From Microbacterium invictum (GTDB lineage Bacteria > Actinomycetota > Actinomycetes > Actinomycetales > Microbacteriaceae): a stretch of 64,000 bases of DNA. Below, piece by piece: positions 1 through 64,000 of the stretch. The first letter of the stretch is position 1; each line of letters opens with the position of its first letter. The position numbers were made by a program, and so were the translations under genes. The stretch is from positions 1,178,001-1,242,000 of the forward strand of contig NZ_JACIFH010000001.1 in NCBI RefSeq assembly GCF_014197265.1, in the 5' to 3' direction. The notes beneath the pieces are model-generated. The model was not told where the DNA came from, ran no database searches, and saw only the letters and a program-made list of their open reading frames with translations.

Positions 1-1900
1 TCTCGCGGGCGCCGACGACGGTGACCATGCGCTTCTTGTCGATCTTTCGACGGCGGGCGGGGGTCGGGATCGCGCGGCGTCCGCTGAGGTAGGCACCGGT
101 GATGGAGTCGTCGTCGTCGAGCATCGGCGCGAGCGGGCCGGAGTGGACGACCTCTCCCCCATGGACGCCCGCGCGCGGTCCGATGTCGACGACCCAGTCA
201 GCGGCGTGGATGGTCTCTTCGTCGTGCTCGACGACGATGAGGGTGTTGCCGAGTTCCTTCAGCCGGACGAGGGTCTCGATGAGACGCCGGTTGTCGCGCT
301 GGTGCAGGCCGATCGACGGTTCGTCGAGGACATAGAGCACGCCGGTGAGGCCCGACCCGATCTGCGTTGCCAGGCGGATGCGCTGGGCTTCGCCGCCCGA
401 GAGCGACCCGGCGGAGCGGCTGAGGCTCAGGTAGCTCAGGCCGACCTGAATGAGGAAGTCGAGGCGCGCGCGGATCTCGCGCAGCACGGCCGCGGCGATC
501 TGAGCCTCGCGGTCGGTGAGCTGCAGGTTCGCGAAGTACTGCTGCGCGTCGCCCAGGCTCAGCTGCGAGGCCTCGGCGATCGAGTGCCCGTGGACCTGGA
601 CGGCGAGGACTTCGGGCTTGAGGCGGGCGCCGTTGCACACCGGGCACGGCACCTCGCGGAGGTATTCGCCCCAGCGCTGGCGCTGCGTGTCGGACTCGGC
701 GCCCGCGTACTGCCGCTCGATGTACGGGATGACACCCTCGAAGCCGGAGGTGTAGCGCATCTCGCGGCCGTAGCGGTTGCGCCACTTGACGGTGACCTTG
801 AAGTTCTCACCGCGGAGCACCGCGTCCTGCACGCGGGACGGAAGGTCCTTCCAGGCGGTGTCGAGCGAGAAGTCCAGGTCGTCGGCGAGGCCGACGAGCA
901 GCCGCTCGTAGTACTGGAACAGGCCCTTGCCCTGTGTCGTCCACGGGATGACGACGCCCTCGTTGATCGAGAGCTCCTCATCGCCGAGCATGAGGTCGAC
1001 GTCGACCGACATGCGCGTGCCGAGCCCCGAGCAGGCCGGGCAGGCGCCGAACGGGGCGTTGAACGAGAACGTGCGCGGCTCGATCTCGGTGAGCTGGAGC
1101 GGGTGGCCGTTGGGACAGGCGAGCTTCTCACTGAAGCTCTGCCACGCGGCATCCCCCTCTTCGTCGACATAGTTGACCTGCATGATGCCACCGGCCAGGC
1201 TCAGCGCCGTCTCGACGGAGTCCGTGACGCGGCTGAGGATGTCGGGAGCGGCGACCAGGCGGTCGACGACGACGGCGATGTCGTGCTTGTAGCTCTTCTT
1301 GAGGGTGGGCGGCTCGGCCAGCTGGACGAGGTCGCCATCGACGACGGCGCGGGCGTAGCCCTTGGCGCTGAGCTCCTTGAAGAGGTCGACGAACTCGCCC
1401 TTCTTCTGCGAGACGACGGGCGCCACGATCTGGTAGCGCGTGCGCTCGGGCATCTCCATGAGCTGGTCGGCGATCTGCTGCACCGTCTGGCGCTGGATCT
1501 GCTCACCGCACTCGGGGCAGTGCGGGATGCCGATGCGCGCCCACAGCAGGCGCATGTAGTCGTGGATCTCGGTGATGGTGCCGACGGTCGAGCGAGGGTT
1601 GCGGTTCGTGGACTTCTGGTCGATCGACACCGCGGGGCTCAGACCCTCGATGAAGTCGACGTCGGGACGTTCGACCTGACCGAGGAACTGCCGCGCGTAG
1701 GAGCTCAGCGACTCGACGTAGCGGCGCTGCCCTTCGGCGAAGATCGTGTCGAAGGCGAGGCTCGACTTGCCCGATCCGGACAGCCCGGTGAACACGACGA
1801 GAGCGTCTCGCGGAATGTCGAGGTCGACGTCCTTGAGATTGTGGACGCGAGCTCCGCGGACGCTGAGTTTCGAGGGGGTGACGACGGGGACAATGGGCAC
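1..1900 (-). CDS. uvrA: UvrABC system protein A, partial (C-terminal third off the left edge)
   Basis: UvrA is the damage-sensing ABC ATPase of nucleotide excision repair; it loads UvrB on lesions. About 633 residues are present, against roughly 950 in the family, so the second ATP-binding half is outside the window. Visible: Walker [10 protein letters not shown] (39-47), a CPEC zinc motif at 128-131, a second CPNGH...CPAC finger near 285, ABC signature LSGGEAQRI near 500 and [13 protein letters not shown] near 530. The start GTG at 1900 is chosen because a TACACT hexamer (1907-1912) lies 6 nt upstream and no ribosome site is visible. uvrB lies 1.8 kb upstream on the same strand. Confidence 0.97.
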
Positions 1901-1906
1901 CAGACA

Positions 1907-1912
1907 AGTGTA
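1907..1912 (-). promoter_or_regulatory. -10 element of uvrA (leaderless)
   Basis: TACACT on the minus strand, 6 nt before the GTG start of uvrA. The spacing would put the transcript start at or next to the start codon. Inferred from position and sequence only. Confidence 0.5.
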
Positions 1913-1977
1913 GGTCGACCCTCCGACACGGGATCGGGAGACCTCTGTGAGGGGTGCGCTGTGAGCGAATCCGACGC

Positions 1978-2421
1978 TCAGGCCACGGCGGTCCGGACTC
2001 CCGCGAAGGGCGCGAGGCCGTCACGCAGCGCCACAAGGGCCTCCTCGCTCACGCCCACCCGCGCCATGATCTGCCCGGGAACGTCCAGGGCCTTCGCGCG
2101 CAGGGCCCGGCCGGCCTCGGTCAGTCCGATGTCGAGGACACGCTCGTCCTCGGCACGCCGGGTGCGGACGACTCGCCCCTGTGCCTCGAGGCGCTTGACC
2201 AGCGGCGACAGGGTCGCCGGCTCCATCGCGAGTTCGGCTGCCAGCTCCCCCAGTGACCTCGGCGACTGATCCCAGAGGGTGAGCATGACCAGGTACTGCG
2301 GGTGGGTCAGCCCGAGCGGCTCGAGCACCGGGCGGTAGATCGCCACCACGTTGCGTGCGGCCGTGACCAGCGCGAAGCACAGCTGGTTGTCCAGCTTGAG
2401 GAGGTCGTCGCGCGAAGTCAT
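1978..2421 (-). CDS. ohrR: MarR-family regulator, OhrR type (peroxide sensor)
   Basis: A 147-residue winged-helix repressor. The N-terminus LDNQLCFAL closely matches OhrR of Bacillus subtilis, with the peroxide-sensing cysteine at residue 15 as in that protein. The partner Tyr29 is present; the other partner (Tyr19) is Val here. OhrR is released from DNA when this Cys is oxidised by organic hydroperoxides. The start at 2421 is preferred over an in-frame ATG at 2442 because TACGAT lies 6 nt before it. No ohr gene is in the window; the divergent gene is a small zinc-ribbon protein, with the probable operator between them. The family call is firm; the ligand is inferred. Confidence 0.88.
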
Positions 2422-2427
2422 GGAGTC

Positions 2428-2433
2428 ATCGTA
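2428..2433 (-). promoter_or_regulatory. -10 element of ohrR
   Basis: TACGAT on the minus strand, 6 nt before ATG 2421. It supports a leaderless transcript and the shorter N-terminus of the regulator. Confidence 0.5.
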
Positions 2434-2442
2434 CCAATTCAT

Positions 2443-2454
2443 TTAGTACACTAA
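2443..2454. promoter_or_regulatory. MarR/OhrR operator palindrome
   Basis: TTAGTACACTAA: two 5-bp inverted arms (TTAGT/ACTAA) around 2 nt. It lies between ohrR and the divergent small gene and overlaps the TACACT -10 of the latter. MarR-family operators commonly have this TTAG...CTAA form. Likely site for autoregulation and control of the neighbour. Confidence 0.65.
2447..2452 (+). promoter_or_regulatory. -10 element of the small zinc-ribbon gene
   Basis: TACACT, 7 nt before ATG 2460 and inside the MarR-type palindrome, so bound repressor would cover the promoter. Confidence 0.5.
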
Positions 2455-2459
2455 TGATT

Positions 2460-2696
2460 ATGGCGCGAAATGATTCCGAGAGACCCCCGCTCCGCGAACG
2501 CGTGCGTGAGGCGGGCGGGTGGTACGCCTATTGGAACTCGCGGCTCATCCGTTTCGCGGGGCCGGCATCCGTCGGTCCCTACGACACCGAACCGGAGCCG
2601 GTGCGCACCGAGCGGGCGTGCCCGCTGTGCGGACATCCGATGTCGGCGCACTCGTTCGATCGTTCCGGCCCGAAACCGCTGATGACCTGCCCGTAG
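2460..2696 (+). CDS. small zinc-ribbon-like hypothetical protein
   Basis: A 78-residue protein not assigned to a named family. The N-terminal half is basic, then aromatic (GGWYAYWNSRLIRFAGP). The C-terminal half has CPLCGHPM followed by a histidine and a terminal Cys-Pro, which could form a small metal site. An in-frame ATG also exists at 2454, but 2460 has the better -10 spacing. It is divergent from ohrR and shares its operator region, so control by the peroxide-responsive repressor is likely (inference). Normal high-GC codon use argues it is real. Confidence 0.65.
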   Translation: MARNDSERPPLRERVREAGGWYAYWNSRLIRFAGPASVGPYDTEPEPVRTERACPLCGHPMSAHSFDRSGPKPLMTCP

Positions 2697-2827
2697 CAAC
2701 CTCCGCAACCCCTGGATCCCCGGGCCGGCGCCCGCCGCTGGACCCGCCGTCGTGATCCGTCAAGGCACTTCGTCGACCTCCACCCTCGGCCTACCGGCGG
2801 CCAGAGCCGACCGACGAGGAGCCGACC

Positions 2828-3216
2828 ATGACCGCAGCCGACGACCCGCAAGGCATTGACATCCCGGGCGCACCCGCTTCACAACCCGCTTCGAAGACCG
2901 AACCGAGGGCGCCACGAGACCCTCTCGCGCCGAAACCCGACCAGGCCGGTCCCCACCCGCGCACGCCCACCGGCGCCGCCTCGTCCGACAGCCCGGCCGA
3001 CGCCGCGCAGCAGGGCGCATACCTGACCACCCAGAGTGCGCGACTGCGCGAGACGGACACGTCGCTCACGGCAGGGCCTCGCGGACCGGTGCTCCTCCAC
3101 GGCCATCACCTGCGCGAGAGGATCACGCACTTCGACCATGAGCGGATCCCCGAGTGGACTCGATCGTCGAATTGCTCGGCGGGCATCGTGTGTGGGAACG
3201 TCTCGTGCCCCGCTGA
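2828..3216 (+). pseudogene. large (clade II, KatE/HPII-type) catalase remnant with internal deletion
   Basis: The start ATG 2828 has a good ribosome site (GAGGAG). About 110 residues read as the N-terminal extension and first conserved block of a large monofunctional catalase: LTTQSARL, SLTAGPRGPVLL and HLRERITHFDHERIPE. The homology stops at about 3154, just before the segment that carries the haem-pocket histidine. In another frame from 3157, 19 residues (DSIVELLGG then HRVWERLVPR) end at TGA 3214-3216; they resemble the HRxWxR tail I recall from large catalases. The simplest reading is one out-of-frame deletion that removed about 600 residues. No activity is possible. The C-terminal match is unverified. 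Confidence 0.75.
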
Positions 3217-3252
3217 GTCGTCGGGCCGGTCGGTGAAGCAACCGGGTGACGG

Positions 3253-3675
3253 TCAGCCGAGCGAGACCGTACCGTCCGGGTTCACGGGCCAGCCGGGGTT
3301 GACGGCGACTTCCCACGGATGGCCGTCGGGGTCGACGAAGATGCCGGAGTATCCTCCCCACGGCGTGGGCGCGCCTTCGCGACCGATCATGCCGCCGGCC
3401 GCCCGTGCGGTGGCAAGGATGTCGTCGACCTCCGACTCGCTCGTCACGTTGTGCGCGAGGGTGATTCCGCCCCAGCCCCCGGGGTCGGACACCCGGGAGT
3501 CGGCGGCGAGCTCGGCGCGCGACCACAGCGCCAAGACCATGCCTCCGGCCTGGTAGAACGCCACGTCACCGGGGACGGATGCCGAGTGCGGCTCCCACCC
3601 CAGCGCGCGGTAGAAAGAGATGGCGCGCTCGAGGTCGCCGACGCCGAGGGTGATGAGGCTGATGCGCTGCTGCAC
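3253..3675 (-). CDS. VOC (glyoxalase/bleomycin-resistance fold) protein
   Basis: A 140-residue single-domain vicinal-oxygen-chelate protein. The N-terminus ISLITLGVGDLERAISFYRALGW and the C-terminal GYSGIFVDPDGHPWEVAVNPG are typical of the family, which includes lyases, dioxygenases and binding proteins. The substrate cannot be told from sequence. The start is GTG 3675 with GGAAGGA upstream. It lies between uvrB and the catalase remnant on the uvrB strand, 31 nt after the uvrB stop, so co-transcription is possible. Confidence 0.85.
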   Translation of the reverse strand: MQQRISLITLGVGDLERAISFYRALGWEPHSASVPGDVAFYQAGGMVLALWSRAELAADSRVSDPGGWGGITLAHNVTSESEVDDILATARAAGGMIGREGAPTPWGGYSGIFVDPDGHPWEVAVNPGWPVNPDGTVSLG

Positions 3676-3705
3676 GGCGGTTCCTTCCAGGATCGTCCAC
3701 CCCGC

Positions 3706-5775
3706 TTACGCGTGGCCGGCGCGCTCCATGGCGCGCAGTTCCTTCTTGAGGTCCTGCACTTCGTCGCGCAAGCGCGCGGCGAGCTCGAACTTCAGCTCGG
3801 CTGCGGCTGCGAGCATCTGGTTGGAGAGGTCTTCGATCGTCGCCTCGAGCTGGTTCGCACCCTCAGCGGCGATGCCCTCGCGCTGCAGTCGCGGCGTGGG
3901 GCTCTTGCCCTTGCCCGACTTGTTCTTCCGCGACAGCATGTCGGCGGTGTCGGAGGCCTCGCGGGCGAGGGCGTCGGTGATGTCGGCGATCTTCTTGCGC
4001 AGCGGCTGGGGGTCGATGCCGTGCTCGAGGTTGTACGCGACCTGCTTCTCGCGACGCCGATCGGTCTCTTCGATGGCCGTTCGCATCGAGTCGGTCATGT
4101 TGTCTGCGTACATGTGCACCTCGCCCGAGACGTTTCGCGCGGCGCGGCCGATCGTCTGGATCAGCGAGGTGCCGGACCGCAGGAACCCCTCCTTGTCGGC
4201 ATCGAGGATGGCGACGAGCGACACTTCAGGCAGGTCGAGGCCCTCGCGCAGCAGGTTGATGCCGACAAGCACGTCGTACACGCCCGACCGCAGCTCGGTG
4301 AGCAGCTCGACGCGGCGCAGCGTGTCGACATCGGAGTGCAGGTAGCGCACGCGCACGCCGTGCTCGCCGAGGAAGTCGGTGAGCTCTTCGGCCATCTTCT
4401 TGGTGAGCGTCGTGACGAGCACGCGCTCATCGCGCTCGGCGCGCACCCGGATCTCTTCGAGCAGATCGTCGATCTGACCCTTGGAGGGCTTGACGATGAT
4501 CTGCGGGTCGACCAGACCGGTCGGGCGGATGATCTGCTCCACGATGCCGTCGGCGATGCCCATCTCGTAGCGGCCCGGCGTGGCCGAGAGATACACGGTC
4601 TGCCCGATGCGTTGCTTGAACTCGTCGAAGCGCAGGGGGCGGTTGTCGAGCGCGCTGGGCAGGCGGAAGCCGTGGTCAACGAGGGTGCGCTTGCGCGACG
4701 CGTCGCCTTCGTACATGGCGCCGATCTGCGGCACCGTCACGTGCGACTCGTCGATGACCATCAGGAAATCGTCGGGGAAGAAGTCGAGCAGCGTGTGCGG
4801 TGGCTCCCCCGGTTCGCGTCCGTCGAGGTGGCGCGAGTAGTTCTCGATGCCGGAGCAGAACCCGAGCTGCTGCAGCATCTCGAGGTCGAAGGTCGTGCGC
4901 ATGCGCAGTCGCTGCGCCTCGAGCAGCTTGCCCTGCCCCTCAAGCTCTTTCAGCCGGTCGGCGAGCTCGGCTTCGATCGTGCCGATGGCGCGCTGGACGG
5001 TGTCGGTGCCGGCGACGTAGTGGGATGCCGGGAAGATCGGCACGCTGTCGAGCTTCTGCACGATGTCACCGGTGAGCGGGTGCAGCATGTACAGCGCCTC
5101 GATCTCGTCGCCGAACAGCTCGATGCGCACCGCGTACTCCTCGTACACGGGGATGATCTCGATCGTGTCGCCGCGCACGCGGAAGTTGCCGCGCGAGAAG
5201 TCGACATCGTTGCGGTTGTACTGCATGGCGATGAACTTGCGGATGAGGGCGTCGCGGTCGTACCGCTCCCCCACCTGCAGCGCCACCATCGCCCGCAGGT
5301 ACTCTTCGGGCGCACCGAGGCCGTAGATGCACGACACAGTCGACACCACGACGACGTCGCGTCTGCTGAGCAGGGAGTTGGTCGTCGAGTGCCGCAGCCG
5401 TTCGACCTCGGCGTTGATCGAGGAGTCCTTTTCGATGAAGGTGTCGGTCTGCGGGACATACGCTTCGGGCTGGTAGTAGTCGTAGTAGCTGACGAAGTAC
5501 TCGACGGCGTTGTTCGGCATGAGATCGCGGAACTCGTTGGCCAGCTGAGCCGCGAGCGTCTTGTTGTGCGCGAGCACCAGGGTGGGCCGCTGCACCTGCT
5601 CGACGAGCCACGCGGTCGTCGCCGACTTGCCGGTACCGGTCGCACCCAGCAGGACGACGTCGGTCTCACCTGCGTTGATGCGCGCGGCGAGCGCTGCGAT
5701 CGCCTGCGGCTGGTCGCCGCTGGGCATGTACTCGCTGACGACTTCGAAGGGCCGCACGGATCGCGTGGTCTGCAT
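3706..5775 (-). CDS. uvrB: UvrABC system protein B
   Basis: The excision-repair helicase-like protein that receives damage from UvrA and recruits UvrC. 689 residues, normal family length. Visible: Walker [12 protein letters not shown] near 40, the damage-probing beta-hairpin region [21 protein letters not shown] near 105, [11 protein letters not shown] (Walker B), and a C-terminal UVR/UvrC-binding helix pair at about 645-680. The start ATG 5775 is chosen over an in-frame upstream start (5823) because [16 protein letters not shown] is the usual N-terminus and TACGCT lies 6 nt upstream. coaE is upstream on the same strand, separated by a DUF222-HNH gene. Confidence 0.98.
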
Positions 5776-5781
5776 CACTCC

Positions 5782-5787
5782 AGCGTA
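5782..5787 (-). promoter_or_regulatory. -10 element of uvrB (leaderless)
   Basis: TACGCT on the minus strand, 6 nt before ATG 5775. Confidence 0.5.
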
Positions 5788-5862
5788 TGCGTGACGTCCG
5801 ACACACGGGCCGTCACGTGTCACCGACGCTGCCGCGGCTCCCGATCGTGCCGCGCTCCACGT

Positions 5863-5974
5863 TCAGGCGCTCCATGTTCAGATCAGGCGCTCCATGTTCA
5901 GAACGGTGCGGGACCGCCGTATGTTCAGAACGGCGCGGGACCGCCGTATGTTCAGAACGGTGCGGGACCGCCGT
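5863..5974. repeat. compound tandem repeat between uvrB and the DUF222-HNH gene
   Basis: Two 20-bp units starting TCAGGCGCTCCATG (5863-5882, 5883-5902) run into three 27-bp units starting ATGTTCAGAACGG (5894-5920, 5921-5947, 5948-5974; one base differs in the middle copy). The last unit contains the stop codon and final residues (GGPAPF) of the HNH gene, so the array looks like duplicated 3' end of that gene. There are no spacers, so it is not CRISPR. Confidence 0.9.
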
Positions 5975-7523
5975 CATCTTGCCGTGCCAGGCCGTCGCGG
6001 CGATGCTGCGCTTGGAAGAAGGAGTCGGGAAGGAACCCGACCGTGGGTGCCGGCCTGTCGCGGTAGCGGCGACCGCCAGGATCAATCCACTCGAACACGC
6101 CGTCGGCTCGAGGGATCACGATCCATTCGCTGTGATGTCGGAGGGGATGATGTCGCTTGCATTCGTCGGCCAGACATCGCACGTCGGTCGGCCCGCCACG
6201 GGAGTATTCGATGGTGTGGTCATGATCGCATTCATGGACGGGCCTGGTGCAGCCGAAGAACCGGCACTGCATGTCGCGCGCATCGAGGTAGCGCCGCTGC
6301 GCGGCCGTCGGACGATAGCGGTCGACCGCGAGCACCATTCCCGTGACGGGATGGGTGAGCACACGGTCCCACCCCGACGCCTTCGCGACGAGGCGCCGCG
6401 CGGTGGCCGGGTCGATGGGGACGCGACCGGCGAGTTCGGCGGGTGCGAGCCCAGGCTCGACGTCGTCGCCGACGAGCGTGAGGACCGGCACCGTGACCCG
6501 GACCGTCGTGGTGATGTTCAGCGCTGACTCGGGGTCGATGCCGATCGGGATGCCGGTGAGCAGCAGTTCTGCCGCGACATCGACGCGACGCTGATCGAGG
6601 GTACGCGGGTCCTTGACGCGCGGGACGGGGCGATCTGTCGCGCGCTCTCCGGCGCTGGCGGCCGGCGCCTCACCAATCGACGCCTCACCAATCGACGCCT
6701 GGCGCGGCGGGACCTCGTCGATCGGCGCTGCGCCGGTCGTATCTTCGTTAGGCATCGCGCCTTCGCGGACGAACTCGACAGTCCCGACGGACAGCGCGAC
6801 GAGGTCCGTCCTCACTCGTACGGTGAGAGCGACTTCGAGCATCGACTGCTTCTGGGCCAGCTCACGCACCACATTCCCGTCGAACTGAAACCGTTCCGTC
6901 TTGGCGAGCTGTGTCGCGCGGTCGAAGATGCCCTGGCCGATGACCGTCGGCACGTCGAGGGTCAGGCGTGACATCGCGTCACGCAGCGGGCGCAGCTGCA
7001 TCGTGCGTCGTGCGCGCGCATACGCGTGACGTTCGGCGAAGGGTACGGGGTTGAGGCGCTCGGCCATGATCTCGGCGACCGGTCGCGTGCGGGCGACACT
7101 CTCTTCCTCGGCGACGCGCAGCAGATGCTGTTCGAATGTCGCCCGCACCTCGGGGTCGCTGAGGCGCTCGCCGGCTTCGGTGATCACACGCACATGACCG
7201 CGCGAGATGCGCCCGTCGTGCCATGCCTCCACGATCGTGGGGTACTCGTTCAGGAGAGTCTGGGCGGTGAGCATGCGCCCCTGGATCGTCCTGTCCGAAA
7301 CGCGCAAGCGGGCGGCGAGACGCGCGCAGATATCGCGCAGCGGGATCTCCGCCGCCTGCCGATCTGACGGGAGGCGGCGGATCGCCTCGTCCATCTGATC
7401 GGCGAGCGCCGCCATCGACTTCTCGATCGACGCTTCGATCGTCGCCTTCTGGGTCTCGAGTGCGACGATCTCGTCCATGAGGGCACGGGTCGTGGCCGTG
7501 GTGACCGTGGCATCCACCCCCAT
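5952..7523 (-). CDS. DUF222 / HNH-endonuclease domain protein
   Basis: A 523-residue protein of the DUF222-HNH (13E12-like) group that is abundant and multi-copy in actinobacteria. DUF222 covers roughly residues 20-400; the HNH zinc-nuclease motif lies near 430-470: CRFFGC...CDHDHTIEYSRGGPT...CKRHH. The position usually held by Asn in the HNH centre appears to be Cys (VRCLADEC), so catalysis may be weakened. A linker near 270 holds duplicated SIGEA. A GTG at 7526 is immediately upstream; AAGGGGGAG precedes the start. It lies between uvrB and coaE, genes often adjacent in relatives, so it is probably an insertion. Cellular role unknown. Confidence 0.88.
   Translation of the reverse strand: MGVDATVTTATTRALMDEIVALETQKATIEASIEKSMAALADQMDEAIRRLPSDRQAAEIPLRDICARLAARLRVSDRTIQGRMLTAQTLLNEYPTIVEAWHDGRISRGHVRVITEAGERLSDPEVRATFEQHLLRVAEEESVARTRPVAEIMAERLNPVPFAERHAYARARRTMQLRPLRDAMSRLTLDVPTVIGQGIFDRATQLAKTERFQFDGNVVRELAQKQSMLEVALTVRVRTDLVALSVGTVEFVREGAMPNEDTTGAAPIDEVPPRQASIGEASIGEAPAASAGERATDRPVPRVKDPRTLDQRRVDVAAELLLTGIPIGIDPESALNITTTVRVTVPVLTLVGDDVEPGLAPAELAGRVPIDPATARRLVAKASGWDRVLTHPVTGMVLAVDRYRPTAAQRRYLDARDMQCRFFGCTRPVHECDHDHTIEYSRGGPTDVRCLADECKRHHPLRHHSEWIVIPRADGVFEWIDPGGRRYRDRPAPTVGFLPDSFFQAQHRRDGLARQDDGGPAPF
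6667..6696. repeat. 15-bp tandem duplication in the DUF222-HNH linker
   Basis: GCCTCACCAATCGAC is repeated twice head to tail and encodes the doubled SIGEA in the Ala-rich linker between DUF222 and HNH parts. In frame, so probably neutral. Confidence 0.9.
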
Positions 7524-7654
7524 CACTCCCCCTTAGATCTTCTACGCCCAGTGTCGCATCGACCTCAGACATTGGTTCGACACTGTCGGGCTCTGGCTGC
7601 ACCCATGATCGCAGTCACCACCGACATTGCGCATTGAGCGCGGGCGCATGCACC

Positions 7655-7660
7655 TAGGCT
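7655..7660 (+). promoter_or_regulatory. -10 element of the DUF4126 gene
   Basis: TAGGCT, 6 nt before GTG 7667; leaderless arrangement. Confidence 0.55.
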
Positions 7661-7666
7661 GGGCGC

Positions 7667-8266
7667 GTGGAGTTCCTCGTCGGCACCGGCCTGGCGGCCG
7701 CCGCCGGCCTGAATGCGTGGATGCCGCTGTTCATACTCGGGCTGGTCGATCGATTCGTCCCGGGGTTCGAGCTGCCTGCCGCGTGGGCGTGGCTGTCGAG
7801 CGATGTCGCGCTGTGGATCACCGGCATCCTGCTCATCGTAGAGATCATCGCCGACAAGGTGCCGGCGGTCGATTCGATCAATGACGTACTGCAGACCGCG
7901 GTTCGTCCGGTGTCGGGCGGAATCGTGTTCGGCGCCGGGTCGAGCGCGGAGTCGCTGCAGCTGGACGATCCATCCGCGCTGTTCGCGAACCATGCGTGGG
8001 TGCCGATCGCGATAGGGATCGTGATCGCCTTGGCCGTGCACTTCGTGAAAGCCGCAGTTCGACCGGTGGCGAACGTAGCCACCGCGGGACTGGCGGCGCC
8101 GCTCGTATCGACAGCGGAGGATGTGTCATCGTTCGGCTTGGCGGTGACGGCGATCTTCGTACCGGTCATCGCACTGCTGCTGCTGGTCGGGCTGATCGTC
8201 GTCGTGGTGTGGCTGCTGCGTCGTCGGGGCCGCATACGGCAGGAACGCCGCCAGCCGGCCGTCTGA
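7667..8266 (+). CDS. DUF4126-family integral membrane protein
   Basis: 199 residues with about four hydrophobic segments (near 5-30, 50-65, 110-130 and 165-190) and a basic C-terminal tail (RRRGRIRQERRQ). GLAAAAGLNAWMPLF and VDSINDVLQTAVRPVSGGIVFG match the DUF4126 pattern; no biochemical function is known for the family. The GTG start fits the TAGGCT hexamer 6 nt upstream. It converges on coaE, with 5 nt between the stops. Confidence 0.82.
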   Translation: MEFLVGTGLAAAAGLNAWMPLFILGLVDRFVPGFELPAAWAWLSSDVALWITGILLIVEIIADKVPAVDSINDVLQTAVRPVSGGIVFGAGSSAESLQLDDPSALFANHAWVPIAIGIVIALAVHFVKAAVRPVANVATAGLAAPLVSTAEDVSSFGLAVTAIFVPVIALLLLVGLIVVVVWLLRRRGRIRQERRQPAV

Positions 8267-8271
8267 TCGGG

Positions 8272-8874
8272 TCAGCCGGCGGCGCCGGTCAGGCGCGCCC
8301 ACAGCCGATCGGTCTGTGCGAGGGTGTGCTCGATCGCGCCGGAGGTGTCGATGATGACATCGGCGATCGCGCGGCGTCGCTCGTCGGACACCTGTGCCGC
8401 GATGCGGGCGGTGGCCTCTTCCGCCGTCATGCCACGCAGCTCTACGAGCCGGCGGTGACGCAGGTCGGCCGGCGCGTCGGCGACCACGACGTGCTCCCAG
8501 GGATCGTCGACGCGTGCCTCCACGAGCAGGGGGACGTCGTAGACGACCACGGCATCCGGATCAGCGGAGAGGGCTTCGTCGAAGCGGCGCTGTGATGCGA
8601 CCCGGACGGCGGGATGCACGATTCCGTTCAACTGCGCCAGTGCCGCCTCGTCACCGAAGACGATCGCACCGAGCGCGGCGCGATCGAGCGCGCCGTCGCG
8701 GATCACTGAGGGTCCGAACACCTCGGCGATCTCGGTCAGTACCGGCGATCCGGGCGACTGCACGTCGCGCACGATCTGGTCTGCGTCGACGATGACCGCA
8801 CCATGCTCGGCGAGCCGGCGCGAGATCGTGGATTTACCGGACGCGATTCCACCGGTGAGCGCGACGAGGGGCAT
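8272..8874 (-). CDS. coaE: dephospho-CoA kinase
   Basis: Last step of coenzyme A synthesis: phosphorylation of the 3'-OH of dephospho-CoA with ATP. 200 residues. P-loop LTGGIASGKST (6-16), DADQIVRDV near 30, and VVYDVPLLVEA near 108 are diagnostic. In many actinobacteria coaE directly follows rpsA and precedes uvrB; here about 6 kb of accessory genes separates it from rpsA. GAAGG lies before ATG 8874. Confidence 0.95.
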   Translation of the reverse strand: MPLVALTGGIASGKSTISRRLAEHGAVIVDADQIVRDVQSPGSPVLTEIAEVFGPSVIRDGALDRAALGAIVFGDEAALAQLNGIVHPAVRVASQRRFDEALSADPDAVVVYDVPLLVEARVDDPWEHVVVADAPADLRHRRLVELRGMTAEEATARIAAQVSDERRRAIADVIIDTSGAIEHTLAQTDRLWARLTGAAG

Positions 8875-8909
8875 GCCTTCATCGTGCCATGCAGGCGAAC
8901 GATGAGCAG

Positions 8910-8931
8910 AACCTCAGGTGAACTTGAGGTT
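8910..8931. promoter_or_regulatory. SoxR/MerR-like operator dyad
   Basis: Perfect 7-bp arms AACCTCA and TGAGGTT around 8 nt. The core CCTCAGGTGAACTTGAGG (8912-8929) matches 16 of 18 positions of the SoxR box as I recall it (CCTCAAGTTAACTTGAGG). It lies between coaE and the first SipW-substrate gene, 110 nt before the latter. No MerR-family gene is in the window, so the regulator would act from elsewhere. Confidence 0.5.
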
Positions 8932-9041
8932 GGACTGCGGGGGCGTTGAGGCGCTGTCCATAGCTTCGAAGTGTCGCCGGAACACAGCGACCGAGCGGGG
9001 CGTGGGACCCCGACGATTCCCCCCGAACTTCGGAAGGTCAC

Positions 9042-9590
9042 ATGATGATCGAGAACACCACCACCCCGGTCGCCACTGCCGACGAGCCGCGCAAGAACAA
9101 GCGTCGCCCCATCATCGCGTTCGCGCTCGCCGCGCTCGCCGTGGGCGGCATCGGCGCAGCCGCCACCAGCGCCGCATGGACCGACAACGTCTTCTTCTCC
9201 GCGCAGGCCGAGGCGGCGACCTTCAACCTGCAGGGCTCGACCGACGGCGGGACCACGTGGAAGGAGAGCAAGACCGAGTCCAGCATCGAGCTGACCATCC
9301 CGGCCGGTAAGCTCGCCAACCTGCTCCCCGGCGAGGTCCGCACCATCGACCTGGCCGTACTGAACGACAGCTCGGTCGGCGCGGCAATCACCTCGTCGGT
9401 GAGGTTCACCGGTACGACGTTCGCCACCAACCCCACCGCGTCGGTGGTCGGCTTGGCCGGCAGCCTCGCAAGCGGCGCAAATGACGACTTCCAGCTCGTC
9501 GTGACCGCGCCGGAGAACTGGGATGTGGCCAACCAAGGTAAGACGGCGACCATCATCGTGACCGTCTCCGGCGAAGCCACCAACGACTGA
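9042..9590 (+). CDS. secreted protein with SipW-type signal peptide (TasA/camelysin-like)
   Basis: 182 residues. A basic start (RKNKRRP), a hydrophobic segment at about 22-42 and the junction TSAAWTDNVFF form the alternate signal peptide cleaved by SipW-like peptidases; TasA and camelysin of Bacillus are exported this way. The rest is Thr/Ser/Ala-rich and beta-predicted, without cysteine: a compact extracellular domain. GGAAGG lies 7 nt before the start (ATGATG; either ATG is possible). First gene of a run with sipW, an LPXTG protein and a second SipW-type substrate. It may be a fibre or matrix protein (inference). Confidence 0.78.
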   Translation: MMIENTTTPVATADEPRKNKRRPIIAFALAALAVGGIGAAATSAAWTDNVFFSAQAEAATFNLQGSTDGGTTWKESKTESSIELTIPAGKLANLLPGEVRTIDLAVLNDSSVGAAITSSVRFTGTTFATNPTASVVGLAGSLASGANDDFQLVVTAPENWDVANQGKTATIIVTVSGEATND

Positions 9591-9597
9591 TCCTCCC

Positions 9598-9628
9598 GGC
9601 GGCGGGACGCACACAGCGTCCTGCCGCC
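9598..9628 (+). terminator. hairpin between the first SipW substrate and sipW
   Basis: GGCGGCGGGACGC and GCGTCCTGCCGCC form a 13-bp stem with one mismatch around ACACA, 8 nt after the first stop. No T-run follows. It could terminate partially and keep sipW below its substrate, or protect the upstream mRNA. Confidence 0.5.
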
Positions 9629-9676
9629 GCTCGCACGACAAGCACGTACGCACATCCCAGACAAGGACACGCCATA

Positions 9677-10204
9677 ATGCAGCTGCTTCGCCGCCTCTCC
9701 CTCGGCCTGCTGTGGTTGCTCGCGGGCGTCGGTATCCTCTGCGGACTCGTCTGGGGCGCCACCGCCGCCGGCGTGATCAAGCCGCTCGTGGTCATCTCAG
9801 GCTCGATGGAGCCCGGCATCATGACCGGTGATCTGCTCATCGCGACGAAGGCCGACACCGCCGACCTGCGGGTCGGTGACGTCGTGAGCCTGCCGTCCGA
9901 GCTCACCGAATCGCTGGTCACCCACCGCATCGAGAGCATCGAACAGACCGGCACAGGTCAGTTCGCAATCTCGATGAAAGGCGACAACAACGAGTTCTCC
10001 GACGCGCTGGACTACGCCGTCGGGGCCTCGGTCTGGAAGCCCACCGCACAGCTCGCCGGCATGGGAACCGTCGTCACCCGCATCACCACTCCCGCGGTGG
10101 TCATGCCGCTCCTCATCGGCCTCGGCTCGCTGCTCGGGCTCTCGCTCCTCATTCCGCCGGCGCCCCAGCGCCGGGCACATTCCGCCGTCGCGGTGAACCC
10201 ATGA
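9677..10204 (+). CDS. SipW-like (ER-type) signal peptidase I
   Basis: 175 residues, a membrane serine peptidase that removes signal peptides at the outer face. N-terminal membrane segment (10-32), then VISGSMEPGI near 38-47 with the catalytic serine. The second conserved box is LVTHRI near 78, so the partner residue is His as in SipW and eukaryotic signal peptidases, not the Lys of ordinary bacterial LepB. A C-terminal membrane segment lies at about 142-165. Flanked on both sides by proteins with SipW-type signals, its obvious substrates. Its stop overlaps the next start by 4 nt (ATGA). Confidence 0.88.
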   Translation: MQLLRRLSLGLLWLLAGVGILCGLVWGATAAGVIKPLVVISGSMEPGIMTGDLLIATKADTADLRVGDVVSLPSELTESLVTHRIESIEQTGTGQFAISMKGDNNEFSDALDYAVGASVWKPTAQLAGMGTVVTRITTPAVVMPLLIGLGSLLGLSLLIPPAPQRRAHSAVAVNP

Positions 10205-10737
10205 CCATCTGCTTCCGTCGCGCACTCGGCACGCTCGTGCCCGCGATGATCATCGGTGCGGTGCTCGGCGCAGCATCCATCGCCCCTGTCGCCGCGACCG
10301 TCGCACAGCCGGTCGACGTCAACCTCCAGACCATGCTTCCCGGCGAAAGCCGGGCAGTCATCCAGGAGGTCACGGTGTCCCAGCGTGCGCGCGTGGCCGC
10401 GACGGAATGGACCACGGCCGGCGTCGACGCCGACTGGAACATCCGACTCTGCACCGACACCGACTGCACGCGGTGGCAAGACCTCGTCGGCACGACCTTG
10501 GCATCCGGAACCCACGAGATCCGCGCCACCATCACCATGCCCAACCAGCTCGACCAGGGTGCAACCGCGTCCGCCAGCGGGTCCATCACGTTCATCGAAG
10601 CGGATGCCACGCTTCCGTCGACCGGCGCAACACTGGCCTCAGGAGCACTCGGCGCCGGAATCGCCGCGATCGTCGGCGGCTTCGTCATCGTGCTCATCGC
10701 GCGGCGCCGCAGAGCTCAGGAAGAGGACGAATCATGA
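10201..10737 (+). CDS. LPXTG-type cell-wall-anchored protein of the SipW block
   Basis: 178 residues. Sec-type N-terminal signal (hydrophobic 10-32), an extracellular domain with two Cys close together (LCTDTDCT), and a C-terminal sorting signal: LPSTG near 138, a hydrophobic stretch, then RRRRAQ. Sortase would join the Thr to peptidoglycan; no sortase gene is in the window. ATGA overlaps at both ends imply translational coupling with sipW and the next gene. Plausibly the wall anchor or accessory subunit for the SipW-exported proteins (inference). Confidence 0.82.
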   Translation: MTICFRRALGTLVPAMIIGAVLGAASIAPVAATVAQPVDVNLQTMLPGESRAVIQEVTVSQRARVAATEWTTAGVDADWNIRLCTDTDCTRWQDLVGTTLASGTHEIRATITMPNQLDQGATASASGSITFIEADATLPSTGATLASGALGAGIAAIVGGFVIVLIARRRRAQEEDES

Positions 10738-11252
10738 CACGGGGCCGGTTTGTCGCCTTCGGTCTTGCTGTGCTCGCTGTCGTCGGCATCGCTGCGGGGA
10801 CCGGAGCGACTTCCTCAACTCAGGCCGCTTGGACCGACCGGGTCTATGTCACCGCGACCGCCACTTCCGGTACATGGGCCGCGGCTAAGGGCACCTGCAC
10901 CGCGTGGGGGCAGGGAGGCGTCAAGCTGTCCTCGTGCGAGGTCGCAGGGATCAGAGTGGAGGGTTGGAATGACGGCGCCAAGGTCATCCGCAACTACTAC
11001 ATCACCTTCGCCACACCCTCACAGGCTGAGTACGTAGATTTCACCGTTGACCTGACCGCAGCCACAGGCAGCACGCCGCCGATGTCATGGTCGAATGCCG
11101 GCGTCCGCACCGGAGCACAGTTCACCCCCGCCGGCGGCTGGACGTGCGCGAGTCTCCCGACGGTGAAGGGCCGCACCACGCAATGGAACACCGGGATCAT
11201 GTATTTCGTCGTTGTCAGCGACAAGACCGGTGAGTCGGTGGTATGCCCGTGA
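10734..11252 (+). CDS. second secreted protein with SipW-type signal peptide
   Basis: 172 residues. N-terminal hydrophobic segment followed by STQAAWTDRVYV, parallel to AAWTDNVFF of the first gene. The mature part has four cysteines (GTCTAW, SSCEV, WTCAS and VVCP at the end), enough for two disulfides, and several Trp/Tyr. It starts inside the stop of the LPXTG gene (ATGA). No named family recognised. It belongs to the same export unit as 9042-9590. Confidence 0.75.
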   Translation: MTRGRFVAFGLAVLAVVGIAAGTGATSSTQAAWTDRVYVTATATSGTWAAAKGTCTAWGQGGVKLSSCEVAGIRVEGWNDGAKVIRNYYITFATPSQAEYVDFTVDLTAATGSTPPMSWSNAGVRTGAQFTPAGGWTCASLPTVKGRTTQWNTGIMYFVVVSDKTGESVVCP

Positions 11253-11404
11253 CCGGCCGGAGTGGGGAGCACCTGGTTCACGCGGGGTCCCGTCCCGGCC
11301 GGGCGACCGCGGTGAGCCACGCATTCGACAGCGGCTTCTGGGATATCATCACGGGTGCCGGTGCCCCGCACGCGTCGTCTCACCGGCAGACGGAGGAACT
11401 GCCG

Positions 11405-12160
11405 GTGCCGGACTCACAAGTCGCCGTCGTCATCGAAGATGATCCCGACATCCGTTCCCTCATCACCGACGTCCTCGATCAGGCGGGGTTCCGGGTCTAC
11501 CCAGCGGGAACCGGGATCGACGGACTGGAACTCATCCGGCAGCATCAGCCCATCGTCACGACATTGGACATCAGCCTGCCCGGCATGGACGGCTTCGAGA
11601 CCGCCAAACGCATCCGCTCGATCAGCGCGACCTACATCGTGATGCTCACCGCGCGCGCCGATGAGATCGACACCCTTCAGGGCTTGCAAGCCGGTGCCGA
11701 CGACTACCTCACCAAGCCCTTCCGCCCGCGCGAACTGCGCGCACGCATCGAAGCGATGCTGCGGCGTCCGCGCACACTCGGCCCCGGCGAGGTCGCGCCT
11801 CCGGAATCGGTCGCCGACACGTCACCGTCACCCGACGAACCCGGGTGGCTGGAGCACAAGGGGCTGCGGCTGCATCCGGACATGCGCGTCGCCACCGCCG
11901 ATGACGCCCCGCTGGATCTCACACGCAGCGAGTTCGACGTCCTGGAGGAGCTGCTCAGCGCCGGACGACGCGTCATCGGCAAAGACGCACTGGCACTCAT
12001 GCTGCGCGGTGACAGCCACGCGGGCGGCTTCGTCAGCGAGCACGACGCGCGCGCGATCGAGGTGCACGTGGCGAACCTGCGACGCAAGCTCGGCGAGTCA
12101 GCCGCACAGCCACGCTGGATCGAGACCGTTCGCGGCGTCGGCTACCGCCTCACCCTCTGA
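11405..12160 (+). CDS. OmpR/PhoB-family response regulator
   Basis: 251 residues. Receiver domain 1-120 with acidic pair EDD near 12, phospho-acceptor Asp in TTLDISLPGMDGF near 57, Thr in VMLTARA and Lys in LTKPF; winged-helix DNA-binding domain from about 155 (LDLTRSEFDVLEELL...RAIEVHVANLRRKLGE...ETVRGVGYRL). The start GTG 11405 is chosen for GGAGGA 7 nt upstream and domain length; the frame is open back to 11243. It follows the SipW block on the same strand and runs 11 nt into the end of the convergent kinase operon, its likely partner. Confidence 0.93.
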   Translation: MPDSQVAVVIEDDPDIRSLITDVLDQAGFRVYPAGTGIDGLELIRQHQPIVTTLDISLPGMDGFETAKRIRSISATYIVMLTARADEIDTLQGLQAGADDYLTKPFRPRELRARIEAMLRRPRTLGPGEVAPPESVADTSPSPDEPGWLEHKGLRLHPDMRVATADDAPLDLTRSEFDVLEELLSAGRRVIGKDALALMLRGDSHAGGFVSEHDARAIEVHVANLRRKLGESAAQPRWIETVRGVGYRLTL

Positions 12161-13343
12161 TCGGCGCAGCCCGGTCGTCGCCAGCCTCAGCGACGATCAC
12201 CGAGGCGTCCGGACTCGTCGAGGAGCGCCGGGCGGCATCCTGAGCCGCATCGATCAGCGCGCCCGGGTCGTAGCCGACGTCATCGCTGAACGCGATCCCG
12301 ACCCCCACCGCCGGGATCACGGCACTTCCTCGCTCGGCGAAGTCGTCGAGCAGCCGACGCTGAATGCGGCCGGCGACGCGGCGCGCGTCACCTGGCGAGG
12401 CGGGCTGCCACGCGATCAGCACGGACGCCTCGTCACCGTCGCCCACCAGCGCGAATACGGGTGCATATCGCCGGATGCCGGTATGCCACTGCGTCGCGAT
12501 CGACTCTTCCTCGACGGTGCCGAACGCCACCCCGATCTGCGCCAGATCGTCCATGCGTACAGAGGCCACGGCACACGATGCCTCCTCTCCGCGTGCACGC
12601 GACAGGACGCTGCCCACAGCCGTCTCGAATGACGGCGCGCTGAGAACGCCCGCAGGGGTGACTTGAAGCGTCGCGTGCTCCGCATCTTGGCGCACGGTGA
12701 CCCGGCCGGTGCGGAGCATCGTCGCCGTCGTCAGCGCGACGATCGTGAGCACGATCGAGACGATCCCCGTGATGCTGGAGTTGAACCATGTCGTGAACAG
12801 CGATCCTTCGGGCCCCTCCACCCACAGGACGATCGCTCGCACGAAGTAATAGGCGGCCACGAAGGCGAACACGATCGTGAATCCCAGCGAACTCCAGATC
12901 GCACCCATGCCGGCGCGCCGTGACTCCACGGATGCGAGCCCGGCGAAGACCGCGACGCCGAAGAAGAGAAGGACCGCGCCCGCCCAGTCACCGCCGTCCG
13001 GCCCCGCGGCCAGCGTCACAACCAGCTGCACGATCGCCACCGCGCCGACCACCGCACCGGCGGGGCGCACCCGGTGGGCGTTGAAGCTCCGGCATCCCAA
13101 CCAGAAGCAGCCCAGCGTCGACACCAACGCTGCGTTGCCGATCGCGATCGCGACCCACGGGTCGGCGGTGCCCTGCCAAAGCAGATAGGCGACGACGGTG
13201 AGCATGCCGCTGAGGAAGCCGAGGGCCCACACGCGACCTGGCCCGACTTCGCGACGCAGCATGGTCTCGAGAAGGTAAAGCGTGCCGGCGGTCATGGTGA
13301 CGATGGCCACGAGCATGTTCACGGTGAAGGCGTCGATCGTCAT
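12150..13343 (-). CDS. membrane protein with degenerate GGDEF domain
   Basis: 397 residues. About seven hydrophobic segments in 1-205, then a cytoplasmic domain laid out like a diguanylate cyclase: the signature loop reads VGDGDEASVLIAW where RYGGDEFAVLL is expected, and the distal VGVGIAFSDDV...LIDAAQDAARRSS matches the SIGIA...ADxALY end. The changed signature suggests no c-di-GMP synthesis; a sensory or scaffold role is likelier. Its start overlaps the stop of the histidine kinase (ATGA), so the two are translationally coupled. Confidence 0.75.
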   Translation of the reverse strand: MTIDAFTVNMLVAIVTMTAGTLYLLETMLRREVGPGRVWALGFLSGMLTVVAYLLWQGTADPWVAIAIGNAALVSTLGCFWLGCRSFNAHRVRPAGAVVGAVAIVQLVVTLAAGPDGGDWAGAVLLFFGVAVFAGLASVESRRAGMGAIWSSLGFTIVFAFVAAYYFVRAIVLWVEGPEGSLFTTWFNSSITGIVSIVLTIVALTTATMLRTGRVTVRQDAEHATLQVTPAGVLSAPSFETAVGSVLSRARGEEASCAVASVRMDDLAQIGVAFGTVEEESIATQWHTGIRRYAPVFALVGDGDEASVLIAWQPASPGDARRVAGRIQRRLLDDFAERGSAVIPAVGVGIAFSDDVGYDPGALIDAAQDAARRSSTSPDASVIVAEAGDDRAAPIRG

Positions 13344-14977
13344 CAGGGGGCCTCTTCCTCGGCCGAAGCCGGTAGCCGGACGACGAAGGCGGCCCCTTCG
13401 CCGATCGCGGTGCGCACGGTGATCTCGCCGCCGTGCGCTCGGACGATCTCACGGCTGATCGCCAGCCCCAGCCCGCTGCCGTGCGTGGTCGATCGGCGGA
13501 CGAGTTCGGAGCGGAAGAACCGCTCGAACAGTCGTGGCAGTTCACTCTCTGAAATGCCCGGCCCGTCATCGCTCACCACGATCCAGACGTGAGTGCCGTC
13601 GTCGGTGAGTCCGACTTCCACGCGACCGGCGATCCGGTTGTACTTGATCGCGTTCGACAGCAGATTGTCGACCACCTGTCGCAGCCGGTGCGGATCGGCG
13701 CGCGTGTGTACGGTGTCGACGGCCTTGGTGTCGATCGTGACCCGACGCTCTGCCGCCCGCGGCCCTGCCGCCTCAACGGCTGCCATCACGATGGCCGATA
13801 CGTCGGTCGACTCGAGGTGCAATGACAACGCGACGCCCATGCGAGAAGCTGCCGATGCAGTGAGCAGATCCGATACGAGGTCGAGCAACCGGCCGGCATT
13901 GCGCTCGACCACCTCCAGACTGCGCCGCGTGGCCGGCGAGAGGCTCGGGTCGTCGAGGGCGAGCTCCACGTATCCGGTAATCGAGGTGAGCGGGGTGCGC
14001 AGCTCGTGCGACACCGACGCGATGAGATCCTCACGCGAGCGCAAGGCGAGCTCCTCGGCGGTCACGTCAAGCGTGACGATGAGCATCCCGGCATCCGACA
14101 GATCCTTGTCGATGAGCCGTCGTGCCGTGGATCGCAGGGCGCGGCGCTCTTCGGCACCCGGATCGCCGTGCCAGACCAGCGCATTTTCGAACTCCTCCCC
14201 GCGACGCGCACGCGCGAGGGGAAGGTCTTCGGGGTCGAGCAGGGTGATGCCGTCTGCCGCGTAGGCCCGAACGTCGCCCTCGACAGCCCGCTGCAGCCGC
14301 GCATGGGCCTCATTGGTGACCACCAGCGAGCCGTCGGGCGTCAACCGGATGACTCCGAAGTCCACGGCCTGCAGCACTTCGGTGACGAGGTCTTCCTGGC
14401 GACGCGCACGATCGACCGAGCGCTGCAACAGCCGCGACTGCTTGTCGAGGAGGACGCGCTGGGCGAACGCACGCCGTGACCCGAATGCGGCGCTGATCGC
14501 GAGCCCGGCGATCATGACGGGGAGCAGGATGGTGGAAGGGGTCATGGACTGGGTCGGCTCGGTGGCGACGAGCGTCCAGTAGGTGACCGAGATCACGACC
14601 ACCCCGAACAGCGCGCCCCATACCCCGAACGCCGCCGCGATCCACATCACGGGAAACGCCCACAGCAGGCCGAGACCGCCCGCCGGTGCAGCGCCCCGCA
14701 TCATGGCGATCGCGGCGATGTCGATGAGCGGCAGAACCAGCATCAGCGTGGGCGGCGTTCGGGTCCACGGCACGACGAACGCGGCACCGGTCGCAATGAA
14801 GACGAGCGTGACGCCCACGGTCATGAGGGTCACGTCCTGCACCACGCCGAACAGCGACACGACGACGGCCGCGAATACCACGACCGATCCCAGCAGCACC
14901 TGGTTCAACAGGATCGAACGGTCACGACTGGCGCCGAGGACCCGCTTGGGCACGGCCACCCGTCCGGTCATCGTCAC
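13343..14977 (-). CDS. membrane sensor histidine kinase
   Basis: 544 residues. Five to six membrane segments in about 20-170, a coiled linker, a PAS-like region (FGVIRLTPDGSLVVTNEAH) at about 205-310, HisKA with phospho-acceptor His in SVSHELRTPL near 325, and HATPase_c with N box NLLSNAIKYN, DDGPGI, FERFF and GSGLGLAI. It has no large extracellular domain, so it may sense a membrane or intracellular signal. GTG 14977 and ATG 14971 are both possible starts. Upstream partner of the degenerate-GGDEF gene and convergent with the response regulator. Confidence 0.92.
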   Translation of the reverse strand: MTMTGRVAVPKRVLGASRDRSILLNQVLLGSVVVFAAVVVSLFGVVQDVTLMTVGVTLVFIATGAAFVVPWTRTPPTLMLVLPLIDIAAIAMMRGAAPAGGLGLLWAFPVMWIAAAFGVWGALFGVVVISVTYWTLVATEPTQSMTPSTILLPVMIAGLAISAAFGSRRAFAQRVLLDKQSRLLQRSVDRARRQEDLVTEVLQAVDFGVIRLTPDGSLVVTNEAHARLQRAVEGDVRAYAADGITLLDPEDLPLARARRGEEFENALVWHGDPGAEERRALRSTARRLIDKDLSDAGMLIVTLDVTAEELALRSREDLIASVSHELRTPLTSITGYVELALDDPSLSPATRRSLEVVERNAGRLLDLVSDLLTASAASRMGVALSLHLESTDVSAIVMAAVEAAGPRAAERRVTIDTKAVDTVHTRADPHRLRQVVDNLLSNAIKYNRIAGRVEVGLTDDGTHVWIVVSDDGPGISESELPRLFERFFRSELVRRSTTHGSGLGLAISREIVRAHGGEITVRTAIGEGAAFVVRLPASAEEEAP

Positions 14978-15046
14978 CCTCTGACGTTATCGCCTGGGTG
15001 GCAGGATTCTGTGCCCCGCCGCGGCGCGTGGTCCCCACGAACGCAG

Positions 15047-15078
15047 AGACGGCCGGAACCCGAAGGTCCCGGCCGTCT
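15047..15078 (-). terminator. rpsA terminator hairpin
   Basis: AGACGGCCGG and CCGGCCGTCT form a 10-bp stem whose inner part pairs further around CGAA. It starts 19 nt after the rpsA stop. No U-tract, as is common in high-GC actinobacteria. Confidence 0.65.
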
Positions 15079-15096
15079 GTGCGGTTCAGTGCTGGA

Positions 15097-16545
15097 TCAG
15101 CGACCCGACAGCTTCTCGCGCAGTGCGGCGAGAGCCTCGTCGTCGGCCAGCGTGCCGGCCGAAGCCGAGTCGCTCGAGAACGTCGAGCCACCGGTCTCCG
15201 CCGGAGCAGCTGCCTCGGCCTCGGCGGCCTTGGCGACAGCGGCCTTGTGCGCCTCCCAGCGACCCTGGGCGGCGGCGTACTCCTGCTCCCACTTCTCGCG
15301 CTGGGCGTCGAAGCCTTCGAGCCAGGCGTTGGTCTCCGGGTCGAAGCCCTCGGGGTACTTGTACTCCCCGTTCTCGTCGTACTCGGTGACCATGCCGTAG
15401 AGGGCCGGGTCGAACTCGGTGCCGAACGGGTCGACCGACTCGTTGGCCTGCTTCAGCGACAGCGAGATGCGCCGACGCTCGAGGTCGATGTCGATGATCT
15501 TGACGAAGACCTCTTCGCCGACCGACACGACCTGCTCGGCGAGTTCGACGTGCTTGCCCGACAGCTCGGAGATGTGCACGAGGCCCTCGATGCCGTCCGC
15601 GACGCGCACGAACGCACCGAACGGAACGAGCTTGGTGACCTTGCCCGGAGCGACCTGACCGATCGCGTGGGTGCGGGCGAAGACCTGCCACGGGTCTTCC
15701 TGGGTCGCCTTGAGCGACAGCGAGACGCGCTCGCGGTCCAGGTCGACCTCGAGGATCTCGACGGTGACCTCCTGGCCGACCTCGACGACCTCGCTGGCGT
15801 GCTCGATGTGCTTCCACGACAGCTCGGAGACGTGCACGAGGCCGTCCACGCCGCCCAGGTCGACGAACGCACCGAAGTTGACGATCGACGAGACCGTGCC
15901 CTTGCGGACCTGGCCCTTGTGCAGGTTGTTGAGGAAGTTCGAGCGCGACTCGGACTGCGTCTGCTCGAGCAGCGCACGGCGCGAGAGCACGACGTTGTTG
16001 CGGTTCTTGTCCAGCTCGAGGATCTTGGCCTCGATCTCCTGACCCAGGTACGGGGTCAGGTCGCGGACGCGGCGCAGCTCGATGAGCGATGCCGGCAGGA
16101 AGCCGCGCAGGCCGATGTCGACGATGAGACCGCCCTTGACGACCTCGATCACGGAACCGGTGACAACACCGTCGTTCTCCTTGATCTTCTCGACGTCACC
16201 CCAGGCACGCTCGTACTGCGCGCGCTTCTTGGAGAGGATGAGGCGGCCTTCCTTGTCCTCCTTCTGGAGAACGAGCGCTTCGACCTCGTCGCCGACCTTG
16301 ACGACCTCGTTGGGGTCGACGTCGTGCTTGATGGAGAGCTCACGCGAGGGGATGACACCCTCGGTCTTGTATCCGACGTCGAGGAGGACCTCGTCGCGGT
16401 CGATCTTCACCACGGTGCCTTCGATGAGGTCGCCGTCGTTGAAGAACTTCAGAGTCTTTTCGACCGCGGCCAGGAAGTCCTCAGCAGATCCGATGTCGTT
16501 GATGGCGACCTGCTTGGTGGCCGGGGCGGTCGTTGCGGTAGTCAT
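15097..16545 (-). CDS. rpsA: 30S ribosomal protein S1
   Basis: 482 residues with four S1 RNA-binding repeats: about 35-105 (GDLIEGTVVKIDRDEVLLDVGYKTEG), 125-190 (VVTGSVIEVVKGGLIVDIGLRGFLP), 208-280 (GTVSSIVNFGAFVDLGGVDGLVH) and 295-365 (GKVTKLVPFGAFVRVADGIEGLVH). The acidic/Ala-rich tail is the usual actinobacterial one. It binds mRNA on the small subunit. The start MTTATTAPATKQ is chosen over a longer open frame because homologues begin there. About 200 nt upstream is non-coding and should hold the promoter and leader. Confidence 0.97.
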   Translation of the reverse strand: MTTATTAPATKQVAINDIGSAEDFLAAVEKTLKFFNDGDLIEGTVVKIDRDEVLLDVGYKTEGVIPSRELSIKHDVDPNEVVKVGDEVEALVLQKEDKEGRLILSKKRAQYERAWGDVEKIKENDGVVTGSVIEVVKGGLIVDIGLRGFLPASLIELRRVRDLTPYLGQEIEAKILELDKNRNNVVLSRRALLEQTQSESRSNFLNNLHKGQVRKGTVSSIVNFGAFVDLGGVDGLVHVSELSWKHIEHASEVVEVGQEVTVEILEVDLDRERVSLSLKATQEDPWQVFARTHAIGQVAPGKVTKLVPFGAFVRVADGIEGLVHISELSGKHVELAEQVVSVGEEVFVKIIDIDLERRRISLSLKQANESVDPFGTEFDPALYGMVTEYDENGEYKYPEGFDPETNAWLEGFDAQREKWEQEYAAAQGRWEAHKAAVAKAAEAEAAAPAETGGSTFSSDSASAGTLADDEALAALREKLSGR

Positions 16546-16746
16546 ATAGTGGGTTGTCCTTGTTGGGTTTGGGTGTCGGGCCATGGACTTGGTCTCCGGC
16601 ATCCACTCACCCGAAGGCGAGCAAACACCACCGAGCCCGAGGCGGATGGTCATGGATTGCGTGTCACGAGAGCATGGCGATAGAGCCACACGAGTGACAT
16701 CTCAGGCTATCAGAATCGGCGCCTGCCGTGTGGGGCCGGTGTGCGC

Positions 16747-17172
16747 TCACCTGTCGACGTCGCCGTCGAGGTACCACCAGCGGTCGCGGCGGTGGATGAA
16801 GCGGCTGCGCTCGTGCAGCGAGCCGGCCGCTCCATCCGCGTCACGGAAGTGCGCCCGGAACTCCACGGTGCCGCGCCGGTCGCCTTCTGCACCGGCATCC
16901 GTGGCGAGGATCTCAAGGTGCTGCCACCGCACACCGTCATCGAGATCGATGTCCGAAGGACGAGTCGATGGATGCCAGGTGGCCTCGAGATGGACCGCGT
17001 CACCGATCGCGAATGCCGTGTACCGCGAACGCATGAGCGCTGCGGCCGTCGCGGCCCGAGTGCCATCGAGGACCGGTCCGCAGCACTCGCCGAACGCGAC
17101 GCCTCCGCACGGGCACGGAGCATCGGCTGGCGGACGGATGCCGCGCTGCGCAGCCGCCTGACCGAATGACAT
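16747..17172 (-). CDS. YchJ-family SEC-C motif protein
   Basis: 141 residues. N-terminal zinc motif CPCGG...GECCGP (SEC-C type), then LMRSRYTAFAIGDAVHLEATWHP and VEFRAHFRD, diagnostic for the YchJ/UPF0225 family. The C-terminal HERSRFIHRRDRWWYLDGD completes it; full family length. Function not established. GGAGGC precedes ATG 17172. It lies upstream of rpsA on the same strand. Confidence 0.9.
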   Translation of the reverse strand: MSFGQAAAQRGIRPPADAPCPCGGVAFGECCGPVLDGTRAATAAALMRSRYTAFAIGDAVHLEATWHPSTRPSDIDLDDGVRWQHLEILATDAGAEGDRRGTVEFRAHFRDADGAAGSLHERSRFIHRRDRWWYLDGDVDR

Positions 17173-17288
17173 GCCTCCATCGTCGCAGAGCGGGTGCGGC
17201 GAACGCGCAGCTTCCTCCCCAGCGTTTGATTCGGGATGCCGTGGCTGGGCGCCTGTGGATAACGCGCTCCGCGTCGGGGGCCGCGCGA

Positions 17289-17294
17289 TAGCGT
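17289..17294 (+). promoter_or_regulatory. -10 element of the lipoprotein gene
   Basis: TAGCGT, 7 nt before ATG 17302. It favours this ATG over the GTG at 17293, which would fall inside the hexamer. Confidence 0.5.
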
Positions 17295-17301
17295 GTCACC
17301 C

Positions 17302-17835
17302 ATGCCGGGCAAGAAGTGGAGTGCCGCCGTCGCCATCGCCGCCGTGCTCGTACTGGCCGGCTGCACGCCCGAGCCGACCCCGACTCCCACCCCGACCGGC
17401 TTCGCGTCCGAGGCCGAAGCGTTCGCCGCCGCCGAGGAGACCTATAGGGCGTACGTAGATGCCGGGAACCAGATCGATCTCTCCGACCCAACCACGTTCG
17501 AGGCCCTCTTCGCATGGAGCACCGGCGAACTAAACGAACTCGACCGCCAGGCCTACTCGGAGTTTCATGCCGAGCAAGTCACGATGTCGGGCGACGCACG
17601 AGTGATTCGCGTTAAACCTCAATCGTGGGACACGAGCAGCACGGTAACGCTGACGGCGTGCGTGGACGTCTCAGAAGTCCTCTTCTTCAACGCTGACGGC
17701 TCCCCTCGTACGAACTCCGATCGAGAGCCGCTTCAGGCCCTGTCAATCGATCTAGTTGATGCAAGCTCATCGCCAACCGGGCTCCTTGTTCAAGGAGTCA
17801 GTACCGCGCAGGACGGTGCTGTGTGCGCACGTTAG
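17302..17835 (+). CDS. hypothetical lipoprotein
   Basis: 177 residues. Type II signal peptide with lipobox VLAGC (Cys at about 20), then a Thr-Pro spacer (PEPTPTPTPTG) and a compact domain (ETYRAYVDAGNQIDLSDP...) like many small actinobacterial lipoproteins; no named family recognised. Two further Cys lie in the mature part (LTACVDV, GAVCAR). From about 17440 on, base composition is clearly less GC-rich than its neighbours. It overlaps the next gene by 13 nt, so the two are probably co-translated. Confidence 0.75.
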   Translation: MPGKKWSAAVAIAAVLVLAGCTPEPTPTPTPTGFASEAEAFAAAEETYRAYVDAGNQIDLSDPTTFEALFAWSTGELNELDRQAYSEFHAEQVTMSGDARVIRVKPQSWDTSSTVTLTACVDVSEVLFFNADGSPRTNSDREPLQALSIDLVDASSSPTGLLVQGVSTAQDGAVCAR

Positions 17836-18686
17836 GTATCGGCATAGCAACCGCGATAGTCGTACTGGCCCCAGCGATGGCCATGGCTGCCCCCTCCGCC
17901 AGTGCTCCAAAATGCACAAATCTCGAGGTGCTCAATGGGGAGTGTCCCGACATAACGAATGAGGGTCAGCAACTCAGAGTTGAGGGCTCTTCCACTACCC
18001 CCGGCGAATCCGATCAGGGCGGTGGCGGTGGCTGGTACAGCGCGCCGGAACGCCAGCCCGGCTGGAACCGCGATCCGGTGGCACCTTCCATCCGAACCGA
18101 GGACGGACGGACCCGGCAGGTCTGCGACAACGGCAATACCCGGTGCCTGAGTGACGAGGTCGGCACCGCAGCCGACCCCGAGGTCGACGACGAGACCGAG
18201 ATCCCCGAGATCACCATCGAAGACGTCGCGATCTTCGCGCCTGCGACTCCCGTGCTCGACGCCGAGCCCGCGGGCGTCGGCATCGTGGGCATGCCCGTCA
18301 ACTTCGTCGTTCCCGCCACCACCCACACGGTCGCCGGCGAACTGTTCGACATCCCGTTGCACGTGCGCTTCTCCCCCACCTCCTACGACTTCGACTACGG
18401 CGACGGCAGCACGGGTCACACGACGACCGGCGGCAACACGTGGCCCGCACTCGGACAGGCTCAGTTCACCGCCACCCCGACCAGCCATGCCTACGGCACC
18501 CGCGGCACGTACACGACGTCCGTGGACGTGCACTACGCGGCATCCATCGACCTCGGCGGCGGGTTCTTCGACATTCCGGGCACCCTCACGCTGACGACCG
18601 CCGGCGCGACCACCGAGGTCCTCGAACTGCACACCGCCCTCGTCGAGAACACCTGCATCGAAGACCCCACCGGTCCGGGCTGCTGA
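17823..18686 (+). CDS. secreted PKD-like protein
   Basis: 287 residues. Sec signal peptide (hydrophobic to AMAMAAPSASA near 28), a Gly-rich spacer (DQGGGGGWYSAPE) and a C-terminal immunoglobulin/PKD-like domain: FDYGDGSTG...SHAYGTRGTYTTSVDV near 195-245. It ends in Cys (TGPGC), with other Cys near 31, 41, 101, 107 and 280. PKD domains serve in adhesion or surface-protein assembly. GTG start within the lipoprotein gene. The first third has low-GC codon use like its partner; from about 18005 it is typical of the genome, so the gene is mosaic. Confidence 0.75.
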   Translation: MRTLGIGIATAIVVLAPAMAMAAPSASAPKCTNLEVLNGECPDITNEGQQLRVEGSSTTPGESDQGGGGGWYSAPERQPGWNRDPVAPSIRTEDGRTRQVCDNGNTRCLSDEVGTAADPEVDDETEIPEITIEDVAIFAPATPVLDAEPAGVGIVGMPVNFVVPATTHTVAGELFDIPLHVRFSPTSYDFDYGDGSTGHTTTGGNTWPALGQAQFTATPTSHAYGTRGTYTTSVDVHYAASIDLGGGFFDIPGTLTLTTAGATTEVLELHTALVENTCIEDPTGPGC

Positions 18687-18727
18687 GCACCACCCCACGG
18701 CGTCGGCGCCCCATGTCAGGATGAACC

Positions 18728-19645
18728 GTGGCCGACCGACTCATGCTTCTCGACACTGCGTCCCTCTACTTCCGCGCGTTCTACGGCGTGCCCGACAAGG
18801 TGACCGCGCCCGACGGCAGTCCCATCAACGCCGCTCGCGGTCTGCTCGACATCATCACCAAGCTCGTCACGACCTACGAGCCCACGCACGTCGTCGCCTG
18901 CTGGGACGACGACTGGCGCCCGCAGTGGCGCGTCGACCTCATTCCCAGCTACAAGGCGCACCGGGTGGAGACCCCGGTCGAGAACGGCGCGGACGTCGAA
19001 GAGGTGCCCGACCTGCTCGAAGCACAGGTGCCGGTGATCCGCCAGGAGCTCGGCGCGCTCGGCATCCCCATCGTCGGCCGCCCCGAACACGAAGCCGACG
19101 ACATCATCGGCAGCCTCGCCACCCAGGCGACCCTCCCGGTCGACGTCATCACCGGCGACCGCGACCTGTTCCAGCTCGTCGACGACGCCCGCGACGTGCG
19201 GGTCGTCTACACCGGCCGCGGCATGAGCAATCTCGAAGTGCTGACGGATGCCGTGGTCGTCACCAAATACGGCATCCTGCCCACACAGTACGCCGACTTC
19301 GCGGTCCTCCGCGGCGACCCGTCCGACGGTCTGCCCGGCGTCGCCGGCGTCGGCGACAAGACGGCCGCGTCGCTCCTCGCGCGCCACGGCGACCTCGCCG
19401 GCATCATCCAGGCGGCGCAGGACGGCGACGGCATGGCCGCCGGCGTGCGCGCCAAGATCCTGGCATCCCTCGACTACCTCGCCGTCGCCCCCACCGTCGT
19501 CGAGGTCGTCCGCACCCTCGACCTCGGCCCGGTCGACTCGCGCCTGCGCGCACCAGACACGACCGTCACCGACGCCCTTGCAGAGAAGTGGGGACTCGGT
19601 ACCTCCATGACCCGCGCGGTCGCCGCGATCACCGCCCGCGCCTGA
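18728..19645 (+). CDS. stand-alone 5'-3' exonuclease (PolI N-terminal-like)
   Basis: 305 residues. FEN/5'-nuclease fold: LMLLDTASLYFRAFYG at the N-terminus, HVVACWDDDWRPQWR and YKAHR, metal-ligand cluster EADDIIGSLA near 120 and ITGDRDLFQLV near 141, and the helix-hairpin-helix GVAGVGDKTAASLL near 205. There is no polymerase domain, so it is a separate flap nuclease that could remove RNA primers or flaps beside PolI. GTG start. It faces a PHP-domain gene (9 nt between stops). Confidence 0.92.
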   Translation: MADRLMLLDTASLYFRAFYGVPDKVTAPDGSPINAARGLLDIITKLVTTYEPTHVVACWDDDWRPQWRVDLIPSYKAHRVETPVENGADVEEVPDLLEAQVPVIRQELGALGIPIVGRPEHEADDIIGSLATQATLPVDVITGDRDLFQLVDDARDVRVVYTGRGMSNLEVLTDAVVVTKYGILPTQYADFAVLRGDPSDGLPGVAGVGDKTAASLLARHGDLAGIIQAAQDGDGMAAGVRAKILASLDYLAVAPTVVEVVRTLDLGPVDSRLRAPDTTVTDALAEKWGLGTSMTRAVAAITARA

Positions 19646-19653
19646 CGGCCGGC

Positions 19654-20646
19654 TCAGGCCCGTCGCGTCCACTCCCGCAGCCGGTCGAGCGGCCACGTCG
19701 TGACGATCCGCTCTGCAGGCACCCCCGCGCGCTCTGCCCGGGCCGCCCCCTCGTCGAGCAGCGACAGCTGCCCGGGCGCGTGGGCGTCCGAGTCGATGGA
19801 GAACAGGCATCCCTCCGCCAGGGCGACAGCGATCAGCTCGTCCGGCGGATCCTCACGCTCTGGACGCGAGTTGATCTCGACGGCGACCCGGTGCTCCGCG
19901 CACGCGGCGAACACCGCCTGCGCATCGAACTCCGAGGGCGGCCGCGTTCCCCGGGACCCCGCGATCAGCCGGCCCGTCACATGCCCGAGCACATCCACTC
20001 TCGGATTCGAGACGGCCGCGACCAGACGCCGTGTCATCGGGCGGCTCTCCATGCGCAGTTTGGAATGGGCGGATGCCACGACGACATCGAGTTCGTCGAG
20101 CAGGCCGTCCTCCTGATCGAGCTCCCCCTCGTCCAAGATGTCGACCTCGATACCGGACAGCAGCGTGAACCGGTCATCGCGGAAGCCCGCCACGACCTCG
20201 AGCTGCTCACGCAGACGCACTGCCGACAGCCCTCGCGCCACGCGCAGTCGCGGGGAATGATCGGTCAACGCCAGGTACTCGTGTCCGAGAGCACGGGCTG
20301 CATGGACCATCAGATCGATCGGGGTGAGGCCGTCGGACCATTCGGAGTGGCAGTGCAGGTCGCCGCGGAGCAGCCCGCGAAGCTGCGACTGCTTCTGGGG
20401 AGCGATCCGCTCGCGCAGATCCTGCAGGTAGTCGGGCACTTTGCCGGCGACCGCCTGCTGGATCACCGCGAGCGTGGACTCGCCGATCCCCTTGCGTCGC
20501 CGCAGTGCGGCGGTGTCGACCAGTTGCGCGTCGCTGAGACCTGCAATCGCCTCCGCCGCCGCACGGAACGCCTTCGACTTGTACCGAGACGACCGCTCCC
20601 GTTCGAGCAGCGTCGCGATCTCGGTCAGAGCCGCGGTGGGATCCAT
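19654..20646 (-). CDS. PHP-domain phosphoesterase with helix-hairpin-helix N-terminus
   Basis: 330 residues. The N-terminal part (5-90) resembles the DNA-binding HhH region of PolX enzymes (RSSRYKSKAFRAAAEAIAGL...GIGESTLAVIQ). The PHP metal sites follow: DLHCHSEWSDG near 95, ALTDHSPRL near 125, GIEVDIL near 165, VASAHSKL near 190, HVTGRLI near 220 and SIDSDAH near 282. The order is like PolX without its polymerase core. A DNA-end or phosphate-ester hydrolase is likely; the exact substrate is unknown. Confidence 0.88.
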   Translation of the reverse strand: MDPTAALTEIATLLERERSSRYKSKAFRAAAEAIAGLSDAQLVDTAALRRRKGIGESTLAVIQQAVAGKVPDYLQDLRERIAPQKQSQLRGLLRGDLHCHSEWSDGLTPIDLMVHAARALGHEYLALTDHSPRLRVARGLSAVRLREQLEVVAGFRDDRFTLLSGIEVDILDEGELDQEDGLLDELDVVVASAHSKLRMESRPMTRRLVAAVSNPRVDVLGHVTGRLIAGSRGTRPPSEFDAQAVFAACAEHRVAVEINSRPEREDPPDELIAVALAEGCLFSIDSDAHAPGQLSLLDEGAARAERAGVPAERIVTTWPLDRLREWTRRA

Positions 20647-20667
20647 GGCGTCCGCAGGGATGTGGGC

Positions 20668-21153
20668 CTATACGACGGTCGAGCGCCGCACGACCACCGG
20701 GACGTCTGCGAGTCGCCGGAATGCCAGTCCGAACAGGATCGCCAGAACGCCGATGCCCATCGCGAACGCCGCGACGCCGAACGACACCACCGACGTGAAC
20801 AGCGAGGCACGCAGGAACGACGCGTTCATCATCGTCGCCCGCACCGGGTCATCCTGCGGTAGCTCGGCGTATGTCTTGCCACCCGACGCTTCGAGGGCGT
20901 GGTGCTGGATGATGTCGGCCTGCACGAACGCCGTGAGCGGACCGGAGACCGTCTGCCCCTGGAATGCCATCGCGTCGTCCGGGACAGTGATGTTCTCAGC
21001 GCGCAGCTGGCTCGAGACCATGATCCACACGACGATTCCCACGACGATCAGGGCGATACCGCCCAGAATCCCCAGGACGCCGACGACCTTGACCAGTCCG
21101 ACGCTCTTGGCGGGCGGTTCGATGGTGTCTACGGTTTCCGGCTGGTCTGACAT
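20668..21153 (-). CDS. hypothetical membrane protein
   Basis: 161 residues with two long hydrophobic segments (about 22-47 and 118-145) flanking an extracellular loop that contains NITVPDDAMAFQGQTVSGPLTAF, a pattern common in small actinobacterial membrane proteins sometimes mislabelled as LigA. No enzymatic motif. AGGAGC precedes ATG 21153. It starts 82 nt after trpD ends and is followed by the PHP gene, all on one strand. Confidence 0.8.
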   Translation of the reverse strand: MSDQPETVDTIEPPAKSVGLVKVVGVLGILGGIALIVVGIVVWIMVSSQLRAENITVPDDAMAFQGQTVSGPLTAFVQADIIQHHALEASGGKTYAELPQDDPVRATMMNASFLRASLFTSVVSFGVAAFAMGIGVLAILFGLAFRRLADVPVVVRRSTVV

Positions 21154-21234
21154 AGTGCGCTCCTTCGACTCATTGGGGCGAATGGCATCAAGCTATCGCC
21201 CTCGACGCACCCGTCACCAGAGACCGGGCAGTAA

Positions 21235-22293
21235 TTAACCTGCGCGTGACGTCGCCGCCACCCAGGCCTCGAGCTTGGCGGCGGCAGCCCCACTGTCGAT
21301 CGCCCCGGCGGCCAGATCGCGCGCCTCGGTCAGTCGCTGCACGATCGGCCGCTGCACCTCTGAGGGGTCGCGGAACAGCCGATACGACACGATGCCTGCG
21401 GCCGCATTGAGCAGGACGATGTCGCGCACGGGCCCGCTCTTGCCGGCCAGCACGTCACGCACCACCTGCGCGTTGTGCGCGGGGGCACCGCCGATGAGGT
21501 CGTCGATCTTCGACAGAGGGATGCCGAGGTCGCGGGGATCGAGGTCGTGCTCGTGCACATCGCCGAGGCTGACCTCCCACAGGCGGCTGTGGCCGGTGGT
21601 CGTCAGCTCGTCAAGGCCGTCGTCACCGCGGAACACCAAAGCGGTCGCGCCGCGGGTGCGGAAGACGCCGGTGATGAGCGGCACCCGGTCCAGCTGCGCC
21701 ACGCCGACGGCGTTGGCCTCTGCGCGGGCCGGGTTGCACAGCGGGCCCAGGAAGTTGAACACCGTCGGAACACCGAGTTCGAGACGCGTCGCGCCGGCAT
21801 GGCGGAAGCCCGGGTGGAATGCCGAGGCGAATGCGAAGGTGATGCCGACCTCGGCCAGCACTTCGGCGACGCGCTCGGGGGGCAAGGACAGATCGAGGCC
21901 GAGCGCGCCGAGGACGTCGGACGCGCCTGACGACGAGCTGGCCGCCTTGTTGCCGTGCTTGACCACCGGGACTCCGGCGGCGGCGGCGGTGATCGCCGAC
22001 ATCGTCGAGATGTTGACCGTGCCGTACCGGTCACCGCCGGTGCCGACGATGTCGAGGACCTCTGCCGGGACAGGCAGAGGCACCGCGGCTTCGAGAATGG
22101 CATCCCGGAATCCGACGATCTCGTCGACCGTCTCGCCCTTCGCGCGCAGTGCGACGAGGAAGCCGGCCAGCTGCGAAGGCGTAGCCTCGCCGGCCATGAC
22201 CTGCTGCATGGCCCACGTCGATTCCGAGACGCTGAGATCGCGCCGTTCCAGGAGATTCGTAAGGATGTCGGGCCACGAGTAAAGCTCTGCCAT
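21235..22293 (-). CDS. trpD: anthranilate phosphoribosyltransferase
   Basis: Second step of tryptophan synthesis: anthranilate plus PRPP gives phosphoribosyl-anthranilate. 352 residues. PRPP site [14 protein letters not shown] near 85, [21 protein letters not shown] near 113 and the anthranilate-side FHPGFRHAG near 160 are present. The start ATG 22293 (MAELYSWP) is favoured by TAGGAT 8 nt upstream. No other trp gene is near; trpD divergent from ctaE is also the order I recall in mycobacteria. Confidence 0.96.
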
Positions 22294-22301
22294 GAGCATC
22301 G

Positions 22302-22307
22302 ATCCTA
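22302..22307 (-). promoter_or_regulatory. -10 element of trpD
   Basis: TAGGAT on the minus strand, 8 nt before ATG 22293. Confidence 0.45.
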
Positions 22308-22350
22308 TCGGCACCCTCGCGGCTGGCTCCGGGCACACTCACGGCCACCT

Positions 22351-22366
22351 CTTAGGTGTGCCTAAG
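22351..22366. promoter_or_regulatory. IdeR/DtxR-like dyad between trpD and ctaE
   Basis: CTTAGGTGTGCCTAAG: perfect 6-bp arms around TGTG. The stretch from 22352 matches 14 of 19 positions of the DtxR/IdeR consensus as I recall it, with 12 of 14 in the left part. It lies about 57 bp upstream of the ctaE -10. Iron-responsive control of the haem-rich respiratory operon would make sense, but no test is possible here. Confidence 0.4.
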
Positions 22367-22422
22367 TTCACTCAATCTTCGAACCACCTTCAGGGATGCG
22401 AAAACCTCGGCCCGAAATCGGC

Positions 22423-22428
22423 CATAAT
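22423..22428 (+). promoter_or_regulatory. -10 element of ctaE-qcrCAB
   Basis: CATAAT, 7 nt before GTG 22436. It would make the operon leaderless and excludes the overlapping ATG 22427 as start. Confidence 0.55.
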
Positions 22429-22435
22429 GGGGGAC

Positions 22436-23068
22436 GTGACGACTCCAGCGACATACCCCCAGGCTTTGCGTTCCGTGAAGCGGCCGGACCCGGTCGCCGT
22501 CGGCACGATCGTGTGGCTCGGCAGCGAAGTCATGTTCTTCGCGGGCCTCTTCGCCATCTACTTCACGATCCGCAACGCGTCCCCCGAACTGTGGGCCGAA
22601 CGCACCGAGCTGCTGAACATCCCGTTCGCCGCCGTGAACACGCTGATCCTGGTGCTCTCGTCGTTCACCGCGCAGGCCGGCGTGTTCGCCGCCGAGCGCT
22701 TCCAGCCGTACCGCAAGGGCTCGTTCTGGCAGTTCCGCCAGTGGGGCATGGTCGAGTGGTTCTTCCTCTCGTTCGTCATGGGCGCCATCTTCGTGTCGGG
22801 TCAGGTCTGGGAGTACGCCACGCTCGTCGCCGAAGGCATGCCGATCTCTGCGGACTCCTACGCCTCGGCGTTCTACCTCACGACCGGCTTCCACGCCCTT
22901 CACGTGACCGGTGGCCTCGTCGCCTTCCTGCTCGTGATCGGCCGCGCGTTCGCGGTCAAGAACTTCGGGCGCAAGGAGATGACCTCCTCGATCGTCGTGT
23001 CGTACTACTGGCACTTCGTGGACGTCGTCTGGATCGTCCTGTTCTTCGTCATCTACTTCGTCAAGTGA
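22436..23068 (+). CDS. ctaE: cytochrome c oxidase subunit III
   Basis: 210 residues, five membrane segments. [23 protein letters not shown] near the start, then [29 protein letters not shown] and [19 protein letters not shown] at the end are diagnostic for CoxIII of the aa3 oxidase. First gene of ctaE-qcrC-qcrA-qcrB. GTG 22436 is taken as start (leaderless -10 just upstream). ctaC, ctaD and ctaF for the same enzyme lie 5 kb away on the other strand. Confidence 0.96.
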
Positions 23069-23088
23069 CACCCGGAGCTGATACTTCC

Positions 23089-23889
23089 ATGGCACTCAAG
23101 ACCTCACGCCGCTCCGGCGGTCGCCGCAGCAAGTGGGCAGCCGCCGCCCTGATCGGCGTCGGACTTCTCGTCACCGGAGGCGTCTATGCCGGCGCAACCG
23201 CGGCGATGGCGTCCACCGAGTCCACCGCCGTCTCGACGGCGCTGACCGTCGACGACGGCAAGAAGCTGTTCCAGGCCAACTGCGCGACCTGCCACGGCAT
23301 GAACATGGAGGGCACCCCCGACGGCCCGTCGCTGTACGGCGTCGGCGAGCTCGCGGTCGAGTTCCAGGTAGCCACCGGACGCATGCCGCTGCAGATGCAG
23401 GGCCCGCAGGCCCCGGTCAAGCCGGTCCAGTTCACGCAGGAGCAGATCGAGGCCATGGCCGCCTGGGTCCAGTCCGTCTCCCCCGGCCCGTCCTACCCCT
23501 CCGAGGAGATCCTCGACGGCGGCGGCGACGTGGCGGCCGGTGCCGAGCTGTTCCGCATCAACTGCGCGATGTGCCACAACGTGGCCGCCGCCGGTGGCGC
23601 ACTCACCGAGGGCAAGTACGCCCCCGCGCTGACCGAGACCAGCCCGCTGCACCTCTACGCGGCGATGGTCACCGGCCCGCAGAACATGCCGGTCTTCGGC
23701 GACATGAACATCAGCGCAGAAGAGAAGCGCGACATCATCTCGGCGCTGATCTGGATGCAGGAAGACGCGTCAGTGGGCGGCTTCACGCTCGGCTCACTGG
23801 GTCCGGTCTCGGAAGGTCTGTTCATCTGGATCTTCGGCATCGGCACCCTCATCGGCATCACCGTGTGGATCACGGCGAAGTCGAACTGA
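23089..23889 (+). CDS. qcrC: bc1 complex di-haem cytochrome c subunit
   Basis: 266 residues. N-terminal membrane anchor (16-40), two haem c sites CATCH (65-69) and CAMCH (159-163), and a C-terminal membrane helix (about 242-262). The fused di-haem cytochrome passes electrons straight from the Rieske centre to the oxidase CuA, forming the bc1-aa3 supercomplex of actinobacteria that lack soluble cytochrome c. It follows ctaE after 20 nt. Confidence 0.97.
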   Translation: MALKTSRRSGGRRSKWAAAALIGVGLLVTGGVYAGATAAMASTESTAVSTALTVDDGKKLFQANCATCHGMNMEGTPDGPSLYGVGELAVEFQVATGRMPLQMQGPQAPVKPVQFTQEQIEAMAAWVQSVSPGPSYPSEEILDGGGDVAAGAELFRINCAMCHNVAAAGGALTEGKYAPALTETSPLHLYAAMVTGPQNMPVFGDMNISAEEKRDIISALIWMQEDASVGGFTLGSLGPVSEGLFIWIFGIGTLIGITVWITAKSN

Positions 23890-23924
23890 TCGAACACTGA
23901 CGTACGGAACGGACGAGGAGCACC

Positions 23925-25004
23925 ATGGCACACGAGGAAGACCCACTCGAGCACGAGAGGGCTTCGTGGAAGCCTTCTGACGGGCTCGCCGTTGTGGTCA
24001 GCGACCCCGTGGAGAACCCCGGGCTGCCGCCCCACCGCGCGCGGATGACCGACAAGGACCCCGCCGCGATGACGCGCGCCGTGCGCACGGTCTACACGCT
24101 GTTCTACCTGTCGCTCGCCGGCAGCATCTGGGCCATCGCCGCCTACATGCTGTTCCCGATCGAGAGCGGCCGCACGATCGATATCCGCCAGAACAACCTG
24201 TTCATCGGCCTCGGCATCGCCCTCGCGCTGCTGGCCATCGGCGTCGGCGCGATCCACTGGTCCAAGGCGATCATGTCGGACAAGGAGTTCATCGAGCCCC
24301 GACACGCCACCCGCGGCCGGGACACGACGCGGGAGGCTGCCGTCCAGGCGTTCCGCGACGCGAACGAGGAGTCGGGCTTCGGCCGTCGCACCGCGATCCG
24401 CGGGTCCCTCATCGCCGCACTCGTGGCATCCGTCCTCCCGGGCATCGTGCTGTTCCGCGGTCTGGCTCCGCACAGCACCGAGGCCAACCCGATCGCCGGC
24501 GACCCGGTCGCGCTGCTCAAGCACACCATGTGGGACACTGGCATCCGCCTGGCGCGTGACCCCAGTGGCGAGCCGATCCGCGCCGCCGACGTCACGATCG
24601 GCTCGGCGATGCACGTCATCCCCGAGACCCTCGCCGAGGTCAGCCACCACGACGGCTACCTCGAGGAGAAGGCCAAGGCGATCGTGCTGCTCATGCGCCT
24701 GCTGCCCGAGCAGCTGCCGGCAGAGCACAACAACCTCGACTGGGCCTACAACGGCATCGTCGCCTACTCGAAGGTCTGCACCCACGTCGGCTGCCCCGTC
24801 GCCCTGTACGAGCAGCAGACGCACCACCTGCTCTGCCCCTGCCACCAGTCACAGTTCGACGTGTCCCGCAGCGCGGCCGTGATCTTCGGCCCGGCGGCCC
24901 GTCCGCTGCCGCAGCTGCCGATCACCGTCGACGACGAGGGCTACCTCATCGCGCAGAGCGACTTCGAAGAACCTGTCGGCCCGAGCTTCTGGGAGCGCCA
25001 TTGA
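23925..25004 (+). CDS. qcrA: bc1 complex Rieske iron-sulfur subunit
   Basis: 359 residues. Three N-terminal membrane segments (about 55-75, 90-108 and 150-168), as is usual in actinobacteria, then the Rieske domain with the 2Fe-2S ligands VCTHVGCPVAL and LCPCHQSQFD near 285-315. It accepts electrons from menaquinol and delivers them to QcrC. Its stop overlaps the TTG start of qcrB (sequence ATTGAGT), which couples their translation. Confidence 0.97.
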   Translation: MAHEEDPLEHERASWKPSDGLAVVVSDPVENPGLPPHRARMTDKDPAAMTRAVRTVYTLFYLSLAGSIWAIAAYMLFPIESGRTIDIRQNNLFIGLGIALALLAIGVGAIHWSKAIMSDKEFIEPRHATRGRDTTREAAVQAFRDANEESGFGRRTAIRGSLIAALVASVLPGIVLFRGLAPHSTEANPIAGDPVALLKHTMWDTGIRLARDPSGEPIRAADVTIGSAMHVIPETLAEVSHHDGYLEEKAKAIVLLMRLLPEQLPAEHNNLDWAYNGIVAYSKVCTHVGCPVALYEQQTHHLLCPCHQSQFDVSRSAAVIFGPAARPLPQLPITVDDEGYLIAQSDFEEPVGPSFWERH

Positions 25005-26818
25005 GTACCGCGACTGCCACCGAAACGGGCCACGACCCGGCCCCCGGCGCACGTGACGAGAAGCCGCTCGGCGGACGCTTCGTCGCGGGCGCGGCGAACT
25101 ACATCGACGAGCGCACCTCGCTCTCCGGCTTCGTCAAGGAGCTCGGCCGCAAGATCTTCCCCGACCACTGGTCGTTCATGCTGGGCGAGATCGCACTGTG
25201 GAGCTTTGTCGTCGTCCTGCTGTCGGGAACGTTCCTGACGTTCTTCTTCGACGCCGCGATGGTGGAGACCCACTACAACGGCGCCCACGTACCGATGCGC
25301 GGCATCGAGATGTCGGCCGCCATGGCATCGACGCTGGAGATCTCGTTCGACCTCCGCGGCGGTCTGCTCGTACGGCAGATGCACCACTGGGCCGCTCTCG
25401 TGTTCGTCGCCGGCATCGGCGTGCACATGCTGCGCGTGTTCTTCACCGGTGCGTTCCGCAAGCCCCGCGAGCTCAACTGGGTGATCGGCTTCATCCTGTT
25501 CATCCTCGCGATGGGTGAGGGCTTCACCGGCTACTCGCTCCCCGACGATGTGCTCTCGGGCAACGGACTGCGCATCATCGACGGGATGGTCAAGGGCATC
25601 CCCCTGATCGGCACCTGGACGTCGTTCCTGCTCTTCGGCGGGGAGTTCCCGGGCTCGGACATCGTCGGACGCCTCTACGCGCTGCACATCCTGCTGCTGC
25701 CGGCGATCCTCGTCGCCCTGCTGGGTCTGCACCTGATGCTCATGATCGTCAACAAGCACACGCAGTTCGCGGGCCCCGGCCGCAAGAACAGCAACGTCGT
25801 GGGCTACCCGATGATGCCGGTCTACATGTCGAAGATGGGCGGCTTCTTCTTCATCACGTTCGGCGTGATCGTGCTGATCGCCTCCCTCTTCCAGATCAAC
25901 CCGATCTGGAACTACGGCCCATACGACCCCTCACCCGTCTCGGCGGGCACCCAGCCGGACTGGTACATCGGCTTCGCCGACGGCGCCCTGCGCCTCGTGC
26001 CGCCGCACTGGGAGTTCGTGTGGCTCGACCACACCTGGTCGTTCAACATCATCGTGCCGCTCGTCGCGCTCGGCCTGTTCATCGTGCTCGTCGCGATCTA
26101 CCCCTTCATCGAGGCGTGGATCACCGGCGACAAGCGCGAGCACCACATCGCCCAGCGCCCGCGCAACGCGGCGACCCGCACCGCGATCGGCGCCGCGGGC
26201 GTCACCTTCTACGCGGTGCTGTGGGCCGCGGCATCCTCGGACATCATCGCCACGCACTTCCATCTCACGATGGAGGGGGTCATCCACGCCCTGCAGGCGC
26301 TCCTGTTCCTCGGGCCGATCTTCGCCTACTTCATCACCAAGCGGATCTGCATCGCCCTGCAGAAGAAGGATCGTGAGATCGCGCTGCACGGCTATGAGTC
26401 GGGTCGCATCGTGCGCCTGCCCGGCGGCGAGTACATCGAGGTCCACCAGCCGGTGGACGAGTACGAGCTCGTCAAGCTCGTCGACTTCGAGACCAACGAA
26501 CCGCTGGTCGTGCGCCCCAACGACAAGGGCCGCATCCCGTGGCACGAGAACCTGCGCTCGTCGCTCTCGCGCTGGTTCTTCGAGGACCGACTGACCACGC
26601 TCACCCAGTCCGAGGTCGAAGCGGCCCGTGCCCACCAGCACCACACGCTCGACCACATGACCGAGGTGGAAGAAGCCGAATTGCAGGGTGCGCACGAGCG
26701 GGCCGGCGTCCCGGACGCCCCACTGCACCCCATCGATGACGGCAAGGGCGGGGAGACGGCCAACCGTCCTTCGAACCTCATCGTCCCCGACGACCGCGCA
26801 GAGCCTGAGAAGGACTGA
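25001..26818 (+). CDS. qcrB: bc1 complex cytochrome b subunit
   Basis: 605 residues, with the long C-terminal cytoplasmic extension of actinobacterial QcrB. Haem b ligands lie in QMHHWAALVFVAGIGVHMLR and in HILLLPAILVALLGLHLMLM; the quinol-site loop reads PDWYIGFADGALRL (PEWY equivalent). It oxidises menaquinol at the membrane. The start is TTG 25001, fixed by the overlap with qcrA and the N-terminus STATATETG. A strong terminator follows. Confidence 0.97.
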   Translation: MSTATATETGHDPAPGARDEKPLGGRFVAGAANYIDERTSLSGFVKELGRKIFPDHWSFMLGEIALWSFVVVLLSGTFLTFFFDAAMVETHYNGAHVPMRGIEMSAAMASTLEISFDLRGGLLVRQMHHWAALVFVAGIGVHMLRVFFTGAFRKPRELNWVIGFILFILAMGEGFTGYSLPDDVLSGNGLRIIDGMVKGIPLIGTWTSFLLFGGEFPGSDIVGRLYALHILLLPAILVALLGLHLMLMIVNKHTQFAGPGRKNSNVVGYPMMPVYMSKMGGFFFITFGVIVLIASLFQINPIWNYGPYDPSPVSAGTQPDWYIGFADGALRLVPPHWEFVWLDHTWSFNIIVPLVALGLFIVLVAIYPFIEAWITGDKREHHIAQRPRNAATRTAIGAAGVTFYAVLWAAASSDIIATHFHLTMEGVIHALQALLFLGPIFAYFITKRICIALQKKDREIALHGYESGRIVRLPGGEYIEVHQPVDEYELVKLVDFETNEPLVVRPNDKGRIPWHENLRSSLSRWFFEDRLTTLTQSEVEAARAHQHHTLDHMTEVEEAELQGAHERAGVPDAPLHPIDDGKGGETANRPSNLIVPDDRAEPEKD

Positions 26819-26837
26819 CAGCAAAGCTGGCCGAATA

Positions 26838-26873
26838 GCGGCGAGGCCTGACCGTCACGGTCGGCCTCGCCGC
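26838..26873 (+). terminator. terminator of ctaE-qcrCAB
   Basis: GCGGCGAGGCC pairs with GGCCTCGCCGC, and inside it GACCGT pairs with ACGGTC, leaving one bulged T. TTTCGTCTT follows. Long GC stem plus T-rich tail: intrinsic terminator. Confidence 0.9.
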
Positions 26874-26886
26874 TTTCGTCTTGGCG

Positions 26887-26892
26887 TAGCGT
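26887..26892 (+). promoter_or_regulatory. -10 element of the rhodanese gene
   Basis: TAGCGT, 6 nt before ATG 26899; leaderless. Confidence 0.5.
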
Positions 26893-26898
26893 CGAAGC

Positions 26899-27306
26899 AT
26901 GACCGATGCGCTGTCCTACTTCACCGCCAAACTGACCCACGAGACCGACGCCTCCGACGCCTACGCCGCGCAGAAGGCCGGCGAGAGCCTGGTGATCGTC
27001 GATGTCCGCAGCGACGACGCATGGACCCAGGGGCACATCGTCGGTGCGATCCATATCCCGTACCGGGACATCGCAGAGCGGGCTCCCAAGGAGATCGACC
27101 CGGCCGTACCCGTGGTCGTGTACTGCTGGAGCCCCGGCTGCAACGCCGGCGCCAAGGGCGCGGTCGAGTTCGCGAAGCTCGGCTACCAGGTCCGGGAGAT
27201 GATCGGCGGCTACGAGTACTGGGTCCGCGAAGGACAGCCCACCGAGAACGCCGACGGGCCGCTCCCCCGCACCTTCGATCCGCTCACGATGTACGTGCGC
27301 CCGTAG
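26899..27306 (+). CDS. rhodanese-domain sulfurtransferase
   Basis: 135 residues, a single rhodanese domain: VIVDVRSDDAWTQGHIVGAIHIPYRDIA, then the active-site loop VVVYCWSPGCNAG near 75 with the persulfide Cys, and EMIGGYEYW. The tail (PLPRTFDPLTMYVRP) is like that of single-domain actinobacterial rhodaneses. Sulfur carrier; partner unknown. Own promoter after the qcrB terminator; its stop is 4 nt from that of the PP2C gene, to which it is convergent. Confidence 0.9.
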   Translation: MTDALSYFTAKLTHETDASDAYAAQKAGESLVIVDVRSDDAWTQGHIVGAIHIPYRDIAERAPKEIDPAVPVVVYCWSPGCNAGAKGAVEFAKLGYQVREMIGGYEYWVREGQPTENADGPLPRTFDPLTMYVRP

Positions 27307-27309
27307 CGC

Positions 27310-28116
27310 TCACGCCGTCGCGGCTAGTCCCTCTTCGAAGACCTCGGGGAATCGCTCCGTCGCCGAACCGGCCACGAGCGGCACAGCGTGCGACGGCTCG
27401 GGCCCATCGGTGAGATCGCACACGACCGCTGTGACGTTGTCGCGTGACCCCGCTTCGAGGGCGAGCTCGACGAGGCGTCGCGCCGCTGCCGAAGGATCCT
27501 GGATGCCGGTGACGAGAGCTTTGATGTCCTCATCGGGCAGATAGTCGCTGATCCCATCGCTGCACAGCATCCACCGGTCGCCGACGCGCGCCTCGCGCTC
27601 GTCGACGCGGACCAGATCGGTCTCCTCGCCGCGCAGCGAAGCGGTGATCATGTTCCGCCGGGGGTGCGACGCGGCATCCTCAGCCCGCACCAGCCCCTGA
27701 TCGACCAGCGCCTGCACGAACGAGTCGTCCCTGGTCTCGCGGGTCAGCCTGCCATCGCGGGCCAGATAGGCGCGCGAGTCGCCGGTGTGCGCGAGCAGGA
27801 GCACGCCCTCGGGAGTGAACCAGAGGCCTGTGAACGTCGTCGCCATGCCCTGCAGGGTCGGATCGCGACGCACATGCGCCCCGAGATCCCAATTGGCCAT
27901 GCGGACACGCGTGGCCAATTCCACGGCATCCTCGCACCGGCGTCCGCCGGAGATCAGTCCGTGAACGAGCGCCGCCGACGCCAGATCGCCGGCCGGGCCG
28001 CCGCCGACGCCGTCGGCGACACCGGCCGCCCAGGGCGCAGCGAACGCGGCGTCCTGGTTGTTCTCCCGGAACGTGCCGACGTCAGAACAGACGCCCGCCT
28101 GCAGTCGCAGGGTCAT
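27310..28116 (-). CDS. PP2C-family serine/threonine phosphatase
   Basis: 268 residues. All PP2C metal-site blocks are present: RENNQDAAF near 17, VADGVGGGPAGDLAS near 33, LLAHTGDSRAYL near 108, MLCSDGISDYL near 185 and GSRDNVTAVVCDL near 228. Soluble, with no membrane tail, unlike PstP. The start ATG 28116 (MTLRLQAGVCSDVG) fits the domain; a longer frame upstream overlaps ctaF. It follows ctaF by 5 nt, so it is expressed with the oxidase genes. Confidence 0.93.
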   Translation of the reverse strand: MTLRLQAGVCSDVGTFRENNQDAAFAAPWAAGVADGVGGGPAGDLASAALVHGLISGGRRCEDAVELATRVRMANWDLGAHVRRDPTLQGMATTFTGLWFTPEGVLLLAHTGDSRAYLARDGRLTRETRDDSFVQALVDQGLVRAEDAASHPRRNMITASLRGEETDLVRVDEREARVGDRWMLCSDGISDYLPDEDIKALVTGIQDPSAAARRLVELALEAGSRDNVTAVVCDLTDGPEPSHAVPLVAGSATERFPEVFEEGLAATA

Positions 28117-28121
28117 ATACC

Positions 28122-28556
28122 TCAGTGGGCGAAGTAGCCGCGGTAGTACTCGTACACCCAGCCGACGATGGCGACGATGAAGACGGCCGCACCGATCGGC
28201 AGCAGGAACTGGCCGACTGCGAGACCGATCATGAACAGCGCCGCCGCGAAGGCGAGCACGATCGGCCACCATGACCACGGGCTGAACTCGCCCAGCTCGG
28301 GGTCGCCGTCATCGATATCGGCGGTCAGCACGTCCTCGGGCAGCTCACCGCCCTGGGCGCGGTGCACGCGGTGGACGTAGAAGGCGATCAGTGCCGACAT
28401 GGCCGAGGTGAACAGCAGCGCCACGGTGCCGACCCATTCGATGGCGGTATGCCATTCGAGCTGGGGGTGGGCGATGATGTTCCAGCCGGTGTAGAGGACC
28501 GCGACCACCAGGAAGAACCAGGTGAGGATCCACCACAGGTTGACGTTGGTCTTCAC
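28122..28556 (-). CDS. ctaF: cytochrome c oxidase subunit IV (actinobacterial type)
   Basis: 144 residues with four hydrophobic segments (about 8-28, 40-62, 95-115 and 118-138). The start NLWWILTWFFLVVAVLY and the end GWVYEYYRGYFAH match actinobacterial CtaF. GTG start directly against the ctaD stop. Third gene of ctaC-ctaD-ctaF. Confidence 0.93.
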   Translation of the reverse strand: MKTNVNLWWILTWFFLVVAVLYTGWNIIAHPQLEWHTAIEWVGTVALLFTSAMSALIAFYVHRVHRAQGGELPEDVLTADIDDGDPELGEFSPWSWWPIVLAFAAALFMIGLAVGQFLLPIGAAVFIVAIVGWVYEYYRGYFAH

Positions 28557-30320
28557 TTACTTGACCTTTCCATCCGCCGTGTCGACAACCGGCGCATCGG
28601 GGGCGTCCTTCGCGGGCCCCACTCCGACGGGCACGCCGGCCTCGGGGTGGTTGAGGTCGAAGGCCGGACGCTCGCTGCGGATGCGCGGGATCGACGTGAA
28701 GTTGTGACGCGGCGGCGGGCAGCTGGTCGCCCACTCGAGCGAGCCGCCGTAGCCCCACGGGTCGTTGACCGTCACCTTGGGCGCCTTGCGTGCGGTGATC
28801 CACACGTTCAGGAAGAAGGGGATCATCGAGGCGCCGAGAATCATCGCACCCACGGTGGAGACCTGGTTGCCCCACGTCCAGCCGTCAGCTTCCGAGTAGT
28901 CGGCGTAGCGACGTACCATGCCGTCCACTCCCAGCCAGTGCTGGATGAGGAACGTCATGTGGAATCCGACGAACAGCATCCAGAAGTGCACGACTCCCAG
29001 GCGCTCGTTCAGCATGCGTCCGGTCCACTTCGGCCACCAGAAGTAGAAGCCGGCGAACATGGCGAACACGACCGTGCCGAACACGACGTAGTGGAAGTGG
29101 GCGACGACGAAGTACGAGTCCGACGTGTGGAAGGTCAGCGGCGGGGATGCCAGGATGACGCCGGTCAGACCGCCGAAGACGAACGAGACGAGGAAGCCGA
29201 GCGAGAAGATCATCGGCGTCTCGAACGTCACCGATCCTCGCCACATCGTGCCGATCCAGTTGAAGATCTTCACACCGGTGGGCACGGCTATGAGCATGGT
29301 CATCAGCGCGAAGAACGGCAGCAGGACGGCACCGGTGACGTACATGTGGTGTGCCCACACCGACACCGACAGCGCGGCGATGGCGATCGTCGCGTAGACG
29401 AGCGTCTTGTAGCCGAAGATCGGCTTGCGGCTGAACACCGGGAAGATCTCGGACACGATTCCGAAGAACGGAAGCGCGATGATGTAGACCTCGGGGTGGC
29501 CGAAGAACCAGAACAGGTGCTGCCACAGCAGGGCGCCGCCGTTGGCGGGGTCGTAGATGTGGGCGCCGAACACGCGGTCGGCCGCAGCGGCCAGGATCGC
29601 GGCGGCCAGCACCGGGAAGGCCATGAGGATCAGGATGCTGGTGACCAGCGTGTTCCAGGAGAAGATCGGCAGACGCCACATCGTCATGCCCGGCGCGCGC
29701 ATCGTGATGATGGTCGTGATGAAGTTCACGGCACCGAGGATCGTGCCGAAACCGCTCATACCGAGCCCGAGCATCCAGAGGTTTCCTCCGATGCCCGGCG
29801 AGAAGCTCGCTCCCGCCAGCGGCTGATAGGCGAACCAGCCGAACGCAGCCGCCCCCTGCGGGGTGAGGAAGCCGGCGACGGCGATCAGCGAGCCGAAGGA
29901 GAACAGCCAGAACGCGAACGCGTTCAGACGCGGGAAGGCGACGTCGGGGGCGCCGATCTGCAGGGGCAGGATCGCGTTGGCGAAACCGGCGAACAGCGGC
30001 GTCGCGAACATCAGCAGCATGATCGTGCCGTGCATCGTGAACAGCTGGTTGTACTGGTCCTTGGTCGGGACGATCTGCATGCCGGGCTCGAACAGCTCGG
30101 CACGGATGATCAGCGCCATCACGCCACCGAGCAGGAAGAAGAGCACCGAGGCGATCAGGTACATGTACCCGATGGTCTTGTGGTCAGTGGAGGTCATCCA
30201 CTTGACGACGATGTTGCCCTTCTGCTCGACGCGCGACGAGCTCAGCAGAGCGGCCTGGCGCGGCGGCAGCGTGGTGGGACGCGCGTGCGTGTCCTCTTGG
30301 GGAGGAAGAGTCGTGGCCAT
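28557..30320 (-). CDS. ctaD: cytochrome c oxidase subunit I
   Basis: 587 residues, 12 membrane segments. Catalytic subunit of the aa3 oxidase with haem a, haem a3 and CuB. Visible: [14 protein letters not shown] near 94 (haem a His), [17 protein letters not shown] (CuB His and the cross-linked Tyr) near 270, the [11 protein letters not shown]is pair near 320, and [14 protein letters not shown] near 408 (haem ligands). Start overlaps the ctaC stop by one base (ATGA arrangement). Confidence 0.98.
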
Positions 30321-31219
30321 CAGTTGCCCTCCTCGGCGTCTGCGGTGCCGCCCGTGCCGGGCAGGTTCTGCTGACGGTCGTATGCGTCGTCGATGTCACC
30401 GGTCTGGCCCGCGTCGCGCAGCGACTCCAGGTAGTCCTGGTACTCGGCGTCCGAGACGACCTCGACATTGAAGAGCATCATCGAGTGGTACTGGCCGCAC
30501 AGCTCGGCGCACTTGCCCTCGTAGCTGCCCTCACGGGTCGGGATGAAGGACCAGTAGTTGTCGTGCCCGGGGATCATGTCCTTCTTGTACAAGAAGTCGA
30601 TGATCCAGAACGAGTGGATGACGTCGCGCGAGGCGAGCTTGATCTTCACTTCCTTGTCGACCGGCAGGACGAGCGTGGGCACCTCGTTGGTGACGTTGCC
30701 CTGCTCGTCGGTCTGCGCCTGCACACCCATCGTCCAGACGGAGTCGTCGGAGTCTTCGCAGTCGCCGCCGTTGTACTGGAAGTCCCAGGCCCACTGCTTG
30801 CCGATCGCGGTCACGCAGACATCAGGGTCTTCGTACTGCGTCTCGAGGATGGTCTGGTCGCGGGCGGTGAAGGCGAAGAAGCCCAGCACCAGGATCAGCG
30901 GCACGACCGTGTAGAAGATCTCGATCGGCATGTTGTAGCGCAGCTGCACCGGCAGGCCGCTCTGGCCGCGACGGCGGCGGTACACGATGGCCGCCCAGCC
31001 CATGAGGCCCCACGTGACAAGGCCCACGACCAGCAGCACGATCCACGAGGTGGTCCACAGGCCTGACACCATCTCGGTGCGGTTTGTGGCCGGCTCAGCG
31101 CCCTCCTCGAACCCGGGGAGGAAGCCGTTCAGCTCGGTCGGGCTGCAGGCTGCCAAAGCGATGGCGGTCGCAACGCCCATCGGCACAATGGCCCAGCGGA
31201 GTCGCCGTTTTGCGCGCAC
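30320..31219 (-). CDS. ctaC: cytochrome c oxidase subunit II
   Basis: 299 residues. Lipoprotein signal with lipobox ALAAC (Cys near 25), two membrane helices (about 55-78 and 105-125), and an extracellular cupredoxin domain with the CuA site: His in VIHSFWI near 200 and [13 protein letters not shown] near 235. It accepts electrons from QcrC. GTG start; the promoter region lies in the 125 nt upstream, where TAGACT (about 31258-31263 on the minus strand) is a possible -10. Confidence 0.97.
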
Positions 31220-31344
31220 GGTTCACCTTTCGGGATCATGAAGGTCGTCACTGGCCAGTCTAGGGCAACCTCTCACCTGATTCAGGCCAACCGCCCAGCA
31301 CGATCGCAGGTTTATCGCGCCCGATCAGCGAGAAACGCCCGTGA

Positions 31345-31710
31345 TCAATGGAAGCTGTCGCCGCAGGCGCAACTGCCGGCAGCGTTGGGGTTGTCGATCG
31401 TGAACCCCTGCTCCGAGATCGTGTCCTTGAAGTCGATGGTCGCACCGTCGAGATACGGCACCGACATGTCGTCGATGATGACCTCGACGCCGTCGAAGTC
31501 CACGGTCTTGTCGCCATCGAGGTAGCGCTCGTCGAAGTAGAGCTGGTAGATCAGTCCCGAGCATCCGCCGGGCTGGACGGCGACGCGCAGACGCAGATCG
31601 TCGCGGTTCTCCTGTCCGAGCAGATTCTTCACCTTCAGCGCGGCGGCATCGGTCAGTCCGACGCCGTGGGCAGGGGTGGTCGGGGCGGCTGTCGTGGCGA
31701 TGTCGGTCAT
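31345..31710 (-). CDS. A-type iron-sulfur cluster carrier (HesB/IscA/ErpA)
   Basis: 121 residues. The three cluster-binding cysteines are present: PGGCSGL near 49 and the C-terminal SCACGDSFH. It ferries Fe-S clusters to apoproteins; the neighbouring respiratory genes include Fe-S and haem proteins, though a specific client is inference. Own transcription unit, GGGAGAG before ATG 31710. Confidence 0.95.
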   Translation of the reverse strand: MTDIATTAAPTTPAHGVGLTDAAALKVKNLLGQENRDDLRLRVAVQPGGCSGLIYQLYFDERYLDGDKTVDFDGVEVIIDDMSVPYLDGATIDFKDTISEQGFTIDNPNAAGSCACGDSFH

Positions 31711-31787
31711 GGCTCTCCCTGAGGTCGTGCCGTTATCAGACGGCTGGATGCCACGATTCTACGCCCGGGCACTGAAGCGCGGGTCGT

Positions 31788-33179
31788 TCAGCGCGCCGTA
31801 TCAAGTCGCTCGAGCAGCAGTGCCTCAGAGACCAGCGCGTGACGGAACGTGTCCAGATGCAGGGACTCGTTCGGGCTGTGCGCACGGGCGTGCGGGTCCT
31901 CGACACCCGTGACCAGGATCTGCGCTCCGGGGAACTCGCGGACGAGGTCGGCGATGAACGGGATCGAACCGCCCACCCCGATGTCGACCGGATCGACGCC
32001 GTAGCCCTCGGCGAGGGCCTCACGGGCGGCCGTGACGGCGTCACCGCCGGTGTCGACCAGGAACGCGTCGCCGCGGTCGGCATCGCGGAACGTCACCTGC
32101 GCCCCGAAGGGCGCGTGCGCGCGGAGGTGTGCCATGAGGGCGGCTTCCGCCTCGGCGGCGCTCTGCCCGGGTGCGATGCGCGCACTGATGACGACCGATA
32201 CCTCGGGGCTCAGCGTGTTGGAGGCGTTGCGCACGCTGGGCGCGTCGATGCCCGTCACCGTGATCGACGGCTTGTTCCAGATGCGGCTGAGGATCGTGCC
32301 GCGCCCGATCGGACTCACTCCTTCGGGCAGGCCCGCTTCGCTGCGGAGGGTCTCCTCGGTGTAGTCGGGCGTCTCGGCGTCTCGCTCGGCCAGCCCGGCG
32401 ACCGCGACGGCACCCGCGTCGTCCCACAGGGTCGCCAGCAGCTTCACGGTGGCCATCATGGCGTCGGGTACCGCGCCGCCGAACATGCCGGAATGCGAGG
32501 CGTGGTCGAGCGTGCGCACCGTCATCGTGAAGCGCACGTTGCCGCGCAGCGACACCGTCAGCGCCGGGGTGACGGCATCCCAGTTGCCTGAATCGGCGAC
32601 CACGATCACGTCGGCGCGCAGCGCGTCGGCGTTGTCGCTGAGGAACGGGGCGAACGAGGCGGAACCGGCCTCCTCCTCCCCTTCGATGAACAGGTTGACG
32701 CCCAGGTCGAAGTCGGTGCCGAGCGCCTCGATGAGCGCCCGCAGCGCGCCGACGTGCGCCATGATGCCTGCCTTGTCGTCGGCGGCGCCGCGGCCGTACA
32801 GCCGTCCGTCGCGCACGGTCGGCTCGAACGGCGCCGACTCCCACAGTGCCTCGTCGCCGACCGGCTGAACGTCGTGGTGGGCGTACAGGAGGATCGTGGG
32901 AGCACCCCTTCGGGCGGGGCGGGTGGCCAGCACCGCCGGCATCCCCTCCTCCCCCGTCTCGTGGATCACTGCGGTCTTCACCTCGACCCGTTCGAAGATG
33001 CCGAGCGCGTCGAGCAGCCCCCGCACCGCTTCGGCGCTGCGGGCCACCTCGGCACGGTCGAACCCGGGAAACGCGACCGACGGGATGCGCACGAGGGTGC
33101 CCAGATCGGCGAGAGCGGCGGGCACGGCCGCCTGCGCGGCCTCGCGGACGGCGTCACTGCGGGAGAGCTCAGAGTTCAT
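31788..33179 (-). CDS. M20-family dipeptidase/metallopeptidase
   Basis: 463 residues. Two-zinc peptidase: LLYAHHDVQPVG near 88 (His and Asp ligands), GRGAADDKAGIMAH near 120 (bridging Asp), EGEEEAGS near 155 (catalytic Glu and ligand), and HARAHSPNESL near 436 (last His ligand). A dimerisation domain lies between. Cytosolic; probably hydrolyses dipeptides. The start ATG 33179 has TAAGAT 7 nt upstream; a longer frame upstream overlaps the divergent gene. Confidence 0.94.
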   Translation of the reverse strand: MNSELSRSDAVREAAQAAVPAALADLGTLVRIPSVAFPGFDRAEVARSAEAVRGLLDALGIFERVEVKTAVIHETGEEGMPAVLATRPARRGAPTILLYAHHDVQPVGDEALWESAPFEPTVRDGRLYGRGAADDKAGIMAHVGALRALIEALGTDFDLGVNLFIEGEEEAGSASFAPFLSDNADALRADVIVVADSGNWDAVTPALTVSLRGNVRFTMTVRTLDHASHSGMFGGAVPDAMMATVKLLATLWDDAGAVAVAGLAERDAETPDYTEETLRSEAGLPEGVSPIGRGTILSRIWNKPSITVTGIDAPSVRNASNTLSPEVSVVISARIAPGQSAAEAEAALMAHLRAHAPFGAQVTFRDADRGDAFLVDTGGDAVTAAREALAEGYGVDPVDIGVGGSIPFIADLVREFPGAQILVTGVEDPHARAHSPNESLHLDTFRHALVSEALLLERLDTAR

Positions 33180-33186
33180 GCGGGTA

Positions 33187-33192
33187 ATCTTA
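33187..33192 (-). promoter_or_regulatory. -10 element of the M20 peptidase gene
   Basis: TAAGAT on the minus strand, 7 nt before ATG 33179. Confidence 0.5.
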
Positions 33193-33228
33193 GAGGGCAG
33201 CTCACCCGCCGAACCGAGGATCCTTCCT

Positions 33229-33798
33229 GTGGCCAAGACCCCTCCCGCTTCCGAATCCGATGCCGCCGCGGACGCCGTGTCCGGCCCCGGCAAGAACCGC
33301 CCGACGCCGTCGCGCGCCGAGCAGGAGGCCGCGCGCAAGCGTCCGCTGGTCGCCGACACCAAAGAGGCCAAGGCCAAGGCGAAGGCCGACCTGAACGTCG
33401 CGCGCGAGCGTGCGCGCGTGGGCATGGCCAACGGCGAGGAGAAGTACCTCCCGGCTCGCGACAAGGGTCCGCAGCGGCGCTTCGCGCGTGATTTCGTGGA
33501 TGCCGGATGGCACCTGGGCGAACTGCTCATGCCGTTGATGGTCGTGGTCATCCTGCTGAGCCTGTTCCCCAACCCCGCGGTGACGTACTACTCTTTCGTG
33601 GGCCTGTGGATCTACATCCTCCTGGCGATCGCGGACATGATCATCACCGGTCAGCGCGTCAAGAAGAAGGTCAAGGCGAAGTTCGGCGAGACCCGGATGG
33701 AGAAGGGCCTGGCCTGGTACTCGGCGATGCGCACCGTGCAGATGCGGTTCATGCGCCTGCCCAAGCCGCAGGTCAAGCGCGGCCAGTACCCGGTTTGA
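33229..33798 (+). CDS. DUF3043-family membrane protein
   Basis: 189 residues. Charged, Ala/Lys-rich N-terminus (RPTPSRAEQEAARKRPL), the block LPARDKGPQRRFARDFVDAGW, two membrane segments (about 100-118 and 124-142) and a basic C-terminus ending KRGQYPV. This is the actinobacterial DUF3043 layout; function unknown. GTG 33229 is chosen as start, with CCGAGGA upstream; the M20 gene is divergent. Confidence 0.9.
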   Translation: MAKTPPASESDAAADAVSGPGKNRPTPSRAEQEAARKRPLVADTKEAKAKAKADLNVARERARVGMANGEEKYLPARDKGPQRRFARDFVDAGWHLGELLMPLMVVVILLSLFPNPAVTYYSFVGLWIYILLAIADMIITGQRVKKKVKAKFGETRMEKGLAWYSAMRTVQMRFMRLPKPQVKRGQYPV

Positions 33799-33806
33799 GG
33801 GCCGGG

Positions 33807-33826
33807 CGGCCGCACTCAGGCGGCCG
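33807..33826. terminator. bidirectional hairpin between DUF3043 gene and pyrD
   Basis: CGGCCGC and GCGGCCG form a 7-bp stem around a 6-nt loop in the 38-nt gap between two convergent stops. No T-run. Confidence 0.45.
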
Positions 33827-33836
33827 GGAGCCCTCG

Positions 33837-34871
33837 TCAGCCCGCCGCCCGCAGTGCGCTCAGGCCGCGGTTGATCTGCCGCGCCCAGAGCGGGCCACGG
33901 TAGAGGAACGCCGTGTAGCCCTGGACGAGGTCGGCACCGGCATCCACCCTCTCCTGCACATCGGCGGCCGTCTCGACGCCGCCGACGGAGATGACGCAGA
34001 AGGATGCCGGGACGACGGTCCGCACGATGCGCAGCACCTCCAGCGCACGGGCCTTCAACGGGGCCCCGGACAGTCCGCCGGCACCTGCCGCTTCGACGAC
34101 GGCGGCGTCGGTCTGGAGGTTCTCGCGCGAGATGGTCGTGTTGGTGGCGATCAGTCCGGCAAGCCCCAGGTCGACGGCGAGGCGCGCGACGGCCTCGACC
34201 TCGTCATCGGGCAGGTCGGGGGCGATCTTGACGAGCAGGGGCGTCGGCCCGGCGGCGGCGTGCACGGCTTCGAGCAGCGGGCGGAGCGTCTCCACCGCCT
34301 GCAGGCCCCGCAGTCCGGGGGTGTTCGGTGACGAGACGTTGACGACGAGGTAGTCGGCCAGCGGCGCCAGCAGGTGGGTGCTCGCGACGTAGTCGCCGGT
34401 CGCCTGCGCGACGTCGACGACCCTGCTCTTGCCGATGTTGACTCCGAGCACCGGCCGGTGCCGGCGACGCCGCAGCTTCTCGAGGCGCTGGGCGGCGGCG
34501 GCGGCCCCGTGATTGTTGAAGCCCATGCGGTTGATCACGGCGCGATCGGCGACGAGGCGGAACAGGCGCGGACGCGGGTTGCCGTCCTGGGCGATCGCGG
34601 TCACCGTTCCCACCTCGACGTGCCCGAAGCCGAGTGCTCCGAGCCCGCGCGCGCCGGCGACGTTCTTGTCGAAGCCGGCGGCCACGCCGAACGGCGAGGG
34701 GAAGTCGAGCCCGAGCGTGCGGACGCGCAGCGTCGGGTCGGGGCGGGTGAAGGCCCGCGACAGAGGAGCGAACGGCCAGGCGCCGAGGACGCGGATCACC
34801 AGCATGCCGGCGTGGTGCGCCGTCTCGGGGTCCATGCGCGAGAGGACATGCCGGAAGAGGAAGGGATACAT
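33837..34871 (-). CDS. pyrD: dihydroorotate dehydrogenase (quinone), class 2
   Basis: 344 residues. Fourth step of pyrimidine synthesis; FMN enzyme that passes electrons to the quinone pool. N-terminal amphipathic domain (1-40), then SPFGVAAGFDKN near 60, NRMGFNNHG near 113, catalytic serine in VNVSSPNTPGLR near 175, and VGGVETAADVQERVDAGADLVQGYTA near 295 (FMN phosphate). Start ATG 34871 fits TACGCT 7 nt upstream and GGAGGGG. Confidence 0.97.
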   Translation of the reverse strand: MYPFLFRHVLSRMDPETAHHAGMLVIRVLGAWPFAPLSRAFTRPDPTLRVRTLGLDFPSPFGVAAGFDKNVAGARGLGALGFGHVEVGTVTAIAQDGNPRPRLFRLVADRAVINRMGFNNHGAAAAAQRLEKLRRRRHRPVLGVNIGKSRVVDVAQATGDYVASTHLLAPLADYLVVNVSSPNTPGLRGLQAVETLRPLLEAVHAAAGPTPLLVKIAPDLPDDEVEAVARLAVDLGLAGLIATNTTISRENLQTDAAVVEAAGAGGLSGAPLKARALEVLRIVRTVVPASFCVISVGGVETAADVQERVDAGADLVQGYTAFLYRGPLWARQINRGLSALRAAG

Positions 34872-34878
34872 CCCCTCC

Positions 34879-34884
34879 AGCGTA
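34879..34884 (-). promoter_or_regulatory. -10 element of pyrD
   Basis: TACGCT on the minus strand, 7 nt before ATG 34871. A purine-rich GGAGGGG fills the gap, so a leadered start further upstream is also possible. Confidence 0.4.
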
Positions 34885-34893
34885 TCGGCGCGC

Positions 34894-35370
34894 TCAGTCG
34901 GTCGCGGACGCCGCCTCGCGGGCCGCGCCGTCTGCGCGCAGCTGCGCGATCGACGACTCGAAGTCGTCGAGGGACTCGAACGCCTGGTAGACGCTCGCGA
35001 ACCGCAGATACGCGATCTCGTCGAGCTCACGGAGGGGGCCGAGGATCGCGAGCCCGATCTCGTTCGTGTCGATCTGCGACGAGCCGGTCTGGCGCACGGC
35101 CTCTTCGACCGCCTGGGCGAGCACGGCGAGGTCGGCTTCGGTCACCGGGCGGCCCTGGCACGCCTTGCGCACGCCCGACATCACCTTCTCGCGACTGAAC
35201 GGCTCGATGACACCGGAGCGCTTGATGACGTTGAGGCTCGCCGTCTCGATCGTCGAGAAGCGGCCCCCGCATTCGGGGCACTGACGGCGGCGGCGGATGC
35301 TGAGTCCGTCGTCACTGGTGCGCGAGTCGATGACGCGAGAGTCGGGGTGGCGGCAGAACGGGCAGTGCAT
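34894..35370 (-). CDS. nrdR: transcriptional repressor NrdR
   Basis: 158 residues. N-terminal zinc ribbon [15 protein letters not shown]...[12 protein letters not shown] and an ATP-cone domain ([24 protein letters not shown]) at about 49-139. It represses ribonucleotide reductase genes according to the bound adenine nucleotide. No nrd gene is in the window. TAGGCT lies 8 nt before ATG 35370. Confidence 0.97.
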
Positions 35371-35378
35371 GGCGCTCC

Positions 35379-35384
35379 AGCCTA
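35379..35384 (-). promoter_or_regulatory. -10 element of nrdR
   Basis: TAGGCT on the minus strand, 8 nt before ATG 35370 and 1 nt after the end of hisD's coding strand stop region. Confidence 0.45.
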
Positions 35385-36683
35385 CGCGTCAAACCGGGCC
35401 GTGATCGCCTCGCCGTGCGCGGGCAGGGCTTCGGCCGTCGCGAGGGCGACGATCTGGTCGTGCACGGCGTGCAGCGCGGGGCGGTCGTAGACGATGACCT
35501 GCTGCGGCCGCAGGAAGGTCGACGCCGATAGTCCGGCCGCGTAGCGGGCCTGTCCCCCGGTCGGGAGGACGTGATTACTGCCGGCCAGGTAGTCGCCCAG
35601 TGAGACGGGTGCGTACGGGCCGACGAACACGGCGCCGGCATTGGTGAAGTCCTCCACGCGGGGGCTCTCGAGGTGCAGTTCGAGGTGCTCGGGCGCGTAG
35701 GCATTGCTGAACGCGGTGGCCGCGGCGATGTCGTCCACCAGGACGATCGCCGACTGCGGGCCGGTCAGCGCCGCGGTGATGCGTTCGGTGTGGGTGGTGG
35801 ATGCTGCGCGGGCGCCGATCCGGCCCGCGACGGCATCGGCGAGTTCGGCCGAGGTGGTGACCAGCACCGCGGCTGCCTGCTCGTCGTGCTCGGCCTGGCT
35901 GATGAGGTCGGCGACCACGAGGGCAGGGTCGGCGGAGTCGTCGGCGACGATGAGGATCTCGGTCGCACCGGCCTCCGCGTCGATGCCGACGCGGCCTGAG
36001 ACGACGCGCTTGGCGAGCGCCACGAAGTTGTTGCCGGGGCCGGAGATCACGTCGACCGGCTCGAGCCCGAGCGACTCCACGCCGTGTGCGAAGGCGCCGA
36101 CGGCGCCGGCGCCGCCCATGGCGTAGACCTCGGTCACCCCGAGCAGCTTCGCCGCGGCGAGGATCACCGGGTGCACGCGTCCGTCCTGGTCGCGCTGCGG
36201 CGGTGAGGCGAGGGCGACCTCGCGGACGCCGGCGACCTGGGCCGGCACGACGTTCATGACGACGCTGGACGGGTAGACGGCCTTGCCGCCGGGAACGTAG
36301 ACGCCGACGCGGGTGACCGGGCGCCAGCGCTGCTCGACGCGGGCCCCGGGGGCGATCTCGGTGACGACGCCGGCGGGGACCTGGGCGGCGGACGCCACGC
36401 GGACGCGACGGATGGCCTCCTCCAGCGCCGCACGCACTGCCGGGTCGAGCGTGGCGAGCGCCTCGTCGAGGTGGGCGGCCGGCACGCGGAGGTGGTGGCC
36501 GGACACGCCGTCGAACTGCGTGGCCTGTTCCCGCAGTGCGGCCTCGCCCCGTTCGGCGACGTCGGCGACGATCCGCTCCGCGGTGGCCAGGGCCGCGTCG
36601 CGCGCGGCGGTCGCCCGCGGCACGGCGTCCAGCAGTTCGCGCGGCGTCAGGTCGTGGCCGCGCAGGTCGATCGTGCGGAGCAT
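35382..36683 (-). CDS. hisD: histidinol dehydrogenase
   Basis: 433 residues. Last two steps of histidine synthesis (histidinol to histidine, NAD and zinc dependent). [27 protein letters not shown] near 125, [14 protein letters not shown] near 220, [18 protein letters not shown] near 250 with catalytic Glu/His neighbours, and [19 protein letters not shown] near 370. Its start overlaps the stop of the upstream membrane-protein gene (ATGA), so both are co-translated. No other his gene is nearby. Confidence 0.97.
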
Positions 36684-37858
36684 CAGCCGCGCGTGACGCC
36701 GGAGACGTCGGTGAGGTAGCCGATGCGGCCGTCTTCGTGACGCACGACGAACGTGTCTCCGCGGTCTTCGATCACCAGCGCCCACGCGGTGGGTCCGACG
36801 GCGAACAGGGGCAGCCCCTGCTCGTCGACGACGTCGCGCTCGACGGGCGCGAGTGCCCAGAAGGCCTGCGTCGCCGCGGGTGCGGCGGCCTGCGGCTGCT
36901 CCTGCTGACCCTGCTGGTCGAGGACGGTGGTGTCGTCGAGCGACTGGAAGGTCTGCGCATCGCGCGCGTACGGGTCCTCGGAGGGCGCGTAGGGGTTCGC
37001 ACCGGCGTCGTAGGCGTTCGCGGTGGTCGCCGCTGCTGCCGCGTAGGGATCGGCGGCGGCGGGCACCGCGGCCGGGCGTGCCGTCACCGGTCGCGCGGGA
37101 CGCGCCGAGCGGTGGGCCGTGATCTCGGGGCGGTGGCGGAAGTCCTCGTTGAACGGGGCGATGAACGGGGCGAGCACGGTCAGGAAGACCCCGGCGAGCA
37201 TGAGGAAGAACTCGAGCCAGACGACCCACGTCGCGATGAACACGCGGCCGCCGGCGAACGAGACGAATGCGCCCCACAGGATGCCGAGCCAGACGATGGT
37301 CGACACCGAGAACGCGACCGAGGCGAACTGGTCGATTCCGAGCGATCCGACCCGGCGGATGCCCTGCGGTGAGAGGCGGCGCAGTGCGATCAGGAACACC
37401 GCGACAGTCGGGACGCCGATCGTGAGGACCCAGTCGATCCCGCCGTTCCACACCGAGGGGCCCGATCCGAACGCGCCGTAGATGGGGAAGAACGACACCA
37501 CGAAGGCGAGCAGCCACACGCCACCCAGCACGACCTCCCGCAGCGAGAACGGGCCGATGCCGTAGTGTGGCGCGGTGCCGTCCGCCGTGGCGTCCGCGGT
37601 CGTCGCCGGTTCTGCTGCGGTGGCCGCGTCGTCGGCGACGAGGGCCTCGTCGAGCGGCGAGGCCGCGGCCTCGGCATCCGTCCCCAACGACGTCTCGACG
37701 TCGTCGACGTCGTCCGCGACCGGAGCGTCGCTCTCGGTCACCGCGACCTCGGCCGCATCGGCGTCGGTCACTCGGACCTGGGTGACGTCGACATCGATCT
37801 CTTCACCGTTCGAGGTGAGATCGTCTGCGTTGTCGGGGGTGGTCTTCTCGTCGGTCAC
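36683..37858 (-). CDS. hypothetical membrane protein upstream of hisD
   Basis: 391 residues, no named family recognised. An acidic Asp/Ala/Val-rich N-terminus (1-95), four to five hydrophobic segments at about 103-220, then a low-complexity Ala/Tyr/Pro region (DPYAAAAATTANAYDAG, ANPYAPSEDPYARD) and a C-terminal part with WALVIEDRGDTFVVRHEDGRIGYLTDVSG, which looks like a small folded domain. GTG start. Translationally coupled to hisD, but a role in histidine synthesis is not implied by sequence. Confidence 0.75.
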   Translation of the reverse strand: MTDEKTTPDNADDLTSNGEEIDVDVTQVRVTDADAAEVAVTESDAPVADDVDDVETSLGTDAEAAASPLDEALVADDAATAAEPATTADATADGTAPHYGIGPFSLREVVLGGVWLLAFVVSFFPIYGAFGSGPSVWNGGIDWVLTIGVPTVAVFLIALRRLSPQGIRRVGSLGIDQFASVAFSVSTIVWLGILWGAFVSFAGGRVFIATWVVWLEFFLMLAGVFLTVLAPFIAPFNEDFRHRPEITAHRSARPARPVTARPAAVPAAADPYAAAAATTANAYDAGANPYAPSEDPYARDAQTFQSLDDTTVLDQQGQQEQPQAAAPAATQAFWALAPVERDVVDEQGLPLFAVGPTAWALVIEDRGDTFVVRHEDGRIGYLTDVSGVTRG

Positions 37859-37916
37859 GATGGTCCTTCCGGCTCCGGGGGTCAGACGCGATCCTACTCG
37901 CGATGGCTATGACGGC

Positions 37917-40900
37917 TCAGCCGAGACACTGCGGACCGAGCAGTCCCTTCAGCTCGCCGTAGAGGTCGACGGTGACACTCACGGGGATCGGCACCTCGAA
38001 AACCTTCGCCGCGCCGGCCCTGTGCAGTTTCAGCGTCACCTCGGTGTCGCCGCGGTGACGGCCGAGAACCTGCGCGAGCTCACCGATCGTGGTCTCCGTC
38101 GCGCGATGTTCGGGGATCATCAGGATCAGTGGGCCACCGGCATCCACCGCCCCCAGGTCGGGCGCGAACGCGGACTGACCGTGCAGGTTGAGTCCGTCGT
38201 CACGAACCGACACACGCCCGCGCACGGCGAGGATCGAGTCGGCGACGAGCATCGACTGGAACTCGGTGTACGTCTTGCCCATGAACATGACGGTCACCTC
38301 GCCGTCGAAGTCCTCGACGGTGATCATGCCGTACGGGTTGCCGCTCTGCTTCGCGACGCGGTGCTGGACGCTGGTGACCAGACCCGCCACGGTGACCTGG
38401 TCGCCGTCGTTCACGTCATCCGAGGCCAGCAGGTCGTGGATCGACGTGGAGGCGTGCTTGGCGAGCGGGATCTCCAGGCCCGCCAGCGGGTGGTCGGAGA
38501 CGTAGAGACCGAGCATCTCGCGCTCGAAGGCGAGCTTGTCCTTCTTGGTCCACTCCGGCCGCTCGGGTACTTTCTGCACGGCGTGCGGCTCGTCGTCGCC
38601 CCACAGGCTGTCGAAGTCGAACCCGACCTCGCCGTTGGCCTCACGGCGCTTGTCGAGGACGGCCTGCTCCGTGGCGTCCTCGTGGATCTCCATGAGGGCG
38701 CGGCGGGTCGAGCCGAGGGAGTCGAACGCCCCGGCCTTGATGAGCGATTCGACCGTGCGCTTGTTGGCGACGTGGACCGGGACCTTCGTGAGGAAGTCGT
38801 GGAAGCTCGTGAAGGACTCTGCGGCGCGGGCGGCGATGATGCCGTCCACGACGTTGGTCCCCACGTTGCGCACGGCGCCGAGCCCGAAGCGGATGTCTTC
38901 GCCGACGGCGGCGAAGTAGCGGATCGACTCGCCCACATCGGGCGGCAGCACCTTGATGCCCATGCGGCGGCACTCGTTGAGGTAGACGGCGAGCTTGTCC
39001 TTGGAGTCGCCGACGCTCGTCAGCAGCGCAGCCATGTACTCCGCGGGATAGTGGGCCTTCAGGTACGCCGTCCAGTACGACACCAGGCCGTAGGCGGCCG
39101 AGTGCGCCTTGTTGAAGGCGTAGTCCGAGAACGGCAGCAGGATGTCCCACAGCGACTTGATCGCCGCTTCGCCGAAGCCGCCTGCCACCATGCCGCCGTG
39201 GAAGCCCTCGTACTGCTTGTCGAGCTCGGACTTCTTCTTCTTGCCCATCGCGCGGCGGAGGATGTCGGCCTGACCGAGGCTGAACCCGGCCACCCGCTGG
39301 GCGATCGCCATGACCTGCTCCTGATAGATGATCAGGCCGTAGCTGGTGTCGAGGATGTCGCGCAGCGGCTCCTCGAGCTCGGGGTGGATCGGGGTGATCT
39401 CCTGCTGCCCGTTCTTGCGCAGCGCGTAGTTGATGTGCGAGTTCGCACCCATCGGACCCGGCCGGTACAGCGCGATGACGGCCGAGATGTCTTCGAAGTT
39501 GTCGGGCTTCATGAGCCGCAGCAGCGACCGCATCGGGCCACCGTCGAGCTGGAACACGCCCAGCGTGTCACCGCGGGTCAGGAGGTCGTAGGCGGACTGA
39601 TCGTCCAGCGTGAGATCTTCGAGCACGAGCTTCTCACCGCGGTTGGCCTCGATGTTGTCGAGCGCGTCATCGATGATCGTGAGGTTTCGCAACCCCAGGA
39701 AGTCCATCTTGATGAGCCCGAGCGACTCGCACGCCGGGTAGTCGAACTGCGTGACGATCTGGCCGTCCTGCTCGCGCTTCATGATCGGGATGATGTCGAT
39801 CAGCGGCTCGGACGACATGATGACGCCGGCGGCGTGCACGCCCCACTGGCGCTTCAGGTTCTCCAGGCCCACGGCGGTGTCGAAGACGGTCTTCGCTTCG
39901 GCGTCGGTCTCGATCAGCGCACGGAACTCGCTGGCCTCTTTGAAGCGCGGGTGCTCGCGGTCGAACATGCCGTTCAGCGGCATGTCCTTGCCCATGACGG
40001 GCGGCGGCATCGCCTTGGTCAGCTTCTCGCCCATGCTGAAGGGGAAGCCGAGGACGCGACCGGCGTCCTTCAGCGCCTGCTTGGCCTTGATGGTGCCGTA
40101 CGTGACGATCTGTGCGACGCGCTCGTCGCCGTACTTCTCGGTCACGTACTGGATGACCTCGCCGCGGCGACGGTCGTCGAAGTCGACGTCGAAGTCGGGC
40201 ATCGAGACGCGGTCGGGGTTGAGGAAGCGCTCGAAGATCAGACCGTGCTGCAGCGGGTCGAGGTCGGTGATCCGCATCGCGTAGGCGGCCATCGAGCCGG
40301 CACCCGAACCGCGGCCGGGGCCGACGCGGATGCCGTTCTCCTTGGCCCAGTTGATGAAGTCGGCGACCACGAGGAAGTACCCCGGGAAGCCCATCTGCAC
40401 GATGACGCCGGTCTCGTACTCGGCCTGTTTGCGCACATCGTCGGGGATGCCGGCGGGATACCGCACCTGGAGACCGGTCTCGACCTCCTTGATGAACCAG
40501 CTCTCCTCGGTCTCGCCGTCGGGCACCGGGAAGCGGGGCATGTAGTTCGCCGATGTGTTGAACTCGACGTCGCAGCGCTCAGCGATCAGCAGCGTGTTGT
40601 CGCACGCGATCTCGCGATCGCGGAAGACCTGGCGCATCTCGGCCGAGGTCTTCACGTAGTAGCCGTCGCCGTCGAATTTGAACCGCTTGGGGTCGTCGAG
40701 GGTCGAGCCCGACTGCACGCACAGCAGCGCCGCATGGCTTGTCGCGTCGTGCTGGTGCGTGTAGTGCAGGTCGTTGGTGGCCACGAGCGGGATGTCGAGG
40801 TCGGCCGCGATCTTCATCAGGTCGGTCTGGACGCGTCGCTCGATCGACAGACCGTGGTCCATGATCTCGCAGAAGTAATTGTCTTTGCCGAACAGATCCT

Positions 40901-41435
40901 GGAACTCGGCGGCGGCGGCCCGCGCCGCGTCGTACTGGCCGAGCCGGAGGCGGGTCTGGATCTCACCGGACGGGCAGCCTGTGGTCGCGATCAGGCCCTT
41001 GCTGTACTTCTGCAGCAGCTCGCGGTCCATGCGGGGCTTGAAGTAGTAGCCCTCGAGGCTCGCCTTCGAGGAGAGCCGGAAGAGGTTGTGCATGCCCTCG
41101 GTGGTCTCCGACAGCAGCGTCATGTGGGTGTAGGCGCCCGAGCCCGACACATCGTCGTCGGACTGGTCGGGGCCGCCCCACTTCACTCGCGATTTGTCGG
41201 AGCGGTGCGTGCCGGGGGTGACGTACGCCTCGATGCCGATGATCGGCTTGATCCCGGCATCCTTCGCCGTCTTGTAGAACTCGTAGGCGGCGAAGGTGTT
41301 GCCATGGTCGGTGACGGCGATCGCGGGCTGCTCGAGCCGCGCCGCCTCTTGCACCATCGAGCCGATGCGCGCTGCGCCGTCGAGCATCGAGTATTCGCTG
41401 TGCACGTGCAGATGGACGAAGGAATCGGATGCCAC
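37917..41435 (-). CDS. dnaE: DNA polymerase III alpha subunit
   Basis: 1172 residues, normal DnaE1 length. N-terminal PHP domain (FVHLHVHSEYSMLDG, AVTDHGNTFAAYEF), catalytic palm with GPGRGSGAGSMAAYAM near 372 and the metal-binding PDFDVDFDDRRR near 412, finger and beta-binding regions, and an OB domain near 1000 (DQVTVAGLVTSVQHRV). Replicative polymerase. GTG 41435 start with TAGACT 6 nt upstream. The last 59 nt before the upstream membrane gene are non-coding. Confidence 0.98.
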   Translation of the reverse strand: MASDSFVHLHVHSEYSMLDGAARIGSMVQEAARLEQPAIAVTDHGNTFAAYEFYKTAKDAGIKPIIGIEAYVTPGTHRSDKSRVKWGGPDQSDDDVSGSGAYTHMTLLSETTEGMHNLFRLSSKASLEGYYFKPRMDRELLQKYSKGLIATTGCPSGEIQTRLRLGQYDAARAAAAEFQDLFGKDNYFCEIMDHGLSIERRVQTDLMKIAADLDIPLVATNDLHYTHQHDATSHAALLCVQSGSTLDDPKRFKFDGDGYYVKTSAEMRQVFRDREIACDNTLLIAERCDVEFNTSANYMPRFPVPDGETEESWFIKEVETGLQVRYPAGIPDDVRKQAEYETGVIVQMGFPGYFLVVADFINWAKENGIRVGPGRGSGAGSMAAYAMRITDLDPLQHGLIFERFLNPDRVSMPDFDVDFDDRRRGEVIQYVTEKYGDERVAQIVTYGTIKAKQALKDAGRVLGFPFSMGEKLTKAMPPPVMGKDMPLNGMFDREHPRFKEASEFRALIETDAEAKTVFDTAVGLENLKRQWGVHAAGVIMSSEPLIDIIPIMKREQDGQIVTQFDYPACESLGLIKMDFLGLRNLTIIDDALDNIEANRGEKLVLEDLTLDDQSAYDLLTRGDTLGVFQLDGGPMRSLLRLMKPDNFEDISAVIALYRPGPMGANSHINYALRKNGQQEITPIHPELEEPLRDILDTSYGLIIYQEQVMAIAQRVAGFSLGQADILRRAMGKKKKSELDKQYEGFHGGMVAGGFGEAAIKSLWDILLPFSDYAFNKAHSAAYGLVSYWTAYLKAHYPAEYMAALLTSVGDSKDKLAVYLNECRRMGIKVLPPDVGESIRYFAAVGEDIRFGLGAVRNVGTNVVDGIIAARAAESFTSFHDFLTKVPVHVANKRTVESLIKAGAFDSLGSTRRALMEIHEDATEQAVLDKRREANGEVGFDFDSLWGDDEPHAVQKVPERPEWTKKDKLAFEREMLGLYVSDHPLAGLEIPLAKHASTSIHDLLASDDVNDGDQVTVAGLVTSVQHRVAKQSGNPYGMITVEDFDGEVTVMFMGKTYTEFQSMLVADSILAVRGRVSVRDDGLNLHGQSAFAPDLGAVDAGGPLILMIPEHRATETTIGELAQVLGRHRGDTEVTLKLHRAGAAKVFEVPIPVSVTVDLYGELKGLLGPQCLG

Positions 41436-41441
41436 CGTTCG

Positions 41442-41447
41442 AGTCTA
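41442..41447 (-). promoter_or_regulatory. -10 element of dnaE
   Basis: TAGACT on the minus strand, 6 nt before GTG 41435; leaderless. Confidence 0.5.
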
Positions 41448-41597
41448 CGGACGGGTCCGACATCGTCGGCCGGGCACGCGGGCTTCCCCCGCGCCCGCGG
41501 GTCCAGGTCGATTCACGCTCCACATGAAGGTGAAGGTTCAGGGTTTTCTCCGGCTCGTCGCCGTCGTCACGCGCCCGCAATGGCGCACACTCGTGTC

Positions 41598-42230
41598 ATG
41601 ACGGATGCTGTCGTCCCTGTCCCCGGTCACGCCCGCACGGCGTCGACGATCAGCCCCGGCCGCGGGCTGGCGGTGTTCTGGATCGTCGCAGCGGTCCTCG
41701 GCGGCGTCGTGTCGTTCCTGCTCTACCTGGAGTACATCGGTCAGCTGACCGGCGGCACGCCGATCGTGAGCTGCGACGTCAGCCCGCTCGTCACATGCGG
41801 GCCGAACCTGCTCTCCCCCGGCGGCAATCTGCTCGGGTTCACGAACTCGATCATCGGCATCACGATGTTCCTCGGGCCGATCTATGCGGCCGTGGCCTCG
41901 TTCGCCGCCCCCGGAGGCCTCCGACCCTGGTTCTGGCGCGTGTACACGATCGGCCTGACCGCCGCCTTCGCCCTCGTGCACTTCTTCGCGTGGCGCAGCG
42001 TCTTCGAGTACGGGTCGCTCTGCCCGTGGTGCATGATCGTGTGGCTCGTCACGATCCCCCTGTTCTGGTTCACGCTCGGCTGGTCGTTGCGCGACGGTGT
42101 CTGGGGCGAGAAGGTGCGCGGAATCGGGGCCGGCCTGTTCTCCTGGGCCGTGCTCATCACGATCCTCGACTACGTGCTGATCGCCGGCACCGCGCAACTG
42201 AGGCTGGACGTGCTCGGCTCGCTGTTCTGA
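41598..42230 (+). CDS. vitamin K epoxide reductase (VKOR) family protein
   Basis: 210 residues, about five membrane segments. Active-site disulfide CPWC near 141 and the loop cysteines SCDVSPLVTCG near 58-66, as in bacterial VKORs that reoxidise DsbA-like proteins through quinone. Actinobacteria use VKOR where E. coli uses DsbB. No DsbA gene is in the window. Start ATG 41598 (MTDAVVPVPG) gives a short cytoplasmic N-terminus; the frame is open far upstream only because dnaE is GC-rich on the other strand. Confidence 0.93.
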   Translation: MTDAVVPVPGHARTASTISPGRGLAVFWIVAAVLGGVVSFLLYLEYIGQLTGGTPIVSCDVSPLVTCGPNLLSPGGNLLGFTNSIIGITMFLGPIYAAVASFAAPGGLRPWFWRVYTIGLTAAFALVHFFAWRSVFEYGSLCPWCMIVWLVTIPLFWFTLGWSLRDGVWGEKVRGIGAGLFSWAVLITILDYVLIAGTAQLRLDVLGSLF

Positions 42231-42344
42231 GTCACCGGTCGCGCCGCATCAGCACCCTGGGAACCCGCCGAGCACCGATGCCGTGTCGGCGGAGCATCGG
42301 GTTGTCCTTGCTGGGGATGCGGCAGCTCGGTGCCGGAACGCACC

Positions 42345-42350
42345 TAGGCT
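42345..42350 (+). promoter_or_regulatory. -10 element of the NUDIX-ASCH pair
   Basis: TAGGCT, 7 nt before ATG 42358; leaderless. Confidence 0.5.
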
Positions 42351-42357
42351 GGCAGGC

Positions 42358-42831
42358 ATGGCCACCCCCGAGTTCGTCCTGTCGCTGCGTGAACGGATCG
42401 GACACGATCCACTCCCGCTGGTCGGCGTCACGGCCGTCGTCTTCAAGGACGAGAGGATCCTGCTCGGCAAGCGTGCCGACAACGGCCGGTGGCAGTGCGT
42501 GTCGGGCATCGTCGACCCGGGCGAAGAGCCCGCCGACGCCGCCGTGCGCGAGTGCCTCGAAGAGGCGGGCGTCGTCGCTCGCGCCACGCGGCTCGCGCTC
42601 GTGCAGCAGATCCCCCGGATCGTGTACGCGAACGGCGACCAGGTCGACTACCTCGATCTGGTCTTCCGCTGCGAGTGGGTCTCGGGCGAGCCGCATCCCG
42701 CCGACGGCGAGTTGACCGAGGTCGGCTGGTACGGGCTCGGTGAGCTGACCGAGGTCGACCAGTCCCACGTCCGCAAGATCGCCCTCGCCGTCGCTGAGGA
42801 CGATCCGTCGGCCTTCCGAGGGGGTCGCTGA
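42358..42831 (+). CDS. NUDIX hydrolase
   Basis: 157 residues. Canonical Nudix box in GIVDPGEEPADAAVRECLEEAGV near 59-81 (G-x5-E-x7-REUxEExGU). Hydrolyses a nucleoside-diphosphate-linked compound; the substrate is not predictable. The N-terminus FVLSLRERIGHDPLPLVGVTAVVF is common in actinobacterial NUDIX proteins. The ASCH gene starts 2 nt after its stop, so the two form an operon. Confidence 0.94.
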   Translation: MATPEFVLSLRERIGHDPLPLVGVTAVVFKDERILLGKRADNGRWQCVSGIVDPGEEPADAAVRECLEEAGVVARATRLALVQQIPRIVYANGDQVDYLDLVFRCEWVSGEPHPADGELTEVGWYGLGELTEVDQSHVRKIALAVAEDDPSAFRGGR

Positions 42832-42833
42832 CG

Positions 42834-43310
42834 GTGGCCGAAGCGCACTCTGTCGCCGATTTCTGGCGACGCGCGGCCTCTGCTGCCGGAGCCGACCCCA
42901 CCGCGGCCGTCCCCGAGGCGTGGGGCTTCGCCGACACCCCCGCCCTGGCCGATGCCCTGCTGGCAGCGGTGATCTCGGGACGCAAGACCGGCACGTCTAC
43001 GAGTCTCGCCGAGCTCGAGGCCGACGGCGAGGCCGTCCCGCGCGAGGGTGAGTTGTCGATCCTGATCGACGGCTCCCGCATCCCGCGTGCGCTCATCCGC
43101 ACGACGCGCATCGAGATCCGCACCTTCGATGAGGTGGATGCCGCGTTCGCGGCCGCCGAGGGCGAGGACGACCTCTCGCTGGAGGCGTGGAGGGCAGGGC
43201 ACGCGGAGTACTTCGAGCGGGTGCTCGCTCGTCGCGGACTGCCGGTCTCGCAGCTCAGCTCGCTGCCGCTCGTGCTCGAGCGCTTCGAGCTGCTGTACTC
43301 GGAGCCGTAG
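42834..43310 (+). CDS. ASCH-domain protein
   Basis: 158 residues. Core AVISGRKTGTSTSLAELEADGEAVPREGELSILIDG near 48-83 and RALIRTTRIEIRTFDEVD are typical of ASCH (PUA-like) proteins, some of which bind RNA or hydrolyse modified nucleosides. GTG start right after the NUDIX gene. Its stop lies 4 nt from that of the convergent pseudouridine synthase. Confidence 0.9.
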   Translation: MAEAHSVADFWRRAASAAGADPTAAVPEAWGFADTPALADALLAAVISGRKTGTSTSLAELEADGEAVPREGELSILIDGSRIPRALIRTTRIEIRTFDEVDAAFAAAEGEDDLSLEAWRAGHAEYFERVLARRGLPVSQLSSLPLVLERFELLYSEP

Positions 43311-43314
43311 CCGA

Positions 43315-44235
43315 TCAGTCGCCGCGCAGCACCTCGAGCGCGTGGGCGAGGTCGGCGGGATAGTCCGATGTGAACTCGACCCAGTCGGACGTGCCCGGGT
43401 GCGCGAACGCGAGCCGGTGCGCGTGCAGCCACTGCCGCGTCAGTCCCAGATGCGCCGCGACGGTGGGGTCGCCCCCGTAGAGCGGATCGCCGATGCAGGG
43501 ATGCCGGTGGGCGGCCATATGCACGCGGATCTGATGGGTGCGCCCGGTCTCGAGGTGGATCTCGAGCAGCGCGGCCCGCGGGAACGCCTCGATCGTCTCG
43601 TAGTGGGTGGTCGACTCCTTGCCGTCGGGGACGACGGCGAACTTCCAGGAGTGGCTCGGATGCCGGCCGATGGGAGCCTCGATCGTGCCCACCAGCGGGT
43701 CGGGGTGTCCGTGGACCACGGCATGGTAGATCTTCTCGACCTCGCGCTCTTTGAACGCACGCTTGAGAGCCGTGTAGGCCCGCTCGCTCTTGGCCACGAC
43801 CATCAGCCCACTCGTGCCGACGTCCAGGCGGTGCACCACGCCTTGGCGCTCGGCCGCACCTGTGGTGGCGATGTTCACGCCGCCCGCGGCGAGGGCGCCG
43901 AGGACCGTCGGGCCCTCCCACCCCAGCGAGGGGTGCGCCGCGACGCCGGCCGGCTTGTCGACCACGACGATGTCGTCGTCGTCGTAGACGATGCCGAGGT
44001 CGGGAACGGCCAGCGGCACGATCTCAGGCTCGCGCTTGGCCTGCCACGACACGTGCAGCCATGCGCCGCCGACCAGCTTGTCGGATTTGCCGAGCGTGCG
44101 GCCGTCCTGCACGGCGCCACCGGCCTCGGCGATCTCGGCCGCGAACGTGCGGGAGAAGCCGAAGAGCTTGGCGAGACCGGCATCCACCCGGACACCGTCC
44201 AGCCCATCGGGCACCGGAATTGCGCGCGACTCCAT
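43315..44235 (-). CDS. RluA/RluD-family 23S rRNA pseudouridine synthase
   Basis: 306 residues. N-terminal S4 RNA-binding domain ([31 protein letters not shown]), catalytic block [18 protein letters not shown] near 140 with the essential Asp, and [25 protein letters not shown] near 228. Converts uridines of 23S rRNA to pseudouridine. Start overlaps the lspA stop (ATGA); lspA-rluD order is widely conserved. Confidence 0.95.
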
Positions 44236-44846
44236 CAGTCGCGGGGCTGTTCTGCGTCGTCGTCGGCGACCGCGTCCGTGACGATGTCGGCGTCGGCGTC
44301 GGGGACGGATTCGACCATCTTCGGCTCGCGCGTACCGTCGAGGTGAAGGCCGATGAGCACCAGGATCGCGACGCCGATCATCATCGTGACGATGAACATG
44401 TCGGCGACGTTGTAGATCGCCGAGGGGAACCACAGCCACATCCACGGCGTGTGGATGAAATCGATGACCTCGCCCACCGGGAACCCGGGCGCGCGGATCA
44501 GCCGGTCGACGAAGTTGCCCAGGATGCCGCCCAGCAGCAGTCCCAGCACGATCGCCCACGCACGCGAGCGCACCCGAGTGATGCCGAGGAAGATGATCGC
44601 CCCGGCGGCGACGGCCAGCACGATCGTGAAGATCCAGGTGTAGCCCTCAAGGAGAGAGAACGCCGCACCCGGGTTTCGGGTCAGGTAGAACTGCAGGAAC
44701 TCGCCCCACACCTGAACCGGCTCCTGGAAGGGCAGGTTCTGGAGGGCGAGATACTTCGTGAACTGGTCGGCGACCAGCACCAGCACCGCAAGAAGCGCGA
44801 TGATGCTGCCGGCCGCCGCCGCACGGAGGGGGGCCCGGCCTGTCAA
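44235..44846 (-). CDS. lspA: lipoprotein signal peptidase (SPase II)
   Basis: 203 residues, four membrane segments. Catalytic aspartates lie in [11 protein letters not shown] near 107 and YNVADMFI near 148, with the conserved [11 protein letters not shown] near 57. Cleaves prolipoproteins such as the CtaC and 17302-17835 products. The start is TTG 44846; no ATG or GTG fits the N-terminus. The last ~35 residues after the fourth helix are an acidic extension. Confidence 0.95.
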
Positions 44847-44855
44847 AGGCGAAGC

Positions 44856-45485
44856 CTAGGAGGCTGCGATCGGAGTGGCACCCGACGGCGAACCCGACAC
44901 ATCGAGGTCGCGGAGCTTGCCCTCGATGAAGCCGCGCAGCTGCACGCGGTAGTCGTGCTCGAAGTTGCGCAGCTCGGTGATACGGGACTCGAGCTTGGCG
45001 CGCTCGCCCTCGAGTCGGGCGACCTCGTCACGGCCACGGGCCTCGGCCTCGGCGAGGATCGATGCGGCCTGGGCCTGTGCCTCGGAGACGAGCTTCTCCT
45101 TCTGCGCGATACCCTCGGCGACGTGCTCGTCGTGCAGCCGCTGTGCCAGCTCGATGATGCCGGCCGACGCGGCCGCGGGTGCTGTGGCCTCGGCGACGGG
45201 CGCTTCGGCGGGGGTCTCGACGGCGGCCACCGGAGCGGGCACCTCCTCGACGACGACGGGCTGCTCGGCCGGCTCCTCGGCGACGGGGGCGGCGGCAGGC
45301 GCGGGCGTCGCACCGGACTCGTACGCGGCGAGCTTCGCCTTCAGTTCCTCGTTCTCGGCGATGGTCTTGCGCCACTCGACGACGATCTCGTCGAGGAAGT
45401 CATCGACCTCATCGGGGTCGAATCCCTCCTTGAACCGAACGTGCTGGAACTGCTTGGTGACGACGTCTTCGGGGGTCAAAGCCAT
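44856..45485 (-). CDS. divIVA: DivIVA / Wag31 polar-growth protein
   Basis: 209 residues. N-terminal membrane-binding DivIVA domain (LTPEDVVTKQFQHVRFKEGFDPDEVDDFLDEI), a coiled coil, an Ala/Pro/Glu-rich linker at about 60-112, and a second long coiled coil (IIELAQRLHDEH...ESRITELRNFEHDYR). It marks poles and septum and recruits wall synthesis in actinobacteria. Ends the division cluster downstream of yggT; GAAAGAGGAA precedes ATG 45485. Confidence 0.96.
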   Translation of the reverse strand: MALTPEDVVTKQFQHVRFKEGFDPDEVDDFLDEIVVEWRKTIAENEELKAKLAAYESGATPAPAAAPVAEEPAEQPVVVEEVPAPVAAVETPAEAPVAEATAPAAASAGIIELAQRLHDEHVAEGIAQKEKLVSEAQAQAASILAEAEARGRDEVARLEGERAKLESRITELRNFEHDYRVQLRGFIEGKLRDLDVSGSPSGATPIAAS

Positions 45486-45610
45486 GGTGTTTCCTCTTTC
45501 GGGGCTCACTGCGCGGGGCGATGCGGGTGACCCGCGACACCCGCGAGCCGTACCCACTCAGCATAGTGCGCACGTTCACGGCGCGCGAGAATCGACCGAC
45601 CTGCGGCGAC

Positions 45611-45913
45611 TCAGACGCTGCCGATGACCCGCACGATCGACAGCAGGATGAAGCACGAGAGCATGGTCAGCGGGAACCCGAGGTCGATCGCGATCGTTCC
45701 CAGGCGCAGCGGAGGGATCAGGCGCCGGAAGAAGCGGATCGGAGGATCCGTGATCGTGTAGACGATCTCAGCGAGCACCAGGCCGAAGCCCTGGGGGCGC
45801 CATTCCCTGTTGAACAGCGGGATGTACTCCATGATGAGCCGCGCGAGCAGCACCAGGATATAGATCAGCAGGAGGAAGTTCGCGAGGGCGGCGACGAGCC
45901 GTACGATCTCCAC
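45611..45913 (-). CDS. YggT-family membrane protein
   Basis: 100 residues, two hydrophobic blocks (about 8-30 and 70-97) around REWRPQGFGLVLAEIVYTITDPPIRFFRRLIPPLRLGTIAIDLGFP. It is the standard neighbour of sepF in Gram-positives. Begins 2 nt before the sepF stop codon ends, so the pair is co-translated. Function unproven. Confidence 0.93.
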   Translation of the reverse strand: MEIVRLVAALANFLLLIYILVLLARLIMEYIPLFNREWRPQGFGLVLAEIVYTITDPPIRFFRRLIPPLRLGTIAIDLGFPLTMLSCFILLSIVRVIGSV

Positions 45914-45915
45914 GG

Positions 45916-46374
45916 TTACTGCGGGAAGGCGGCAGCCTCGGGCTCGGCCTGCGCAACGGCGCCGTCTCCCGACACCGCGATGTTCTCGGGCGAGAGCAGG
46001 AAGACCTTGCTCGTGACCCGCTCGATCCGCCCGTACAGTCCCAGCGACAGCCCGCTCGCGAAGTCGATGAGGCGGCGCGCATCGGCGTCGCTCATCTGCG
46101 AGAGGTTGATGATGACGGGGATGCCGTCACGGAAGTTCTCCGCGATGACCTGCGCGTCGCGGTACTGCTTCGGGTGCACCGTGAGGATCTCGCTGACCGT
46201 GCCCGCGGTCGGCTGACGCACGACGGCGGGGCGGTGGATCGGGGTCACCGGAGCGGGCTGCTTCTCGACGGAACGCTCGCGCCGCACCGGGGTCTCGGCC
46301 GCCGGCTCGTCGTAGACGTCTTCTTCGTCGGCCAGGCCCAGGTACACCATGGTCTTCTTGAGCGGGTTCGACAT
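45916..46374 (-). CDS. sepF: cell division protein SepF
   Basis: 152 residues. N-terminal amphipathic membrane-binding helix ([21 protein letters not shown]), flexible linker, and SepF core at about 70-140 ([46 protein letters not shown]). Anchors FtsZ to the membrane; there is no FtsA in this cluster, as usual in actinobacteria. Start ATG 46374 is taken instead of a longer frame because homologues begin here. Confidence 0.96.
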
Positions 46375-46405
46375 CGCATCCTCCGTTTGCTCGTCTGTTC
46401 CGAGG

Positions 46406-47095
46406 TTAACCGTGCACGGGCCTCGGACCCGTGATTGCCGAGCCGATCCGCAGGTGTGTCGCACCTGCAGCGATCGCCTCGGCGAAGTCGCCTGTCATTC
46501 CCGCCGAGATCCAGCGTGCGTCCGGGACCACCCGTCGCACCGACTCGCCGGTTGCGGCCAGCCTCGCGAACGCCGCCGCGGGCTCTTCGTCCAGGGGCGC
46601 GACACCCATCACGCCGCGCACGCGCAGTGTGGGGCAGGATGCCGCGACGTGCGCCGCGAGCTGTTCGACGCCATCCGGCGCGACGCCGCCCCGCCCGGGG
46701 TCGGCGGTCAGGTTCACCTGCAGCAGCACGTCGAGGACAGGGGCGCCCTCGTCGCCGGCGCGGTCGAGCGCATCGGCGAGCCGGGCGCGGTCGACCGAGT
46801 GCACGACGTCGGCCGCGGCGCGGATCGCGCGGACCTTGTTCGTCTGCCCCTGGCCGATGAAGTGCCAGCGCAGGCCCAGTGCGGCGACGGCCGGGTCGCC
46901 TCGCTTGGCGGTCAGCTCCTGCTGGCGGTTCTCGCCCACGTCGCGCACGCCGAGGGCGCGTAGTTCGGCGATGAGCGATGCGGGGTGGAATTTCGTCACG
47001 ACGATGCGCGTGAGCTCGGAAGGGTCACGGCCCGCCGAGCGCGCGGCATCCACGATGCGCGCGTCGACGTCGGCGAGCCGTGCCTTCAGATCCAC
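46406..47095 (-). CDS. YggS-family PLP homeostasis protein
   Basis: 229 residues. Fold type III PLP-binding protein: [18 protein letters not shown] near 27-44 with the Schiff-base Lys, GENRQQEL near 53, [12 protein letters not shown] near 77, SMG-type phosphate loop [28 protein letters not shown] at the end. Buffers pyridoxal phosphate. GTG start 5 nt after ftsZ, typical ftsZ-yggS-sepF order. Confidence 0.94.
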
Positions 47096-47100
47096 CGGGA

Positions 47101-48264
47101 TTACTTGAGGAAGTCGGGGACGTCGAGGTCGTCGTCGCCGAACACCGAGTCGTGGTCACTCGAGGACGAGACCGGCGCGCTGACCGAGACGGTCTCGCGC
47201 AGGTCGGCGGCCTCGGGGACCTCGATGCCGCGTGCGGCCTCGTCGGCCGGCACCGAGGGCAGCACCGGTGCAGACACCGGACGCTGGGCGGTGATCGGCT
47301 CGACCTTCAGCTGCGGCTCGCCGCCGTCGAAGCCGGCCGCGATGACCGTGACCCGCACCTCGTCGCCGAGCGTGTCGTCGATGACGGTGCCGAAGATGAT
47401 GTTCGCCTCGGGGTGGGCCGCTTCCTTGACGAGCTGGGCGGCGTCGTTGATCTCGAAGATGCCGAGGTTCGAGCCACCCTGGATCGACAGCAGCACGCCG
47501 TGCGCACCCTCGATCGACGCCTCGAGCAGCGGCGATTCGACGGCGAGCTCGGCCGCCTTGATCGCACGGTCGGCGCCGCGTGCCGAGCCGATGCCCATGA
47601 GCGCGGAGCCCGCACCCTGCATGACCGACTTGACGTCGGCGAAGTCGAGGTTGATGAGACCCGGAGTCGTGATGAGGTCGGTGATGCCCTGCACACCGGC
47701 CAGGAGCACCTGGTCGGCGGTGGCGAACGCCTCGATCATCGAGATGCCGCGGTCGCTGATCTCGAGCAGGCGGTCGTTCGGGACGACGATGAGAGTGTCG
47801 ACCTCTTCCTTCAGCGAGGCGACGCCGATCTCGGCCTGCTGCTGACGGCGGCGGCCTTCGAACGAGAACGGCTTGGTGACGACACCGATGGTCAGGGCGC
47901 CGATCGACTTGGCGATGCGGGCCACGACCGGAGCGCCGCCGGTGCCCGTGCCGCCCCCTTCGCCGGCGGTGACGAAGACCATGTCGGCGCCCGCGAGTGC
48001 CTCCTCGATCTCCTCCGCGTGGTCTTCGGCAGCGCGACGGCCCACCTCGGGGTCGGCTCCCGCGCCGAGGCCGCGGGTGAGCTCACGACCGACGTCGAGC
48101 TTGACGTCGGCGTCGCTCATCAGCAGCGCCTGCGCGTCGGTGTTGACGGCGATGAACTCCACGCCGCGCAGACCGAGCTCGATCATCCGATTGACGGCGT
48201 TGACGCCGCCGCCGCCCACACCCACGACTTTGATAACCGCGAGGTAGTTCTGGTTCTGGCTCAT
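47101..48264 (-). CDS. ftsZ: cell division protein FtsZ
   Basis: 387 residues, tubulin-like GTPase that forms the division ring. [17 protein letters not shown] near 10, tubulin signature [15 protein letters not shown] near 103, T7 catalytic loop [11 protein letters not shown] near 205. Ser/Ala linker, then the conserved C-terminal peptide [11 protein letters not shown] that binds SepF. GGAGG precedes ATG 48264. The 358-nt gap to ftsQ holds its leader and repeats. Confidence 0.98.
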
Positions 48265-48300
48265 GCCGGCCTCCGTCTTCGTCCGAACCGTTGTCTAAAC

Positions 48301-48345
48301 CTTTAACCTCAAGTAGAGGTTTAAAGAATTGCCGAGTATGCAATT
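48301..48345 (-). promoter_or_regulatory. two adjacent hairpins in the ftsZ leader
   Basis: CTTTAACCTC (48301-48310) pairs with GAGGTTTAAAG (48316-48326) with one bulged base; next to it AATTGC and GCAATT pair around 7 nt (48327-48345). This AT-rich island 37-81 nt upstream of ftsZ contrasts with the GC-rich surroundings. It may be the ftsZ promoter, an operator, or an mRNA element. Confidence 0.5.
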
Positions 48346-48490
48346 CCTTGGATTGAAAGTAAGCGGCGCGGATGCCGGTGGTCGCCAGGCCGTGGGCGTG
48401 TCGCGACATCGGCCTGAAAGGTCGTGTCGGAGGCGCCTGATAAGGGGTGGATCGCGGGTCTGCCGGCAGCCCCGAGCCCGAGCACGGGGG

Positions 48491-48611
48491 TTCGGTTGGC
48501 CCTCGCGCCGGGTTCAGTTGGCGCTCGCGCCGGGAACCACGTCGATGTTTCCGGCACACGCGCCAACCGAGCCCGAGCGCGCCAGCTTCTGTTTCCGGCA
48601 CACGCGCCAAC
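48491..48611. repeat. cluster of direct and inverted GC-rich repeats
   Basis: Two 22-bp tandem units beginning TTCGGTTGGCCCTCGC (48491-48512) and TTCAGTTGGCGCTCGC (48513-48534), 20/22 identical; then two identical 21-bp units beginning GTTTCCGGCACACGC at 48547-48567 and 48591-48611. The second pair is close to the reverse complement of the first (about 17/21), so the four copies can fold into large hairpins. A REP-like intergenic element is possible. Confidence 0.8.
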
Positions 48612-48622
48612 GAATGATCGCG

Positions 48623-49744
48623 TCAGCTGACGACGAGGGCGCCGGGTGAGGAGACGTCATAGGTGTCGACCCCGTCCGGGGGCAGCTGGGCCATCGCCGT
48701 CTCGAGCACGATCGCCTTCTGCGCGGACTGGTCGGCCGTCCCCCACACGACGGTCGTATCGGTCTCGCCGAGCACGAAGGATACGTCGCTGGCCGTCGTC
48801 GCCGACAGCTCGGTGATCTGCGCGCGGATGTCGTCGGGCAGCGAGCGGAACACGGTGCCCACCGCCGCGAACGCGCGCGAGTCGACTCCGCCGCGGACGT
48901 CGAGCAGCGGATGGCCCTCGGGGGGCTCGGGAGTCGTCGACAGCGCCACGCCGGCGGCGTCGACGAGGGTGTAGCCGGCCGGCGACTCGATCGCACCGAT
49001 CGGCGTGCGCTCCACAACCCGCACGACGAGCTCGTGCGGCGGGCGGGCTTCGAGCGTGTAGGACTCCACGAGCGGGAAGGCGACCAGCGCGGCCTTCACC
49101 TCGCTGGAGTCGACGAGGGGCAGCGGGGTGCCGACCTGGCCGGCCAGCGCCTCCTCGACCGCGGCGCCGTCGAGTGTGGATGCTCCGACGACCCGGACTC
49201 GTTCGACCGCGAACAGGGGGCTGTAGGCGGCGCCGAGGGTGCCCAGCACGAGCGCGGCGACGGCGATGCCGGCCGTCAGCCAGATCCGGCGCCGGCGCCG
49301 CTGCCGCGCGGTGAAGCGACGTACCTCCGCGCGCAGCGCTCTGCGCCGGGCGCGTGCCGCCGCCCACACCTCGCGCACGCCGATCTGGCCGGGTTCGCCG
49401 TCGGCGCCCCGTCCGGGCACCGTGCCGCCATCGCGGTCAGGATCGGTCCCGGCGGGGCGCGAGGACAAGGGCGTGTCGGCGACGGTGGCGGAAGGGCGGC
49501 GCGCCATCGGGCCGATGGTGTCGTAGAACTCGACCGGCGCGGTGGCCGGATCGTGCGGGCCGTCCGCGTCGTCACCGCTGTCAGTGCCGGATGCAGGTGC
49601 GTCTGCCTCGCCGTCGGCATCCATCGCCCACGGATCGGTGGTCAGTGTGTCGGGCTCGGCGGCCCCGGCATCCACTTCTTCGAAATCGGTGAAGCCGGGG
49701 TCTCGCCGCGGCGGGGGTGCCGGCAGCGGACCGGGCCGGCGCAT
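48623..49744 (-). CDS. ftsQ: cell division protein FtsQ
   Basis: 373 residues. Long acidic/Pro-rich cytoplasmic N-terminus (1-150), one membrane helix (about 155-177: RIWLTAGIAVAALVLGTLG), POTRA domain (VERVRVVGASTLDGAAVEEALAGQVGTPLPLVD) and beta domain (VVRVVERTPIGAIESPAGYTLVDAAGVAL). Links divisome proteins with the FtsWI synthase. Starts 1 nt after the murC stop codon. Confidence 0.93.
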   Translation of the reverse strand: MRRPGPLPAPPPRRDPGFTDFEEVDAGAAEPDTLTTDPWAMDADGEADAPASGTDSGDDADGPHDPATAPVEFYDTIGPMARRPSATVADTPLSSRPAGTDPDRDGGTVPGRGADGEPGQIGVREVWAAARARRRALRAEVRRFTARQRRRRRIWLTAGIAVAALVLGTLGAAYSPLFAVERVRVVGASTLDGAAVEEALAGQVGTPLPLVDSSEVKAALVAFPLVESYTLEARPPHELVVRVVERTPIGAIESPAGYTLVDAAGVALSTTPEPPEGHPLLDVRGGVDSRAFAAVGTVFRSLPDDIRAQITELSATTASDVSFVLGETDTTVVWGTADQSAQKAIVLETAMAQLPPDGVDTYDVSSPGALVVS

Positions 49745-49745
49745 G

Positions 49746-51146
49746 TCAGTCCTCGCTCCGGGTGAGCGAGTCGAGCACCTGCGGGATGATCAGGTTCACG
49801 TTGCCGCAGCCGAGCGTGATGATGAAGTCGCCCTCACGCGCGACCGCGGCGGTGTAGTCGGCGGCCTGCTGCCAATCGGCCACGAAACGCACGTGGCCGG
49901 CGTCGCGGAACGCTCCGCTGACGAGCTCGCCCGTCACACCGGGGATCGGATCCTCACGCGCGCCGTAGACGTCGAGCACGACGGTGTGGTCGGCACCGGT
50001 CTCGAGGACGTCGGCGAACTCGCCGTACATCTCCTGCGTGCGCGAGTAGGTGTGCGGCTGGTGCAGGGCGATGAGGCGGCCGTCGCCGACGACGGTGCGC
50101 GCGGCTGCGAGAGCCGCGGCGACCTCGGTCGGATGGTGCGCGTAGTCGTCGTACACCGCGACGCCCCGCTCGACGCCGTGGAGCTCGAACCGGCGCGCGG
50201 TGCCGCCGAAGCTCTCGAGGGCACGCGCGGCGAGTTCGAGCGGGTGCCCGAGGGCGACGAGCACGGCGACGGCACCGGCGGCGTTGATCGCATTGTGGAT
50301 GCCGGGAACCTTCAGCCACATGGCCTCGCGATGCCCGGCGTGCGTCAGCGTGAACGAGACCGGGCCGTCGGCGGTGATGTCGGTGATGCGCACGTCGGCG
50401 GTGGGGGCCTCACCGAACGTCAGCACGTGCGGGTGGGTGAGCTGTGCCGCCACGCGCTGTGCGCCGGGGTCGTCGGCCGAGATGACCACCGCCTCGCGGG
50501 CGTCGTTCCCGAACTGCACGAACCCGTCGTAGAACGCGTCGCGCGTGCCCCAGTGGTCGAGGTGGTCGGGGTCGACGTTGGTGATCAGTGCGACCGAGGT
50601 GTCGTAGAGCAGGAACGTGCCGTCGGACTCGTCGGCCTCGATGACGAACAGTTCGTCCGAGCCGGTCGCGCTCGAGACGCCGAGGTCGGCGATCACTCCC
50701 CCGTTGACGAACGTGGGTGCCGTGCCGAGGCCTCGGAGGGCCGTGACGATCATGCCGGTCGAGGTCGTCTTGCCGTGGGCGCCCGCGACGCTCACGAGGC
50801 GCCGCCCGCCGATGAGCCAGTGCAGGGCCTGCGAGCGGTGGATGACGTGCAGGCCGCGCTCCTTGGCCAGCAGGAACTCGGGGTTCTCGGGCCAGATCGC
50901 TCCGGTGTGCACGACGGTGTCGGCATCGAGGGGCAGGTTCGCGGCGTCGTGGCCGACGAACACGGTCGCGCCGCGCTCGGCGAGGGCGCGCAGCCCGGGA
51001 CTGTCGGCGCGATCCGAACCCGACACCCGGATTCCCCGGTCGAGGAACATCCCGGCGAGGCCGGACATGCCGGAGCCGCCGATGCCGATGAAGTGCGCGG
51101 CGGTGATGTCGTCGGGGATCGGCAGGCTCAGGTCGGGTCGAATCAT
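49746..51146 (-). CDS. murC: UDP-N-acetylmuramate-L-alanine ligase
   Basis: 466 residues. First amino-acid addition of peptidoglycan precursor synthesis. [18 protein letters not shown] near 22 (UDP-binding), P-loop [13 protein letters not shown] near 112, [10 protein letters not shown] near 168, [10 protein letters not shown] near 188 and [10 protein letters not shown] near 330 are all Mur-ligase landmarks. Followed at once by ftsQ. Upstream lies a gene on the other strand instead of murG. Confidence 0.97.
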
Positions 51147-51288
51147 GGCCCGTCAAGTCTAGGTCGGCGCTCCTGCGAGGAGCCTGCGGCGCGCTGGCCG
51201 GTGCGCGTCCGTCGGACGCATCCCGGCATCCGGAGCAGACACCCTCAGCGACTGTTGCAATATTCCCACATGCGGTATCGGCTGGGGG

Positions 51289-51681
51289 TTGATCGCCACG
51301 CTCCCGCTTGTCTGGTGCCTCGGCTTCCGGCGCGCGCGTCCGCTGCACCGGTGGGGTCCGCCGGCGTCCATCGCGCTCGGGATGCTCGTCCTCGCGCTCG
51401 AGAACCTGTTCGGCTCGGGGGCCGACGGAATCTTCCCCATGCTCCTGATCGCGGCGGCCCTCACAGCCGGCGGCATCGCCTGGCTGATCGGCACGATCGA
51501 CCGGCTCGGCAGCGCACGCCTCGTGGTCGCCGTGTCGGCCGGCATCGCCATGCTCGTGCTGAGCGGGATGCTGCAGGCGCTTCCGTTCGTGCTGCCCTTC
51601 GCCGCGGTGGCCGTCGCCGCGCTGCCCCGCGGCCACCGGGCGCGTCCTCCGGCATCCAGAGCTCAGATCGTCAGCCCCTGA
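51289..51681 (+). CDS. small membrane protein inside the dcw cluster, opposite strand
   Basis: 130 residues from TTG 51289; three to four hydrophobic segments (about 1-12, 25-45, 47-68 and 78-105) and a basic tail. No named family. It separates murG from murC, which normally adjoin. A likelier start, ATG 51270 with CAATAT 6 nt upstream, is out of frame by one base across a run of five G (51284-51288); with four G the protein would begin MRYRLGLIATLPLVW. Either the TTG is used or there is a natural or sequencing indel. Confidence 0.6.
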   Translation: MIATLPLVWCLGFRRARPLHRWGPPASIALGMLVLALENLFGSGADGIFPMLLIAAALTAGGIAWLIGTIDRLGSARLVVAVSAGIAMLVLSGMLQALPFVLPFAAVAVAALPRGHRARPPASRAQIVSP

Positions 51682-51906
51682 AACCGGAAGTCCCGTCGAG
51701 ATTGCGGACACTGTCTCGCCCAGTAGACCCGACGCGCAGTCTCTGCGATCACGGCGCCCGCGCGACGCCCGGCGGCGCGCGACGCCCCGGCGCCGCCGAC
51801 CGCAAGTGCGCAGAAGCGCAAGTTCGCAAGATCGCACGAACGTCGCATCGATTCGGCGATTTCGGTGCGGACTTGGCGCGAATCTGCGAAGTTGACGAGG
51901 CGACCG
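51682..51906. other. intergenic region between the membrane ORF and murG
   Basis: 225 nt without a convincing gene. The right half (51780-51900) is rich in short degenerate repeats of the type CGCAAGT/TTCGCA/GCGCAG on both strands. No clear terminator or promoter could be assigned. Confidence 0.5.
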
Positions 51907-52980
51907 TCAGCGCGCGAGGGCCTCGTCGATCATCGCGATCACGTTCTCGGTGCCCGTGCGGGTGCCGACGGATGCCGCGGCCTCGCGCATGCGCGTCAGC
52001 GCGGCCTCGTCGGTGAGCAACGGCACCACCTCGCTGCGCACGCGGCCGGGGGTGAAGTCGGCATCCGCGATGATCCGGGCGGCACCGGCCTCCACCGCGG
52101 AGGCGGCGTTGAGCGCCTGCTCGCCGTTGCCCACGGCGTAGGGCACGTAGACAGCCGGAATGCCGAGCGCGCTGATCTCGCTCACGGTCGCCGAGCCGGC
52201 CCGTGAGACGATCGCGTCGGCCAGGGCGAACGCGAGGTCCATCCGGTCGATGTACGGCACGGCGACGTAGGCCGCGTCGTCCGAGGCGACGACCTCGTTG
52301 CGCTCCCCGGTCGCGTGCAGCACCTGCCACCCCGCGGCGACGACATCGCGCCATGACCCGGTCAGCGCCTCGTTGAGCCGCCGGGCGCCCAGCGACCCGC
52401 CGAACACCAGCAGCACGGGGCGCGCGGCGTCGAGCCCGAAGAAGGCCGCGGCCTCGATGCGCGATCCTTCGCGGTCGAGGTCGACGATCTCGCGGCGCAG
52501 CGGCATCCCGACCACGCGCGCACCCTTCAGTGGCGTCCCGGCGAACGCGACCCCGCTGAGCGCGCCGCTGCGGGCGCCGAGGATGTTCGCCAGACCCGGT
52601 CGAGCGTTGGCCTCGTGCACCACGAACGGGATCTTCTCCCGCCGCGCGGCGACGTATGCGGGCGCCGAGGCGTAACCCCCGAAGCCGACCACGATGTCCA
52701 CGTCGTGCGCGCGGATGTGCGCACGCACCTGCGCGATCGCGCGCGAGAACCGCGCCGGGAACCGCAGCGCGGCGCCGTTCGGCCGTCGCGGGAAGGGCAC
52801 CTTGTCGACGATCAGCAGCTCGTAGCCGCGCGCGGGCACGAGCCGGGCCTCGAGGCCCTCCTTCGTGCCCAGCACGAGGACGTCGTCGTGCGCGTCACGC
52901 GGGCGCAGCCCGTCCGCGACGGCGAGCAGGGGGTTCACATGGCCGGCGGTGCCGCCGCCGGCCAGCAGGTAGGTGGTCAC
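51907..52980 (-). CDS. murG: UDP-GlcNAc:lipid I N-acetylglucosaminyltransferase
   Basis: 357 residues. Makes lipid II at the inner membrane face. TTYLLAGGGTAGHVNPLLAVA at the N-terminus (lipid-I side loops), VVGFGGYASAPAYVAA near 95, FGGSLGARRLNEAL near 188 and SRAGSATVSEISALGIPAVYVP near 263 (UDP-GlcNAc binding). GTG start inside the ftsW stop (GTGA overlap). Confidence 0.97.
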   Translation of the reverse strand: MTTYLLAGGGTAGHVNPLLAVADGLRPRDAHDDVLVLGTKEGLEARLVPARGYELLIVDKVPFPRRPNGAALRFPARFSRAIAQVRAHIRAHDVDIVVGFGGYASAPAYVAARREKIPFVVHEANARPGLANILGARSGALSGVAFAGTPLKGARVVGMPLRREIVDLDREGSRIEAAAFFGLDAARPVLLVFGGSLGARRLNEALTGSWRDVVAAGWQVLHATGERNEVVASDDAAYVAVPYIDRMDLAFALADAIVSRAGSATVSEISALGIPAVYVPYAVGNGEQALNAASAVEAGAARIIADADFTPGRVRSEVVPLLTDEAALTRMREAAASVGTRTGTENVIAMIDEALAR

Positions 52981-54227
52981 CGAGTCGAGGGTACCCGCTG
53001 CCGGCCCGGGCGCTGCGCGACGGGCGGGATGGATGCCGGTGTGATCGTGCGCGCCAGCGACAGCAGCACGCCGCACGCGAGCAGCACCGACAGCAGCGAG
53101 GTACCGCCCTGCGACATGAACGGCAGCGGCACGCCGAGCACGGGGAACACGCGCAGCACGACGCCGATGTTGATGAGCGCCTGACCCACGATCCACACCG
53201 TGATGCCGCCCGCGACGATGCGGATGAACGGATCGTGCGTCTTGCGGATGACGTGGAACGCGCCGACGGCGAACAGCGTGAACAGGGCGAGCACCACGGC
53301 GCAGCCGATGAGGCCGAGCTCTTCGCCGACGATCGCGAAGATGTAGTCGTGCGAGGCGGCCGGCAGCCACGAGTACTTCTCACGGGAGTTGCCCAGGCCC
53401 AGGCCGAACACCCCGCCGTTGGCGAGCCCCCAGATGCCGTGCAGCGGCTGGTAGCAGCCGTCGGCGTAGTCGGCGAGACAGTCCGGGTTCAGGAAGCTCA
53501 TGATGCGGGCCATGCGGTTCGGGCTCGTGACCGCGAGGAACGCGACGATGCCTGCCGCGGCGATCAGCGGCAGCACGAAGATCCGCAGCTTCACCCCCGA
53601 GAAGAACAGCGCGCCCAGCATGATGAGCACCAGGATCATCGCCGTGCCGAGGTCTTCACCGGCGACGACCGAGCCGATGACGAGCGCGCCGACCGGCACC
53701 ACCGGGATGAACACGTGCTTCCATGAGCCCAGCAGCGTCTGCTTGCGGTACAGGACGTATCCCAGCCACAGCGCGAAGGCGAGCTTGAGGAACTCGGACG
53801 GCTGCATCTGGAAGCCGCCGACGATGATCCAGTTGCGGTTTCCGTCGTTGACGTCGCCCAGCGGCGTGAACACCAGCATCTGCAGCGCCAGAGCGGCCAG
53901 CAGCGCGATCCACGAGATGCGCTTCCAGAACGCGATCGGAAGACGGCTCGCGATGAACATCAGCGGAATGCCGAGGATGGCGAAGACGGCCTGCTTGAGG
54001 ACGACCTCGAACGGGCTCTCGCCCTGCGCGGTCGATGTGGCCATCGTGGCCGACAGCACCATGACGAGGCCGAATCCGGTCAGCAGCAGCGCCGTGGAGG
54101 CCAGCAGCAGGAACTCGCTGGGGACGGGCGCGAAGGCCCGTCCGAGTGACACGCGCGCCGAGAAGCCGTGCGGGGAGTCAGCCGAGGCCGGAGGGGTCGT
54201 CGTCGTCGCCACCGGCACCCTCCCCAT
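52977..54227 (-). CDS. ftsW: FtsW, peptidoglycan glycosyltransferase of the divisome (SEDS)
   Basis: 416 residues, ten membrane segments. SEDS signature blocks: DVNDGNRNWIIVGGFQMQPSEFLKLAFALWL near 125, the catalytic-region SWLPAASHDYIFAIVGEELGLIG near 290 and PFMSQGGTSLL near 375. Polymerises lipid II together with FtsI. From ATG 54227 it overlaps the end of murD by 50 nt; GTG codons at 54218 and 54212 are alternative starts. Confidence 0.96.
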   Translation of the reverse strand: MGRVPVATTTTPPASADSPHGFSARVSLGRAFAPVPSEFLLLASTALLLTGFGLVMVLSATMATSTAQGESPFEVVLKQAVFAILGIPLMFIASRLPIAFWKRISWIALLAALALQMLVFTPLGDVNDGNRNWIIVGGFQMQPSEFLKLAFALWLGYVLYRKQTLLGSWKHVFIPVVPVGALVIGSVVAGEDLGTAMILVLIMLGALFFSGVKLRIFVLPLIAAAGIVAFLAVTSPNRMARIMSFLNPDCLADYADGCYQPLHGIWGLANGGVFGLGLGNSREKYSWLPAASHDYIFAIVGEELGLIGCAVVLALFTLFAVGAFHVIRKTHDPFIRIVAGGITVWIVGQALINIGVVLRVFPVLGVPLPFMSQGGTSLLSVLLACGVLLSLARTITPASIPPVAQRPGRQRVPSTR

Positions 54228-55725
54228 CCGTTCGGTCCATCCGTTCGCGCACCGCGGCTGCGAAGCGGTGCCCGCGGTCCGCGTAGGACGCGAATTGATC
54301 GAAGGATGCCGCTGCCGGAGCGAGGAGGACCACGTCTCCGTCTTGTGCGATACCCGCCGCCAGCTCGACGACCTGTGCCATGACGTCTTCAGTCTGAGCC
54401 GCATCGACCTCGAAGACCGGGACCGCCGGCGCGTGTCGTGCGAACGCCGCGGTGATGGCCGTGCGCTCGACACCGATGACGATCGCCGCCTTGGCCGACG
54501 CGCCGCGCCCGGCGACGAGGCCCGTGATGTCGACGCCCTTGAGCAGCCCGCCGACGACCCACACGGCACCGGGAAAGGCGGTCAGCGACGACGCGGCGGC
54601 ATGCGGATTGGTCGCCTTCGAATCGTCCACCCACGTGACGCCGCCGGCGACGGAGACGACCTCGATGCGGTGCGGGTCGAGGCGGAAGGACGCCAGGGCG
54701 TCGCGGATCGCGGCCGGGGCCACATCCAGTGCGCGAGCGAGGGCGCTCGCGGCGAGGATGTTCGCGACGATGTGCGGCGCGGCAAGGCCCCGCGCGGCGA
54801 GATCGGCGACCGTCGTCAGCTCGAGGGCACTGTCGCGGCGCTCGTCGAGGAACGCCCGGTCGACCACGATGCCGTCGACGACGCCGAGGTCGCTCGGCCC
54901 GGGCACGCCGAGGTCGAACCCGATCGCCCGGCATCCTTCGACGACATCGGCGTCCTCGACCATCTCGCGCGTGGCGACGTCGGCCTTGTTGTACACGCAG
55001 GCGACGCGGGTGTTCTCGTAGACGAACGCCTTCGCGTCGCGGTAGGCGGCGAACGAGCCGTGCCACTCGAGGTGGTCGTCGGCCAGGTTCAGGCATACGC
55101 TCGCGTACGGCGAGAGCGGCTCGGGACCGGTCTGCAGGCTCAGATACCAGAGCTGGTGGCTCGACAGCTCCACGACCAGCACGTCGAAGCCGCCCGGGTC
55201 GCGGACCGCGTCGAGCACCGGCACGCCGATGTTGCCGCACGGCGCGGCGCGCAGCCCGCCGGCGACGAGCATCGTCGCGGTCAGCTGCGTCGTCGTGGTC
55301 TTGCCGTTGGTGCCGGTGATGAGCACCCAGTCGGCGGGACGCCCGTCCGGGCGGCGCACCTTGTCGCGCACGCGCCAGGCCAGTTCGACGTCGCCCCACA
55401 CGGCGATGCCGCTTTCGCGCGCCCACCGGATGACGGGGTGGTGCGGCGGGAACCCCGGCGAGGCGATGATCACATCTGCGCGGTGCGCGACCACGGCATC
55501 CGCAACCTCGGTGAGGGGTCCCGTCCACAGCTGCGCGCCGATCACGGGGATCAGGCGCTCGTACTCCTCGTCGGCGGTCTCGGTGGCCACCAGCACGTCG
55601 GCGCCGAGCTCGGCGAGGGTGTCGGCGACCGAGAACCCGGTGACCGACAGGCCCAGCACGACCGCGCGCAGCCCCTTCCAGTCGGCGTGCCAGCTCGTCA
55701 GCGCGTCGAGGCGGGGCTCGGTCAC
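54178..55725 (-). CDS. murD: UDP-N-acetylmuramoyl-L-alanine-D-glutamate ligase
   Basis: 515 residues. Adds D-Glu. VLGLSVTGFSVADTLAELGADV near 23, P-loop LITGTNGKTTTTQL near 140, VVELSSHQLWYL near 190, NLADDHLEWHG near 215 and DSKATNPHAAASSL near 345 are characteristic of MurD. GTG start overlaps the mraY stop (GTGA). The acidic tail (DGEGAGGDDDDPSGLG) is longer than usual. Confidence 0.97.
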   Translation of the reverse strand: MTEPRLDALTSWHADWKGLRAVVLGLSVTGFSVADTLAELGADVLVATETADEEYERLIPVIGAQLWTGPLTEVADAVVAHRADVIIASPGFPPHHPVIRWARESGIAVWGDVELAWRVRDKVRRPDGRPADWVLITGTNGKTTTTQLTATMLVAGGLRAAPCGNIGVPVLDAVRDPGGFDVLVVELSSHQLWYLSLQTGPEPLSPYASVCLNLADDHLEWHGSFAAYRDAKAFVYENTRVACVYNKADVATREMVEDADVVEGCRAIGFDLGVPGPSDLGVVDGIVVDRAFLDERRDSALELTTVADLAARGLAAPHIVANILAASALARALDVAPAAIRDALASFRLDPHRIEVVSVAGGVTWVDDSKATNPHAAASSLTAFPGAVWVVGGLLKGVDITGLVAGRGASAKAAIVIGVERTAITAAFARHAPAVPVFEVDAAQTEDVMAQVVELAAGIAQDGDVVLLAPAAASFDQFASYADRGHRFAAAVRERMDRTDGEGAGGDDDDPSGLG

Positions 55726-56834
55726 AGCGCTGCCAGCCAGGCGACGTAGAAGAGGCCGACGCCGGTGACCGCGAGCATGCCGGCGATGATCCACATGCGC
55801 ACGACGATGGTGATCTCGGGCCAGCCGCGCATCTCGAGGTGGTGGTGGAACGGGCTCATCAGGAACAGCCGCTTGCCGCCGGTCGCCTTGAAGTAATACC
55901 GCTGCAGGATCACCGATCCGGGGCCGATGATGAAGATGCCGGCGACGACGATCGCGAGGATCTCGGTGCGCGAGAGGATCGACATGGCCACGACGACGCC
56001 GCCGATGGCCATCGAGCCGACGTCGCCCATGAAGATCTTGGCCTTGGGGGCGTTCCACCAGAGGAACCCGACCAGGGCGCCGACGAACGACGCCGCGATG
56101 ATCGTGAGGTCCATCGTGTTGGGGGTGTCGTAGCAGGCGTTGCGGTACGCGCCCACCAGCGCCTCGTTGCTCGAGCAGCGCTGCTGGAACTGCCAGAACG
56201 TGACGAGGCTGTATGCCGAGATCGTGAAGATGCCGGCGCCGGTGGCCAGGCCGTCGAGGCCGTCGGTGAGGTTTGTCGCGTTGGACCACGCCACCGACAG
56301 GAAGGACACCCAGATCAGGTACAGCACCCAGCCGACCACGGCGCCCAGCGCCATGAACGAGAGGGCGTCGATGTCGCGGAAGAACGAGATGTAGGGGGAT
56401 GCCGGGGTGTGGCCGAGCGCATTGGGGAAGTTCAGCGCGAGAACACCGAACACCACCGCGACCAGCACCTGGCCGACGATCTTGCGCCAGCCGGACAGCC
56501 CGAGACTGCGCTGCTGACGCACTTTCATGTAGTCGTCGATGAACCCGACGGCACCCAGGCCCACCATCATCCAGATGACCAGGAGCCCGGAGATCGTCGG
56601 CGGCGCACCGCCGGTGAGGGTTCCGGCGAAGTAGCCGACGATGGCGCCGAGGATGAAGATGAGCCCGCCCATGGTGGGCGTGCCGCGCTTGGCGTGATGA
56701 CTGGGGTTCGTCACGTCGTCGGGGGTGCGGATGACCTGGCCCCAGCCCAGCTTCTCGAACAGCCGGATGAACAGCGGAGTGAGGAACAGGGTGAAGGCCA
56801 GCGAGATCGTCGCGGAGGCTAGCAGGGATCTCAC
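55722..56834 (-). CDS. mraY: phospho-MurNAc-pentapeptide transferase
   Basis: 370 residues, ten membrane segments. Makes lipid I. KRGTPTMGGLIFILG near 49, GFIDDYMKV near 97 (catalytic Asp pair), NATNLTDGLDGLATG near 187, FMGDVGSMAIGG near 268 and the PFHHHLEMRGWPE loop near 320. GTG start inside the murF stop (GTGA). Confidence 0.98.
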   Translation of the reverse strand: MRSLLASATISLAFTLFLTPLFIRLFEKLGWGQVIRTPDDVTNPSHHAKRGTPTMGGLIFILGAIVGYFAGTLTGGAPPTISGLLVIWMMVGLGAVGFIDDYMKVRQQRSLGLSGWRKIVGQVLVAVVFGVLALNFPNALGHTPASPYISFFRDIDALSFMALGAVVGWVLYLIWVSFLSVAWSNATNLTDGLDGLATGAGIFTISAYSLVTFWQFQQRCSSNEALVGAYRNACYDTPNTMDLTIIAASFVGALVGFLWWNAPKAKIFMGDVGSMAIGGVVVAMSILSRTEILAIVVAGIFIIGPGSVILQRYYFKATGGKRLFLMSPFHHHLEMRGWPEITIVVRMWIIAGMLAVTGVGLFYVAWLAAL

Positions 56835-58243
56835 GAGAACGATTCTCCCAGACGATCCCCGAGATGACGCAGACCCGCCACGTTCGAGGATTTGACCAGC
56901 ACGCGGTCGCCGTCGCGCAGCTCGCCCATGAGGTAGCCGTAGGCCTCGTCGGCGGTCTCGAAGAAGACGGCCTCGCCGTCCCACGAGCCCTCGCCGATGG
57001 CCGAGATGAACAGACGCCGGGCGTCGGCGCCGATCACGACGATGCGCTCGTACCGCAGCCGCACCGCGAGCAGCCCGACGCGGTCGTGCTCTTCACCGGC
57101 CTGGTCGCCCAGCTCGCTCATGGCGCCGAGCACGGCCACCTTGCGCTGCCCGGGCTCGGTGATCTGCGCCAGGGTGCGCAGGGCCGCGGCCATCGAGTCG
57201 GGGCTCGCGTTGTACGCGTCGTTGATGATGCGCACCCGGTCGGATCCCAGCGGCTGCATACGCCAGCGCTCGGCGATCTCGAGCGTCTCGAGGCGTGCGA
57301 TCGCGTCGGCGGCGGGCACCCCCAGGACACCTGCGGCAGTGATGGCGGCGAGGGCGTTCATGACGTGGTGGGCGCCCAGCACCTGCAGGCGCAGAGCGTG
57401 GGGTTCGCCGTCGACGGTGATCTCGCTGATGGTTCCGGATGCCGTGACCTCGACATCGTCGGCCCGCACGTCCGCCGTCGTGCGGTGACCGAACCACCGC
57501 ACGGTCAGATCGCGTGCCGCCGCGACGGTGGCCATCGATGCGACGCGGGCGTCGTCGGCGTTGAGCACGACGACGCCGCCGGGCCGGACGGCTTCGACCA
57601 GCTCGGTCTTGGCCTTGAGCGTCGCCTCGACTCCCCCGAAGCCGCCGGCGTGGGCCAGGCCGACCATGAGCACGACGCCCACATCGGGGGTGACCAGGCC
57701 CGCCAGCCGGGCGATCTTTCCTGGTGCGTCGGCGCCGAACTCGCTGACGAGGTATCGCGTGGTCTCGGTGACGCGCAGCATGGTGAGCGGCGCCCCGACC
57801 TCGTTGTTGTACGAGGCGCGCGGCGCGACCGTCTCGCCCTCGTCCTGCAGGATGCGGGCGAGCATGTTCTTGGTCGTCGTCTTGCCGTTCGAGCCGGTGA
57901 TGCCCACCACCCGCAGGTCACCTGCGGCACGCACGCGCGCCACCACTTCGCGCGCCAGGTCGGCCAGGGCCGCCACGGCGTCGGCGACGACGATCTGGGT
58001 GACGTCGGCCTCGACGGTGTGCTCGACGATCGCCAGCACGACGCCCGCCTCGGCGGCGCCGGCGACGAACCGGTGCCCGTCGGTGACCTCACCCGGCTTC
58101 GCGACGAAGATGTCGCCCGCGCCGAGGTTCCGCGAATCGGTGTCCACTGTCCCCGAGACGACCGTCTCGGGAGTGTCGGAGCCGGCGGTGTGGAGCGCAC
58201 CTGAGACGGCTGCGGCCACCTCTGCGAGCGTCATGCGGATCAT
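56831..58243 (-). CDS. murF: UDP-MurNAc-tripeptide-D-alanyl-D-alanine ligase
   Basis: 470 residues. Completes the pentapeptide. VDTDSRNLGAGDIFVAKPGEVTDGH near 31, P-loop VGITGSNGKTTTKNMLA near 113, SEFGADAPGKIARL near 167 and INDAYNASPDSMAAAL near 340 are MurF landmarks. Start ATG 58243 or 58234. Follows ftsI after 40 nt. Confidence 0.97.
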   Translation of the reverse strand: MIRMTLAEVAAAVSGALHTAGSDTPETVVSGTVDTDSRNLGAGDIFVAKPGEVTDGHRFVAGAAEAGVVLAIVEHTVEADVTQIVVADAVAALADLAREVVARVRAAGDLRVVGITGSNGKTTTKNMLARILQDEGETVAPRASYNNEVGAPLTMLRVTETTRYLVSEFGADAPGKIARLAGLVTPDVGVVLMVGLAHAGGFGGVEATLKAKTELVEAVRPGGVVVLNADDARVASMATVAAARDLTVRWFGHRTTADVRADDVEVTASGTISEITVDGEPHALRLQVLGAHHVMNALAAITAAGVLGVPAADAIARLETLEIAERWRMQPLGSDRVRIINDAYNASPDSMAAALRTLAQITEPGQRKVAVLGAMSELGDQAGEEHDRVGLLAVRLRYERIVVIGADARRLFISAIGEGSWDGEAVFFETADEAYGYLMGELRDGDRVLVKSSNVAGLRHLGDRLGESFS

Positions 58244-58283
58244 GGTGCGGGTACCTCATGTGCGGGCGCGTCGGCCGGCCGCA

Positions 58284-60095
58284 TCATTTCGTGACGGGGA
58301 GCAGGGGGGTCTCCGACTCCGACGGCATGACGCGGTAGTGCGTGAGCACCTGCGTCATCGCCTTCTTGAAGACGGAGCGGTTCGCCGACGACATCCGCTG
58401 CTTCATCGGTTCGTTGAAGACTGCAATGACAACGTACTGCGGATCGTCGGCGGGTGCGTAACCGACCAGCGACGTGAAGAAGATGTTGTTCTTGTACTTG
58501 TTCGTGCCCGGGTCGATGACCTGCGCCGTTCCGGTCTTTCCCGCCACGCGGTAGCCGTCGATCTTGATGTCGTCGGCGAGCGTGCCCTGCGCGAACACGT
58601 TCTCGAGCATGAGGCCGACCGTCTCGGCCGTCTCCTTCTCGATGACCCGCTCGGGCTCGGGCAGGTCGGGCTCCACGACGGTGCCGTCGGCCAGCGTGCA
58701 CGACTCGACCAGCGACAGCGGCTCGCGCACGCCGCCGTTGGCGATCGTCTGGTAGACGCTGGCCACCTGCGGCACCGTGACGGTGAACGCCTGGCCGAAC
58801 GTGGTCGTGTAGTACGTCTGGTTGTCCCACTGCTCGGTGGGGAGGTAGACGCCGTCGGGCTCTCCCGACCAGTCCAGGTCGGTGCCCTGCCCGACGCCGA
58901 ACTTCTGCAGGTACTCGAGGCGGGTCGCGGGGTCGACGGTCGTGCCGAACTGCGACAGCGCCACGTTCGACGAGGTGACCAGGCCCCCGGTGAGCGTCAG
59001 GTTCTGGGTGGCGTGGTGCTCGGAGTCGTTGATGACGGCGCCGTTGTCGAACACCATGCGGTCGGGGGCGACGACGGTGGAGTACGGCGTGAGGCCGGCC
59101 TGCTCGATCGCGGTGGCCGCGGTGACCGGCTTGAACGTCGATCCGGGCTCGTACGAGTACCGCAGCAGACGGGTGGCCCGGTCTTCGGGCTCGGAGGCGC
59201 CGACGTCGTTGGGGTCGACCGTGGCGGTCTCCGCGGCGGCACGGATCTTGCCCGTGGCGACCTCGACGACCATGATGCCGCCCCAATCGGCATCCATTCG
59301 ATCGGTCTCCTCGGCGATCAGCTGCTGCATGTACCACTGCAGGTCAGTGTCGACGGTGAGCTTCAGGGTGCCGCCTTCGACGGCGGGATCTTCGACGACG
59401 GTGCCCGGGATGATGACGCCGTCCGCACCGCGCTGGTAGACGCGTTCGCCGTCGCTGCCGGTCAGGCAGTCGTTCTGGAGCGCCTCGATGCCCTCGAGCG
59501 GTTCGCCGTCCGAGCCGACGAACCCGAGGATGTTCCCGGCGACGGCGCCGTCCGGATAGGTGCGCGAAGGCACCTGCGGGAAGGACAGGAAGGGCATGCC
59601 GAGCACGGCGAGGTTGCGGTACTCCTCGGTGGAGACCGCCTTCTTGATGAGGGCGTAGCGCTTGTTCGGGTCGACGGCGACCGCCTCGTCGACGATCGCC
59701 TGGACCTCTTCGGCGCTCTGGCCGGTCACCTCGGCGATCTGCGCCGCCAGCTCGGGCCACGGCACGTTGATCGGTTTGCGGTCGTCGTCGTAGACGATGT
59801 TCCCGGCGGCATCGGTCTCGTTGATGCCCTTCGCGGCGAGCATGGGGTCGATCTGCACGTTGTAGAGCATCGTGCTCGTGGCCAGGACCTCGCCGTTGGT
59901 GTCCACGATGTCACCGCGACCGCCGTGCAGGGCGATGGCCATGCCGGTCTTGCCCCGCGAGTCGGCGATGTGGCCGTTGGCGTTGACGACCTGGATGTCC
60001 ACGAGCCGGATGACGAATGCCGCCAGGATCACCAGGACGACGGCGAGGGCGACGACGGTGCGACGGCGGGGGCTGCGGGTGGCTCGGGTCGTCAT
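58284..60095 (-). CDS. ftsI: FtsI / penicillin-binding protein 3 (septal transpeptidase)
   Basis: 603 residues, class B PBP. Basic cytoplasmic start, one membrane helix (14-31), pedestal domain, then the transpeptidase motifs: active-site Ser319 in STFK (319-322), SSN (375-377) and KTG near 514 (VAGKTGTAQVID). Cross-links septal peptidoglycan with FtsW. No PASTA domains. Starts 4 nt after the FtsL-like gene. Confidence 0.97.
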   Translation of the reverse strand: MTTRATRSPRRRTVVALAVVLVILAAFVIRLVDIQVVNANGHIADSRGKTGMAIALHGGRGDIVDTNGEVLATSTMLYNVQIDPMLAAKGINETDAAGNIVYDDDRKPINVPWPELAAQIAEVTGQSAEEVQAIVDEAVAVDPNKRYALIKKAVSTEEYRNLAVLGMPFLSFPQVPSRTYPDGAVAGNILGFVGSDGEPLEGIEALQNDCLTGSDGERVYQRGADGVIIPGTVVEDPAVEGGTLKLTVDTDLQWYMQQLIAEETDRMDADWGGIMVVEVATGKIRAAAETATVDPNDVGASEPEDRATRLLRYSYEPGSTFKPVTAATAIEQAGLTPYSTVVAPDRMVFDNGAVINDSEHHATQNLTLTGGLVTSSNVALSQFGTTVDPATRLEYLQKFGVGQGTDLDWSGEPDGVYLPTEQWDNQTYYTTTFGQAFTVTVPQVASVYQTIANGGVREPLSLVESCTLADGTVVEPDLPEPERVIEKETAETVGLMLENVFAQGTLADDIKIDGYRVAGKTGTAQVIDPGTNKYKNNIFFTSLVGYAPADDPQYVVIAVFNEPMKQRMSSANRSVFKKAMTQVLTHYRVMPSESETPLLPVTK

Positions 60096-60099
60096 GTTC

Positions 60100-60702
60100 T
60101 CAGTGTGTGTCGGGGGTCGGCAGACCGTCGGTGATCGGCGGGGGTGTCGGGATGTTGAGCAGGGCGTCGTCGACGGCGGTGCCGCTGTCGAGGCTCGACT
60201 GCGGGTCGGTCACCAGCGGCACGCCGTTGATCAGCTCGTTGCCGACGGCGGCGCGGGACAGCGCCCGGATCGAGGAGCTGTCGCCGGCGGCCTTGCCGGT
60301 GCCGGCGATCGCTCCGTCACTCAGTCGCAGGTGGTTGGGTATCTGCCCCACGACCATGCCGAGCGCCGACGCGTTCGCGGCGAGGTACTGCGGCGAGCTC
60401 AGGCCGGCGACGTCGTCGGCGAGCATCTGGCGCTGCCAATCGAGCTCGCGCTGCTGACTGGTCAGCGACGCGACCTCGTATGAGCCCTGGGTCGTGAGGA
60501 TCGACAGGCCCATCTGCGCGGCGGCGATCGCCAGGGCGCCGCCGACGGCGATGATGCCGTACAGCAGCCGCGGCCGGCGCGCCGGCTGCGGCTGTTCGAG
60601 GGCGCGGAGGCCGCGCCGGGGGTCGGATGCCGGGGACGGCGCCGGGGCGGCGATGCGCGGCGAGGTCGGTGCCGGGTAGATCGGCAGCGCGGGCAGGCTC
60701 AT
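60100..60702 (-). CDS. ftsL: FtsL-like divisome membrane protein
   Basis: 200 residues. Pro-rich cytoplasmic N-terminus, one membrane helix (about 45-67: [23 protein letters not shown]), then a short heptad-like region ([27 protein letters not shown]) and a Ser/Thr/Pro-rich tail. Sequence is weakly conserved, as is usual for FtsL; the call rests on topology and position between rsmH and ftsI, with a 4-nt overlap to rsmH. Confidence 0.85.
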
Positions 60703-61658
60703 GCCGCCTCCCTGATCCGTTCGAGCGCGCGCAGGCGCACGGGGGTGGCCCGGGGGTTGCGGGCCTTCTCGTCGTCGGATGCCTGCTCGGCGCCGCGGAC
60801 CAGCAGCCGGAAGCGCGGAGCGTGCTCGGGAAGTTCGACGGGGAGTCCGGCGGGCGCCGTGGACGCCACGGCATCGGCGAATGCGCGCTTGACGAGCCGG
60901 TCCTCGAGCGACTGGTACGACAGCACGACGATGCGCCCGCCGACCGGCAGCAGGTCGAGGGCGGCCGGCAGTGCGCGCTCGAGGGCGGCCAGTTCGCCGT
61001 TGACCTCGATGCGCAGGGCCTGGAACACGCGCTTTGCGGGGTGGCCCGAGCGCTCGCGCTGCACGGCGGCGGGGGTCGCCGCGATGAGGATGTCGACCAG
61101 CTGTCCCGATCGTGTGATCGGCTGGGTGAGTCGCGCCTGGAGGATCGCGCGGGCGTAGCGGCCTGCGAGCTTCTCCTCTCCGTAGCGCTCGAAGATGCGC
61201 CTCAGGTCGCCCTCGCCGTAGGTGGCGAGGATGTCGGCGGCGGTGGTGCCCGCGGTCTGATCCATCCGCATGTCCAGGGGCGCGTCCTGTGCGTAGGCGA
61301 AGCCGCGGTCAGCTTCGTCGAGCTGCAGCGACGAGACGCCGAGGTCGAACAGGATGCCGTCCGCGCGGTCGCGACCGGTCGAGGCGACGGCGTCCGCGAT
61401 CCCGTCGTAGACGGTGTGGACGAGGGCGACGCGGTCGCCGAAGGGGGCGAGCCGCTCCCCCGCGATGCGCAGGGCGTCGGTGTCGCGGTCGAGTCCGATC
61501 AGGTGGACGTTCGCGAAGCGCTCGAGGAGGGCCTCGGAGTGTCCGCCCATGCCCTCGGTGGCGTCGACGAGCACGGCGGAATCGCGCTCGAGCGCGGGGG
61601 CCAGCAGCTCGACGCAGCGGTCGAGGAAGACGGGGGTGTGGATGTCGCGGAGGTTCAT
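60699..61658 (-). CDS. rsmH: 16S rRNA (cytosine-1402-N4)-methyltransferase
   Basis: 319 residues. [15 protein letters not shown] at the start, SAM loop [15 protein letters not shown] near 34, [23 protein letters not shown] near 100, and [19 protein letters not shown] near 220, typical of RsmH/MraW. It methylates C1402 of 16S rRNA. Start ATG 61658 ([11 protein letters not shown]). Confidence 0.97.
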
Positions 61659-61753
61659 GATGTGTCGGGGTGACCGGGGCTCTGATCCCCATCCGCCTCG
61701 ACCTGGCACCGGGGAAGTGTGTCAGGGCGTGCGGCTGGGAGTCACAGCCACGG

Positions 61754-62185
61754 TCAGAACAGTCCCGGAATCACCTCCTGCTCCATGTCCGAGTAGATGT
61801 CTTCGTTGCCTTCGGCGTACGCGTTCCACGCCTCGGCGTTCCAGATCTCGGCGTGCGCGCCGACGCCGGTGACGACCAGTTCGCGGCCGAGGTCGGCGTA
61901 GGTGCGCAGGTGCGGCGGGATGGTGATACGGCTCTGGCTGTCGGGCTTCTCGTCGCTGGCTCCCGAAAGGAACATGCGCTGGAAGTCACGCGCCTGCTTG
62001 TTCGTCAGCGGGGCCTCGCGGATCCGCTCGTAGACCCGCTCGAATTCCTTCGTGCTGAAGACGTAGAGGCACCGCTCCTGACCGCGGGTGACGACCAGGC
62101 CGTCGCCGAGGTCGGTGCGGAACTTCGCCGGGAGGATGACCCGCCCTTTGTCGTCGAGCTTGGGGGTGTACGTGCCCAGCAACAT
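61754..62185 (-). CDS. mraZ: MraZ transcriptional regulator
   Basis: 143 residues, two AbrB-like swapped-hairpin domains: [14 protein letters not shown] near 10 and [13 protein letters not shown] near 84. Regulates the dcw operon by binding direct repeats at its own promoter; three such repeats are visible at 62227-62252. First gene of the cluster. AAAGGGGGTGG precedes the start. Confidence 0.97.
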
Positions 62186-62226
62186 CGGCCACCACCCCCT
62201 TTCGACCCGGCCGTCTCAATTGCGCG

Positions 62227-62255
62227 CCACTTTACTCCACTTTCCTCCACTTCAC
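62227..62255 (-). promoter_or_regulatory. MraZ operator (10-bp direct repeats)
   Basis: On the minus strand AAGTGG recurs at exact 10-bp spacing three times (plus-strand CCACTT at 62227, 62237 and 62247), the repeats being AAGTGGAGGA, AAGTGGAGTA and AAGTGGCGCG, with a partial fourth (AGTG) at 62253. This is the known MraZ-box design, 42-70 nt before the mraZ start. Confidence 0.88.
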
Positions 62256-62295
62256 TATCCATTCCGGAAGGTCGTCTCCACTCGGGCACAAAAAA

Positions 62296-62319
62296 AGCAC
62301 CGACCCGAAGGTCGGTGCT
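62296..62319 (-). terminator. intrinsic terminator of the DUF3040 gene
   Basis: AGCACCGACC and GGTCGGTGCT form a 10-bp stem with a 4-nt loop, followed on the minus strand by seven T (62290-62296, sharing one stem base). It isolates the dcw promoter from upstream transcription. Confidence 0.95.
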
Positions 62320-62345
62320 CTGTATCCGGTGCGGCGGCGGGGCGA

Positions 62346-62720
62346 TCAGCCCTTGTCGTTGCGGCGATCCCAGCGTTCGTTCATGCGGTCCATGAAGGAT
62401 CCGGACGACTGCGGCGCCGGGGATGCCTTCTTCGTGCCCGCGTCCGCCCGCGGCGCGGAGGCGGTCCGCGACGGCGTGACCGCGAGGATGACTCCGGCGA
62501 CCATGATCAGGAAGGCGATGACGCCGACGATGATGAGACTGCTGGAGATGCCCACGATCAGGGCGGCGATGCCGACCAGCACGAGGATCGAACCGTAGAC
62601 GATGTTGCGGTAGCTGAGGGACTTGCCGGCGCGCGATGCGCTGACGACGTCTGCGTCGTTGTGCATGAGATGGCGTTCCATCTCATCGAGCAGCCGCTGC
62701 TCCTGCTCTGACAGTGGCAT
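62346..62720 (-). CDS. DUF3040-family membrane protein
   Basis: 124 residues. MPLSEQEQRLLDEMERHLM is the DUF3040 start signature; two membrane segments (about 42-60 and 63-82) and a charged C-terminus. It is a constant neighbour of the dcw cluster in actinobacteria; function unknown. Has its own terminator and is divergent from the polyprenyl synthase. Confidence 0.94.
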   Translation of the reverse strand: MPLSEQEQRLLDEMERHLMHNDADVVSASRAGKSLSYRNIVYGSILVLVGIAALIVGISSSLIIVGVIAFLIMVAGVILAVTPSRTASAPRADAGTKKASPAPQSSGSFMDRMNERWDRRNDKG

Positions 62721-62774
62721 GCTTCCCCCTCTGGAGTGTTCAGTCCATTCGATTCTAGCCGTCCCGACGAGAAC

Positions 62775-62780
62775 TAGGCT
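62775..62780 (+). promoter_or_regulatory. -10 element of the polyprenyl synthase gene
   Basis: TAGGCT, 6 nt before GTG 62787; leaderless. Confidence 0.55.
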
Positions 62781-62786
62781 AGGCCC

Positions 62787-63872
62787 GTGTACTCCGACGG
62801 CGACCCGATCGAGGCGGTTTCCCAGCGACTGGATAGCTTCGTCCAAGATCAGCGGGCGGTCGTGGGCGATTGGGGCGACGAAGCCGCCCGGTTCGTCGAT
62901 GCGGGAGCTGCGGCTCTCCGCGGTGGAAAGCGCCTGCGTGCGCGTTTCTGCCTCACCGGCTGGCAGGCCGTGGCCGCGCACCGCCGGCCTGCGACGCCCG
63001 GCGCCGATGTGATCACGGCGGCGGCCGCGCTCGAGGTGTTCCAGGCCGCGGCACTGGTGCACGACGATCTCGTCGACAACTCCGACACACGCCGAGGCCG
63101 GCCCGCCTCCCACCGTGCCCTCGAGGCCGCGCACCGCTCGAGCGGATGGGACGGCGACGCCGCCGAGTTCGGTCGCTCCGCCGCGATCCTGCTCGGCGAC
63201 CTGCTCGTGGCGTGGAGCGACGATCTGCTCGAGACGGGGCTGAGCGAATCCGCGCACGCCGCCGCCGCCCGCGGCGTCTACGCGACCATGCGTCGCGATG
63301 TGACCATCGGGCAGTTCCTCGACGTGGCCGAGGAAGCGGCATTCCGGTCGGCGCCGGAGTCCGAGCATGCGGCGCGCGCCCTGCGCGTGGCGTCGCTGAA
63401 GTCCGCCCGGTACAGCGTGCAGCAGCCGCTGCTGCTGGGTGCTGCGCTCGCGGGGGCGGATGCCGCGCAGAACGACGCGCTGGAGGCCTTCGGCCATCCG
63501 GTGGGCATGGCGTTCCAGCTGCGCGACGACGTGCTGGGCGTGTTCGGCGACGCCGCCGTGACCGGCAAGCCGTCCGGCGACGATCTGCGCGAGGGCAAGC
63601 GCACTCTGCTGGTCGCCTACGCGCGAGAGAATCTCGCACCCGGCGCCCGCCGGGTCTTCGACGAGCTCGTCGGCGACCCGGCCCTCGACGACGAGCAGGT
63701 CGCCAGCCTGCAGTCCACGATCATCGACACCGGTGCGCTGACTCGCGTCGAAGCTCACATCGCGGCCTACGCCGGCGACGCCGACCGCGCCCTGCGCGGC
63801 GCTCCGCTGGACAACGCCGCCGTCAGCACGCTGCGCGATCTCGCGCGCGCGGCGACCGCACGGGTCTCCTAG
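62787..63872 (+). CDS. polyprenyl (geranylgeranyl-type) diphosphate synthase
   Basis: 361 residues. All-alpha trans-prenyltransferase that elongates allylic diphosphates with IPP. GGKRLRARF near 46, first Asp-rich motif VHDDLVDNSDTRRGRP near 91, second motif FQLRDDVLGVFGD near 238, then KPSGDDLREGKRTLL near 255. Chain length cannot be read with certainty; relatives supply geranylgeranyl or longer diphosphates for carotenoids or menaquinone. GTG start with a leaderless -10. Confidence 0.94.
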   Translation: MYSDGDPIEAVSQRLDSFVQDQRAVVGDWGDEAARFVDAGAAALRGGKRLRARFCLTGWQAVAAHRRPATPGADVITAAAALEVFQAAALVHDDLVDNSDTRRGRPASHRALEAAHRSSGWDGDAAEFGRSAAILLGDLLVAWSDDLLETGLSESAHAAAARGVYATMRRDVTIGQFLDVAEEAAFRSAPESEHAARALRVASLKSARYSVQQPLLLGAALAGADAAQNDALEAFGHPVGMAFQLRDDVLGVFGDAAVTGKPSGDDLREGKRTLLVAYARENLAPGARRVFDELVGDPALDDEQVASLQSTIIDTGALTRVEAHIAAYAGDADRALRGAPLDNAAVSTLRDLARAATARVS

Positions 63873-63910
63873 CTCGGCTCAGGCGCTCAGGCGCTCAGTC
63901 GTGCAGTCGC

Positions 63911-64000
63911 TCAGGCGAGCGTCTGCGCGACCCGGCGCACTTCGCTCTTGCGCCCCTGCCGCAGCGCCTCGATCGGAGCGATGCCGATCGAGTCGTCGGC
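63911..64000 (-). CDS. Rv2175c-type DNA-binding protein, partial (C-terminal 29 residues)
   Basis: The last 29 codons of a gene that starts beyond the right edge: DDSIGIAPIEALRQGRKSE, then VRRVAQTLA and TGA at 63911-63913. The SIGIAPIEALRxGRK end is what I recall for Rv2175c-family winged-helix proteins, which also lie next to a polyprenyl synthase gene in mycobacteria. Too short for certainty. Confidence 0.65.
   Translation of the reverse strand, partial: ADDSIGIAPIEALRQGRKSEVRRVAQTLA

Follow-up and report, generated by a model that had tools for sequence, protein, structure and literature searches.

In the sipW-bsaABCRSD operon of Clostridium perfringens, a SipW signal peptidase and its substrates are combined with a two-component system, whose regulator BsaR binds the sipW promoter; transcription reading through from there takes in bsaRS (available part of PMC7395162). 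In Bacillus, small beta-rich surface proteins processed by SipW are encoded beside the peptidase, in tapA-sipW-tasA of B. subtilis and sipW-tasA/calY/capP of B. cereus, and these systems are under SinR/SlrR (available part of PMC13082335). Other actinobacterial SipW cassettes hold AAWT-type substrates together with SipW, often with LPXTG neighbours, and NCBI labels such proteins 'SipW-dependent-type signal peptide-containing protein'. Paper searches for SipW-type export in Microbacterium found nothing.

The locus of Microbacterium invictum described here also joins SipW, secreted substrates and a dedicated regulator. A first reading, made from the sequence only, held that it matches nothing known by name. 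This was too strong, since the C. perfringens operon couples the same elements, as far as the available part of PMC7395162 describes them. There, the kinase lies inside the operon, the substrates are given without LPXTG and the nearby srtB is not needed, whereas the M. invictum kinase is convergent and has a degenerate-GGDEF partner, and an LPSTG protein is coupled to the cassette. The predicted regulator box of M. invictum, a tandem YTGAGG array, is also unlike the C. perfringens site in that text; the likeness drawn here is one of operon logic. In contrast to the Bacillus proteins, SUB1 of M. invictum has neither a TasA/camelysin sequence match nor a convincing TasA fold match, and a linked two-component system is found in place of SinR/SlrR.

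Organization of the locus

The window is the whole stretch of 64,000 nucleotides that was analyzed. It contains a conserved four-gene cassette (9042-11252) followed by a response regulator gene, which is convergent with the genes of a kinase and a degenerate-GGDEF membrane protein. The features are as follows.

8272-8874, minus strand: coaE, flanking gene
8924-8962, plus strand: predicted regulator box, TTGAGG-N5-CTGCGG-N5-TTGAGG-N9-TA, 11-bp period
9042-9590, plus strand: SUB1, exported protein of 182 aa; alternate signal TSAAWTD; Ig-like beta-sandwich predicted
9677-10204, plus strand: SipW-type signal peptidase (TIGR02228) with Ser (SGSMEP) and His (THR) motifs
10201-10737, plus strand: LPSTG wall-anchored protein with ordinary signal and two conserved Cys, optional cassette member
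10734-11252, plus strand: SUB2, a further protein with an AAWTD signal; Cys and Trp conserved; no fold assigned
11249-12160, plus strand: OmpR-type response regulator, final operon gene; start codon ambiguous (candidates 11243, 11249 and ~11405)
11336-11350, plus strand: TTCTGGGATATCATC, -10-like TATC[AC]T[CG] element, probably an internal promoter for the regulator
12150-13343, minus strand: degenerate-GGDEF membrane protein
13343-14977, minus strand: membrane histidine kinase, SVSHELRTPL intact
15097-16689, minus strand: rpsA, flanking gene

Checking of the open reading frames bore out the gene set, coordinates and order first read from the sequence. ATGA overlaps join the SipW and LPSTG genes and the LPSTG and SUB2 genes, and a GTGA overlap between SUB2 and the regulator is possible. 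The arrangement is not due to chance, because other Microbacterium, Microterricola, Leucobacter and Cellulomonas share the gene order, and this comparison of sequences establishes the gene order. Note that genes of the relatives were called with our own codon-usage caller, which shortened some of them (e.g. the regulator in loci L103-L105). Compared with many relatives, the insertion proposed between rpsA and coaE consists of the four-gene cassette, next to coaE, and does not include the regulator, kinase and GGDEF-like protein (hereafter the trio), which are present there in many cassette-free genomes.

Signal peptidase and exported proteins

The SipW-type peptidase passes TIGR02228 (71 bits, cut-off 51.85) and has both motifs of the Ser-His pair, in agreement with the His-type assignment first made, and stays below the cut-off of the Bacillus SipW equivalog NF046067 (47.1 vs 190 bits). 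Sortase anchoring of the LPSTG protein, also proposed before, is upheld by scores above the cut-offs of TIGR01167 (19.9 vs 15.9) and PF00746 (23.5 vs 20); the protein has the LPXTG motif, hydrophobic stretch and Arg-rich tail of a sortase substrate, and two sortase genes are located elsewhere in the genome. At profile level, SUB1 and SUB2 share their AAWTD signals (hhalign probability 96%, 38 columns), with SUB1 alone under the TIGR04088 cut-off (14 vs 19 bits).

The structure model of SUB1 is an Ig-like sandwich of generic type, for which the TasA fibre appeared only at rank 24 in Foldseek (E 0.09). Among 39 SUB1 relatives, Pfam searches at E 0.01 matched CARDB in 10 and HYDIN-like Ig in 3, and gave no match to the TasA/camelysin family, which we take to be PF12389 and whose divergent members could escape such a search. 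The suggested relationship of the substrates to TasA/camelysin was thus not supported. The exported proteins might instead be soluble or wall-bound adhesins or decoys that form no polymer, with the LPSTG protein as an independent surface protein. This would suit the resemblance of SUB1 to CARDB/ASH-type Ig domains rather than to a fibre family, and the absence of the LPSTG gene from the cassettes of 6 of the 9 linked orthologues in the genus. However, SipW and the two AAWTD substrates are kept together across families, with an LPXTG-like protein in Microterricola, Leucobacter and Cellulomonas, and the characterized SipW substrates of Bacillus and Clostridium are filament components according to the available parts of the sources. 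We consider the absence of a polymer less likely, and prefer the reading in which SUB1 would polymerize as the main subunit of a surface structure, probably anchored by the LPSTG protein.

Signalling genes

Ordinary OmpR/HisKA models fit both the regulator, with receiver and Trans_reg_C domains, and the kinase, with HisKA and HATPase domains, and the phospho-acceptor motifs SVSHELRTPL, which is in the kinase, and TLDISLP are both found in the window. The match of the third protein to the GGDEF domain is very weak (11.5 bits vs cut-off 23.8). The GG[DE]EF signature of an active diguanylate cyclase is absent from it and from all aligned homologues (0/89), and the degeneration proposed at first is therefore family-wide. 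In other genera, the neighbours of regulator loci are GH6, GT2 and GH18/CBM genes and an Hpt-like protein. The GH6, GT2 and Hpt families were named by eye at first, with Pfam confirmation for loci L015 and L018; the Hpt domain of L015 is slightly below the Pfam cut-off (22.7 vs 24.6), and the Hpt-like protein of L163 has no Pfam match. A regulator/kinase pair of the same size lies upstream in five of nine Cellulomonas loci and is of LuxR/NarL type in L143.

Linkage of the cassette and the trio

A total of 99 genus genomes were compared, 98 besides our own, and SipW proteins of at least 56% identity were counted as close orthologues. All nine of these are encoded 1.7-3.4 kb from the GGDEF-like gene with the regulator between, and two weaker orthologues (46% and 43%) are away from it. 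The GGDEF-like gene occurs in 60 of the 98 other genomes, and only 9 of the 60 have a close SipW orthologue adjoining; on this distribution the trio is a module independent of the cassette. Separation of signalling from export genes, which had been named as evidence against a common system, is thus frequent for the trio but not for the SipW clade, whose linkage is established by this comparison. Moreover, the SipW and kinase trees contain the same four cassette groups.

Unlike at this locus, no trio gene was found near 38 other SipW loci of the family, a sample of the matches listed. The 38 do not include two SipW genes beside a trio, in L045 and L011 (33% and 30% identity), which were reached by way of the GGDEF-like gene; the L011 gene has lost the catalytic Ser motif.

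Promoter box and internal element

Three YTGAGG repeats with 11-bp spacing and a -10-like element precede SUB1 by 81 nt, and an additional CTCAGG is found one period upstream, at 8913. A period scan of SUB1 upstream sequences peaked at 11 only (mean 16.2/18 vs at most 11.9 elsewhere). The triplet is present upstream of 17 linked SUB1 genes, where 16 exceed all 300 shuffles and L138 gives P 0.027, a result circular by itself because the motif was derived from those same 17 sequences. We further scanned 69 regulator loci (1.19 Mb), 53 of them outside the training set, with a matrix built on 16 cassette promoters. Matches were found at 18 of the 53, at 17 distinct sites in all, and 35 had none; every one of these matches lies on the strand of a regulator gene and 170-920 bp ahead of it. 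Two further matches are elsewhere, one being the cassette box of L138. Shuffled loci gave no match in 1.29 Mb. The same box precedes SUB1 in linked relatives and the regulator gene in many cassette-free relatives. This common promoter box ties cassette and regulator together, as expected of the regulated export system first proposed.

Scanning of the genus gave 25 sites in 24 of the 99 genomes, 23 of them at the trio locus, against 2 for a reversed-pattern control; the M. invictum genome has a single site. At this stringency, the trio locus is without a box in 38 of the 61 genomes that carry the GGDEF-like gene. Both sites off the trio locus are in polysaccharide gene clusters. Together with the frequency of trios without cassette and the carbohydrate-related and Hpt-like neighbours in other genera, these would fit a trio that regulates surface or exopolysaccharide functions in general, the cassette merely occupying a permissive slot and another OmpR-type protein binding the box. 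This is improbable in our judgement: the box is almost confined to the trio locus, it precedes the regulator gene at loci that lack the cassette, and the two trees agree. A strong match (score 26.0) is beside an unrelated SipW cluster (L059), and Cellulosimicrobium L135/L136 have a box-like site (15/18; matrix scores 12.6 and below 12) at cassettes with no regulator adjoining and only a 56% relative elsewhere.

The aligned sites establish that 9 bp separate the box from the -10 TA, which places the end of the box where a -35 element would stand. Such a placement is typical of OmpR/PhoB-type activators. Within the regulator leaders, the TATC[AC]T[CG] element is found in 29/29 (chance ~1% per window of the search). 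Autoregulation through a shared box is compatible with either sign, and an internal promoter would sustain basal regulator levels if the regulator repressed the cassette and itself until a surface signal relieves this negative feedback. We give repression little credence, in view of the activator-like position of the box and of the C. perfringens precedent, which is activation in the available part of PMC7395162. Activation is preferred: the regulator probably switches on the whole operon via the box at 8924-8962.

Proposed regulatory circuit

We favour, as fairly likely, the view that a single regulatory circuit spans the region and that the export cassette is what it drives. Together with its partner, the degenerate-GGDEF membrane protein, the kinase would control the OmpR-type regulator by phosphotransfer, and the regulator would bind the tandem box directly and control the operon SUB1-SipW-LPSTG-SUB2-regulator. 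In this operon the regulator gene comes last, so that activation would raise the level of the regulator itself, a positive feedback, and the internal promoter may supply a basal level. SUB1 and SUB2 would have their AAWTD signals cleaved by SipW, and the LPSTG protein would be fixed to the wall by a housekeeping sortase. A self-regulated sipW operon of the C. perfringens type is consistent with the gene order, the overlaps and the box, as known from sequence alone.

More tentatively, with somewhat less than even confidence, regulator and box may frame an exchangeable output slot, in which any filling joins a self-amplifying, possibly bistable surface programme. The slot holds the SUB1-SipW-(LPXTG)-SUB2 cassette or, in L013 and L014, an LPXTG-like secreted protein. 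A covarying RNA hairpin, a structured RNA leader, lies between box and regulator in 12 cassette-free Microbacterium loci, and nothing coding is found there in L017 and L021. L045, from another genus, has an unrelated SipW cassette before the same kind of regulator with no box found; this cassette is absent from the sister genome L046.

Significance

The model offers a testable view of the regulation of SipW-type export in Actinobacteria and names a likely DNA target for a widespread, uncharacterized kinase/degenerate-GGDEF/regulator trio. The box predicts which genomes run the surface cassette under the trio switch and points to the structured RNA in the place of the cassette. The self-regulated design is similar to the biofilm-fibre operon of an unrelated Clostridium, as the available part of PMC7395162 presents it, and the analogy points to the origin of a self-feeding SipW surface operon in each of two phyla. 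If the slot is indeed exchangeable, surface architecture would evolve by exchange of the filling beneath a fixed switch.

Gene content and products of the cassette

All seven genes described in the sequence-only reading were borne out by translation and family scans. They form a four-gene cassette and a signalling trio, with a box of tandem hexamers at the front.

8924-8962: promoter box, TTGAGG-N5-CTGCGG-N5-TTGAGG-N9-TA
9042-9590, plus strand: SUB1
9677-10204, plus strand: SipW-type signal peptidase
10201-10737, plus strand: LPSTG protein
10734-11252, plus strand: SUB2
11249-12160, plus strand: OmpR-type regulator (start uncertain)
11336-11350: TATC[AC]T[CG] element
12150-13343, minus strand: GGDEF-like membrane protein
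13343-14977, minus strand: histidine kinase

The two proteins with AAWTD-type signals are SUB1 (182 aa, TSAAWTD) and SUB2 (172 aa, TQAAWTD), which align only in the signal stretch (profile comparison, hhalign 96%, 38 columns). The peptidase passes the TIGR02228 cut-off and possesses the Ser and His motifs, and the third cassette protein has an LPSTG anchor behind an ordinary signal. In the 3.58-Mb single-contig genome this peptidase gene is the only one above the TIGR02228 cut-off, a second match staying below it at 30 bits; both of the two sortase genes are distant from the cassette. The mature part of SUB1, with pLDDT of 94-98 in most blocks past residue 60, is confidently modelled as an Ig-like sandwich of CARDB/ASH/PapD type. 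Most likely the cassette yields a surface structure anchored to the wall, whose polymerisation we infer solely from the company of SipW.

Elsewhere in the window, an mraW RNA (RF01746, 64.9 bits) was found at 61663-61760 on the minus strand, and short tandem repeats lie ahead of uvrB at 5787-6085, which ORFs there read as repeated VQNGAGPPY.

The signalling trio and its linkage to the cassette

The trio is a module in its own right. The GGDEF-like protein is present in 48 of 150 family genomes and in 61 of 99 genus genomes, that of the window included; in loci fetched around the better matches, its gene usually adjoins the kinase with the regulator convergent, mostly without a SipW gene. GH6, GT2, GH18/CBM5-12 and Hpt-like genes are interspersed among the regulator and trio in several Microbacteriaceae genera. 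The degeneracy noted earlier for the GGDEF protein holds throughout: GG[DE]EF is absent from 89/89 aligned homologues, which rules out a recent pseudogene and argues for a standing, catalytically degenerate partner.

Judged from gene neighbourhoods, the cassette is tied to the trio in one direction only. The proposed co-occurrence of the seven genes stands in that every close SipW orthologue among the sampled genus genomes is beside the trio, but fails in reverse, since the trio mostly lacks SipW. Nine of 98 other genus genomes encode a SipW of at least 56% identity, each with the GGDEF-like gene 1.7-3.4 kb away and the order SUB1-SipW-(LPXTG)-SUB2-regulator; two weaker relatives (46%, 43%) are not beside that gene. 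Outside the genus, genome G129 and Microterricola share the order, regulator included, at a different chromosomal place, and there a sister genome (G063) is missing precisely the cassette. In M. murale the cassette stands at another place, in tandem with the kinase, the GGDEF-like protein and the regulator. At one locus (L098:6424-7167) the cassette is flanked by two regulator copies.

No trio gene above 60 bits was found in the 38 other SipW loci sampled, and no such regulator adjoins the Cellulosimicrobium or Leucobacter cassettes. A same-sized regulator/kinase pair precedes the cassette in five of nine Cellulomonas loci; in the sole pair scanned for regulator family (L143:5168-7143), a LuxR/NarL-type regulator and kinase ahead of SUB1-SipW-LPXTG-SUB2 replace the OmpR trio.

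A shared promoter box at the trio locus

In the linked loci, YTGAGG hexamers in 11-bp steps stand upstream of SUB1 and end nine bases before the TA of a -10-like element; scores on these loci are partly circular, the motif having been derived from them. Four tests are free of this circularity. In the first, a period scan peaks at 11 only. In the second, the box is absent from 11 of 13 unlinked cassettes, both exceptions being weak sites in Cellulosimicrobium, with a 56% regulator relative elsewhere in the genome; for Leucobacter and the two genomes of Cellulomonas that were searched, the best regulator matches are 35-43%.

In the third, a matrix built from 16 cassette promoters gave 18 matches (17 distinct) in 53 other regulator loci, all 170-920 bp before the same-strand regulator gene, just two further matches in 1.19 Mb (one itself a cassette box), and none in 1.29 Mb of shuffled sequence. 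Fifty-five trio-free loci (0.72 Mb) gave one unexpected match, in L059, besides L145, a linked cassette. The L059 site (position 9310, score 26.0) is strong; the SipW operon to which it is divergent is unrelated and has AAMWN-type signals.

In the fourth test, across 99 genus genomes, a fixed pattern found 25 sites in 24 genomes and its reversed control two. Twenty-three sites belong to the trio locus, where nine accompany a cassette and 14 do not; the other two lie inside polysaccharide clusters, adjoining Bac_transf and Polysacc_synt genes. Against reading the box as the regulator's target, 38 of 61 trio genomes have no site at fixed-pattern stringency.

Contents of the interval between box and regulator

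Trees of SipW and of the kinase agree on four cassette groups; on the latter, the cassette label takes six changes (no fewer than five), so the cassette was repeatedly lost or gained. A decaying cassette is seen at L011:6597-7103 (genome G049), where a SipW relative flanked by coaE and the regulator has STSAMAP in place of the catalytic Ser motif and follows a weak box (matrix score 15.1). An LPXTG-like secreted protein occupies the interval in L013 and L014. In another genus, the SipW cassette at L045:2101-6578 is unrelated, has substrates with TASWTD and AYWSDA signals, and is followed by a same-family regulator beside the trio; the matrix found no box there, and the sister locus L046 lacks this cassette.

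In 12 cassette-free Microbacterium loci, a hairpin-rich leader of 200-380 nt fills the interval.

L107:11519-11569: covarying hairpin; same leader in L108, L109, L111-L114, L116, L118, L122, L126 and L128

This 51-nt hairpin has an invariant GNGGGG loop, 89% paired cells and both-side changes in 9 of 17 pairs. Its covariation is 0.42 versus 0.21 in shuffles (0/500 reach 0.42), and 0.07-0.19 when slid. Eleven of the 12 loci were scanned against Rfam, without a match.

Proposed autoregulation

Full-text search of the open literature returned no paper on SipW with Microbacterium; by title, none of the 16 listed there for SipW with Actinobacteria was evidently on such a system, nor was anything for the box sequence or related terms.

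Cassette-bearing and box-positive cassette-free loci have in common that the box comes first and the regulator last; therefore, acting on the box as product of the last gene of the operon, the regulator would govern transcription of its own gene. The TATC[AC]T[CG] element, present in 29/29 Microbacterium regulator leaders examined and in about 1% of random 350-nt windows, looks like a basal promoter of the regulator. The proposed arrangement is that of the sipW-bsaABCRSD operon of C. perfringens, in which BsaR binds the sipW promoter, bsaRS is transcribed through read-through, and expression is bimodal (PMC7395162). Because the same arrangement is bimodal in C. perfringens, on that account, expression of the Microbacterium operon is predicted to be bimodal as well.
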